IMG/VR virus record: IMGVR_UViG_3300028883_000091
Span: 1 to 36,467 of that record
Reading direction: 5' to 3' (one strand)
Length of the DNA: 36,467 bases
Origin: a virus
A program made the position numbers and the translations under genes. The notes under the pieces are model-generated. The model was not told the DNA's origin. It made no database searches and saw nothing but the letters and a program-made list of their open reading frames with translations. Shown here in pieces: positions 1 through 36,467 of the stretch (its first letter is position 1; each line of letters starts with the position of its first letter).

Positions 1-28
1 TTCGTGTTGTGTTGTGTTGTGTTGTGTG
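1..28. repeat. Pentanucleotide tandem repeat at left edge
   Basis: About five copies of the unit TTGTG/GTGTT run from the window edge to about position 27 and end in TGTGAG. No reading frame is supported here. It directly abuts an inverted repeat and may be part of a regulatory or structural DNA region. Confidence 0.8.
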
Positions 29-29
29 A

Positions 30-54
30 GAGTACCACGTCAACCGCGGTACTC
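30..54. repeat. Inverted repeat GAGTACC/GGTACTC
   Basis: Perfect 7-bp arms, GAGTACC (30-36) and GGTACTC (48-54), flank an 11-nt spacer. It could be an operator or a transcript hairpin. A related but imperfect inverted repeat sits at 553-588, on the other side of the small gene at 297-518. No T-tract follows on either strand, so it does not look like an intrinsic terminator. Confidence 0.55.
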
Positions 55-251
55 ACCACAAAAGCTTTGGCCGCGCATTTCATCCGCTCCGACTGCCCGT
101 AGGCTATCTAACGGAGGGAGTACTGCCGCCAGCGGATTCGGTATACTGCTCTATCTGCGGTCGGTTGCAGTCAGTAGACGCCGGCGGTGATGGCTACCCT
201 TGGTGAGGGATGCGCGGTTCAATTGTCGAAAATCTCAGCCTGTCTCATCAG

Positions 252-290
252 TATCGGGAGGCTATCCCCGATAGACGCCCCAAAGGGCGT
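252..290 (-). terminator. Hairpin cluster downstream of the 297-518 gene
   Basis: Just beyond the minus-strand stop codon at 297 lie ACGCCC/GGGCGT (275-280 with 285-290, 4-nt loop) and CTATC/GATAG (262-266 with 270-274). An alternative pairing, TATCGGG/CCCGATA (252-258 with 267-273), excludes the second hairpin. The T-tract on the minus strand is weak, so termination is inferred from position and structure only. Confidence 0.35.
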
Positions 291-296
291 TTCGAC

Positions 297-518
297 TTAC
301 CGCTTAGCGACAATTTCGAAGTTGGCGTCAAACCATTTTCCGAATGCCTGCGATGCGGAGTAGGCGAATCCTGGTTCAGCCTCGCCTACTGTCCGCACCT
401 GGACGTAGACAAGGGCATTCAAGGCCCAATCACTCAAGTTTTCTTCCGGCAGGGGTTCGCTGAGTCCACATTTCTTTGCGATTTCGGCGGCGGTCTTGAC
501 GGTGGTTTCGTTGATCAT
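297..518 (-). CDS. Small hypothetical protein (73 aa)
   Basis: The ATG at 518 has an AAGGA SD core about nine bases upstream (minus strand, near 528-532). The product is a 73-residue soluble protein, mostly helical in appearance (AAEIAKKCGL, NLSDWALNAL), with no signal peptide or membrane segment. I do not recognise a family. A plus-strand ORF (210-614) runs antisense, but it has no SD and an odd composition, so the minus-strand frame is preferred. The gene is transcribed in the same direction as the early operon at the other end of the window and is isolated here, with a hairpin cluster behind its stop. Confidence 0.6.
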   Translation of the reverse strand: MINETTVKTAAEIAKKCGLSEPLPEENLSDWALNALVYVQVRTVGEAEPGFAYSASQAFGKWFDANFEIVAKR

Positions 519-552
519 GATCTCGATTCCTTCGTGTTGGTTGTTCCGTTAG

Positions 553-588
553 TGAGAGCCGCGGAAGTCGTGGTAGTGCGGTCTCTCA
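553..588. repeat. Imperfect inverted repeat TGAGAG-CCGC / GCGG-T-CTCTCA
   Basis: TGAGAGCCGC (553-562) can pair with GCGGTCTCTCA (578-588), with one bulged base and a 15-nt loop. The arms resemble the inverted repeat at 30-54 (TGAGAG..CC and GCGGTACTCA), and both are followed by a CACAAA-like tract. This suggests two related control elements flanking the small gene at 297-518. Confidence 0.45.
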
Positions 589-828
589 ACACAAACAACA
601 ATAACCAGATCTAGAAGGGTTTCTAGAGAGGTTTCTAGAAAAAACTGGATTTAGCCTCAAAAAAAGGTGTTGCAAGGCTCTCGACAACACGGCATACAGC
701 ACAACAACTACCCCTAGGCATGCCGTCAAATCAACCGCATACAACACCAACCAACGCCAGACAGCGGCAATTCCGCCGCGGATAACGCCGCCACCGCGGA
801 ACATCGCCGATATAGCACAACCTCGCAT
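586..828 (-). CDS. Possible small membrane protein (80 aa), doubtful
   Basis: An 80-residue minus-strand frame with one clear hydrophobic stretch around residues 27-47 (WLVLYAVDLTACLGVVVVLY), which could be a transmembrane helix. The C-terminal third is Arg/Ser-rich, and its serine-arginine repeats simply translate the 12-bp TCTAGA DNA array beneath. There is no convincing SD at the ATG at 828 or at the internal ATG at 804. A small holin-like or leader protein is possible. A chance open frame over regulatory DNA is about as likely. Confidence 0.25.
   Translation of the reverse strand: MRGCAISAMFRGGGVIRGGIAAVWRWLVLYAVDLTACLGVVVVLYAVLSRALQHLFLRLNPVFSRNLSRNPSRSGYCCLC
610..645. repeat. Three TCTAGA sites at exact 12-bp spacing
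   Basis: TCTAGA occurs at 610, 622 and 634 in units of the form TCTAGAxxGGTT, the last unit ending in an A-tract. A palindromic hexamer repeated at roughly one helical turn is typical of cooperative repressor or initiator binding sites (iterons or operators). No protein can be assigned to it from the sequence. Confidence 0.5.
648..661 (+). repeat. 14-bp direct repeat, copy 1 (GATTTAGCCTCAAA)
   Basis: An exact 14-bp match to 1227-1240. This copy lies immediately after the TCTAGA array and runs into an A-tract. The two copies bracket about 565 bp of largely non-coding DNA. Confidence 0.6.
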
Positions 829-951
829 AGGCGCGTAGGAACAACCAACGCGCTATCGCGGCAAAACTCCGCACCCCTCAATCACACCAGGGACCGCCAC
901 GGCCTCACATGCGCGTATGACGTGCGTAGTATTATCATTCGGTATTGTGGT

Positions 952-1032
952 GGTAGAGAGAGTAAGAGAGAGGGGGAGCAATCCGGAAGGGGATGATAGA
1001 GGGGGCAAAGAGGGGATGAAAGGGGACGGGGT
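952..1032 (+). other. Polypurine tract
   Basis: About 80 nt of the plus strand is almost entirely G and A, with runs such as AGAGAGAGTAAGAGAGAGGG and repeated AGGGG blocks. Such tracts can form triplex or quadruplex-like structures, or mark primer or initiation regions. Only the composition is directly seen. Confidence 0.5.
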
Positions 1033-1101
1033 AGCACCGCAGGACCGCGCGATGCCAGCTCCCGCGATCAGCCCTCCCGGCCCTTTCAAGGTGAGCCGTG
1101 A

Positions 1102-1254
1102 GCCCATAAGTAGCAGGTCGTCCCATCTGATGCTCCCTGAATCACCCTTAACAGCCTGGCCTTGCAATGGGTTATAGCCAACTCTTGATAAAGCCTGATG
1201 TCGCATAATACTGATTCGGTATAGTTGATTTAGCCTCAAACGCTACTTATGGGC
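1102..1254. repeat. 13-bp perfect inverted repeat closing a 127-nt segment
   Basis: GCCCATAAGTAGC at 1102-1114 is the exact reverse complement of GCTACTTATGGGC at 1242-1254. The enclosed 127 nt contains copy 2 of the 14-bp direct repeat next to the right arm. A long perfect closing stem with an unannotated interior could be the outer helix of a structured RNA, or the ends of a miniature mobile element. No target-site duplication is obvious. Confidence 0.6.
1227..1240 (+). repeat. 14-bp direct repeat, copy 2 (GATTTAGCCTCAAA)
   Basis: Identical to 648-661. This copy sits one base inside the right arm of the 13-bp inverted repeat. Possible meanings are a duplicated protein-binding site or a trace of an insertion or duplication event. 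Confidence 0.6.
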
Positions 1255-1298
1255 GCGGCATTTGAGAGGATTGTACATGTTCGTGAGGCTGAGGACGT

Positions 1299-1329
1299 CC
1301 ATACAGTGAGCGTATGGGTACCCTTTTTT
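1299..1329 (+). terminator. Weak terminator-like hairpin with T6
   Basis: CCATAC (1299-1304) and GTATGG (1312-1317) form a 6-bp stem with a 7-nt loop. GTACCC separates it from six T residues (1324-1329). The gap between stem and T-run is longer than usual. It could insulate the late operon from upstream plus-strand transcription. Confidence 0.3.
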
Positions 1330-1395
1330 CAGCCAGGATCTTGACCAGACCCCCCGGCCTTTGGCCGCCGCCCCATTATAGGTACCCCCCCCTCC

Positions 1396-1411
1396 GAAAA
1401 ATATATTTTTC
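1396..1411. repeat. 16-bp perfect AT palindrome in C-rich DNA
   Basis: GAAAAATATATTTTTC is fully self-complementary. It begins an AT-rich island (about 1396-1427) inside otherwise strongly C-rich sequence. Easily melted islands of this type occur in origins and strong promoters. Function is not shown. Confidence 0.6.
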
Positions 1412-1517
1412 ACATTTTCCATTTTAAGCCCCCTCAGCCGCCTCCACCCCCCACCGTAGGTGAATACCCGGATTTCGCCCCGTTCGCGCCCCTACACCCC
1501 TTAGAATGGTTCTGTCG

Positions 1518-1536
1518 GCAAATTGCAATGATTTGC
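1518..1536. promoter_or_regulatory. Operator-like inverted repeat GCAAAT-N7-ATTTGC
   Basis: Perfect 6-bp arms GCAAAT (1518-1523) and ATTTGC (1531-1536) are separated by 7 nt, giving 13-bp centre spacing. It lies 15 nt upstream of the candidate -35 box of the late operon, where an activator or repressor dimer could bind. Regulation is inferred from position. Confidence 0.4.
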
Positions 1537-1550
1537 GCGATTGAGTTGTG

Positions 1551-1578
1551 TTGAGTAGATTATGAGTATGAGTAAAAT
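1551..1578 (+). promoter_or_regulatory. Candidate sigma-70-type promoter of the late operon
   Basis: TTGAGT (1551-1556, 4 of 6 to TTGACA), a 16-bp spacer, and TAAAAT (1573-1578, 5 of 6 to TATAAT). The predicted start near 1585 falls just ahead of the GGAGG SD of the first late gene at 1590-1594. An alternative weaker pair is TTGCGC (1533-1538) with TAGATT (1556-1561). Confidence 0.35.
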
Positions 1579-1604
1579 TTACCCACTATGGAGGATTTTG
1601 GGAT

Positions 1605-2204
1605 TTGGCTCCACATCCACGAAACAAGAGTAAGTGGCGCGATGTCGAGACGACGCAGCAGCGTTGCAGTCGTTTGAAGGCTGAGAAGCGTTGGTCGAAG
1701 TACCAGGCGTTGAAGAAGCGTCATAAGGAGGCGGGGATGACGTATGACGAGATCGATAATGTGTTGTTCCCTGTTTACGGTCCTGGCAGTTATGCGGTGT
1801 TGCATGGTATTGATGCGCCGGCGCAGTGTGATGGCGATGTGAAGGGTGTGGTAGGCAGGGAGGTATTGCCGAGTGGTATTCCGTTTGAGGATCCGAAGTA
1901 CTGGGTTGAGAAGAGGGGGAATCCGAAGACGAGTCGTTTGCAGGACATTGAATGGGTAGAGGAGGTGAAGTTGTTGAAGGGTGTTAAGCGGGACGATGCT
2001 CCGAGTTTGACGGCGTGGGGTCATTATCGTGCGACGGTGATGACGGCGAAGGGCGAGGACAGGCATAATGATTTGGTGAAGGAGTTGTTGTTGCCGAGTA
2101 AGAAGGAGCAGGCGCGTCGTGCGGGTGAGGAGAGCGAGGTAGAGTTGGACAAGGTTTTTGCAGATTGGTTGCGTGATGTGCAGGAGGGGGAGGAAGCGTC
2201 ATGA
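1605..2204 (+). CDS. Hypothetical protein, positional candidate for small terminase subunit
   Basis: A 199-residue basic, helix-rich protein starting at TTG 1605, chosen because GGAGG (1590-1594) sits 10 nt upstream; the ATG at 1588 is out of frame. Residues 1-50 are Lys/Arg-rich (KSKWRDVETTQQR, KALKKRHKEAGMTYDEI-like helix). It ends in an ATGA overlap with the large terminase gene, implying translational coupling. Small terminase (TerS) subunits usually lie exactly here and bind DNA at the packaging start, but no TerS family signature is recognisable, so this rests on position. Codon use is marked: leucine is nearly always TTG and third positions favour G/T, unlike genes beyond about 3 kb. 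Confidence 0.75.
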   Translation: MAPHPRNKSKWRDVETTQQRCSRLKAEKRWSKYQALKKRHKEAGMTYDEIDNVLFPVYGPGSYAVLHGIDAPAQCDGDVKGVVGREVLPSGIPFEDPKYWVEKRGNPKTSRLQDIEWVEEVKLLKGVKRDDAPSLTAWGHYRATVMTAKGEDRHNDLVKELLLPSKKEQARRAGEESEVELDKVFADWLRDVQEGEEAS

Positions 2205-4135
2205 GTTTTAGTAGGTCAGACTATCGGTTTTACGACGGGGTTCCGAAGGACGTTGTTGCGAATGTGAAGTATCGCGAGCGTTTGATGCGGGAGTTGCAGA
2301 GTCCTTCGGGTAGGAGTGAGATTCCGAAGATCAAGGCTGCGTGTGCGGCGGATCCGTTGTTCTTCGTCAACACGTTTGCGTGGACATATGACCCTCGTTT
2401 AGGGGATCAGGGGAAGAACCCTGTGGTCCCGTTTGTGACGTTCGACGTTCAGGATGAGCTGATTCATAATGTGTTCGAGTGTCTTGGGAAGTGTGACATG
2501 TTGATCGAGAAGAGCCGTGATGTTGGGGCGAGTTGGTGTTGTTTGATGCCGATGTGTCACCAGTTCTTGTTTGAGTCGAACCAGCAGTTTGGTCTTGCGA
2601 GTGACACTGCGGAGCACGTTGACAAGACGGGGAGTAAGGACTCGTTGTTCTGGAAGATCGAGTTTATGTTCAGGCTTCTTCCGTGGTTTTTGAGGCCGAA
2701 GTACCTGCACAACGAGAGGATGCTGTTGAACGAGGTGAATGACAGCTCGATCCTTGGTAGTGCGGCTTCGGGGAACGCGTTTCGTTCTGGTCGGCATAGG
2801 GCAGTGTTACTTGATGAGTTTGCGTCATTTATTCGTTCGGACGGCTACGACATCCTTGCGGCGACAGCGGACGTGACGAACTCCAGGATATTCAACTCGA
2901 CGCCGAAGGGCACGGGGAATGCGTTTTTCGATGTACGCGAGAAGATCAGCAAAGGGTTCTCAGCGGACGGCAAGATACTTCAGATTCATTGGAGCGAAGA
3001 TACGAGGAAGAACGCGGGGCTCTATACGAACGGGAAGGGGTACAGACAGTTTTATCCGGGCGCCATGGATCATCACTTGTACACCGACGACAGCGTTGTG
3101 TTCCTGAAACACACGCCGAACGGTCGTGAAGTGCAAGAGATGCAGTTTGATTCAGATTACCAGTTCCTGACGGACGGCAAGCTCAGGAGTCCGTGGTACG
3201 ACAGGGAGTGCCGGCGCAGAGCGCATCCGATGCTCGTGGCGCAAGAGCTTGACATCGACTACCACAACAGCTCGTTCAGGTTCTTCGATGAGGGCGTCAT
3301 TCAGAACGTACTCAGCACGCAGAAGAGAGAACCTCTTGCTTTGGGTACGTTCACGTTTCACGATGACGATAGCGTCATTGCGTTTGATCGTGAGTCGAAG
3401 CCGCATTGGCAGCTTTGGTATCACGGCGTGGACAATGAGACCATGCGCCCGCTTGAATATATGCGGTGCGCGATCGCCGCTGACATCTCTGCCGGTACCG
3501 GCGCGTCGAACTCGTGCTTGAGCGTTGTCGATGTTGATACCGGTGAGAAGATCGCCGAATACGCGAACCCGTCGATCTCGCCGGAGAACTTCGGTCGGTA
3601 CGCGGTCCAGGTCGCACGGCTGTTCAACGAAGCGTTTTTGATCTGGGAGAACAACGGCCCCGGCCGGAACTTCGGGCAGAAAGTGCTTGACGCGGGCTAC
3701 GGTAAGATCTACCGCCTTCGCGACGATGTGTCGATCAAGCACAAGACGAGCGACATCCCTGGATGGCCGAGTTCGCCGGAGAAGAAGTTCGCGCTTCTTA
3801 GCAATTACCGCGACGCCCTGGCGCACGGTCTGTTCACGAATCCGAGCGAAGCGGCTATCCTCGAATGCAGGGAATACATCAACCTGCCTGGCGACAAGGT
3901 GGTTCATTCGGCAGCGAACAACTCGCTCGACCCGACCGGCGCCGGTAAGTCGCACGGCGACCGCGTGATTGCCGACGCCTTGGCGTGGAAGGCCGTGACC
4001 GGGCTCAAACCGCAGCGGCTGCCGAAGGGTGACGCACAGATGAAGGCGAGGCCGGTACCGCAGCATAGCATGAAATCACGGATCATGCGGCGGGAAGAAG
4101 CAGAAAAACGAACTGAATTTAGAGTTTGGAGTTGA
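2201..4135 (+). CDS. terL: Terminase large subunit (packaging ATPase/nuclease)
   Basis: The 644-residue motor that pumps DNA into the prohead and cuts it. The N-terminal ATPase shows an adenine/Walker-A-type segment EKSRDVGASW (103-112, the classical GKT replaced by GAS), Walker B AVLLDEF (201-207, acidic pair D205/E206) and coupling motif NSTPKGTGN (232-240). The C-terminal RNase-H-like nuclease shows AADISAGTGASNS (D428), IWENNGPG (E483) and SHGDRVIADALAW (Asp near residue 600). Length is normal to slightly long. The start overlaps the preceding stop (ATGA). The first roughly 900 nt share the TTG-rich, G/T-biased codon use of the upstream gene, and the remainder shifts to C-ending codons. 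Confidence 0.95.
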   Translation: MSFSRSDYRFYDGVPKDVVANVKYRERLMRELQSPSGRSEIPKIKAACAADPLFFVNTFAWTYDPRLGDQGKNPVVPFVTFDVQDELIHNVFECLGKCDMLIEKSRDVGASWCCLMPMCHQFLFESNQQFGLASDTAEHVDKTGSKDSLFWKIEFMFRLLPWFLRPKYLHNERMLLNEVNDSSILGSAASGNAFRSGRHRAVLLDEFASFIRSDGYDILAATADVTNSRIFNSTPKGTGNAFFDVREKISKGFSADGKILQIHWSEDTRKNAGLYTNGKGYRQFYPGAMDHHLYTDDSVVFLKHTPNGREVQEMQFDSDYQFLTDGKLRSPWYDRECRRRAHPMLVAQELDIDYHNSSFRFFDEGVIQNVLSTQKREPLALGTFTFHDDDSVIAFDRESKPHWQLWYHGVDNETMRPLEYMRCAIAADISAGTGASNSCLSVVDVDTGEKIAEYANPSISPENFGRYAVQVARLFNEAFLIWENNGPGRNFGQKVLDAGYGKIYRLRDDVSIKHKTSDIPGWPSSPEKKFALLSNYRDALAHGLFTNPSEAAILECREYINLPGDKVVHSAANNSLDPTGAGKSHGDRVIADALAWKAVTGLKPQRLPKGDAQMKARPVPQHSMKSRIMRREEAEKRTEFRVWS

Positions 4136-4137
4136 TA

Positions 4138-5889
4138 ATGGCGTATAACCCGCTTTCGACAAAGAGCCTGCAAGACTTAGGCGCGGCAATTGACCGCTCG
4201 GCGGATCAGCTCAAGCCGTTCCGCAAGCATGCGTTTGACACGATGCAGATGTATGTCGGCAAGTACTACGGCGATAACGATAAGCGCGGTATGAAGCAGA
4301 CGCCGTTGAACCTCCTGCAACTTGCGGTCGACATCTATGTGCAGAGCATTGCCCCGGTCTGCCCGAAGTTCCTGGCAAGGCCCGTCGTGGCAGGGCTCAA
4401 GCGCCCGGCGTCCATGCTTGATCTCGCGCTGAACCATGTGGCCAACGAACTGAACCTCCGCGACGAGTTCCAGGAATGCGTGATGAACGCGATGTTCTCG
4501 ATCGGGATTATGAAGGTCGGCACCGCCGCAATCGACGACGGCACATTGATTGATGCGACTCAGCCGTATGCGAAGTGCGTCAGCCTGGATGACTGGGTGC
4601 ATGACACGACCGCGCGGCGGTATACCGAGTGTTCGTTCGCATCGAACAAGTACCGGATGGATTATGAGATGTTCAAGGAGAGCGGGCTCTACAAGAACAC
4701 TGAAAAGGTGTCGTTCTACGACGATCTCGACGTTGAGCAGCACGCGATCAAGCGGATCGGCGGGCATGACAACCTGTCGCAGTGCTACCGCAGGTCGGTT
4801 GAACTCAGGGACGTCTGGCTCCCGGCTGATGGGCTCGTCGTCACCATTCCCGCCAACGATTCAGCAGTGAATCTGAGGACCGTGGAATGGGGCGGCGTCG
4901 AGATCGGGCCGTATCACTTGCTCACGTTCGCGCCCGTGTCAGATAATGTGATGCCGGTCGCCCCCGTCAGCGCGATCCGCGACCTGTCAGAGCTTGCGAA
5001 TGATCTGATGATCAAGCTTGCCAACCAGTCGCGCCGGCAGAAAGACGTCACCGCATACAGCGCGACAGGCGCCGAGGACGCAAAGCGCGTCAAGGACGCC
5101 AACGACGGCGATATGATCGGGGTCACCGATCCGTCGCAGATAGCCCAGCTCAATTTCGGCGGAGCAAATCCGCAGACTCAAGCGATGCTCCTGCAACTTC
5201 GCGACTGGAACAGCTACATGGCCGGGAACCTCGACCTCCTCGGCGGCCTGAGCGCGCAGTCGCAGACGCTTGGCCAGGACCAGCTCCTCGGCGCGTCCGC
5301 CTCCAAGCGCATGGAGATCCTCCGGCAGCGGTACGAATCATTTGCACAGAGCGTCGGCAAAGCGGTCGCGAACGAGTTGTGGTACGACCCGATGATCGAC
5401 CTGCCGCTCGTCAAGCGGACGTCGAACGTCGGCCTGGAGATCCCAGTCCGGTTCAATGAGGAGTCGAAAGAGGGCGACTTCCTCGACTACAACATTAATA
5501 TCGACCCGTACTCGACAACGCACATGTCGCCGCCGGAACGGCTGCAGATGCTCACCACACTCCTGCAGCAGGCGATCCTCCCAGCCATGCCGTTCCTACA
5601 GCAACAAGGCGGGACGCTGAACATGGTGGAGTATCTCGACATCCTTTCGCGGTACGCCGATGCGCCTGAGCTGAAGAACATGATTCAGTTCCAGGACGCG
5701 CAGGCGAATAACCAACAAGACCCCATTAACCCACAACCCTCGTCAACGTCGAACGTGACGAGTCGCGAATACATCCGGCGAAACGTGCCGACCGGCGGGA
5801 CGCAGCAGAACCGTGACAATTTAATGGCTCAGGCTCTGCTCGGTCAGGACGATCAGCCGAAACAACAAGCGTCAATCATGCGGATATGA
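4138..5889 (+). CDS. Portal protein
   Basis: A 583-residue protein directly after terminase, consistent with the dodecameric portal at the capsid vertex. The start is set at ATG 4138 (MAYNPLSTK) because GGAG lies at 4128-4131; the open frame continues upstream to a TTG at 4126. The middle segment (RDLSELANDLMIKLANQSRR) and the following QSQTLGQDQLLGASASKRM and NELWYDP stretches resemble the stem/wing helices and crown-side region of podovirus-type portals. The C-terminus is Gln/Asn-rich. Family assignment rests on position, size and these features. Confidence 0.85.
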   Translation: MAYNPLSTKSLQDLGAAIDRSADQLKPFRKHAFDTMQMYVGKYYGDNDKRGMKQTPLNLLQLAVDIYVQSIAPVCPKFLARPVVAGLKRPASMLDLALNHVANELNLRDEFQECVMNAMFSIGIMKVGTAAIDDGTLIDATQPYAKCVSLDDWVHDTTARRYTECSFASNKYRMDYEMFKESGLYKNTEKVSFYDDLDVEQHAIKRIGGHDNLSQCYRRSVELRDVWLPADGLVVTIPANDSAVNLRTVEWGGVEIGPYHLLTFAPVSDNVMPVAPVSAIRDLSELANDLMIKLANQSRRQKDVTAYSATGAEDAKRVKDANDGDMIGVTDPSQIAQLNFGGANPQTQAMLLQLRDWNSYMAGNLDLLGGLSAQSQTLGQDQLLGASASKRMEILRQRYESFAQSVGKAVANELWYDPMIDLPLVKRTSNVGLEIPVRFNEESKEGDFLDYNINIDPYSTTHMSPPERLQMLTTLLQQAILPAMPFLQQQGGTLNMVEYLDILSRYADAPELKNMIQFQDAQANNQQDPINPQPSSTSNVTSREYIRRNVPTGGTQQNRDNLMAQALLGQDDQPKQQASIMRI

Positions 5890-5900
5890 GAGGATGGACC

Positions 5901-6110
5901 ATGGACATGGTAATTGAAAAACTGGTTACGGTGGTAGACAGCCCCCTAGGGCTGATTGCTATCGTACTGATCTTTGTGATCGCAAACAGGTTGTTCTCAC
6001 TCGAAGAATGGGTGCGAACAAACATGAGCGACACAATCAAGAACAACACGGAGGCCATCACCAAGATGACTGACCACTGCAAAGCGAGGAACGGTCGCAA
6101 CGATGCCTAA
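5901..6110 (+). CDS. Small single-span membrane protein
   Basis: A 69-residue protein from ATG 5901, preferred because GAGAGG (5888-5893) is 7 nt upstream. ATG 5886, overlapping the portal stop as ATGA, would add five residues. A hydrophobic segment (SPLGLIAIVLIFVIANRLF) is followed by a charged amphipathic tail with many Asn, Lys and Thr residues. It sits in the head operon between portal and scaffold. One-helix proteins of this size include holin-like and virion-associated membrane proteins, and nothing decides between them. Confidence 0.75.
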   Translation: MDMVIEKLVTVVDSPLGLIAIVLIFVIANRLFSLEEWVRTNMSDTIKNNTEAITKMTDHCKARNGRNDA

Positions 6111-6468
6111 GTACGTATACCGAAAGGCTGACGGCGAAGAGATCGTTCTGACGATGACAATCGCGGAGCTTGAGGCGCGTCAGTTTGAAGGTGAGAACAA
6201 GAAGATTTTCATCGAGCTGGACGACGGCTCGTTGGCAAAACGCGTGTTCACCCCTGTCGGTGGACATCAATCGTCCGTCTGGCCAAAGCGCTCTTGCGCG
6301 GCAGGCGTGGCGGCAGCACAGGTCGCAGACGCCGAAAAGTACGACCGTGAGCACGGCGTGCCCACCAAGTACGACCCGAAGACCGGCGATGCGATCTACA
6401 CTTCTATGGAACATCAACGCAGACACCTGAGGCATCACGGGCTTGTCGACCGCGATTCCTACTGCTAA
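6103..6468 (+). CDS. FmdB-like small phage protein
   Basis: 121 residues. The N-terminus MPKYVYRKADGEEI resembles FmdB-type zinc-ribbon openings (MPxYxYRC..CG), but the paired cysteines are missing. The only cysteines are CAAG (residue 66) and the final residue. The C-terminal part (YDREHGVPTKYDPKTGDAIY, then HQRRHLRHHGLVDRDSYC) looks like a conserved tail of small head-region phage proteins. It overlaps the upstream gene by 8 nt. The role is unknown, and capsid assembly is a positional guess. Confidence 0.75.
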   Translation: MPKYVYRKADGEEIVLTMTIAELEARQFEGENKKIFIELDDGSLAKRVFTPVGGHQSSVWPKRSCAAGVAAAQVADAEKYDREHGVPTKYDPKTGDAIYTSMEHQRRHLRHHGLVDRDSYC

Positions 6469-6486
6469 AAAAGGACGCCCCGAAAC

Positions 6487-7608
6487 ATGGCAGACAAAAA
6501 CCTCTACGACTGGTCGGCAAACGACGGCGCCGAGACCCCGGCAGCCGTTGAAGAGCCTGATTCCGCAGAACAGACGACAGAGACGCCGCAGGACAATGGC
6601 CCGGAAGAGCCGTCGCCTGACACGTTCTCTGTCGACGAGTCGCAGGTCAACACCCCTGAGAACGTGAACCAGGGATTGTTTGACTGGAGCGACGACATCG
6701 AGAAGGCGCGTAAACCGAACGCGGACGGCGACGGCCAGGAAGAGAGCGAAGACAAAAACACCGACGTCGATGACAATGATCCCGGCGCCGATAACGCAGC
6801 AGCCGATGACAATGATCCCGGCAGCAGCAATATGCCGACGCCTGCACCCGCAGTGATGGACCCCGGTCTGATCATGCGTGCAGGCAAGGCAGGGCTCACA
6901 GCAGACGATCTGAAGGCGTTCGCGACGCCCGAGGCGTTGACTCAGGCTGTGATCCTGATGGAACGCTCTGCCCCAAGGCAGGGCGGTGACAGTGCAGCGG
7001 CTGAAGAGCCGACGGTTGACGAGTTCAAGCCATTCGAGCTTGAGATCCCGGAAGACTTCGACGACGAATCGGCCAGTGTTCTCAAGAAGATGCAGGAACA
7101 GTTCAACATGTTCGGCAAGGCGATGCACGAAAAAGCGGCAGCCAGCGAGAAGGAGCTGAACGAGCTGAAAGGCACGATGCAGCAAGATCGCCAAGCCGCC
7201 GAACAACAGGCGCGTGTCGAGTTCACCAAGTGGTTCGACGGCGAGCTGAGCCAACGCGCTGACCAGTGGGGCGACCTGCTTGGCAGCGAACAAATCGGCC
7301 AGCTCCCGGACAACGACCCCAAGGTGCTCAACCGTCAGAAGGTTGTGATCGAAATGGACAACCTCGCGAGGGCGCATCCCGAATGGGATCGCAATCGTCT
7401 CCTGCAAGGAGCGCTGACGCTCACGTTCCCTGATGAAATCGAAAAACGCGCAGTCAGCAAGGTGAAGCAGAAGGCAACTCAACACCGGCAGAAACGCGTC
7501 ACAGCACGGCCAAGCAGCCGAGTTCCTCAGAAAATTGAGGACATGCCGAAAGGCCGGGCAAAGGCCGTTGCTGTCGCGCAGAGCTGGTGGAAGAAAAACT
7601 TCGGCTAA
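6487..7608 (+). CDS. Scaffolding-type protein
   Basis: A 373-residue, very acidic protein immediately before the capsid gene, the usual place of a scaffold that guides prohead assembly and is then lost. The N-terminal 120 residues are low complexity (Asp, Glu, Pro, Asn). Residues 165-260 are helical and coiled-coil-like (KKMQEQFNMFGKAMHEKAAA...). The basic C-terminus ends SWWKKNFG, suitable for capsid binding as in other scaffolds. Two short motifs recur: LYDWS (6-10) and LFDWS (64-68). DDNDPG occurs twice (95-100 and 107-112), from a 19-nt DNA repeat. An AAGGA SD lies near 6474. Confidence 0.85.
   Translation: MADKNLYDWSANDGAETPAAVEEPDSAEQTTETPQDNGPEEPSPDTFSVDESQVNTPENVNQGLFDWSDDIEKARKPNADGDGQEESEDKNTDVDDNDPGADNAAADDNDPGSSNMPTPAPAVMDPGLIMRAGKAGLTADDLKAFATPEALTQAVILMERSAPRQGGDSAAAEEPTVDEFKPFELEIPEDFDDESASVLKKMQEQFNMFGKAMHEKAAASEKELNELKGTMQQDRQAAEQQARVEFTKWFDGELSQRADQWGDLLGSEQIGQLPDNDPKVLNRQKVVIEMDNLARAHPEWDRNRLLQGALTLTFPDEIEKRAVSKVKQKATQHRQKRVTARPSSRVPQKIEDMPKGRAKAVAVAQSWWKKNFG
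6768..6822 (+). repeat. 19-nt direct repeat inside the scaffold gene
   Basis: CGATGACAATGATCCCGGC occurs at 6768-6786 and 6804-6822, a 36-bp in-frame period encoding DDNDPG twice. This is a small duplication in the disordered acidic part of the protein, so slippage or unequal recombination could change linker length without harm. Confidence 0.8.
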
Positions 7609-7644
7609 GCCGGCTGGATCGCGCTAACATAAGGCAACTGAACA

Positions 7645-8691
7645 ATGGCTATTGCAGCAGAAGCGATTGACGATCTCGTCAAATCAACACTGGAAAGCCT
7701 GCCGGACCCGAACTTCGGCATGATCGCCCAGGATCTGCCTGAGTACATCGTGATGAACCAATTGCTCCGCAGGGACGCAATCAAGTTCAACTCGACCGAA
7801 AACATGACGCACAAGCTGATGGTCGACCAGTCCCGCACCGCGGAACACGTCGGTCTCTACGCCGATGACGACCTCAGCGTGCAGGACAACCTCCAGAACG
7901 TCGTCGTGCCGATGCGGCACACGACCAACAACTTCATCTACGACGTCACCGAGAAGGCAATGAACGAAGGCCCCGAACAGATCGTTGATCTGATCGGTAC
8001 CCGTCTCGTGGACATGATGCTCGGGCTCGCAGAGAAGTTGGAGCAGTCGTTCTGGAAGGCGCCGGACAACAGCGACGACGTGATAACCCCGTGGGGTATC
8101 AAGTACTGGCTGAAGCCGGCCACGTCCAGCCGCGGTTTCAACGGCGGCGATATCACCGGGTTTTCTTCCGGTCCTGGCGGTCTGTCCTCGAACACGTACA
8201 CCAAGTGGAAGCACTACAACGCTGTCTACGACGCGTTCACGGACAGCGACCTCGCCGCCGAGCTTCGCCGTGCGTTCCGCGCCTGCAAGTTCATGAGCCC
8301 GGTCAAGACCCTCAGCAATGACGGAGCCCAAGGTTCGCGGTACAAGCTGTTCTGCGGCGAAGAGGTGGTCGAAGGTCTGATCACCATGGCCCGCGCCCAA
8401 AACGACAACATCGGCCGCGACCTCGCGGCATACGACGGTACGGTGACGTTCAAGCGTCTTCCGTTCCAGTACGTACCGCAGATCGACGTCGAATGGTCAA
8501 GCGACTCGTACCCGATCTTTATGCTCGATACGAAGCATCTGAAGGTCATGGTTCACAGCAAGAACAACTTCCGGGAAACTGGCCCTGACCCAGTCGCCGG
8601 AAAGCACAACGTCCGCGCGGTCTTCACCGACCTGACGTGGAACGTGATGTGCACCGACCGTCGTCGTCAGGCGTGGATCAACCGCGTCTAA
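7645..8691 (+). CDS. Major capsid protein
   Basis: 348 residues following the scaffold, the expected size and place for an HK97-fold shell protein. Features consistent with that fold are an N-terminal helical arm (residues 1-30), an extended loop region (PDNSDDVITPWGIKYWLK, about 137-154), a long spine-like helix (SDLAAELRRAFRACKFMSP, about 199-217) and a conserved-looking C-terminal end (RAVFTDLTWNVMCTDRRRQAWI). The SD is weak (AAGG), despite the high expression expected, so coupling or transcript stability may matter. Confidence 0.9.
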   Translation: MAIAAEAIDDLVKSTLESLPDPNFGMIAQDLPEYIVMNQLLRRDAIKFNSTENMTHKLMVDQSRTAEHVGLYADDDLSVQDNLQNVVVPMRHTTNNFIYDVTEKAMNEGPEQIVDLIGTRLVDMMLGLAEKLEQSFWKAPDNSDDVITPWGIKYWLKPATSSRGFNGGDITGFSSGPGGLSSNTYTKWKHYNAVYDAFTDSDLAAELRRAFRACKFMSPVKTLSNDGAQGSRYKLFCGEEVVEGLITMARAQNDNIGRDLAAYDGTVTFKRLPFQYVPQIDVEWSSDSYPIFMLDTKHLKVMVHSKNNFRETGPDPVAGKHNVRAVFTDLTWNVMCTDRRRQAWINRV

Positions 8692-8711
8692 CTTCAGGCG
8701 ATCACCAAATG

Positions 8712-8730
8712 GGTGGTTAGCTCAGCCACC
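8712..8730 (+). other. Hairpin between capsid and decoration genes
   Basis: GGTGGTT (8712-8718) and AGCCACC (8724-8730) form a 7-bp stem (one G-T pair) with loop AGCTC, 20 nt after the capsid stop. No T-tract follows. Possible roles are 3' protection of the capsid message or partial attenuation. Confidence 0.5.
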
Positions 8731-8762
8731 AGAACGCAAACTCAAATTGAGGAATTGACATC

Positions 8763-9548
8763 ATGCCAATGGAAGCAAACTACAGAGACCAGTACCGTCG
8801 GAACCCGCGTCGCGTTCTCAGCGAAGCAGGTGAAGCAACGAAAGGCTATGCCTGCATGTACAACATGGACTATGGCACAGCCGCGAACGTCGATCCCGAG
8901 CGCCACAAGCGCGTCGAGGCTCCGTCGGTTACCAATAACCGGTTTTTCGCCGGTGTTCATTCGCAGGCCCTCACTCGGTCGCAGACGACCAAGATCTGGG
9001 AGCCAGGTCGCGGCGGTTCCGTAGCCCAGTGCTACATCGGCGAGGCCGTGACGCTCAACGACCGTGTGTCAGTCGACTACGCCACCGGCAAGTTCTACAA
9101 GGGCGGCCTGAGCGGCGGTCGCGGCGCAGGTACTGTGATGCAGACGCTCACCGAAGCCGGTCTCGCAGATGTGTTGCTGGACGAAGGCGTTGGTGAATGC
9201 GACGGCAATGCCGGTGTGTTCAACATCACCCCGGAAGCCGCCGGCGGCGCCATCGTGTTGTCTCAACGCGGTATGAACCTGATCAACGGCGGTACGATCA
9301 ACGACGACCACGCTACCTTCACTCTCGCTGACGGCGTAGAGACGGGTCAGAAAGTCGGCTTCAAGATCACCACGCTGGTCGGCAACAGCAAGAATGTTGT
9401 CGTCACCGTGACTACCGGCGTCCAGGCGGATCTCGCGACCAACCTCGCAACGATCACACTCAACGCGGCGGATGAGATCGCGATCCTTGAGTGGCTCGGC
9501 GCGGAGTGGGTCTTGCGTTACTACGCCGGAGCAACGCTCTCCAGCTAA
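8763..9548 (+). CDS. Capsid decoration or minor capsid protein
   Basis: 261 residues. GAGGA is 10 nt upstream of ATG 8763. The central part (GEAVTLNDRVSVDYATGKFY..., residues 91-113, then GRGAGTVMQTLTEAG) resembles the small beta-barrel of decoration proteins and DUF2190-type head proteins, in which a value set by the shell is followed by a GxGxxxxT strand. A second beta-rich portion (residues 155-261) has repeated Val/Thr strands. Location right after the capsid gene supports a role in cementing the capsid. Family membership is inferred. Confidence 0.7.
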   Translation: MPMEANYRDQYRRNPRRVLSEAGEATKGYACMYNMDYGTAANVDPERHKRVEAPSVTNNRFFAGVHSQALTRSQTTKIWEPGRGGSVAQCYIGEAVTLNDRVSVDYATGKFYKGGLSGGRGAGTVMQTLTEAGLADVLLDEGVGECDGNAGVFNITPEAAGGAIVLSQRGMNLINGGTINDDHATFTLADGVETGQKVGFKITTLVGNSKNVVVTVTTGVQADLATNLATITLNAADEIAILEWLGAEWVLRYYAGATLSS

Positions 9549-9567
9549 CCACAGACCTTCGGGGTCC

Positions 9568-9603
9568 GGTGTTGGGCCTGTACAGGTGTGCAGGTCCAGC
9601 ACT
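9568..9603 (+). other. Strong intergenic stem-loop
   Basis: A 17-bp near-continuous helix pairs 9568-9584 with 9587-9603, including several G-T pairs. The core is GGGCCTGTACA with TGTGCAGGTCC. A small UUCG-type hairpin (GACC TTCGG GGTC, about 9554-9566) precedes it. The terminal loop must open to at least four bases. No T-tract follows, so it resembles an attenuator or RNase-processing/stability element rather than an intrinsic terminator. Confidence 0.6.
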
Positions 9604-9626
9604 TACCCTGAAACAAGGATTGAAAT

Positions 9627-10634
9627 ATGTCAGAGCCCACACTCACAACGGTCCTGGACGACTTGAAGCTTGACGTTGCGTATCAACTTGGGTTCTCGCG
9701 GACCGAGGCGAAGTGGAGCGCGGAGCGGCTGGCGTTGATCACAAATGTGATTAATCAGGGGTACAGGCGGTTCCTGTTCCCGGAGATCATAGATAACGAT
9801 CGCGTCCCGCACAAGTGGAGCTTCCTCGAACCGGTGACGACGCTTGTGGTGTGGCCTGAGACAACCGGCACGACCAGCGGCGCCCCGTCCTACGACGGGA
9901 GCACGTACTCGACAATCACCGCGACCGCGAACAAGTTCTATCCGTCAATGGTCGACGGCAGCTTTGTCTTCGACACGTCAGAAAACAGCTATACCGTCGC
10001 TGAATACGTCAGCGCGACGCAGATCAAGGTGCTTGGCGATGCCAGCGGCGAAGACTCCGGCGACACCTTCACAATGACGCCGACCGGCGACTACCGGCTC
10101 CCGGACGACTTCGGCGGCATTGTCGGATCTTTCTACATCATTGACCAGGACACGTACCCGCTTAAAGTACGCCGCGTCGGTATCGGCCAGATCCACAAGC
10201 TTCGTGCAGAGAATACGTACACCGACACGCCGCAGTACTTCGCAATCGCGTCCGTGGCAATGACGGGCGCCGCAGGGCAGCGGCAACAAGCTCTGATGTA
10301 TCCGACGCCGGATGCGATCACTACCCTCACCTACCGCTATGCCGTGCTTCCGGATGCGCTTACTGCATCCCTCGACTATCCGCGCGGCATTGAGGCGCAT
10401 TCCGAGACGGTTCGGCTTGCATGCCTTGCGGAGGCAGAGGTCGAAGCGGACGGCGTCGCCGGTACGTATGAGATCAAATTTCAGCGCGCATTACGTGCAA
10501 GCATAGGTCGTGACAGGCGCGACCATATGCCGGACAACCTCGGCAAGAACAAAGACGACTCGCCGTGGTTGACGGCATACACGTATGACCGCACACTCGG
10601 TGCGATAATCACCAGAAACGGAACGCCAATTTAG
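9627..10634 (+). CDS. Head-tail connector (adaptor) protein
   Basis: 335 residues with SD AAGGA. The N-terminal helices (residues 5-50: LDDLKLDVAYQLGFS, RLALITNVINQGYRRFLFPE) and the later segments TGDYRLPDDFG and LTYRYAVLPDAL match the layout of podovirus connector/adaptor proteins (T7 gp11 or P22 gp4 type), which have a helical bundle that docks on the portal. Here the bundle is interrupted by a beta-rich insertion (residues 75-150, Thr/Ser-rich). Exact family is not determinable by eye. Confidence 0.65.
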   Translation: MSEPTLTTVLDDLKLDVAYQLGFSRTEAKWSAERLALITNVINQGYRRFLFPEIIDNDRVPHKWSFLEPVTTLVVWPETTGTTSGAPSYDGSTYSTITATANKFYPSMVDGSFVFDTSENSYTVAEYVSATQIKVLGDASGEDSGDTFTMTPTGDYRLPDDFGGIVGSFYIIDQDTYPLKVRRVGIGQIHKLRAENTYTDTPQYFAIASVAMTGAAGQRQQALMYPTPDAITTLTYRYAVLPDALTASLDYPRGIEAHSETVRLACLAEAEVEADGVAGTYEIKFQRALRASIGRDRRDHMPDNLGKNKDDSPWLTAYTYDRTLGAIITRNGTPI

Positions 10635-10645
10635 GAGACCACGGA

Positions 10646-10933
10646 ATGGCAGCAACGAAATATGGTAAACTGACGGTCACAACGGCTGCGCAAGACATCG
10701 GCGACGCCGAGCCGCAGGAGTTCTGCTTCCAGACGCCAGCCGACAACAGCGGGAGCGTGTTCATCGCGTTCAACGGCGATACGGCTGTCGACGATCAAGG
10801 GTGGAACCTGGCGCCAGGCAAGGACGTCACCAACAAAGACGTCCCGGAGGCGTTCAAGCGCGGCCCGTTCAGCATCATCGGAACAGCCGACGACGTCCTC
10901 TACTACACATTCAGCAGAACGCGCGGTTCCTGA
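10646..10933 (+). CDS. Small beta-rich virion protein
   Basis: 95 residues with an AGGAGA SD. Alternating hydrophobic strands (KLTVTTAAQDIG, SVFIAFNGDTAV, PFSIIGTADDVLYYTF) suggest a compact beta sandwich or barrel. It lies between the connector and the Ig-lectin fibre pair, so a minor tail or capsid-surface component is likely. I do not recognise the family. Confidence 0.75.
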   Translation: MAATKYGKLTVTTAAQDIGDAEPQEFCFQTPADNSGSVFIAFNGDTAVDDQGWNLAPGKDVTNKDVPEAFKRGPFSIIGTADDVLYYTFSRTRGS

Positions 10934-10951
10934 TCACTCTGAGGAGTTGAT

Positions 10952-11992
10952 ATGAACTTTCAGTTCGGCCATAAATGGGGTTTGCTGATTACCGTAGACC
11001 CGCCCGTCAACTCTGTGGCCCCCGTGGTCACAGGAGTTGGGTACAACGGCCAGACTATGTCGACGACGAACGGGACGTGGACCGGCGACGTTGACAGCTA
11101 TTCGTATCAATGGCAGGCGAACGGCATCGACATCTTTGGCGCGACGTCGAGCACGTATACGGTCACGTCGACTACAGAGGGCACGTCAATCACATGTCAG
11201 GTGATCGCCAGCAATGCAGGGGGTTCATCTGATCCAGCCAACTCGAACGCCATCCACAACTGGATACCGTCCGACGCCACCCTGCGCACCTGGATAGATT
11301 CATCCGACACGAGCACAATCACGGCAACCGGCGACGATGTTGATCAAATCGACGACAAATCCGAGAACGGATATGATTTCGTCTCACTAGGAACTCCGAC
11401 CACTGGCACGCGTAGCCTCAATAGTCTCAATGTTATTGACTTTAACGGCGGCGAAGGGTTGGAGAGTACCTCATTACAGTTGCCTTCAAACGGGAATTTT
11501 GTCGTCGTCCATTTGGCTGTCATTGACTCGGTGAACGACTTCTTGCAGAGTTTACACTCTTGGCAGGCGGCGGACGACTATCAGTTTCAAGCCAGCGAGG
11601 GTGACCCAACAACAGAGTTTGACGGTCGCGTTAACACTACGGAAGCCACGTCATTCAATTTGACCGGCGGCCCCTATTCCGGACCGGTCGTGACGGTTGT
11701 TGTGTTCGACTACAGCGCGAACACAATTTCCGCGCGAATGGACGGAACTGATAGGGGATCGGTCAACGATTACAATTCGCCTGTCTCGCAGACAGGTGCC
11801 TATTTCTCAATCTTCGCGAACCGCAGTCAATCAGAACGACCGAATGGCGCGGCGGCCGACTTCGTTATTCTGGATGACGTGGACAGCGCGACCATTCAGA
11901 AGGCAGAAGGATACATGGCCTGGAAGTGGGATCGCGTATCCCAGCTCGACGCTGGTCACACCTACAAATCCGCACCCCCGACAGCGGCATAA
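10952..11992 (+). CDS. Ig-like plus lectin-domain surface protein 1
   Basis: 346 residues with SD GAGGAG. The N-terminal tag MNFQFGHKWGLL is followed by an Ig-like beta domain (residues 20-100: GYNGQTMSTTNGTWTG, YSYQWQANG, ...TSITCQVIASNAGGS). A concanavalin-A/LamG-like domain (about 110-346) contains NSLNVIDFNGGEGL and ends EGYMAWKWDRVSQL...HTYKSAPPT. This architecture is common in phage fibres and decoration proteins that bind glycans. A tandem paralogue follows after 11 nt. Confidence 0.8.
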   Translation: MNFQFGHKWGLLITVDPPVNSVAPVVTGVGYNGQTMSTTNGTWTGDVDSYSYQWQANGIDIFGATSSTYTVTSTTEGTSITCQVIASNAGGSSDPANSNAIHNWIPSDATLRTWIDSSDTSTITATGDDVDQIDDKSENGYDFVSLGTPTTGTRSLNSLNVIDFNGGEGLESTSLQLPSNGNFVVVHLAVIDSVNDFLQSLHSWQAADDYQFQASEGDPTTEFDGRVNTTEATSFNLTGGPYSGPVVTVVVFDYSANTISARMDGTDRGSVNDYNSPVSQTGAYFSIFANRSQSERPNGAAADFVILDDVDSATIQKAEGYMAWKWDRVSQLDAGHTYKSAPPTAA

Positions 11993-12003
11993 GGAGGTTA
12001 TTT

Positions 12004-13050
12004 ATGAATTTTCAGTTCGGCCATACATGGGGACTGCTGAGTGCCGTAGGAGCGCCCGTCAACACAGTGCCGCCTGTCGTCACCGGTGTAGGGTACGTCG
12101 GACAAACGATGTCCACCACAAACGGAACATGGACAGGCGGCGTTGATAGCTACAGCTACCAATGGCAGGCGAACGAGGTCAACATCCTCGGGGCCACGTC
12201 CTCAACCTATGACGTCACTATCGACAAAGAAGGCGCGTCGATTCGATGTGTCGTCACGGCGATCAACGCGGCAGGCTCGACCCCGGCTAACTCGAACGCT
12301 GTTCACAACTGGACGCCGCTGGACGACGATACCAGCCTGGAGTTCCTCCACGATCCGAGCTACGGCGACAGCCTTACGAAGGTCGGGGATCGGGTGAGTC
12401 AAATCGCCGACAGGAGCACAAACGGGTTCGACCTAACCCAAAGCGTATCTGCCGAGCGACCACGAACCGGCTCTGATACCATCGGAGGGCTGAATTGCCT
12501 GGGGTCGCCGGACGCCGAGCGGTGGATGCGCACTACTGCCGCCGTAGCAATGCCGTCGTCCGGAGATCTGGCTACGTTCATCGTGTTCGAAAACACCGGC
12601 CCACCTGCAGGAAACACCGCGTCAATTGTTAGCCAAAGCGGAACAGAAGATTACCAATACCAAGCAGACAGTCCAAGCGATTTCGACGGCAAAACCCAAG
12701 GCGGCGTATGTGAGAGTTTCACGTTGTCGGGGTCACCACACAATGGGCCTTCCGTACATGGCGTGATACTGGATTGGACGGGCGCGGGGACGGTAGCCGT
12801 GAACGTCGACGGAACAGAGCGAGGCTCGGAATCGTACACAACGAAGCTGTCGTCTCCGAACGTGCTTCGACTTGGCCGGAATCGAGGCGAAACGAACGGT
12901 CTTACGGACGCCTGGGGCATGCACGTTGGAACGTCTGATGTGTCCTCTGCGAATGTTGCACGGTACGAAGGGTACCTTGCATGGCGGTATGGCCTTGAAG
13001 ACAACCTCCCGGTAGGTCACACGTACAAATCTTCACCCCCAACAGTCTAA
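12004..13050 (+). CDS. Ig-like plus lectin-domain surface protein 2 (tandem paralogue)
   Basis: 348 residues. ATG 12004 is chosen over upstream in-frame starts because TAAGGAGGTT, overlapping the stop of the previous gene, is an optimal SD, and the N-terminus (MNFQFGHTWGLL) then matches the paralogue. The domain order is the same: Ig-like (GYVGQTMSTTNGTWTG, YSYQWQANE) and lectin-like, ending EGYLAWRYGLEDNL...HTYKSSPPT. The N-terminal region is near-identical in protein but differs at many synonymous sites, while the lectin part has diverged. This points to an old duplication with conserved docking and a changed binding surface. Confidence 0.8.
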   Translation: MNFQFGHTWGLLSAVGAPVNTVPPVVTGVGYVGQTMSTTNGTWTGGVDSYSYQWQANEVNILGATSSTYDVTIDKEGASIRCVVTAINAAGSTPANSNAVHNWTPLDDDTSLEFLHDPSYGDSLTKVGDRVSQIADRSTNGFDLTQSVSAERPRTGSDTIGGLNCLGSPDAERWMRTTAAVAMPSSGDLATFIVFENTGPPAGNTASIVSQSGTEDYQYQADSPSDFDGKTQGGVCESFTLSGSPHNGPSVHGVILDWTGAGTVAVNVDGTERGSESYTTKLSSPNVLRLGRNRGETNGLTDAWGMHVGTSDVSSANVARYEGYLAWRYGLEDNLPVGHTYKSSPPTV

Positions 13051-13065
13051 AAAAGAGGAAAGACA

Positions 13066-13440
13066 ATGTCAACGTATCAAAAGCAAAACGAAGTAGCTCA
13101 AAACGAGGACTTTCGAGCGATGGTCCGCATGTCTATCATCGAAAGTTCAATCGCCGTCCAGGCAGAAGACCCGGCAGACCTCTCCCCGCCCACTGGGTTT
13201 GAGCCCGGCGGTGCGGACCGTAAGCAAAACTGGCATCTGAGGCGATCAGGCAGAGCCGTCTCTATCCTCAACAATCCGGCTCACTATGTCGAAGCGTATG
13301 CGTTCTCTGTCGCAAATGAGATGGGAGCGTACCTCGACGGTACGGACTTGAAGTGGGGATCTGATCAAGCGCTGACCGACAGCGACATGCTTTTCACGAC
13401 GAACGCATTGTTCGACGCGTTCTCAGGTTCTCACTCGTAA
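13066..13440 (+). CDS. Hypothetical virion protein (124 aa)
   Basis: SD AAGAGGAAA precedes ATG 13066. The N-terminal third is polar and helical. The centre (EPGGADRKQNWHLRRSGRAV, residues 46-65) is basic, and the C-terminus is acidic. No signal peptide, membrane segment or recognised domain is seen. It belongs to the tail/fibre part of the late operon by position. Confidence 0.7.
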   Translation: MSTYQKQNEVAQNEDFRAMVRMSIIESSIAVQAEDPADLSPPTGFEPGGADRKQNWHLRRSGRAVSILNNPAHYVEAYAFSVANEMGAYLDGTDLKWGSDQALTDSDMLFTTNALFDAFSGSHS

Positions 13441-13465
13441 CGAAACCAAGATAGGAGCAGCCAAC

Positions 13466-13708
13466 ATGGCAAACCCAGAACAATTCGGACGCTTCCTCGA
13501 AGAAGCCTCCGTAGTCGAAATGGTCAACGGCGTCAAACACGTCGCCAAAGTCTATGTCCGAGGCGACACGGTCCCGACCGATGGCGACAAGAACTACGCG
13601 AAGGGTTGTATCTTCGTGAAGACTGACGGCACGACCTTGGACGACATCTTGTATCTCAACATCGGCACCGCGGCGTCTTGCAACTTCGACGCCATGGTCA
13701 ACTCGTAA
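13466..13708 (+). CDS. Small hypothetical structural protein (80 aa)
   Basis: SD AGGAG lies 10 nt before ATG 13466. The sequence includes the pattern KGCIFVKTDGTTLDD...LYLNIGTAASCNFDAM (residues 46-77), a strand-turn-strand ending seen in small head or tail proteins of environmental phages. It lies just upstream of the nozzle gene. Function is unknown. Confidence 0.7.
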   Translation: MANPEQFGRFLEEASVVEMVNGVKHVAKVYVRGDTVPTDGDKNYAKGCIFVKTDGTTLDDILYLNIGTAASCNFDAMVNS

Positions 13709-13719
13709 GCAGAGGCACA

Positions 13720-16110
13720 ATGGCACGTAGCAGGAAAATCAAGCTGCGTTTCCCGGTCAAAGGACTTGATAGGCGACTGTCGTTCGAACGGCAGCCGCCT
13801 TACTCGTCCCCTGACCTGAGTAACGTTCGGGTATCGGAGGTCTACGACGAACGCGAACGAGGCGGTTCCAGGCCCGGCACGGGCAAGGCAATCCTCACAC
13901 AGCTTGGCAGCGGCAACACTGTCAATTTGCTTGCCAGCGTGACATCTGCAGATTCATCCGGGTTCAGGCAGTTCGTTGAGAACTTCAACATCACACAGCT
14001 CTCGGGGAACGGTTGGGCGGCTGTCTCAAGCTACTCGTCAAACCTCCCTGGGATCTACGAGTCAGGCAGCGCTATTGTTGACGACGTCGAGAAAGCCGGC
14101 GCGATTCGTGACGCTCTCGACCCGGCGCTTGATAACACTCAGGCGTACACCGTCGAGGTTGACCTTGCGACATACGAAGGTCAGTACGGCGGGAAGTACT
14201 ACCTGTGGGCATGCGCCAACGACTCTTCACCGGACCCATACGACGAAGGGCTTGTGGCCGAACTGATCATGGACGATGAAACCGACGCCTATGAGGGCAC
14301 GCTCTACCACTACAAGAGCGGGAGCCTTGACGCGTCGTATGCATTCAGCTCCGGCGGCGGTAGCGGCAACGCGACTGCCGGGAAGTTCTGGTTCCTGATC
14401 AACGGCAGTTCAGTCAAGGTTTACTGGAACAGCACACAGCTCACGTCGCAGACGTTGACGCTGACCAGTCCCACAACGCACCGCCGCGTCGGGTTTGCCC
14501 TCGAATGCACAGTAGAAGGCGGGGCGTGTCTTGTGTCTTCGTTCAAGGCGCAGTACTACACCGACGACACACTGAACGAAACACAACGGACGATCCGCGT
14601 AGCGGCGAGCAACGGCACGTTGTACAAGGAAACAACAGAGGGGACGATGGAGGCCGTGTCGTCTAACCTCGACCTGAACAGCTCGCTTCGGATACGCACA
14701 GCCGAGTATCAGAACAAGCTCTACATCGCGGACAGAGGCGACGTCAGGGCGGACGGCACGGACGGGGTGATCTCGGGGTCGACCCTTGACGCCGCAAGCG
14801 TAGCCGACTGGTCTGCGATCAACCTGGATACCTACAACTATGCCGTTGTGATCACGAACGGAACCGGCGCTGTCACGGACGGAACCTACTACATAGACTC
14901 TATCGCCGCAGGAGAACTGACCTTGACCGCGGCCCCTGGCGACGGATCGTGTTCATTTCACATCGAACGGGCTCCGAAGATCTACGACCCGACAGCCGAC
15001 ACACTCACGCTTTGGCAGGCGTCAAGCGGGAACGGCCAAGTACCGACGGGCTGTGACAACATCGACCGGTACCGAGGCCGGATCGTCATGGCGAAGAACG
15101 ATGAGAACCTCTGGTACGTCAGCCGGCAGTTCGATCCGTTGGACTGGAACTACGGCGCCGACTCAACCGACTACGGTCGTGCGGTTGCCGGCAGTGCAGC
15201 GGAAGCGGGCGAAGTCGGCCAGAACATCAAAGCTATCATGCCGTACAACGACGACTACATGCTGTTCGGATGCGAATCGTCGATCTGGATACTCCGCGGC
15301 GACCCCGCCACCCCAAGCGCCACCCTAGGCCCTGTATCGCGCGCTGTGGGCTGTGTCGGCGGCGATGCATGGTGCACTACGGATCGCGGCGAAATCGTCT
15401 TCCTGGCCGATTCAGGGCTTTACGCGCTGGCCGCAGGAGGCGACGGGTTCCCGGCGCAGATCTCCGTCAGGCTCCCTAGAGAGTTGAAGGGCTTGAACAG
15501 CGACCTGTATCAAGTATCTCTGGCATACGACCGCCGCGACCAGGGCGTTCACATCTTCGTGTATCAGTCAGGCGTCACGCAAGGACACTGGTGGGTCGAC
15601 TGGAAGCGCGACGGCGCATACGGGATTTTCCCCGTGTCGCTGCCTGACGCACAGACCCCGTTCTGCACGCTACAGACGAGCAACGTCATTCAGGACTCAA
15701 CCCACGTCATGATGGGCTGTGAAGACGGCTACCTTCGTTTCTTCTCCGACTTCTTCAATACTGACGACGGCACAGAGATTGAGAGCTATGTCGACATCGG
15801 CCCGTTCGCCCTTGGCGACGGCGCCAGCCGTGAAGGCCGTATTCAGTCGATGCAGGCGACGCTCGGATACACGTCAGGCAGTGTGGATTGGAGCGTTCGT
15901 GTAGATCGCAGCGCAGAGGCCGCGTTCCTCTCGGAGACGTTCGACTCCGGGACGTGGGACAACACCGAAGGCGTGCAGCTTACAGACCGGCTCAAGCTCC
16001 GCGGCATGGCGTGCATCATCCGCCTCGACAACAGCGGCCTGACGCCGTGGAGCATGGAGGACATTTCGGCAATCCTTGAGAAACTTGCAGAACAGAGGCT
16101 GATTACCTGA
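13720..16110 (+). CDS. Tail nozzle/stabilisation protein (beta-propeller type)
   Basis: 796 residues from ATG 13720 (SD AGAGG at 13711-13715); the frame is open further upstream but without an SD. The N-terminus (KIKLRFPVKGLDRR, PPYSSPDLSNVRV) and the long region 440-690 (DRYRGRIVMAKNDENLWYVS, DYMLFGCESSIWILRGDP, DRGEIVFLADSGLYALAAG, YDRRDQGVHIFVY, HWWVDWKRDGAYGIF) show repeated propeller-blade strands, as in T7 gp12 and P22 gp10 tail-tube/nozzle proteins. Residues about 85-290 form a lectin-like beta-sandwich insertion (VEVDLATYEGQYGGKYYLWA..., KVYWNSTQLTSQTLTL). The stop overlaps the next start (TGATG). Confidence 0.8.
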   Translation: MARSRKIKLRFPVKGLDRRLSFERQPPYSSPDLSNVRVSEVYDERERGGSRPGTGKAILTQLGSGNTVNLLASVTSADSSGFRQFVENFNITQLSGNGWAAVSSYSSNLPGIYESGSAIVDDVEKAGAIRDALDPALDNTQAYTVEVDLATYEGQYGGKYYLWACANDSSPDPYDEGLVAELIMDDETDAYEGTLYHYKSGSLDASYAFSSGGGSGNATAGKFWFLINGSSVKVYWNSTQLTSQTLTLTSPTTHRRVGFALECTVEGGACLVSSFKAQYYTDDTLNETQRTIRVAASNGTLYKETTEGTMEAVSSNLDLNSSLRIRTAEYQNKLYIADRGDVRADGTDGVISGSTLDAASVADWSAINLDTYNYAVVITNGTGAVTDGTYYIDSIAAGELTLTAAPGDGSCSFHIERAPKIYDPTADTLTLWQASSGNGQVPTGCDNIDRYRGRIVMAKNDENLWYVSRQFDPLDWNYGADSTDYGRAVAGSAAEAGEVGQNIKAIMPYNDDYMLFGCESSIWILRGDPATPSATLGPVSRAVGCVGGDAWCTTDRGEIVFLADSGLYALAAGGDGFPAQISVRLPRELKGLNSDLYQVSLAYDRRDQGVHIFVYQSGVTQGHWWVDWKRDGAYGIFPVSLPDAQTPFCTLQTSNVIQDSTHVMMGCEDGYLRFFSDFFNTDDGTEIESYVDIGPFALGDGASREGRIQSMQATLGYTSGSVDWSVRVDRSAEAAFLSETFDSGTWDNTEGVQLTDRLKLRGMACIIRLDNSGLTPWSMEDISAILEKLAEQRLIT

Positions 16111-16421
16111 TGGCCAAGTACGGATATGTCCCGAAGCGGTTTACCTTGGCAGAGATGCAGATTGCGTTCCAGCAGTTGTACAAGATCCTGTCAACGCCGG
16201 GCATTGGCGATTTGCCAGACTTTACGCTGGCCGAACTCAACGCCAGGATCACAGACGCCAATGTAGACGCCGACGGCGACCCGCGAGTTCCAACCGCCCA
16301 CGCCTCGACTCACTTCCCGAACGGTTCTGACGATGTCGTCGGGTTGTTGGTTGTGGAAGATACGCTGAACGGCCTTATGGTCGATGACACAAGCAAAACA
16401 CTTTTGATGTGGAGTAAATAA
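16110..16421 (+). CDS. Small fibre-associated protein with HASTH motif
   Basis: 103 residues, starting inside the nozzle stop (TGATG). The motif HASTHFPNGSD (about 64-74) is the HAxTH..GGSD signature common near the base of phage tail fibres and baseplate-fibre junctions. The N-terminal 40 residues are helical. Together with the following gene it may be a fibre adaptor or the separated N-terminal part of a two-chain fibre. Confidence 0.75.
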   Translation: MAKYGYVPKRFTLAEMQIAFQQLYKILSTPGIGDLPDFTLAELNARITDANVDADGDPRVPTAHASTHFPNGSDDVVGLLVVEDTLNGLMVDDTSKTLLMWSK

Positions 16422-16423
16422 CC

Positions 16424-17821
16424 ATGGCAGTCACCGCCGACTATCTCTGTCAATACGTTGCCGGGAACCAGCTCAAGGCCGAACTTGAACTGATCACCGC
16501 CCTCGGCAGCGGGACAGACTCGCAGATACCGACCGCAGCAGCAGTGGAGACGGCCATCAGCGGATCTTCGCACAATCCCGTCACCATTGCAGCCGGCAGC
16601 GCAGCGGCGCTATCCTTGTCCACACAGGAACTGTCCATCGAAGCCGGGCTGAACGCAATCGCAGGGTTGGTGAAGACGGACGGCAACATCATTGTCGGCA
16701 ACGGGTCGACGTGGGTAGCGGAGTCCGGCGCGACCGCTCGCGCATCGCTTGGTCTTGGCAGTATAGCGACGCAGGCGGCGGGCAGCGTAAACATCGACGG
16801 CGGCGCAATTGACGGGACAACCATCGGCGCGGCAAGCGCGGCGGCGGGTACGTTCTCGGCATTGACAGATTCTGCGCTCACTTCAGGCCGTGTCACCTAC
16901 GCAACGACCGGCGGGTTGTTGGCCGATTCCGCAAATCTGACGTTTGACGGGACAACGCTCACGGCGCATACGCTGACAGTATCAACAGGCAAATTGACAA
17001 TGCCAGCGGCTGGCGAGATCGAGGCGGCTACAAGCCTGGAGCTAGATTCTCCGCTGGTCGGGATTGGTGGTACACCCTCTGAGAAGATGGAGATATTCAA
17101 TGACGCAAGCTGGCAGCTAGCCCTGACAAACACTGGTGTCGGTGGAGCAAAATGGTATGTCGGCTCTAGCAATAATGGCTGGTCCTCTGACGGTGGGAAG
17201 TTCATCATTTCGTACAATACCTTGTCCAGTAGCGCGGCACTGGCTATCGCCTCCGACGGCAACGTCGGCATCAACACAACCGGGCCAGACCGCAAGCTAG
17301 ACGTCCTCGACGCCAGCAACCCGCAGATTAGGTACACCCATACGGATGGCAGCGTATACGGCGAGATCCAGGCGGACAGCAGCGGTTACACAATATTTAC
17401 GACGACTGGAGCATTGTTCAACCTGAACGGGAATACGGTGCTTGGCGGAACGTCAATAGGAACGTCAGCAACTATGACGCTGGGGCTCAACACCGGCACG
17501 GCCCCCGGCTCCAGCCCTGCGGATATGTTCCAAATGTACTCGGCGGACCAAGCCGCCGGAAACGCCTGCCCGCATTTTCGCTGTGAAAACGGGAACGTCG
17601 TAAAGCTCTACCAGGAAACCGCACTGACGTCGCAACTGACGACCATAACTCACACCGCGCCCGGCACGTCGGATTACGCGATTCAGACTCTGACCAACTC
17701 AGGCGGTTATGCATTTGTGACGGCGGATGAAGGGCATACCGTCCTGGCAGTGATTGCAAACTTGCAGGCGCGAGTAGCGGAACTGGAAACTCGACTTCAG
17801 GCACACGGCCTGCTTGCTTAA
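16424..17821 (+). CDS. Tail fibre protein
   Basis: 465 residues, rich in Gly, Ala, Ser and Thr. SD GGAG lies at 16411-16414. Repetitive short-strand sequence (DGTTLTAHTLTVSTGKL) and two VGIxxTxPxxKLxx elements (VGIGGTPSEKMEIFND, about 212; VGINTTGPDRKLDVLD, about 284) are typical trimeric fibre shafts. The C-terminus (VLAVIANLQARVAELETRL) is a heptad coiled coil, as in fibres that trimerise or carry an intramolecular-chaperone-like end. It probably recognises the host surface. Confidence 0.85.
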   Translation: MAVTADYLCQYVAGNQLKAELELITALGSGTDSQIPTAAAVETAISGSSHNPVTIAAGSAAALSLSTQELSIEAGLNAIAGLVKTDGNIIVGNGSTWVAESGATARASLGLGSIATQAAGSVNIDGGAIDGTTIGAASAAAGTFSALTDSALTSGRVTYATTGGLLADSANLTFDGTTLTAHTLTVSTGKLTMPAAGEIEAATSLELDSPLVGIGGTPSEKMEIFNDASWQLALTNTGVGGAKWYVGSSNNGWSSDGGKFIISYNTLSSSAALAIASDGNVGINTTGPDRKLDVLDASNPQIRYTHTDGSVYGEIQADSSGYTIFTTTGALFNLNGNTVLGGTSIGTSATMTLGLNTGTAPGSSPADMFQMYSADQAAGNACPHFRCENGNVVKLYQETALTSQLTTITHTAPGTSDYAIQTLTNSGGYAFVTADEGHTVLAVIANLQARVAELETRLQAHGLLA

Positions 17822-17851
17822 ACCCCAAACCACAAAGGAACCCGAAGCAAC

Positions 17852-18325
17852 ATGAACGACGACAACAACGAGCTGACCTACGGCGACATCGAGCAGATGT
17901 ACTTGGCTCTGAAGAGCCCGCAGTTGGCAGCAGTCAGCCCAACCAAACACACCGTCAAGTTCTTCTACGCGTGCAACATCAACGCAAGGCGGATCTTGCC
18001 CTGCGTCCTGGCGGCAGACGAGCCGTTGAAGGAATACAGCGAGAAAGTCGCCAAGGTGCAACGCGAGACTGTTGGCGACGAACGCACCGCCGCAATCGCA
18101 GACCTCAACAAAGAGTACTCTGATGAACTGGATCAAAAGAACATTATCAGGGGGGAAAAGGTTGACGTCAAGCTCCACATGGTCGACTTTGAGACATTGC
18201 CCGAAGTCGAGTGGGGAGTCCTTGCTCCCCTCATGCCATTCGTCCGCAAACCAAGAGAGGATGAACCCAATGAAAAAGTTGGTGATTCTGGCAATTGTGA
18301 TGCTGGCAGTGTGCATGACGCTTAG
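17852..18325 (+). CDS. Hypothetical phage protein (157 aa)
   Basis: SD AAGGA lies about 12 nt upstream. A helical protein with a central charged coiled-coil-like stretch (EYSEKVAKVQRETVGDERTA, about 68-87) and no membrane segment. The layout recalls small DUF1617-like phage proteins, but that is only a weak impression. Its last 56 nt overlap the lipoprotein micro-gene at 18270-18350 in another frame. Confidence 0.65.
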   Translation: MNDDNNELTYGDIEQMYLALKSPQLAAVSPTKHTVKFFYACNINARRILPCVLAADEPLKEYSEKVAKVQRETVGDERTAAIADLNKEYSDELDQKNIIRGEKVDVKLHMVDFETLPEVEWGVLAPLMPFVRKPREDEPNEKVGDSGNCDAGSVHDA

Positions 18326-18350
18326 CGCGTGCAAGGCCCTGTTCTTGTAA
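18270..18350 (+). CDS. Micro-lipoprotein (26 aa), lysis-protein-like
   Basis: A 26-residue frame from ATG 18270, with GAGAGG (18255-18260) 9 nt upstream. An in-frame ATG at 18261 would lack an SD. It has basic MKK, a hydrophobic core (LVILAIVMLAVCMTL), lipobox LSAC and a six-residue mature part (CKALFL). This is the plan of a type-II signal peptide of entericidin, colicin-lysis or Rz1-type lipoproteins, which sit in the inner leaflet of the outer membrane and can cause leakage or lysis. It overlaps the preceding gene out of frame, but the upstream protein has no membrane anchor, so this is not a standard Rz/Rz1 pair. Confidence 0.7.
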   Translation: MKKLVILAIVMLAVCMTLSACKALFL

Positions 18351-18374
18351 CCCACAAAGCGTATCGACACACAT

Positions 18375-19091
18375 ATGAGCAAGGTCGTAACCATCGTAGG
18401 GCTTTACTTCGAAGAACTCCTTGTCCGGCGTCAGCCGTATGAGGGGTTTGTTCCTGAAGTACCCTTGGAGGGTGAGGTGTGGACAATGAACCACTACTAC
18501 GAGTTCTACCCGTGGTTACGGCCTTCGCGCATCATCCAGATCCATACAGACTACTCAGAGCTTCCACAGGCCGCGGAATCATACGAGGCATACGAGAAGT
18601 CGGGGGCAAAGGTGTTCGTGCGTCAGAAGCGCTTAAAAGGGCTCTCACCGGCATGCCAGCGTATTTACCCGGAATCGGTCATCCAGGATTGGCCAAGAGG
18701 CTACTTCGCAGGTGCAGCACATTACGCGTTGGCGTTGGCGTTTCACGAAGGGTATGAAGAAATTCACCTGCGCGGGATCAGGCTGCTCGATCCGGGTGAG
18801 TACGACTGTCAACTTCCGTCGCTCATGTACGGGATTGAGCGATGCGAAACGGCCGGGATCAAAGTCCATAGCCGGTATATGAGCTGGTGGAAGCGTCGCG
18901 TCGAGGCGTTGAACCCGAAGGTTGTCGCACGCCACTACGGCTGTGACGATGAGACGGTCAAAGAGATCGTGTCATGGCGCGATGTCGTTGAGCAGGTCCG
19001 CATCGAATACGGGACCAAGCAGTCTCGCAAGCGAATCCTGAGAGCAATCGAACGCGCAGTACAAAGCGCCAGGAGGGCGAACATTGGGTAA
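18375..19091 (+). CDS. Rossmann-like phage protein of unknown function
   Basis: 238 residues starting at ATG 18375, without a good SD. Segments VVTIVGLYFEEL (res 4-15), VWTMNHYYEFYP (35-46), RIIQIHTDYSE (52-62), YFAGAAHYALALAFHEGYEEIHLRGIR (115-141) and YDCQLPSLMYGIERCETAGIKV match the strand/helix order of a phage family loosely related to MAF/DUF115-like Rossmann proteins that often occur beside tail genes. The basic C-terminal helix region may bind nucleic acid or partners. It overlaps the LRR gene by 8 nt, suggesting a functional pair. Confidence 0.65.
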   Translation: MSKVVTIVGLYFEELLVRRQPYEGFVPEVPLEGEVWTMNHYYEFYPWLRPSRIIQIHTDYSELPQAAESYEAYEKSGAKVFVRQKRLKGLSPACQRIYPESVIQDWPRGYFAGAAHYALALAFHEGYEEIHLRGIRLLDPGEYDCQLPSLMYGIERCETAGIKVHSRYMSWWKRRVEALNPKVVARHYGCDDETVKEIVSWRDVVEQVRIEYGTKQSRKRILRAIERAVQSARRANIG

Positions 19092-20805
19092 GAGATTTGC
19101 ATACGTCGCGAAAGCCGTCCCTCCGGTAGAGCCTCCAGGTCCGGAACCGCCACCAGAGCCTCCCGGTGGTGGCGGCGGCGGCTACACCGATACCGCATAC
19201 GTCGCACGTTGCTACCACACGTCCAGCTACACGATCTCGGTTGAGACCGATGATCCGGTGATCGTGGTGGCCGGTACGCCCAGCAATTACGAAGTGTCAG
19301 GCTCTTCGACGTCGCACAGCATCAACGTGTCGAGCGGTTACAACGGGGTGTGGCTGTGCGTGACGAGCGGGAGCATCTCGATTGAGTCGCTGGCGATTAC
19401 GGACAGTCACGTTCGGGAGGTGGCAAACCTTGACGATCTTGACGATCTGGAGACGTTGGATCTTTCGGATAACGGCGAAATGACGTCGCTCGATGCAAGT
19501 GACTGCACTAGCCTGAGCGCTTTCCCGAGATTGACAAATTCAGATTCAGAATCACTAACGGTAGACCTGAGTGGCTGCACGGCCTTGACAAGCATTTCAC
19601 TATTGAGGCCAACATTCCGCACGTTGGACGTTTCGGGCTGTACGTCGCTAACGTACTTAGGTATCGCTATTGCGGATTTGCTAACGGCACTAAACGCGAG
19701 TGGGTGTACGGAAATGACGGAGTGCTTATTACTTAATACCGCACTCCAGACAGTTGACGTATCAGGCGGGACGTCGCTGGCAGACCTAAGAATCAGTAAC
19801 GCAGATTTATTGTCGACACTTGATATCTCAGAATGTATGGCGTTAGAAGATGTCGATATCTTTGGAGGGTCGCTATCAAGTTTTGATATTAGCAATCGCG
19901 CGGCTCTGACAAATCTTGAGTTGAAGAATTTGTATAGTATGACAAGCTTAAACATGTCTGGATGTACAGCGTTAACCGGCATTGATACCCAAGATCTGGA
20001 AGCATTGGAAACGGTCAACGCTTCTGGATGCACGTCGCTTGAAACGCTTACCCTATCCCTCAACGAAGCCCCGGCGCTGGTATCATTAGATGTCACTAAC
20101 TGCATTGCGCTGACGTCACTTTCGACTACATGGGTGGAAACAGTGACGTCAGTCACGGTTGCGGGATGCACAGCTCTTGAGACGATTGATCTGTTTAGGT
20201 CACACTCGCTGCCGTCAATAGACTTGAGCGACCAAGAGGATTCATTGACTACCTTAACGATTTCTGCGCGTTCGATGGAGTCATTAGACCTTACAGGCTT
20301 TGGCTTGTTAGAAGATGCAAGCATCGCTATTGGGTCATCAACTGCGCTGACGTTGACAAACTGTATAGCGTTGGCGTCCTTGACTCTGAACGGAGCTTCG
20401 GCATCATGGACAGCGCAGGCATTAGCGTCATTGACGGATTTGCGGATTGACGGTACGTGGACGGCACTGAACCTCAGCGCCCTGAACAGTAACGCAATGG
20501 AGCTGCGGTTGATCGACAATCTAGCGCTTACGTCAATCAATCTTGACGGATACGACATTACGCTGCTCTCGCTTTCTGCAAATACAAGCTTGTCATCTAT
20601 CTCAATTGCGAACTGTACGTCCTTGCTTGATGTGCAGGTCACCAACCCGAACAACTTGGACAATTCGGATCGCGGCGGAATACTTGTCGATCTCGACAAC
20701 GCCGGTCAGTCAAACGGCGATGCAGACGTTGGCGGCGCTGTTGATGCAGCAGGGCAAGCAGCAAAAACCTCCCTTGAAGGAAAGGGCTGGACAGTCTCAA
20801 CATAG
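19084..20805 (+). CDS. Leucine-rich-repeat virion or surface protein
   Basis: 573 residues from TTG 19084, supported by AGGAGG (19071-19076) 7 nt upstream and overlap with the previous stop. The N-terminus is followed by a Pro-rich linker and six glycines (about 12-33), then a beta-rich cap (34-115). Residues 118-515 hold about 16 to 17 degenerate LRR units of about 21 residues, with consensus LxxLDVSGCTSLTxL. The conserved Cys would stack as a ladder. A short Asn/Asp/Ala-rich C-terminal cap follows. Bacterial LRR proteins bind proteins or glycans. Here a fibre or receptor-binding role is inferred. The repeat region is AT-richer than neighbouring genes, suggesting acquisition or relaxed codon selection. 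Confidence 0.85.
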   Translation: MGKRFAYVAKAVPPVEPPGPEPPPEPPGGGGGGYTDTAYVARCYHTSSYTISVETDDPVIVVAGTPSNYEVSGSSTSHSINVSSGYNGVWLCVTSGSISIESLAITDSHVREVANLDDLDDLETLDLSDNGEMTSLDASDCTSLSAFPRLTNSDSESLTVDLSGCTALTSISLLRPTFRTLDVSGCTSLTYLGIAIADLLTALNASGCTEMTECLLLNTALQTVDVSGGTSLADLRISNADLLSTLDISECMALEDVDIFGGSLSSFDISNRAALTNLELKNLYSMTSLNMSGCTALTGIDTQDLEALETVNASGCTSLETLTLSLNEAPALVSLDVTNCIALTSLSTTWVETVTSVTVAGCTALETIDLFRSHSLPSIDLSDQEDSLTTLTISARSMESLDLTGFGLLEDASIAIGSSTALTLTNCIALASLTLNGASASWTAQALASLTDLRIDGTWTALNLSALNSNAMELRLIDNLALTSINLDGYDITLLSLSANTSLSSISIANCTSLLDVQVTNPNNLDNSDRGGILVDLDNAGQSNGDADVGGAVDAAGQAAKTSLEGKGWTVST

Positions 20806-20814
20806 GAGCACATC

Positions 20815-21414
20815 ATGCCAAGCAACTACAACATCATCCCCGGAAGCGGCAGGCGGTATGCCTATGCTCCCGGGACGTCGAGAAACTACTACCAGAACAT
20901 CGCCCGCGGACAGAACACTTCGTTCCAAGGCGGGCAGTACGGCTATTGGAATTACCTTGGGCCTGGACGCGATGCCCAGTTCGTCCCGTTCCAGCAGCAG
21001 CCGCGCCGCACCCCCATGTCGGTGTACAACCCTGCCGCGTATCAGCGCAATCAGCTCATACAGCAGCAACAGGCGGCCATGGACGAAGCGAAGCGCAAGA
21101 CCGAAGAGCGCTACGAAGAGGCCATGAAGAACCTGCAAGACGTTGGTCTTCAGGAAGGCAAGGACATTGATCAGCGGTTCGACTCGTCTCGGAGTGCGGT
21201 CAATCAGAGCCTTGTCAGCTCCGGTCTTGCGAACACGTCGGTACTCCCGACGATGCAGCAAGGGGTCGAGCGCGAACGCACGGCGTCACGCAATCGTCTT
21301 GCGACGATGCTTGCCCGTGAACGCAATCAACTGCTTGCAAGCCGTAACGACATCCCCCCGGATCTCAACCTTTACACACGGCTCCTCTATGGGGCTGGCG
21401 CAGGAGGAATCTAA
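20815..21414 (+). CDS. Internal virion or ejection-protein candidate (199 aa)
   Basis: TAGGAG precedes ATG 20815. The N-terminal 65 residues are rich in Tyr, Gly and Asn (low complexity). Residues 75-180 form a long Gln/Glu/Arg-rich amphipathic helix region (QQQQAAMDEAKRKTEERYEE...). It heads a three-gene set with the next two genes, like the small, middle and large ejected proteins of podoviruses. This assignment is positional. Confidence 0.7.
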   Translation: MPSNYNIIPGSGRRYAYAPGTSRNYYQNIARGQNTSFQGGQYGYWNYLGPGRDAQFVPFQQQPRRTPMSVYNPAAYQRNQLIQQQQAAMDEAKRKTEERYEEAMKNLQDVGLQEGKDIDQRFDSSRSAVNQSLVSSGLANTSVLPTMQQGVERERTASRNRLATMLARERNQLLASRNDIPPDLNLYTRLLYGAGAGGI

Positions 21415-21417
21415 CCC

Positions 21418-22689
21418 ATGGCATTCGACGTCTACCACAACCCATCAGCCGCGGCCTTGGGTGGCGTTGCCTTCCAAGGTGGTCGCGGCGAATATCAGAA
21501 GTACTTGCAGCAGCATCGGCTCCAGCAGCAGCAGCTTGCCTTGCGTCAACAGCAGATGCGGATCGGTCAACAGCAGTTTGCTCAGGAGATGCAGGAGCGC
21601 GGCCGGCAGCGTGAGTTCCAGACTGAACGCGACCGCCAGCTTCAGGAGTTTCAACTTGAAGAGCTGAACGAACGCCAGCGTATCGAGCAGCAGAACTTCG
21701 AGCACAAGTTCACATCTGCTCAAAAGCTTCGCATGCAGCAGATCCGCCAGGACATTGAGGAAGTCGAGCAGGACGACACGCTGACGCCTGAGCAGAAGAT
21801 GGTCACGAAACAGCGTCTCAAAAGCATGATTTACGGCATGGGCCAACTTCCCATACCGAAAGCGGAATCGCCGTATCCTGAAGGACAGGCCCCCGGCCAA
21901 AACTGGGTGGACCGATCCGGCGCCTTGATGACGCGCGACAGCAAGGGCGACGCAAAGATGCTGGTTCCCCCGCCGAAGCTGACCGATCTGTTCAAGCAGG
22001 CGACAGAGGCGTTGACGACAACTCGATACAACCCGGAAACAATGCAGACTGAAGAGGTCGCGCCGTCCTTTAAGGAGATCAGTGATCGTGTTGAGGAAAT
22101 GATGACCATGCATCGCAAGATGATGGGGCAGCTGGTAGAAGACCCGCGCAATGAATATGACGAAGCGTTGTCGGTGTTTGACGAAGAGCCGCAGTTCGAA
22201 GACGACGTTTTGACGGAAGAGACCGACGCGACGATTCGTCAAGGTCTCATTCCTGGACTGCCAGGCGGTCGCATCCCTGGCATGCCAGACGTTATCCAGG
22301 AGTTCCCGGAAGAAGAAGCGCGTAAGCTTCAACAAGGCAAGCCGGCGAATGGCGGGGATTGGGTTGGTCGTGTGTGGGATATGGATCAGACACGCGCCAA
22401 GCTTCGGTTCCGCGACATGAACGCCGCCGTCATTTCAAGGGCCATGGCACAGATGAATCAGCCAGGCGTCCCCAAGGCCGTTCGTGGCGATCTCCGCGAA
22501 GCGGTTCAAGAACTATTGAAGATCCTGAAAGCCGCTGATTACGAAGTTCCAGCCGAGAACCCACATCAATTTGTCTCTCGCAGCCTAAGCGAAGAAGGGG
22601 TCAAGAAACGCGAGCGTGCAGAAGAGTTGGCGTCGTACCTTGTCGACTTCATCAACAATCCACAACGGTTCGCCGGGGGGAGACAATAA
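21418..22689 (+). CDS. Gln-rich internal virion protein candidate (423 aa)
   Basis: SD AGGAGG overlaps the end of the previous gene. Residues 25-110 are a very Gln/Arg/Glu-rich continuous helix (LQQQQLALRQQQMRIGQQQF...), likely coiled coil. The middle has a Pro/Gly-rich loop (IPGLPGGRIPGMPD, about 276-289). No catalytic motif is seen. The stop overlaps the next start (TAATG). Together with its neighbours it is a candidate for a protein carried in the capsid and ejected to span the cell envelope. Confidence 0.75.
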   Translation: MAFDVYHNPSAAALGGVAFQGGRGEYQKYLQQHRLQQQQLALRQQQMRIGQQQFAQEMQERGRQREFQTERDRQLQEFQLEELNERQRIEQQNFEHKFTSAQKLRMQQIRQDIEEVEQDDTLTPEQKMVTKQRLKSMIYGMGQLPIPKAESPYPEGQAPGQNWVDRSGALMTRDSKGDAKMLVPPPKLTDLFKQATEALTTTRYNPETMQTEEVAPSFKEISDRVEEMMTMHRKMMGQLVEDPRNEYDEALSVFDEEPQFEDDVLTEETDATIRQGLIPGLPGGRIPGMPDVIQEFPEEEARKLQQGKPANGGDWVGRVWDMDQTRAKLRFRDMNAAVISRAMAQMNQPGVPKAVRGDLREAVQELLKILKAADYEVPAENPHQFVSRSLSEEGVKKRERAEELASYLVDFINNPQRFAGGRQ

Positions 22690-25600
22690 TGGGCGATATC
22701 CTTGAACGCCTCAAAGCTAAGTACGGAGCGGCCAAGGCATATGCGCCAGCGTACCAACGTCCCGGCCGTGACATGTTTGAAGAAGGGTATCACGGGCTGT
22801 TGGATTTGAGCACCCAAAGTCGGCGCTGGCTTAGACCGGATGAGCGTGACACCAACGAGCCAATAGGTTTTGTCGAAAATATTGAGCGCGGCATGCCTGG
22901 ACTGTGGCGCAAAACCCCTGTGCTCGGGACAATGGTCGGGGCGGCTGAGGATGAAGACAAGCTGGCGCGATTAAATCGGTTACAGCGGTTTGCGAATGAA
23001 GGGTTCAAGACGACTGCGGACATTCTACAACAGGAAGAAGATGCCAGGGTTCTGGAGGATTACCTTGCACCGCTGCTTGAAGAGCAGCGGCGCGGAAAGA
23101 CGTTTATGGCAAAGGCTGGCAGTGTCGTGGCGGGCTTGCCAAAAACTTTCGGGGAATTCGGCCTTGCCGCCAGCGCTGGTCCGTTGGGTTATTTCGGTCT
23201 ATCTCAGACGATGGCCATGGAAAATATAACGGCCCGCACTCTTGCCAACAAGCTTGAGGGGAAACAGGAATCCGGGCTCAAGACGCTCGTCAAGGCGGAG
23301 ACCGAGGCAGGCATTGAACTACTGACAGAGGCTTTCGTCGGGAGAGTCGCTCGCTGGGGACTGAAAAAGCCGAGGGGTTTGGTAGGTAAACTCGTAAAGA
23401 AGACGAAGGCGGGCCGATCGATCAGTGAGCTGATGGACCGGCCTATTGGTAAGGTGTTGGCCGAAGTCGGTGAGAAGGCAAAGTTTCATGGAGTCCCCGA
23501 AGAGCTGCTCGAAGAGAATGTGGCGGCGGTATTGCGTGCAGGACTGCGTCTCGACGATCAGGAGGGAGACCTTTTGACGCGGATTAAAAACGCCATCCCC
23601 GATCTGGAAGATCAAGCTGCCATGACCTTGGCGTTCGCTCTATTTCCTGGCGCCAAGATTGTTGCTGGGGCAACGGATGTAGCGGCGTCAGCTTTGGAGA
23701 AACGCCGTGCAAAGGAAGCGCTACTATCAGGCGAAGACATCCCTATCGTCATGGCGACAGCCCCTGAAGCCGCCGAACGCATCATAAACGAAGAGCCGTC
23801 GCGCAAGGTGTTTGACGAGGTGTTTCCTGGCGTGCGCTTCAGCCAACGCGAACGCGAGATGGTTCAGGCCTACATGCGCAACATGGCAGAGACCACGGCC
23901 TTGATTCCACGACAGCAAGCGCAAGCCCCCGACGCATTGCAGCCGCCGCAACAGCAGCCCGCCGAGGCCCCCGTACAGGAGGTTCCGGAGCAAGCGTTGC
24001 CAGAAGCCCCTGTAGTGGACGCTACGGCACTTGAAATGGAAGACGTCGCCGACAAAAGCGATTTGGCCCCGCCGCAGGGCGAAGGGTCTGTCGGGATGCC
24101 AGACGTCACACAAGAGGCTGTAGTACCCCTTGAGCCGACGACAGACGACATTGCACGTCAGATACAGGAGAGGGCAGACGAAGGCCCTACAGAGCCCGCT
24201 CTTGGAGCTTTGGGGGCGCTCCCGCAGAAGAAGCGCGCCGGGGCTCCCGACTTCCGCGACGTGTTGCCGCCGGACGTTGTCGGGCGTATTGACAGATCCA
24301 GGGGCGCCAAGCCGCGGGCAGGGCTCAAGGAGCGCCTGGCCAACTACGTGAAGCAAGCAAAAAGTTTGTTCCGCGCACAGCAGCACATACCGAATACGCC
24401 CGTCTATGCGAGCGCCAATGAGTTCTTCCGCTTGGCCAAAGAGATACCGCAAGCATCATCCGACCATGTGTTGCGCAATGTCGCGAGCATTGTCGATGCC
24501 TTGAACGACGACGCCCTGTCGTTGATGGAATACAAGCTTATCATCGACAATCAGCTTGCGGCCATTCAGAGGGGCGAGCCGCTTCGTCACGGTTGGCAGA
24601 GTGAAGCGCAGGTGCAACGGGCTAAAGCCAACATCGACGCATTGGTCGCAGCCAGCCCGGAAGTATCGCAGGCTATCGCGGACAGGACGCGGCTGGTGAG
24701 AAGCTTGACAAAGGACCTGGTTGACCACGACCTCCTTCCAGAGGAGGCTCTTGACAATCCGGCCTATTTCCATCAGCAGGTGTTGAGCAAGATGGAAGAG
24801 CAGCGGATTGCAGACGGCTCAGCCGTCAGGCCAAAGACGAGGGGGTTCCAGAAGAAACGCGTCAAGGGTACGTCACTCGGTCCGGAGTATGACTACAACA
24901 CTTCGTATCTTGAAGCAGAAACGAAATGGATGACAGACGCTGAAATGGAGCTTCGCAAAGAGAAAGCTTTGCGCAATCTTGGCGAGCTGTACGACATCAC
25001 GGACGATCTCAAAGCCGAGTCGGAGCGCACAGACACACCGATTGAGACCTTGATCCCAGAAGGGTACGAAGCGTGGCAGCCTGTCCCCGGCAACTACTTC
25101 TACAAGGCGTTGACTGTTCCGGAACAAGTAATCGAGCAAATCCAAAACGGCACGCTAACAGACATTACCAAACTTCCCAATAGCGTCCGTAAAGTATTGG
25201 CAGTAGGCGGCGCCAGAGATGCGATGATCCTCCCGAAACCTGTCGTCGCTCAATTAGACGCGACCGTCAAGAAACCTTCTCAAGGGATCGCCAATCTCTC
25301 GCAAGAGCTTATGAAGACGTGGAAGGTTTGGACGTTGCTGAACCCCAAGCGGGCGCTTTCATACAATATACGCAACATTACGGGTGACATTGATCCTGTG
25401 ATCGGCGGAGCGCCAGGAGTGCTTGGGCAAGTCAAGGCATCGTTGAGAGAACTACACGGCTACTACTCTGGGAAAAGGCTTAAACTCGACCCGGACGTTC
25501 AGGAAGCCCGTGACCTTGGAGTTATTTCAAGCTCTCTTACTGCCCAGGAAATACCAGACCTTAAAGACTTGGAGATCTTCAAGCGTTTTTATTCGGACGA

Positions 25601-26915
25601 CGTAAGACGGCAAATGTCAAAAGGTGTGATAACGGATTCCGTAAACAAGTACTTTTCAACCGTCAAACGTTGGTCGGAGTTCCGCGAAAGCATGCTCCGT
25701 CTCGCTGCCTACAAGCACTACAAAAAAGCGCTTTCCGAAGGAACTCTTACGCATTACGGCGGATCAAAGAAAGCGGTTGTGGAAGCATTGGCAGCGGAAC
25801 AAGGTGTGGACGTTGCCGCCGCTCACCTCTCTCGAAACCTTCTCGGTGACTATGGCAACATGTCTGTGATGGGCGATCACATGCGCAAGCATGTCATGCC
25901 GTTCTGGAGTTGGATAGAGGTCAACATGAAGCGTTACCCGCGGATGGCAATCAATGCAGTCGAATGGGCCAAGGCCAACAGCAATGATCGCAAGGCGGCA
26001 GTCGCCGCGCTAAGCGTTGCGGGTTTGGCTCAAATCGGGGCGATGTACGGCGCTCAGGCGCTATGGAACCACTTTGTTTTTCCAGACGAAGAAGAACAGC
26101 TCGGGACGTGGGACCGGCAGAACCCGCATATTAACCTTGGAAGAACCGAAGACGGATGGATCCGTGTTTTCCGGAACGCTGGGGCTCTTGGCGATTTCCT
26201 GGAGTTCTTCGGGGTGAACGACCTTGTGAATCTGTTGCCTGAATATATTGACGATCAGGTCGAAGGCGCGGATATCATCAGGGAAATGGCAAAGGCTCCG
26301 ATCAACAAGCTTGCTCAAGCCCTGCGGCCAGACATAAAAGACGGGCTCGTTGGCGTGGTCGGTGGATTCAGCATGTTCCCCGATGTGTTTAACTGGCGTC
26401 GCGTTGACCGTGGCGAAGCAGCGTCCGGCATCGTCGGACTTGCCGACGAATATCGTGAGGTTCGCGGCCGCTTGACGCAAGACGGTTCTCGGGCTCGACC
26501 TAATTACATCGAGCGCAATCTTGTCGGCATCAGCGACCCCCGTCGCAACGCGATGAGCGAGATGTACGCTTTGCGGGAGAAGTTCCTTCGCAAAGAGGGG
26601 AAGGACGCTCCTAACTTCTTCGGCATCAGCCCTGCCCGAAACATGCGCTATGCCGCGATGAACGGCGACTACGACGCATTTGTTGAAGCACGCAAAGACT
26701 ACCTCGCCAAAGGGAAGAGTACGAAGGCATTCCTGTCCGTGCTGAAGCGCCTCGACCCAATTTCGGGAGGAATGTCAAAAGCTCTGGAACGCAAGTTTGA
26801 AAGAGAGTTCCTGAACACGACGCAACTCAAAAAGCTTGAGCTTGCTCGTGACTACGCACGGGAACTGCGGGTTCGGATGTATACGTGGTGGGCGAAGGCG
26901 TCTCAGCCAGAGTAG
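22689..26915 (+). CDS. Giant internal virion/ejection protein (1408 aa)
   Basis: The last and largest late gene; SD GGGGGAG, start overlapping the previous stop. It is modular: an N-terminal region with hydrophobic stretches (about 150-185, GSVVAGLPKTF...FGLAASAGPLGYFGL), a Pro/Gln/Glu-rich linker (about 405-490), a long helical middle, then TWKVWTLLNPKRALSYNIRN (about 877-896), a conserved-looking MPFWSWIEVNMKRYPRM (about 1070) and a hydrophobic helix near 1103-1128. Very large last-gene proteins of podoviruses are ejected to form a trans-envelope channel. No lytic transglycosylase or polymerase motif was found by eye. Large polyvalent-protein-type domains are another possibility. Confidence 0.8.
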   Translation: MGDILERLKAKYGAAKAYAPAYQRPGRDMFEEGYHGLLDLSTQSRRWLRPDERDTNEPIGFVENIERGMPGLWRKTPVLGTMVGAAEDEDKLARLNRLQRFANEGFKTTADILQQEEDARVLEDYLAPLLEEQRRGKTFMAKAGSVVAGLPKTFGEFGLAASAGPLGYFGLSQTMAMENITARTLANKLEGKQESGLKTLVKAETEAGIELLTEAFVGRVARWGLKKPRGLVGKLVKKTKAGRSISELMDRPIGKVLAEVGEKAKFHGVPEELLEENVAAVLRAGLRLDDQEGDLLTRIKNAIPDLEDQAAMTLAFALFPGAKIVAGATDVAASALEKRRAKEALLSGEDIPIVMATAPEAAERIINEEPSRKVFDEVFPGVRFSQREREMVQAYMRNMAETTALIPRQQAQAPDALQPPQQQPAEAPVQEVPEQALPEAPVVDATALEMEDVADKSDLAPPQGEGSVGMPDVTQEAVVPLEPTTDDIARQIQERADEGPTEPALGALGALPQKKRAGAPDFRDVLPPDVVGRIDRSRGAKPRAGLKERLANYVKQAKSLFRAQQHIPNTPVYASANEFFRLAKEIPQASSDHVLRNVASIVDALNDDALSLMEYKLIIDNQLAAIQRGEPLRHGWQSEAQVQRAKANIDALVAASPEVSQAIADRTRLVRSLTKDLVDHDLLPEEALDNPAYFHQQVLSKMEEQRIADGSAVRPKTRGFQKKRVKGTSLGPEYDYNTSYLEAETKWMTDAEMELRKEKALRNLGELYDITDDLKAESERTDTPIETLIPEGYEAWQPVPGNYFYKALTVPEQVIEQIQNGTLTDITKLPNSVRKVLAVGGARDAMILPKPVVAQLDATVKKPSQGIANLSQELMKTWKVWTLLNPKRALSYNIRNITGDIDPVIGGAPGVLGQVKASLRELHGYYSGKRLKLDPDVQEARDLGVISSSLTAQEIPDLKDLEIFKRFYSDDVRRQMSKGVITDSVNKYFSTVKRWSEFRESMLRLAAYKHYKKALSEGTLTHYGGSKKAVVEALAAEQGVDVAAAHLSRNLLGDYGNMSVMGDHMRKHVMPFWSWIEVNMKRYPRMAINAVEWAKANSNDRKAAVAALSVAGLAQIGAMYGAQALWNHFVFPDEEEQLGTWDRQNPHINLGRTEDGWIRVFRNAGALGDFLEFFGVNDLVNLLPEYIDDQVEGADIIREMAKAPINKLAQALRPDIKDGLVGVVGGFSMFPDVFNWRRVDRGEAASGIVGLADEYREVRGRLTQDGSRARPNYIERNLVGISDPRRNAMSEMYALREKFLRKEGKDAPNFFGISPARNMRYAAMNGDYDAFVEARKDYLAKGKSTKAFLSVLKRLDPISGGMSKALERKFEREFLNTTQLKKLELARDYARELRVRMYTWWAKASQPE

Positions 26916-26934
26916 GCGCTAAGTCAATAGGCAC

Positions 26935-26968
26935 AAAAAAGCCCCACAATCCGAAGACCATGGGGCTT
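26935..26968 (-). terminator. Intrinsic terminator of the early operon (also meets late operon)
   Basis: AAGCCCCA (26939-26946) and TGGGGCTT (26961-26968) form an 8-bp stem with a 14-nt loop. On the minus strand the stem is followed by a T6 run (A-run 26935-26940 on plus), a classical rho-independent terminator directly after the stop at 26973. On the plus strand only TTGAGC follows, so it probably works mainly for minus transcripts at this convergent junction. Confidence 0.85.
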
Positions 26969-26972
26969 GAGC

Positions 26973-27227
26973 TTACCGCCATACGTTCAAACACTTCAAT
27001 CCTAACCTCGCTTCTATGACTTCCCTGCTTCGCGTAAGTTGCTTGCCGAGAAGCTTCCCCCGCGCCGATATCGAGCCTGAGCGGCTACTTATTTTGACCG
27101 TTTGGGAACCTGCGTAAATAAGGGCTTCGCCAGCAATCTTGATCTGCACGAGCTTCAGATACTCGTTGGGCATGAATGCTATCGCGCTGTCAACAGTCGG
27201 ATCGTCGGATAGTTTGATGCGTACCAT
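26973..27227 (-). CDS. Small paralogue family member P1 (84 aa)
   Basis: Start ATG 27227 lies in a TAATG overlap with the upstream gene's stop; the longer frame to 27320 is not needed. The N-terminal MVRIKLSDD and the motif MPNEYLKLVQIKI (residues 18-30) match P2 (MPDIVRIRMSDD; TKKEYAKLVEFKI). The common pattern is F/V-x4-Y-x-x-L-x-x-x-K/R-I. The C-terminus has another shared stretch (EVIEARLGL versus DVAKRLGI). It is small, basic and soluble. It is the last early-operon gene. No known family is recognised. Confidence 0.75.
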   Translation of the reverse strand: MVRIKLSDDPTVDSAIAFMPNEYLKLVQIKIAGEALIYAGSQTVKISSRSGSISARGKLLGKQLTRSREVIEARLGLKCLNVWR

Positions 27228-27538
27228 TATACGATATTCCAAGGTGAAGCTTCCCACGGAATTCCAAGGCGCTTGGCAACGTCGCCTTCGTCCTCTGGAT
27301 ATTGTCTCGAACACCACCACGTTAAACGTCCGTGGATGACCGTGGTGTTGCCCTTGTTGTCGGCAATAGTAGTTATCGCTAAATGCCGCTCAAAAACATC
27401 TATCGCTGAAATTCTGTCGTTTATCTTAAACTCCACGAGCTTCGCATATTCCTTCTTCGTAAACCGGACCTCCCGTTTGTCAGTGTCGTCGTCTGACATC
27501 CTGATCCGGACTATGTCAGGCATCTTTGTTGAGATCAT
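27227..27538 (-). CDS. Small paralogue family member P2 (103 aa)
   Basis: ATG 27538 has AAAGG 7-8 nt upstream; ATG 27523 (MPDIVRIRM) is an alternative that aligns better with P1. It contains the shared motif KKEYAKLVEFKI, beta-like strands (HLAITTIADN, TTVIHGRLTWW) and a C-terminal DVAKRLGIPWEASPW. It overlaps the preceding gene by 23 nt and abuts P1. The tandem arrangement P2-P1 suggests duplication. Confidence 0.75.
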   Translation of the reverse strand: MISTKMPDIVRIRMSDDDTDKREVRFTKKEYAKLVEFKINDRISAIDVFERHLAITTIADNKGNTTVIHGRLTWWCSRQYPEDEGDVAKRLGIPWEASPWNIV

Positions 27539-27746
27539 TCAAGAACCTTTGAGCATCATCAATTGCCTGTTGACGCGCTTCCCGTAGCTGGTCCATCTTG
27601 TCGGCCAGCATGTTATCACTCTCGATACCGTTCAGTATTGCCATCGACATCTGATATGCCCGTCGCAATGCAGCCGCCGCTCGGATATCGGGCTCTGCAT
27701 CCTTCATGCGCCGCCATTCGGCGAGCTGCTGTTGTGCTTTGGTCAT
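27516..27746 (-). CDS. Helical hypothetical protein (76 aa)
   Basis: Start ATG 27746 forms an ATGA overlap with the stop of the upstream gene. Upstream GAGG supports it. Almost entirely helical, with heptad-like spacing (QQQLAEWRRMKD, DKMDQLREARQQAIDDAQRF), likely a coiled-coil dimer. No motif for function is seen. Confidence 0.7.
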   Translation of the reverse strand: MTKAQQQLAEWRRMKDAEPDIRAAAALRRAYQMSMAILNGIESDNMLADKMDQLREARQQAIDDAQRFLNDLNKDA

Positions 27747-28075
27747 TCGATTACCTCGTAATGTTGCCTATCCATATCCACAATGCCTCGCCAAGCCACC
27801 GTATTAAGGCATAGGGAGCGTGCAAGCACCAATGTCACGTCTAGCGGCGTAAGCGAAAAACAGGGGGCGCCCCACGTTAGCTTCACGTCCATGTGTCCAT
27901 CCCACCACGACATTCTCACTTTAGCGGGGTGAGCGTCCTCGACTAGGTTAATTGTTACAGGCGTGTTGTTTATCCTCACCTCCATCAGTTTGGCGTATTG
28001 CCTTGGCGTGAAGTAAAGGGCCACCTTGCTGTTTCCTATGTCTATTGGGATCTCTACGTCTGAAGATGCGTTCAT
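27743..28075 (-). CDS. Small paralogue family member P3 (110 aa)
   Basis: The start is uncertain. ATG 28075 aligns the N-terminus (MNASSDVEIPIDI) with P1/P2; ATG 28087 or GTG 28120 (GTGA overlap with the upstream stop) would extend it. It contains the family pattern LYFTPRQYAKLMEVRI followed by strands (TPVTINLVED, AKVRMSWW, MDVKLTWG). The first part overlaps the 27948-28133 gene in a different frame. Homology to P1/P2 argues that this frame is genuinely coding. Confidence 0.65.
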   Translation of the reverse strand: MNASSDVEIPIDIGNSKVALYFTPRQYAKLMEVRINNTPVTINLVEDAHPAKVRMSWWDGHMDVKLTWGAPCFSLTPLDVTLVLARSLCLNTVAWRGIVDMDRQHYEVIE

Positions 28076-28133
28076 ACTCTTTCTCATACCGTTCGCGGTT
28101 CGTGGTTCTGTCTCGATCACCCTTGCCTGCCAT
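27948..28133 (-). CDS. Small basic phage protein (MAGKGD...YERIF type, 61 aa)
   Basis: ATG 28133 has GGAGAG 6-7 nt upstream, the best initiation site in this stretch. The N-terminus MAGKGDRDRTTNRERYEKEY then ERIFRRRD closely resembles a recurrent family of tiny phage proteins with the pattern GKGxxxRPxxxxxYxxxxxxIFGKK. After residue 28 the sequence becomes unlike that family (PNRHRKQQGG...). This is where the reading frame runs through the P3 gene, so the tail is probably a by-product of the overlap. Confidence 0.6.
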   Translation of the reverse strand: MAGKGDRDRTTNRERYEKEYERIFRRRDPNRHRKQQGGPLLHAKAIRQTDGGEDKQHACNN

Positions 28134-28371
28134 CGTTACTCTCCAGTTTCTGCCTGATTTCGCCGACAATCCGGGCGACGTCCTGCTCTGTCCGATGCGG
28201 GTGCGTAATCAGCGAGTTGTACGCGTGAAGGATATCCGCGACCTTGATTCGCTGCTTTGGCGTCAGCGGCGCTTCTGTTTGTCGCATCACCCATTCAATC
28301 GACGTGCCCTGGCTTGTCATGGGCCGCGGGTGCGGCCAAACTGTTCCGTTGTCTAGGCGTATATATCTCAT
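28117..28371 (-). CDS. Hypothetical protein (84 aa)
   Basis: ATG 28371 has AGGAGAG upstream (the same AGGAGAGTAACGA cassette as the 28133 start). The N-terminal YIRLDNGTVWPHP looks like a beta hairpin. The rest is helical (KQRIKVADILHAYNSLIT, DVARIVGEIRQKLE). It overlaps two downstream starts. Function is unknown. Confidence 0.7.
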   Translation of the reverse strand: MRYIRLDNGTVWPHPRPMTSQGTSIEWVMRQTEAPLTPKQRIKVADILHAYNSLITHPHRTEQDVARIVGEIRQKLESNDGRQG

Positions 28372-28396
28372 TCGTTACTCTCCTGGTGGTTGGCAA

Positions 28397-28660
28397 TCAA
28401 TGACACTCGCATAGTCCACCGTTGTACGCATACGGTCCGCCGTGCCCCTGCGGATCGTCGCTGTTGTAGTGTTCGCCGGGAGTGCCGTACCACCCCTCAC
28501 CGTCCCCGCAACAGTCGCACACCGTTACATCGGGGTACTCGTCAGAGTGTGCGTCGAGCCACGCAAGTATCTCACTCGCATCCAACTCCGCTACCGCGTC
28601 GGGCAGATGTGCGATGTTCAGAAATCCGCTGTTTTCGCATCGTGTGCATGTTGTAGCCAT
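28397..28660 (-). CDS. Cys-rich zinc-finger-like protein (87 aa)
   Basis: ATG 28660 is preferred (AGGAGA upstream); the longer frame to 28708 has no SD. It begins MATTCTRCENSGF (CxxC), has CDCCGDGEGWYG in the middle (about 56-67), then a Gly/Asn/Tyr-rich end finishing CECH. The CxxCxGxG-like elements resemble DnaJ-type zinc ribbons, suggesting one Zn site. It may act as a small adaptor protein in the early phase. The partner is unknown. Confidence 0.75.
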   Translation of the reverse strand: MATTCTRCENSGFLNIAHLPDAVAELDASEILAWLDAHSDEYPDVTVCDCCGDGEGWYGTPGEHYNSDDPQGHGGPYAYNGGLCECH

Positions 28661-28690
28661 AATCGTTCTCCTGTTATGTGTTCGGGTTAA

Positions 28691-28746
28691 AGCCCCACCC
28701 GCCACCAAGGCGGGCAGGGCGCGGCCGGGTAGCAGGCCGGGTCGGG
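28691..28746 (-). terminator. GC-rich hairpin with tandem 12-bp repeat
   Basis: CCCGCC (28698-28703) pairs with GGCGGG (28709-28714), loop ACCAA. On the minus strand it is followed by GGGGCTTTAACC, a short T3 tract. GGCCGGGTAGCA and GGCCGGGTCGGG (from about 28723) form a 12-bp direct repeat and give alternative pairings. It lies directly after the stop at 28747, so partial termination or mRNA processing is likely. Confidence 0.5.
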
Positions 28747-29100
28747 CTATTTGCGTTTGCTTCGGGGAGGCGGTCCTGACGCGGTCTCCGGTGCAGGCTG
28801 GGCAGGAACTGAAGCCGGTGCGGGCGGCGGAGGCTGAGTAGCGCTCAGTTGCCGAAGCAGATCGAGCTTCACGGCATGCACGTCCTCTTCAGGCTCGACG
28901 ACATTGCCGTTGTCGTCGACGGATGGGTTGACTCTGTAGATGGTCACGGTTCGCCCGCCGATACATTCAGCAATGATGCTTCTGCCTTCAGTCTTCAGGT
29001 TGAGGATACCTGCGGGGTTCATGTGGTTCCGGGCCTTGCCGGGTTCGACAATGCCGGTTCCCTCAACGAAAGGAATCCAGCCCATTTCAAGCTTAATCAT
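28747..29100 (-). CDS. Hypothetical protein with Pro-rich basic tail (117 aa)
   Basis: ATG 29100 with AGGAG about 12 nt upstream. The N-terminal 80 residues look beta-rich (WIPFVEGTGIVEPGK, GRSIIAECIGGRTVTIYRV) and include an acidic loop. The last 35 residues are Pro/Ala-rich and end SKRK, a flexible basic tail that could contact nucleic acid. No family is recognised. It lies between a zinc-finger gene and the SSB-tail gene. Confidence 0.7.
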   Translation of the reverse strand: MIKLEMGWIPFVEGTGIVEPGKARNHMNPAGILNLKTEGRSIIAECIGGRTVTIYRVNPSVDDNGNVVEPEEDVHAVKLDLLRQLSATQPPPPAPASVPAQPAPETASGPPPRSKRK

Positions 29101-29113
29101 GTTGCTTCTTTCT

Positions 29114-29135
29114 CCTGTGTGTGTGTTTGTGTGTG
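29114..29135. repeat. GT microsatellite between early genes
   Basis: A (TG)n tract interrupted by one extra T (TGTGTGTGTGTTTGTGTGTG) fills the short gap between two minus-strand genes. It is a simple repeat prone to slippage and could alter SD spacing of the 29100 gene. Confidence 0.7.
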
Positions 29136-29903
29136 TTAGAACGGGATGGAAGACTCGTCGGCATCGTCATCCCATGCGTGTTCGACTGGTTCGGGGTCCA
29201 CCGCTTTGCGTTTGCGCGGCGGTGTTATGTGGACGTCGCCCTGTTGAAGAGAACGAATCGCCCTCTCGCACATAGCAACCACTTTAGGATCGCTCTTCTG
29301 CTCCGCCAGCGGGATGCCATAGAACTTCATGTTTCGCATCTTCAGGTATTCATTCTGAAGCCTGCCAGACTGACTCGCCGTCATGGACCGTTGCAGCAAC
29401 TCTTGTCGTCGCTGTAGCGTCATAACGACCTTCTTCGGGTAGGTCGCCTTGTTGTACCGCATGATCACGTCACCACTTGGGCAGGTACATGGGGTAGAGA
29501 CGACATACACCCATCGCCGTATTTGCTCGAATTCGGGGATTGCCGTGATCAACTCACCGTCCTCCAAGCGGTGGTTTGTGTGGACGACGAGGAACCTCCG
29601 GCCCCGGTTCTCACAGAAGCCGCAGTACGTGTTCAGCGCATCCAATTCAAAGGATGCACGCTTCTCCCTCAGCAGCTTGTAATACACCGCCTGAATCTCA
29701 AGCAGCCTCGGCTTATCATATGCGGCATACTGCTCCTTCTCCCGACGCTGATCGATGATTCGATGAAACGCCTCGATGAACGTACTCTCGTCGACGTCCG
29801 TCTCATCCATCCACGACTGATAGCCCTCGGGCGAGTCGATCTTGCCGAACAACGCACGGTATCGGGCGAGGAACCATTGCTGTGACTTGTCTGATACTGC
29901 CAT
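29136..29903 (-). CDS. Early protein with Cys cluster and SSB-like C-terminal tip (255 aa)
   Basis: ATG 29903, SD AAGGAGG. Helical N-terminus (1-80); a likely zinc site from CGFC (about 94-97) and PCTCPSG (about 138-144); a helical, basic C-terminal part (RRQELLQRSMTASQSGR). The tail is WDDDADESSIPF, an acidic run ending Ile-Pro-Phe, the hallmark of the SSB C-terminus that docks many replication and repair proteins. The body is not an OB-fold SSB by eye. A replication-accessory or helicase-loading role, or competition for SSB partners, is inferred. Confidence 0.8.
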   Translation of the reverse strand: MAVSDKSQQWFLARYRALFGKIDSPEGYQSWMDETDVDESTFIEAFHRIIDQRREKEQYAAYDKPRLLEIQAVYYKLLREKRASFELDALNTYCGFCENRGRRFLVVHTNHRLEDGELITAIPEFEQIRRWVYVVSTPCTCPSGDVIMRYNKATYPKKVVMTLQRRQELLQRSMTASQSGRLQNEYLKMRNMKFYGIPLAEQKSDPKVVAMCERAIRSLQQGDVHITPPRKRKAVDPEPVEHAWDDDADESSIPF

Positions 29904-29912
29904 TGTTCCTCC

Positions 29913-30275
29913 TTAGAATCCGGCAAACGTGTTCGGATTGACCTTGACCCCCATTACAGAGTCAAGGTTCCAGCCGCCCTTGAACCAGCTCTCTTCATCA
30001 AGCTCGACACTGACGCCGTAGCCGAACAAACTGACATTCGTGCGTCCGAAGCCATGATGGCCCAAATACAGATCAACAAAGTCACCCCTGATTTTGGCCT
30101 TTAGCAATTCTGTGTACATCGGAACCGGGATGCGCAGGGTTGCGTCATGTCTATGCCACTCACGGCTTGGGATCGGGAGATGTTCCGGAACCGCATAGGG
30201 AACATTAACGGGAGCAAATGTACTCGGCACCGGAAGCCTCTTCTTCCACGTAACCGGAACTTCGACCGTGTCCAT
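29913..30275 (-). CDS. Small paralogue family member P4 (120 aa)
   Basis: ATG 30275 with an excellent SD (AGGAGG, overlapping the end of P5). N-terminus MDTVEVPVTWKKR parallels P5 (MVEVPVVWRKR). Core motif LRIPVPMYTELLKAKIRGDF (res 47-66) carries the family pattern YxxLLxxKI. The C-terminal ESWFKGGWNLDSVMGVKV matches P5 (KPWLAEGWRLSKVMGIYV). An N-terminal Pro-rich insertion (RLPVPSTFAPVNVPYAVPEH) is extra. No known fold is recognised. Confidence 0.8.
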   Translation of the reverse strand: MDTVEVPVTWKKRLPVPSTFAPVNVPYAVPEHLPIPSREWHRHDATLRIPVPMYTELLKAKIRGDFVDLYLGHHGFGRTNVSLFGYGVSVELDEESWFKGGWNLDSVMGVKVNPNTFAGF

Positions 30276-30284
30276 ACATACCTC

Positions 30285-30557
30285 CTAGAATGGGATGTCA
30301 TCCACATAGATGCCCATGACCTTGCTAAGCCGCCAGCCTTCCGCCAGCCACGGCTTATCTGCAATGCTGGCACGATGATCACCAAACACAAGCACGCCGT
30401 CGCAAACAGTCATAAGGGCAAACTCGTTGCGTATTTTACGGGCCAATAGGTCGGTGTAGAACCTGGCGGGCACACTGACAGTGCCATCTTTGTGCTCCAC
30501 ATTGTGGATGTACCCTCTTGGCGTCCGCTTTCGCCACACAACCGGCACCTCAACCAT
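30285..30557 (-). CDS. Small paralogue family member P5 with DDIPF tail (90 aa)
   Basis: ATG 30557 is chosen since MVEVPVVWRKR aligns with the P4 start and the gene overlaps the upstream stop by 8 nt. Motif TVSVPARFYTDLLARKIRNE (about 23-42) is shared with P4 and more distantly P1-P3. The C-terminus KVMGIYVDDIPF ends like bacterial SSB (DDIPF). A small protein carrying an SSB tip suggests interaction with SSB-binding host proteins, but this is inferred from the last residues alone. Confidence 0.8.
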   Translation of the reverse strand: MVEVPVVWRKRTPRGYIHNVEHKDGTVSVPARFYTDLLARKIRNEFALMTVCDGVLVFGDHRASIADKPWLAEGWRLSKVMGIYVDDIPF

Positions 30558-30990
30558 TGAGCCGCTGGTTACGCTCTCGGAGTTCTCTGAGTTCGCGGTC
30601 GGCGTCGGACTCTTCAGGTGTGTCATACTCAATCTCATCTTCCCAACGGTCGCCGTTGAGGTAGGTTGTGGCGTGAGGGATGTATCCGTCTTGCCAGGGC
30701 CGGTGATGTTCGGCGCGTTCCATGACGTCGCCGATGATCATCTCGGCGCGTGCGTTGAGCTTGCGCCGCTTCCAGACGTCCTTGGCCTTCTTTTTGTTGA
30801 TCTTCCGTGGCCACACATCCCAGAAGTGCTCAAACCTGTCAGGCAATCTAACGGCCTCTGACGCCTTTTTTGGCTTAGATGGACTTGGGATAGGGTCGCC
30901 GAACAAATCGCGCTCAGTGGCCGCGGGAATGGCCTGTACGGCAATTTCGATCGGTTTCGCGCAATGCGGGCATGTGATCGTAGTCGTCAT
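30550..30990 (-). CDS. Replication-accessory protein (zinc CxxC plus FW..YPRK-type domain, 146 aa)
   Basis: ATG 30990 forms ATGA with the stop of the upstream regulator and has GAGG 8 nt before it. N-terminal CPHC (7-10) is a half zinc site. Residues about 50-125 (FEHFWDVWPRKINKKKAKDVW ... GYIPHATTYLNGDRWEDEI) match the C-terminal domain often found in phage replication proteins of the O/DnaD-like class, with the pattern F..FW..YPrK...A...W and iPh..tyLn..rW.De. A role in loading the helicase or organising replication is plausible. Confidence 0.75.
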   Translation of the reverse strand: MTTTITCPHCAKPIEIAVQAIPAATERDLFGDPIPSPSKPKKASEAVRLPDRFEHFWDVWPRKINKKKAKDVWKRRKLNARAEMIIGDVMERAEHHRPWQDGYIPHATTYLNGDRWEDEIEYDTPEESDADRELRELRERNQRLNG

Positions 30991-31202
30991 CCTGCTTTCC
31001 TCGCGTTGAAGTATGACTTGAATCGGTGTTCCGCGGCATTGCTCCACGACCTTCGACCAAGCTCTAGGTCAGAGATGTAGGAGGGCCGGTACCCTATGGC
31101 GTCGGCAAGCTGACGCTGTGTGATGCCGCGGCTTATGCGGATGGCGCGCCAGTGCTCACCAGTCCGCTTGTGGTCAATTACCTGTTTCGTCTTGTAGTAC
31201 AT
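30987..31202 (-). CDS. XRE/Cro-type helix-turn-helix regulator (71 aa)
   Basis: The HTH is visible at residues 24-52: RGITQRQLADAIGYRPSYIS followed by DLELGRRSW, with the standard Q-x-x-L-A and the SYIS-x-L-E-x-G recognition region. At 71 aa it is Cro-sized, with no C-terminal oligomerisation or protease domain. It overlaps RusA by 29 nt and the downstream gene by 4 nt, so it is co-transcribed inside the recombination/replication operon rather than divergent from it. It may repress early transcription later in infection. Confidence 0.85.
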   Translation of the reverse strand: MYYKTKQVIDHKRTGEHWRAIRISRGITQRQLADAIGYRPSYISDLELGRRSWSNAAEHRFKSYFNARKAG

Positions 31203-31797
31203 CGTCTGTCGGGTCTCCTGTCTGTCTTTGAAACGCGAAGGAAATTGCTTGGCGCAATGCGTCCAAGAGCCGCTTCCAAATTGGAATCTTGATCTCGTAG
31301 ACCGACACCTTTACGCCGGGGCGTGTGCCGTAGACCTTGGTCGCGACGATAGCCAGAACCTGCGCGTCATCGTTGAACACCACGCCATTCATCGCGTCCA
31401 TGGTGGAACGGATGAGCTTGTCAAGGTCCGGGGCCTTGGTCCCTTCCATGTCGACCGCCCATTCCTTGAGCTTCCCGGCATTCTTGCCGGTGCCAAAGTG
31501 GTTCTTCGGTCGCTTGAGGAAGAACTCCATATGAACGCAACAACCACGGGCAATCGGACCGCGAAGAGCCATAGCGGTAAACGCCTTCCGCTTGACCTCT
31601 TTCTCCCATGCCTTCTGCCCCTTGCTCGCAGACGTGACAACGGTCTGCGGCCTGAACTCGCGTCCGGCCAGGATCTCGCGACACAACTGATGGAGCTTCG
31701 CCTTCGACCGCGGCCAGTTCACAACAAACGCAGTGTGCGACCCCTTCGGGCGAGGCTCCACGTTGCCGACGTAAAACTCAATTGTCTGAGGGTGCAT
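31174..31797 (-). CDS. rusA: RusA-type Holliday junction resolvase
   Basis: 207 residues, longer than classical RusA (about 120) through an N-terminal extension (1-60) and a C-terminal tail (175-207). The family core is clear: KAPDLDKLIRSTMDAMNGVV (121-140; acidic D124, D126) followed by FNDDAQVLAI (141-150; D143, D144) and KVYGTRPGVKVSV. RusA dimers cut four-way junctions symmetrically. In phages they clear branched replication and recombination products before packaging. It overlaps its upstream neighbour by 20 nt. Confidence 0.9.
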   Translation of the reverse strand: MHPQTIEFYVGNVEPRPKGSHTAFVVNWPRSKAKLHQLCREILAGREFRPQTVVTSASKGQKAWEKEVKRKAFTAMALRGPIARGCCVHMEFFLKRPKNHFGTGKNAGKLKEWAVDMEGTKAPDLDKLIRSTMDAMNGVVFNDDAQVLAIVATKVYGTRPGVKVSVYEIKIPIWKRLLDALRQAISFAFQRQTGDPTDDVLQDETGN

Positions 31798-32173
31798 AGC
31801 TGTGGAATCCTCGCATTAGTCCTGTTACCATTGTCTCGGCGGCTTTCTGATATGTCTGAAAGATAGACGACCATGCATCACTCTTGCAGCCATACTGCTT
31901 TTCAAGCCGGACAGTTACCGCCATCAGATCACCTAGAGATTCCCAGGCAGCCAAGAGACTCCTGCCGTCTTCAGCCGCTTCGTGTTCGCCGCTGCAACAA
32001 GCAGCAACCGTCATTGTCCTGAGCACGAGAACAACCTCAGTTACCGATGCCTGCCCGCGCCTCATGAATAGGCCCATAGCAGCGTCATCAGTCTTTGCCA
32101 CACTCAGGTCGGTGAGGAGTTGGGCCGTATTCGGGAAGTACGCGCCTATGATTTGCTTCGCTTGCTCTTGCAT
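31778..32173 (-). CDS. Helical hypothetical protein (131 aa)
   Basis: ATG 32173 (SD GAGG 8 nt upstream) is preferred to the much longer frame from 32485, whose first 104 residues are an Arg/His-rich shadow of the upstream gene. Almost all-helical (QEQAKQIIGAYFPNTAQLLT, EVVLVLRTMTVAACCSGEHE, LLAAWESLGDLMAVTVRLEK). Function is unknown. It sits between a zinc-finger gene and RusA. Confidence 0.7.
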   Translation of the reverse strand: MQEQAKQIIGAYFPNTAQLLTDLSVAKTDDAAMGLFMRRGQASVTEVVLVLRTMTVAACCSGEHEAAEDGRSLLAAWESLGDLMAVTVRLEKQYGCKSDAWSSIFQTYQKAAETMVTGLMRGFHSYAPSDN

Positions 32174-32175
32174 TA

Positions 32176-32478
32176 CTAAACCTCGGGAAGTTGAGACTTG
32201 TCGTATGTGTCGATCTCGACGATCTCGCACATGTCGGACACGCACGGGTCGCAGAACAAATCCTTGACGCCGCGGCAGTAGTCGCCGCCGTCCAGAATGG
32301 GCCGGTGGCAGTTGCCGCAGAGCGCAAGCAGGGGGGTGTCGTCGATCTTCGAGACCTCCATGCCCATGGCCTGTAAGGCAAAAACCACGATGCCGATGCT
32401 TTCGAGATCCTCGATATCGAGTTCGAACGATTCGCCGAAGAGCGGCTGAGGGCGCGCCGAGAGCGTGATGGTATGCAT
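32176..32478 (-). CDS. Zinc-finger-like hypothetical protein (100 aa)
   Basis: ATG 32478 with SD AAGGAG. Residues 54-84 contain CGNC, YC, FCDPC and MC (CGNCHRPILDGGDYC then DLFCDPCVSDMC), suitable for one or two zinc ions. The N-terminal half is acidic and helical (LDIEDLESIGIVVFALQAMG). It is the first gene after the internal terminator, so it may have its own promoter or need read-through. Confidence 0.75.
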   Translation of the reverse strand: MHTITLSARPQPLFGESFELDIEDLESIGIVVFALQAMGMEVSKIDDTPLLALCGNCHRPILDGGDYCRGVKDLFCDPCVSDMCEIVEIDTYDKSQLPEV

Positions 32479-32496
32479 ATGTCATCTCCTTGATAG

Positions 32497-32539
32497 AAAA
32501 ACCCCTCGCACAGCAAGGGAGGGCATGCCGAGCGAGGGG
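32497..32539 (-). terminator. Internal intrinsic terminator of the early operon
   Basis: CCCCTCGC (32502-32509) and GCGAGGGG (32532-32539) form an 8-bp GC stem with a 22-nt loop. On the minus strand five T residues follow (A-run 32497-32501). It lies behind the exonuclease/RecT/H1-like module and before the zinc-finger/RusA module, so it separates their expression. Confidence 0.75.
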
Positions 32540-32561
32540 CAGGTATGAGGCAAGTGTTTGG

Positions 32562-32699
32562 TTAGTGGTTCGGGTGACGCGGGCAGCTCAAAGGGAGAGA
32601 GCCCGTGTAGTCAACCTTCTTCTTCGGGGCGGGGGCAGGCTTTGCTGCAGGCTTCTTTGCCGCAGGCTTCTTCGCTGCCGTCTTTCTCTTTGCAGGCAT
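32562..32699 (-). CDS. Histone-H1-like AKP-repeat micro-protein (45 aa)
   Basis: ATG 32699 with AGGAGG 4 nt upstream. The protein is MPAKRKTAAKKPAAKK followed by further AAKP/AAKK repeats, then KKKVDYTGSLPL and SCPRHPNH. Repeats of Lys, Ala and Pro are the plan of histone-H1 C-terminal tails and AlgP-like proteins that bind and compact DNA. The final C-P-R-H segment could hold a metal or interact with a partner. It lies directly after RecT and before a terminator, so it is probably co-expressed with the recombination genes. Confidence 0.75.
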   Translation of the reverse strand: MPAKRKTAAKKPAAKKPAAKPAPAPKKKVDYTGSLPLSCPRHPNH

Positions 32700-32752
32700 G
32701 TTGCCTCCTGTTCTATGGTTGCTGGCCACGTAAGGCGCTGGTTACTACCTTG

Positions 32753-33787
32753 TTACTGTGCGTCGCCTTCCGATGATTCGTCAAGCCAGTCATTTACAAC
32801 CTTGGCCAGCCCTTTCGGGTTTTCCACGATGCGCCGTGCCCATGCGGCCTTCGCATCAAGGTATCCATTGCCGTCCTTCTTAATGGCGTCCTTTGCCGCG
32901 AGGAACTCGTTCAACGCTTCGTCAGGGATGCCGCTCTTGGCAACGGCCTGCATCAGGTCTGACTTGGTTGGCGATTTTGCCTTCGGGGGCTCGGGCTCCG
33001 GCGCCTCTCGTTCCCAATCGGGGTCCGGCGGCTCTTCTTCCGCGGTCGGCGGCAATTCTTCCGCCGTTGTCTGTATCTCCTTCTCATCGTCACCCGTCAG
33101 CATCGCGGCGAGCTGATCGGTGCGCGAAGCGCCGCCTTCGGGCATGTCGGTGATGGAGATGGTTGTCGTCGGCTTGTCGTCGATCTCGTCGACGGTGGAC
33201 ACCCCGAGGATTACGTCGGGGGTGTGAACCCTGCACCACTCCTTGATCGCTTGATAGCACACTTGGAGCTTCGGCTTGGACTTCCAGTTCGGGGAGTTGC
33301 GGACATGGCATGACGACATGTAACAGGTCCACTCAAGCTCTTCGCCGGTTTCCTTGAGCTTCCCGATAACCTTGACGCCAAGGCCTTCTTCGTCCTGCTT
33401 GTTCCATGCGGCGCGGCCGTCGACCTTGCTCCAGTCACCGACGTACTCGTAACGCGGCCTGCCGTCAAGCACGCCGGATTGGCTGATCACCGCGTTCACC
33501 AGTTGAGCCTCATAGCCAAGCTTGCCGTTGACAAGATGGGTCTTCTGACTGACAGCGAACGGGTTCATTCCCCACATCGACGACTGCATTACAACGGCGA
33601 AGCAATCGCCGGGGTTATTCCGCAGATGCTCCGGCACAGATACCTTCGCCGTTGCCATGTACTCGGAGAACGCCTGGAGTTGGCTGAACGTAGTTGGGTT
33701 GAGCATGATCGCTTCTGCGCTTGTGGCGTCCATGGAAGCAGATGGTAGCTCGCTTTGTTTGTTGACGATTGCGAGTTCTTTTGTCAT
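32753..33787 (-). CDS. recT: RecT-family single-strand annealing protein
   Basis: 344 residues. ATG 33787, SD AGGA somewhat distant. The family core covers residues 30-220, including SSMWGMNPFAVSQKTHLVNG (69-88) and KLGYEAQLVNAVISQSGVL, followed by EEGLGVKVIGK and the aromatic core strand WTCYMSS. RecT binds ssDNA, forms annealing rings and works with an exonuclease partner, here the adjacent YqaJ-type gene. After the core there is an acidic, Pro-rich linker (about 235-275, EELPPTAEEEPPDPDWERE) and a small C-terminal helical domain (about 280-344), which is unusual and may recruit SSB partners or the nuclease. Confidence 0.9.
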   Translation of the reverse strand: MTKELAIVNKQSELPSASMDATSAEAIMLNPTTFSQLQAFSEYMATAKVSVPEHLRNNPGDCFAVVMQSSMWGMNPFAVSQKTHLVNGKLGYEAQLVNAVISQSGVLDGRPRYEYVGDWSKVDGRAAWNKQDEEGLGVKVIGKLKETGEELEWTCYMSSCHVRNSPNWKSKPKLQVCYQAIKEWCRVHTPDVILGVSTVDEIDDKPTTTISITDMPEGGASRTDQLAAMLTGDDEKEIQTTAEELPPTAEEEPPDPDWEREAPEPEPPKAKSPTKSDLMQAVAKSGIPDEALNEFLAAKDAIKKDGNGYLDAKAAWARRIVENPKGLAKVVNDWLDESSEGDAQ

Positions 33788-33830
33788 GTCGCAGTTATTC
33801 CTTGTTGTTGTGGTTTGGGTGATGGAAAGC

Positions 33831-33854
33831 GGGGGAGGCTAAATGCTCTCCCCC
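33831..33854 (-). terminator. GC hairpin between exonuclease and RecT genes
   Basis: GGGGGAG (33831-33837) pairs with CTCCCCC (33848-33854), loop GCTAAATGCT, with an inner GC pair possible. No strong T-tract follows on the minus strand (only GCTTTCC). It could attenuate read-through or stabilise the exonuclease mRNA 3' end. Confidence 0.45.
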
Positions 33855-33875
33855 TTCTGTGTGCCGGGAATGAGA

Positions 33876-34784
33876 TTACTTGATCAGAAAAGTCCGCTGC
33901 GTGACGGTCGTGGAGAACTCGCCGTACATGGCAGGTTCTTTCTCCTTGAACGCCTTCGAGCTGAACTGCTCCTTGGTGTGCGGCTTCCAGGATACGAGAG
34001 GAGTTCCGTCAGGGTGCAGCATCACGCTGTGGTCGCCCATAAACTTCTTGACCGCCAGCTTGAGCTCGTCAAGCTCCTTCGCATACGACTTCGCCTTGGC
34101 CTGCATGTTGATCATGTCCTCGTAAATACGAATCATCTCGTCGGTAGCCGTGATCGGGTCGAGATCGCCATTGCCGTAGACAAGCTTGATGTCGGCTTCG
34201 GTTCTCGGCGGCGGCGGAATCCTCTTGACAACGTGCTCGTGCCAGAACGCGCGGGACCTGTCGACGAGCGCTTTGGCTAGGCTCTCGTTGTAGGGGAGCC
34301 GGTACCAACGGAAGTCACTGCCGCCAATCAGTACCGCCAGGAACGCCCGCTTCAGACCTGTTACCGTTTGATAGTGCTGCGATTGACACAGGTACGGGAA
34401 CGGGACATGATCGGTCCCGGACTCGCCCCATTCGTCTTTCGCAAACGCATTGCTCGTCTTGCACTCAAGCAGGGCATGCTTCCCGACACAGTACCGGTCG
34501 ATGTTGGCAATAAGTTCAGGGTGCGACTCATGCCGGAACATCGAGTTACGGCGCTGCACCTTGATTCCTGTCCGGCGTGTGAACTCTTTGGCGACGACGT
34601 CTTCCAGGACGTTGCCGAAGTGCATTGCGTCAGTCTCTTCCTTGTCGGGGACGAGCTGAAGCTTTTCGTTGTAGACGTCGAGCGGTGTGCTCCACGTCGA
34701 CAACCCACAGATCGGGGCTACATCAGATCCTCCGATGCCTGTCCGCCGTTGTGCGAGGAACTCCTCGCGGGTTAGGGTTTTCAT
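33876..34784 (-). CDS. YqaJ/lambda-exonuclease-family recombinase nuclease
   Basis: 302 residues. ATG 34784 with a perfect SD (AAAGGAGGT). PD-(D/E)XK core: RRTGIGGSDVAPI (13-25), HFGNVLEDVVAKEF (55-68; E61), ANIDRY (93-98; D96), LLECKT (105-110; E107, K109) and YLCQSQHYQT (131-140), the standard YqaJ layout. The enzyme resects double-stranded ends to expose ssDNA for RecT. A helical C-terminal extension (about 200-302) follows the nuclease core. Confidence 0.92.
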   Translation of the reverse strand: MKTLTREEFLAQRRTGIGGSDVAPICGLSTWSTPLDVYNEKLQLVPDKEETDAMHFGNVLEDVVAKEFTRRTGIKVQRRNSMFRHESHPELIANIDRYCVGKHALLECKTSNAFAKDEWGESGTDHVPFPYLCQSQHYQTVTGLKRAFLAVLIGGSDFRWYRLPYNESLAKALVDRSRAFWHEHVVKRIPPPPRTEADIKLVYGNGDLDPITATDEMIRIYEDMINMQAKAKSYAKELDELKLAVKKFMGDHSVMLHPDGTPLVSWKPHTKEQFSSKAFKEKEPAMYGEFSTTVTQRTFLIK

Positions 34785-34814
34785 CAGCCACCTCCTTTAG
34801 GTCCGTGGTGTAGA

Positions 34815-34842
34815 CCCCCGCCCCGGTTGTGAGGGGCGGGGG
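34815..34842 (-). terminator. Strong GC hairpin upstream of the exonuclease gene
   Basis: CCCCCGCCCC (34815-34824) and GGGGCGGGGG (34833-34842) form a perfect 10-bp stem with 8-nt loop GGTTGTGA. It lies 10 nt after the hydrolase stop codon (34852) on the minus strand. Downstream is TCTACACC, without a T-tract, so a stability or partial-termination element is likelier than a full terminator. Confidence 0.55.
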
Positions 34843-34851
34843 AGTGATCGG

Positions 34852-35526
34852 TTATACTGCTGGCACAAGGCACCACGACTCATAGAGCCGTTGCGGCGTC
34901 AGCACGGGGACGCTCAGGTCAAACCCAAGCATCGGCAACAATTGCGCATACGTCATGTCCGGAGGCAACCCGAACACCCCTGCAGTGTACGGGTCGCACA
35001 CTTGGTAGATGTTCAGATCCGTCATGGGCTCCCAGCATGCCAAAGAAATTCCGAACAATTGCCGGAACGCCCAGTATGGAAGCTCAGAGCAGTACATCAG
35101 CTCGCCGCCAGGTATCCAATACGGCCTCCATGAAAAGTCATACGGCTCGCCTACTCGCGTCAAGGCGATCTCTGCCCATATCTGCATGAGTCCAGGTACG
35201 TAGTCAGAGAACCATAGCTTTTTCGCCTCAAACCAGGGACATCGGGCTTCCCATTCTTCCCATGGCGTCAGGCAGACGAACGGCGCGCCGCCGCCGGCTT
35301 CAATGACGTAGGCTTCTCCAGCGATCACATACACGATGCCGCAATGCGTTCGGTTAGAGCCATAGACAGCTTCGAGCATGGGTCCAAACGTCCCGATGAT
35401 CTGGCCGTCCGGCGTCATGATCGGCGGCGGGGCATCCTGCCAGACGATATGTCCGGTTTGGGGTTCATAAGCCTGAGTCGCGAGTCCTGCCAGTAGCAGG
35501 ATCAACAGTGCGATGAGATGTTTCAT
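34852..35526 (-). CDS. Secreted permuted-papain (YiiX/DUF830-like) hydrolase, probable lysin
   Basis: 224 residues. The N-terminus MKHLIALLILLLAGLATQA is a Sec signal peptide, cleavage after about 19. It then shows the circularly permuted NlpC/P60-like order: catalytic His in HCGIVYVIAG (H61), acidic partner in YVIEAGGG (E76), and the nucleophile Cys later in YCSELPYW (C146). These enzymes cut peptide or amide bonds, and secreted phage members may degrade peptidoglycan. Unusually it lies in the early, minus-strand operon, not the late operon. A role in superinfection exclusion or another amidase function cannot be excluded. Confidence 0.8.
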   Translation of the reverse strand: MKHLIALLILLLAGLATQAYEPQTGHIVWQDAPPPIMTPDGQIIGTFGPMLEAVYGSNRTHCGIVYVIAGEAYVIEAGGGAPFVCLTPWEEWEARCPWFEAKKLWFSDYVPGLMQIWAEIALTRVGEPYDFSWRPYWIPGGELMYCSELPYWAFRQLFGISLACWEPMTDLNIYQVCDPYTAGVFGLPPDMTYAQLLPMLGFDLSVPVLTPQRLYESWCLVPAV

Positions 35527-35544
35527 CGGTTGGGTCCTTTTGGG

Positions 35545-35730
35545 TTAGTGTTCTTCGTACTTCGCACACAGCCGCCATTGTGACGGCCACTTCAATTGTC
35601 GCACCTTCGGGCAACGCGCCAGACGGTACTGCCAGCCTTTCTCTCTGCGCATCCAGTGCCAGCAGTTCTTGCACATCACATGTTTCGGCGTCGGCTGTCG
35701 CGGCGCTCGCGGCGGGGGTTGTTTTGCCAT
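35545..35730 (-). CDS. Small zinc-ribbon protein (61 aa)
   Basis: ATG 35730 starts 2 nt after the upstream stop. The sequence has a Pro-rich basic N-terminus, then CKNCWHWMRREKGW (CxxC, residues 19-22), RCP and LCAKYEEH, giving four cysteines suitable for one zinc ion. A longer frame (35465-35785) overlaps but has no SD and no domain. It may bind nucleic acid or protein. Family not known. Confidence 0.7.
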   Translation of the reverse strand: MAKQPPPRAPRQPTPKHVMCKNCWHWMRREKGWQYRLARCPKVRQLKWPSQWRLCAKYEEH

Positions 35731-35732
35731 AG

Positions 35733-36245
35733 TCAGTCTCTTTCAGGGATGTCTGATTTCTTGATGCGGCATTGTCTCCAGTCAATGTTTATACCAACTG
35801 GTTCTGTCACGAAGGGGTGTGACCGACCCGGTCGAACCACCATAACAAGAACAGCTGGAACCCAATGTCTGTCAACTCTATCACGTACCTCACACGGCAC
35901 ACGTCCGCCATTTAGCATCTCGTCGGTGATCTCGTCTCCTTCGATGTCCTCGGGCTCGGGAGTGATGCGGTAAGCAAAACCAGGGGCTGCCTCATTAGCT
36001 CCAGCGGAAGGGCACCACTCGCCGAGCATATTTAGGTATTGAGCCCTTCCGTCCATCCGAGCCGTGTCTACCTCAGCCTTCTCTTCTTCCGTCAAGAAAG
36101 CGTATGGCGTCGGGCGTTCGGCCAGCTCGCGAAGCTTGTCGTGACTCTCCACCAACTGCTTGTACCTCTCTGCCAGCTCTTCCTTGGTATTGTCGAGCAT
36201 CAGTTTCTCTACGAATGTCATCTTTACGTAGGTGTCTTCGTCCAT
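35733..36245 (-). CDS. Hypothetical early protein (170 aa)
   Basis: ATG 36245 is preferred (GAGG 9 nt upstream); a TTG at 36272 would extend by nine residues. N-terminal half is helical and acidic (EELAERYKQLVESHDKLREL). The C-terminal half is beta-like (VRDRVDRHWVPAVLVMVVRP) with a basic end. No catalytic motif is seen. It begins the window's portion of the early operon after a short non-coding gap. Confidence 0.7.
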   Translation of the reverse strand: MDEDTYVKMTFVEKLMLDNTKEELAERYKQLVESHDKLRELAERPTPYAFLTEEEKAEVDTARMDGRAQYLNMLGEWCPSAGANEAAPGFAYRITPEPEDIEGDEITDEMLNGGRVPCEVRDRVDRHWVPAVLVMVVRPGRSHPFVTEPVGINIDWRQCRIKKSDIPERD

Positions 36246-36343
36246 CGGTATTGCCTCTAATTTGCGCGTCAATGCGGTTTAATTGCGATCTGAGGGACTT
36301 TGTCGCAAATTCCGCATAGAAGCATGGGTTGGTGTGAAATGTG

Positions 36344-36363
36344 GCTTAAAACTGCTTAAAATG
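36344..36363. repeat. Tandem 10-bp repeat GCTTAAAA(C/A)T(-)
   Basis: GCTTAAAACT (36344-36353) is followed directly by GCTTAAAATG (36354-36363): two near-identical units at one-helical-turn spacing in the 117-nt gap between early genes (36273-36389). No convincing -35/-10 pair was found on the minus strand here, so this may be a regulator-binding site. The rest of the gap shows nothing recognisable. Confidence 0.4.
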
Positions 36364-36389
36364 GATCGGCGACAAAGGCCGGCATGCCA

Positions 36390-36467
36390 TTACGATCTAG
36401 GCTTCCGCTTAGGTTTGTAGTTAGGCCGCACCTGATCGGGGTGCAGATCGCGATAGATCTCCTCAAT
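36390..36467 (-). CDS. 3' end of an early gene (partial, 25 aa visible)
   Basis: The minus-strand frame enters from the right edge and ends at TAA (36390-36392). The visible C-terminus is EEIYRDLHPDQVRPNYKPKR then KPRS, a helix followed by a basic tail. The gene's start lies outside the window, and nothing more can be assigned. Confidence 0.55.
   Translation of the reverse strand: MEEIYRDLHPDQVRPNYKPKRKPRS

Follow-up and report, generated by a model that had tools for sequence, protein, structure and literature searches.

In the early region of one phage genome five small genes, P1 to P5, share a short sequence motif, and this raises the question of whether they are copies of a single ancestral gene and what their products might do. 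One virus record, 36,467 bases long, makes up the window analysed. Its plus strand carries genes for a large terminase, a major head protein and tail proteins together with a SU10-like portal scoring just under the Pfam cut-off (27.8 against 30 bits), and the virus is a tailed phage of a poorly sampled lineage. On the minus strand a leftward early block holds RecE, RecT, RusA, a helix-turn-helix protein and a replication initiation protein, with P1-P5 downstream of them (Table 1). An ORF of the early region at 34852-35526 (minus strand) showed a weak match to Peptidase_C92, a permuted papain-like amidase (26.8 bits, cut-off 27). At the left end of the contig, at 234-297 on the minus strand, a type II hammerhead ribozyme (RF02276) was identified, complete with its CUGAUGA and GAAA core and scoring 52.9 bits (cut-off 37); hammerheads are already known from phage intergenic regions (PMC3088659).

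Table 1. Positions in the window of the five small genes and of the features around them.
Feature	Position	Strand	Length (aa)	pI	Remarks
Intrinsic terminator	26939..26968	-			after P1; strong, with 13 pairs and U-run; kept in near relative L002
P1	26973..27227	-	84	10.1	group A paralogue; final gene ahead of terminator
P2	27227..27538	-	103	6.7	group A paralogue
ORF between P3 and P2	27516..27746	-	76		without motif
P3	27743..28075	-	110	5.5	group A paralogue
P4	29913..30275	-	120	6.5	group B paralogue
P5	30285..30557	-	90	8.9	group B paralogue
Replication initiation / primosomal-type protein	30550..31047	-			upstream of P5
Small helix-turn-helix regulator (HTH_3)	30987..31202	-
RusA-like Holliday junction resolvase	31174..31797	-

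P1-P5 look like real genes at these coordinates. The positions, the strand and the motif copies given in an earlier, sequence-only reading were correct when checked again, and in all five ORFs the annotated frame has the highest codon-usage score. The genes had been called dispersed, which is a loose term since P1/P2 and P4/P5 form adjoining tandem pairs. The stop of P2 and the start of P1 overlap by one base (TAATG), the 76 aa ORF overlaps P2 by 23 bases and is itself overlapped by P3 by 4 bases, while P5 starts inside the 3' end of the replication gene and is followed after ~10 bases by P4. Kinship of the 76 aa ORF to P1-P5 was not detectable in pairwise Smith-Waterman alignments. Another ORF, at 27948-28136 on the minus strand (MAGKGDRDRTTNRERYEKEYERIF...), lies in a different frame and overlaps the first 128 bases (the 5' third) of P3; it is KGDRDRT-like, gave no family match in PHROGs or Pfam and presumably resembles a common small phage protein, and P3 may represent an insertion into its 3' end. 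Among the small unknown ORFs of the early block the only clear family match was that of an 84 aa ORF at 28117-28371 (minus strand) to phrog_3472, of unknown function (E 9e-9).

When the five proteins were aligned pairwise two paralogous groups appeared, A (P1, P2 and P3) and B (P4 and P5). Smith-Waterman scores within group A were 73 for P1-P2, 62 for P2-P3 and 45 for P1-P3 against shuffle means of 23-26, and these scores were reached by none, none and one of 500 shuffles, respectively. P4-P5 scored 108, reached by 0/500 shuffles, with a similarity above that of shuffles along the whole length and an insertion of ~15 aa in P4. The aligned identities are 31% (P1-P2), 31% (P2-P3), 30% (P1-P3) and 41% (P4-P5), and blastp gave E values of 5e-8 for P1-P2, 2e-6 for P2-P3 and 1e-11 for P4-P5. 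The elements VEVPV.W and W..GW.L..VMG, said to be common to P4 and P5, and RLG, said to be common to P1 and P2, are indeed present. With identities of 30-41% the duplications are probably old, and families A and B would have come from genes duplicated locally within the phage's leftward early operon. The repeated duplication proposed earlier is supported within the two groups, of three and two genes.

Each of P1-P5 has exactly one copy of the motif Y-x-[KED]-L-x-x-x-[KR]-I, where 0.05 occurrences of the strict form would be expected by residue shuffling in the six frames of the window. A sixth strict match lies at 27422-27451 on the plus strand, opposite the P2 copy, and no others were found in the six frames. 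A loose form of the motif, present in 5/5 of P1-P5, was absent from all 197 control ORFs (small ORFs taken by a greedy pick from 14 phage loci). The occurrence of the motif is not due to chance. The five copies align without gaps over ~26 residues, a region forming a strand and then a helix in the P5 model, so that a rare motif stands in the same sequence context in all five proteins, as it should in members of a single family. Since the copies within a group are not independent, the fair question is whether a motif this rare would be common to one ancestor of A and one of B.

The sequence-only reading had placed all five genes in one family and named profile comparison between the groups as the test that could refute it. 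No significant similarity between A and B was found in this way: hhalign gave a probability of 0.3% (E 0.18), the aligned segment being the motif in register, and cross-group HMM searches gave ranks from 51 to 553 among the ~4,400 listed ORFs, no better than noise. The six cross-group Smith-Waterman pairs scored 22-31 with shuffle means of 22-27, scores that between 25 and 416 of the 500 shuffles attained, and for the full-length profile alignment 21/400 column shuffles were equally good. There is slightly less than an even chance that A and B are unrelated, in which case small proteins of one phage would twice have acquired a beta strand and, after it, an amphipathic helix with Y..L...KI. This would agree with the lack of significant profile or HMM scores between the groups and with sequences that differ outside the motif block, but fits poorly with a strict motif that is rare by chance and absent from the controls.

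The alternative of one ancestor for all five, with A and B diverged past profile detection and nothing retained but the start strand and the motif block of strand and helix, draws on this same rarity and on anchored alignments. Across the groups the gapless 26-residue block beats 4,990 of 5,000 column shuffles (10 being as good), with an anchor picked post hoc because of the motif. In a profile alignment anchored at the protein start, under a scoring scheme picked after the alignment had been seen, P1, P3 and P5 were equalled by 1, 2 and 1 of the 197 controls, respectively (about the top 1%), but P2 by 25/197 and P4 by 36/197, which is not above controls. A start strand VE[IV]P[IV] is common to P3, P4 and P5. 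Against one ancestor speaks the weakness of the unanchored tests described above. Altogether the sequence evidence for homology between A and B is suggestive, at an estimated few-per-cent level, and not enough to establish homology. The rarity of the motif and the start-anchored alignment keep a single family possible, and we regard it as a reasonable suggestion, somewhat more likely to be wrong than right, that A and B go back to a remote common ancestor.

A structural model of P5, built from two sequences (pLDDT 79.4, pTM 0.67), shows a beta-beta-alpha-beta arrangement starting with strands at residues 2-10 and 22-29 and a helix at 31-42, followed by strands 49-52, 55-58 and 61-64, a short helix 69-72 and strands 75-80 and 83-86. 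The Y and L of the motif fall within helix 31-42, directly after strand 22-29. The P2 model, from three sequences, reached a pLDDT of only 43.8, too low for the model to be used; its start reads strand-strand-helix like that of P5, to which little weight can be given at such confidence. P5, and less surely P1-P4, would thus be compact beta-beta-alpha-beta proteins whose first helix has the motif along one face, packed against the preceding strand, with the conserved Y, L and I as putative core residues. As core residues these would make the motif structural and not a binding signature, and a packing signature of the strand-helix unit would be more likely than an active site. No relatives of P1-P5 were found that could provide a conservation pattern to tell core from surface. 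A fold search with P5 in PDB and BFVD gave no significant match; a sliding clamp, matrix proteins and the Dmd antitoxin appeared only as low-Z rows at noise level and were rejected as fold relatives.

The earlier statement that no described family matches these proteins was borne out, as nothing exceeded the curated cut-offs in Pfam and NCBIfam, nothing in PHROGs was significant and the PADLOC anti-phage defence HMMs gave no match to P1-P5. No relatives were found in IMG/VR (searched with P2, P3, group A and group B), in GTDB genome contigs (group B), in INPHARED phages (P2, P3 and P5) or in plasmids (P4); P1 entered these public collections via the group alignment, as did P4 apart from its single search against plasmids. 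Remote relatives may escape the HMM and pattern tools, so that their absence is unproven. A P3 match at 12548-12763 (E 0.003) lies in another frame within a long ORF and was put down to chance, which calls for caution with weak E values in this window.

A 1408 aa protein encoded at 22689-26915 on the plus strand gave no Pfam or PHROGs match. It has relatives of 28-35% identity in IMG/VR and one of 44% whose contig was binned with a Planctomycetia MAG, a sequence match that hints at the host group. In contig L003 the matching stretch makes up the end of a 4384 aa ORF with helicase-like sequence by eye, and in contig L019 it falls in a 1969 aa open-ended ORF. The near relative L002 shares 94% identity with residues 1-449, the part of the protein that it matches, and ends inside P1, with the last codons of P1 and the terminator kept. 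When the group profiles were run against 392 genomes from the phylum to which L019 belongs and the whole records of the distant relatives, only this P1 end was found. The distant relatives to which the 1408 aa protein had led did not show such an early region: neither RusA, used on three of them, nor the group profiles gave a match.

Nothing in the sequences of P1-P5 identifies an activity or a particular partner. Their small size, early position, duplication and charge divergence would fit, by analogy with known phage early genes, an accessory partner-binding role. Their early action might lie in binding host proteins or proteins of the phage replication machinery as partners, and the spread in pI (5.5 to 10.1) could reflect copies diverged to suit different partners, a proposal that we put forward tentatively. 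The whole explanation preferred here, that of duplicated accessory early proteins in two families, A and B, with the steps on fold and partner binding included, we hold to be evenly balanced between right and wrong. That P1-P5 instead serve replication or recombination as accessory factors binding DNA or ssDNA is improbable: it would be in keeping with an operon of replication initiator, RusA, RecT and RecE and with the strongly basic P1, but P2, P3 and P4 are neutral or acidic and P5 has no significant fold match. Residues 13-88 of P2 do match the winged helix of Pfam Rep3_N (PF01051) weakly (E 0.003), but at 18.4 bits against a gathering cut-off of 22.4 and with no match for its paralogues P1 and P3, and P2 was rejected as a Rep3 initiator with a WH1 domain.

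The outcome is that these undescribed small phage proteins fall into two real paralogous groups, ordinary in kind, with a single five-member family as a possible reading. As it stands the locus adds two uncharacterised families without database relatives from a poorly sampled phage lineage. Should the five be one family, a phage would here have made several early effectors out of one small fold, a compact example of such expansion that might also yield new inhibitors of the host or of defence; we consider it unlikely that all five form one undescribed fold family which grew, in a single phage lineage, into early effectors that each suit a partner of their own in host or phage. Tailed phages carry duplicated small early accessory genes in host-takeover and anti-defence loci. 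P1-P5 differ from these in that no sequence or fold relation was found to any described member, but resemble them in lacking database relatives and in being short, close-packed, tandem-duplicated and fast-diverging.
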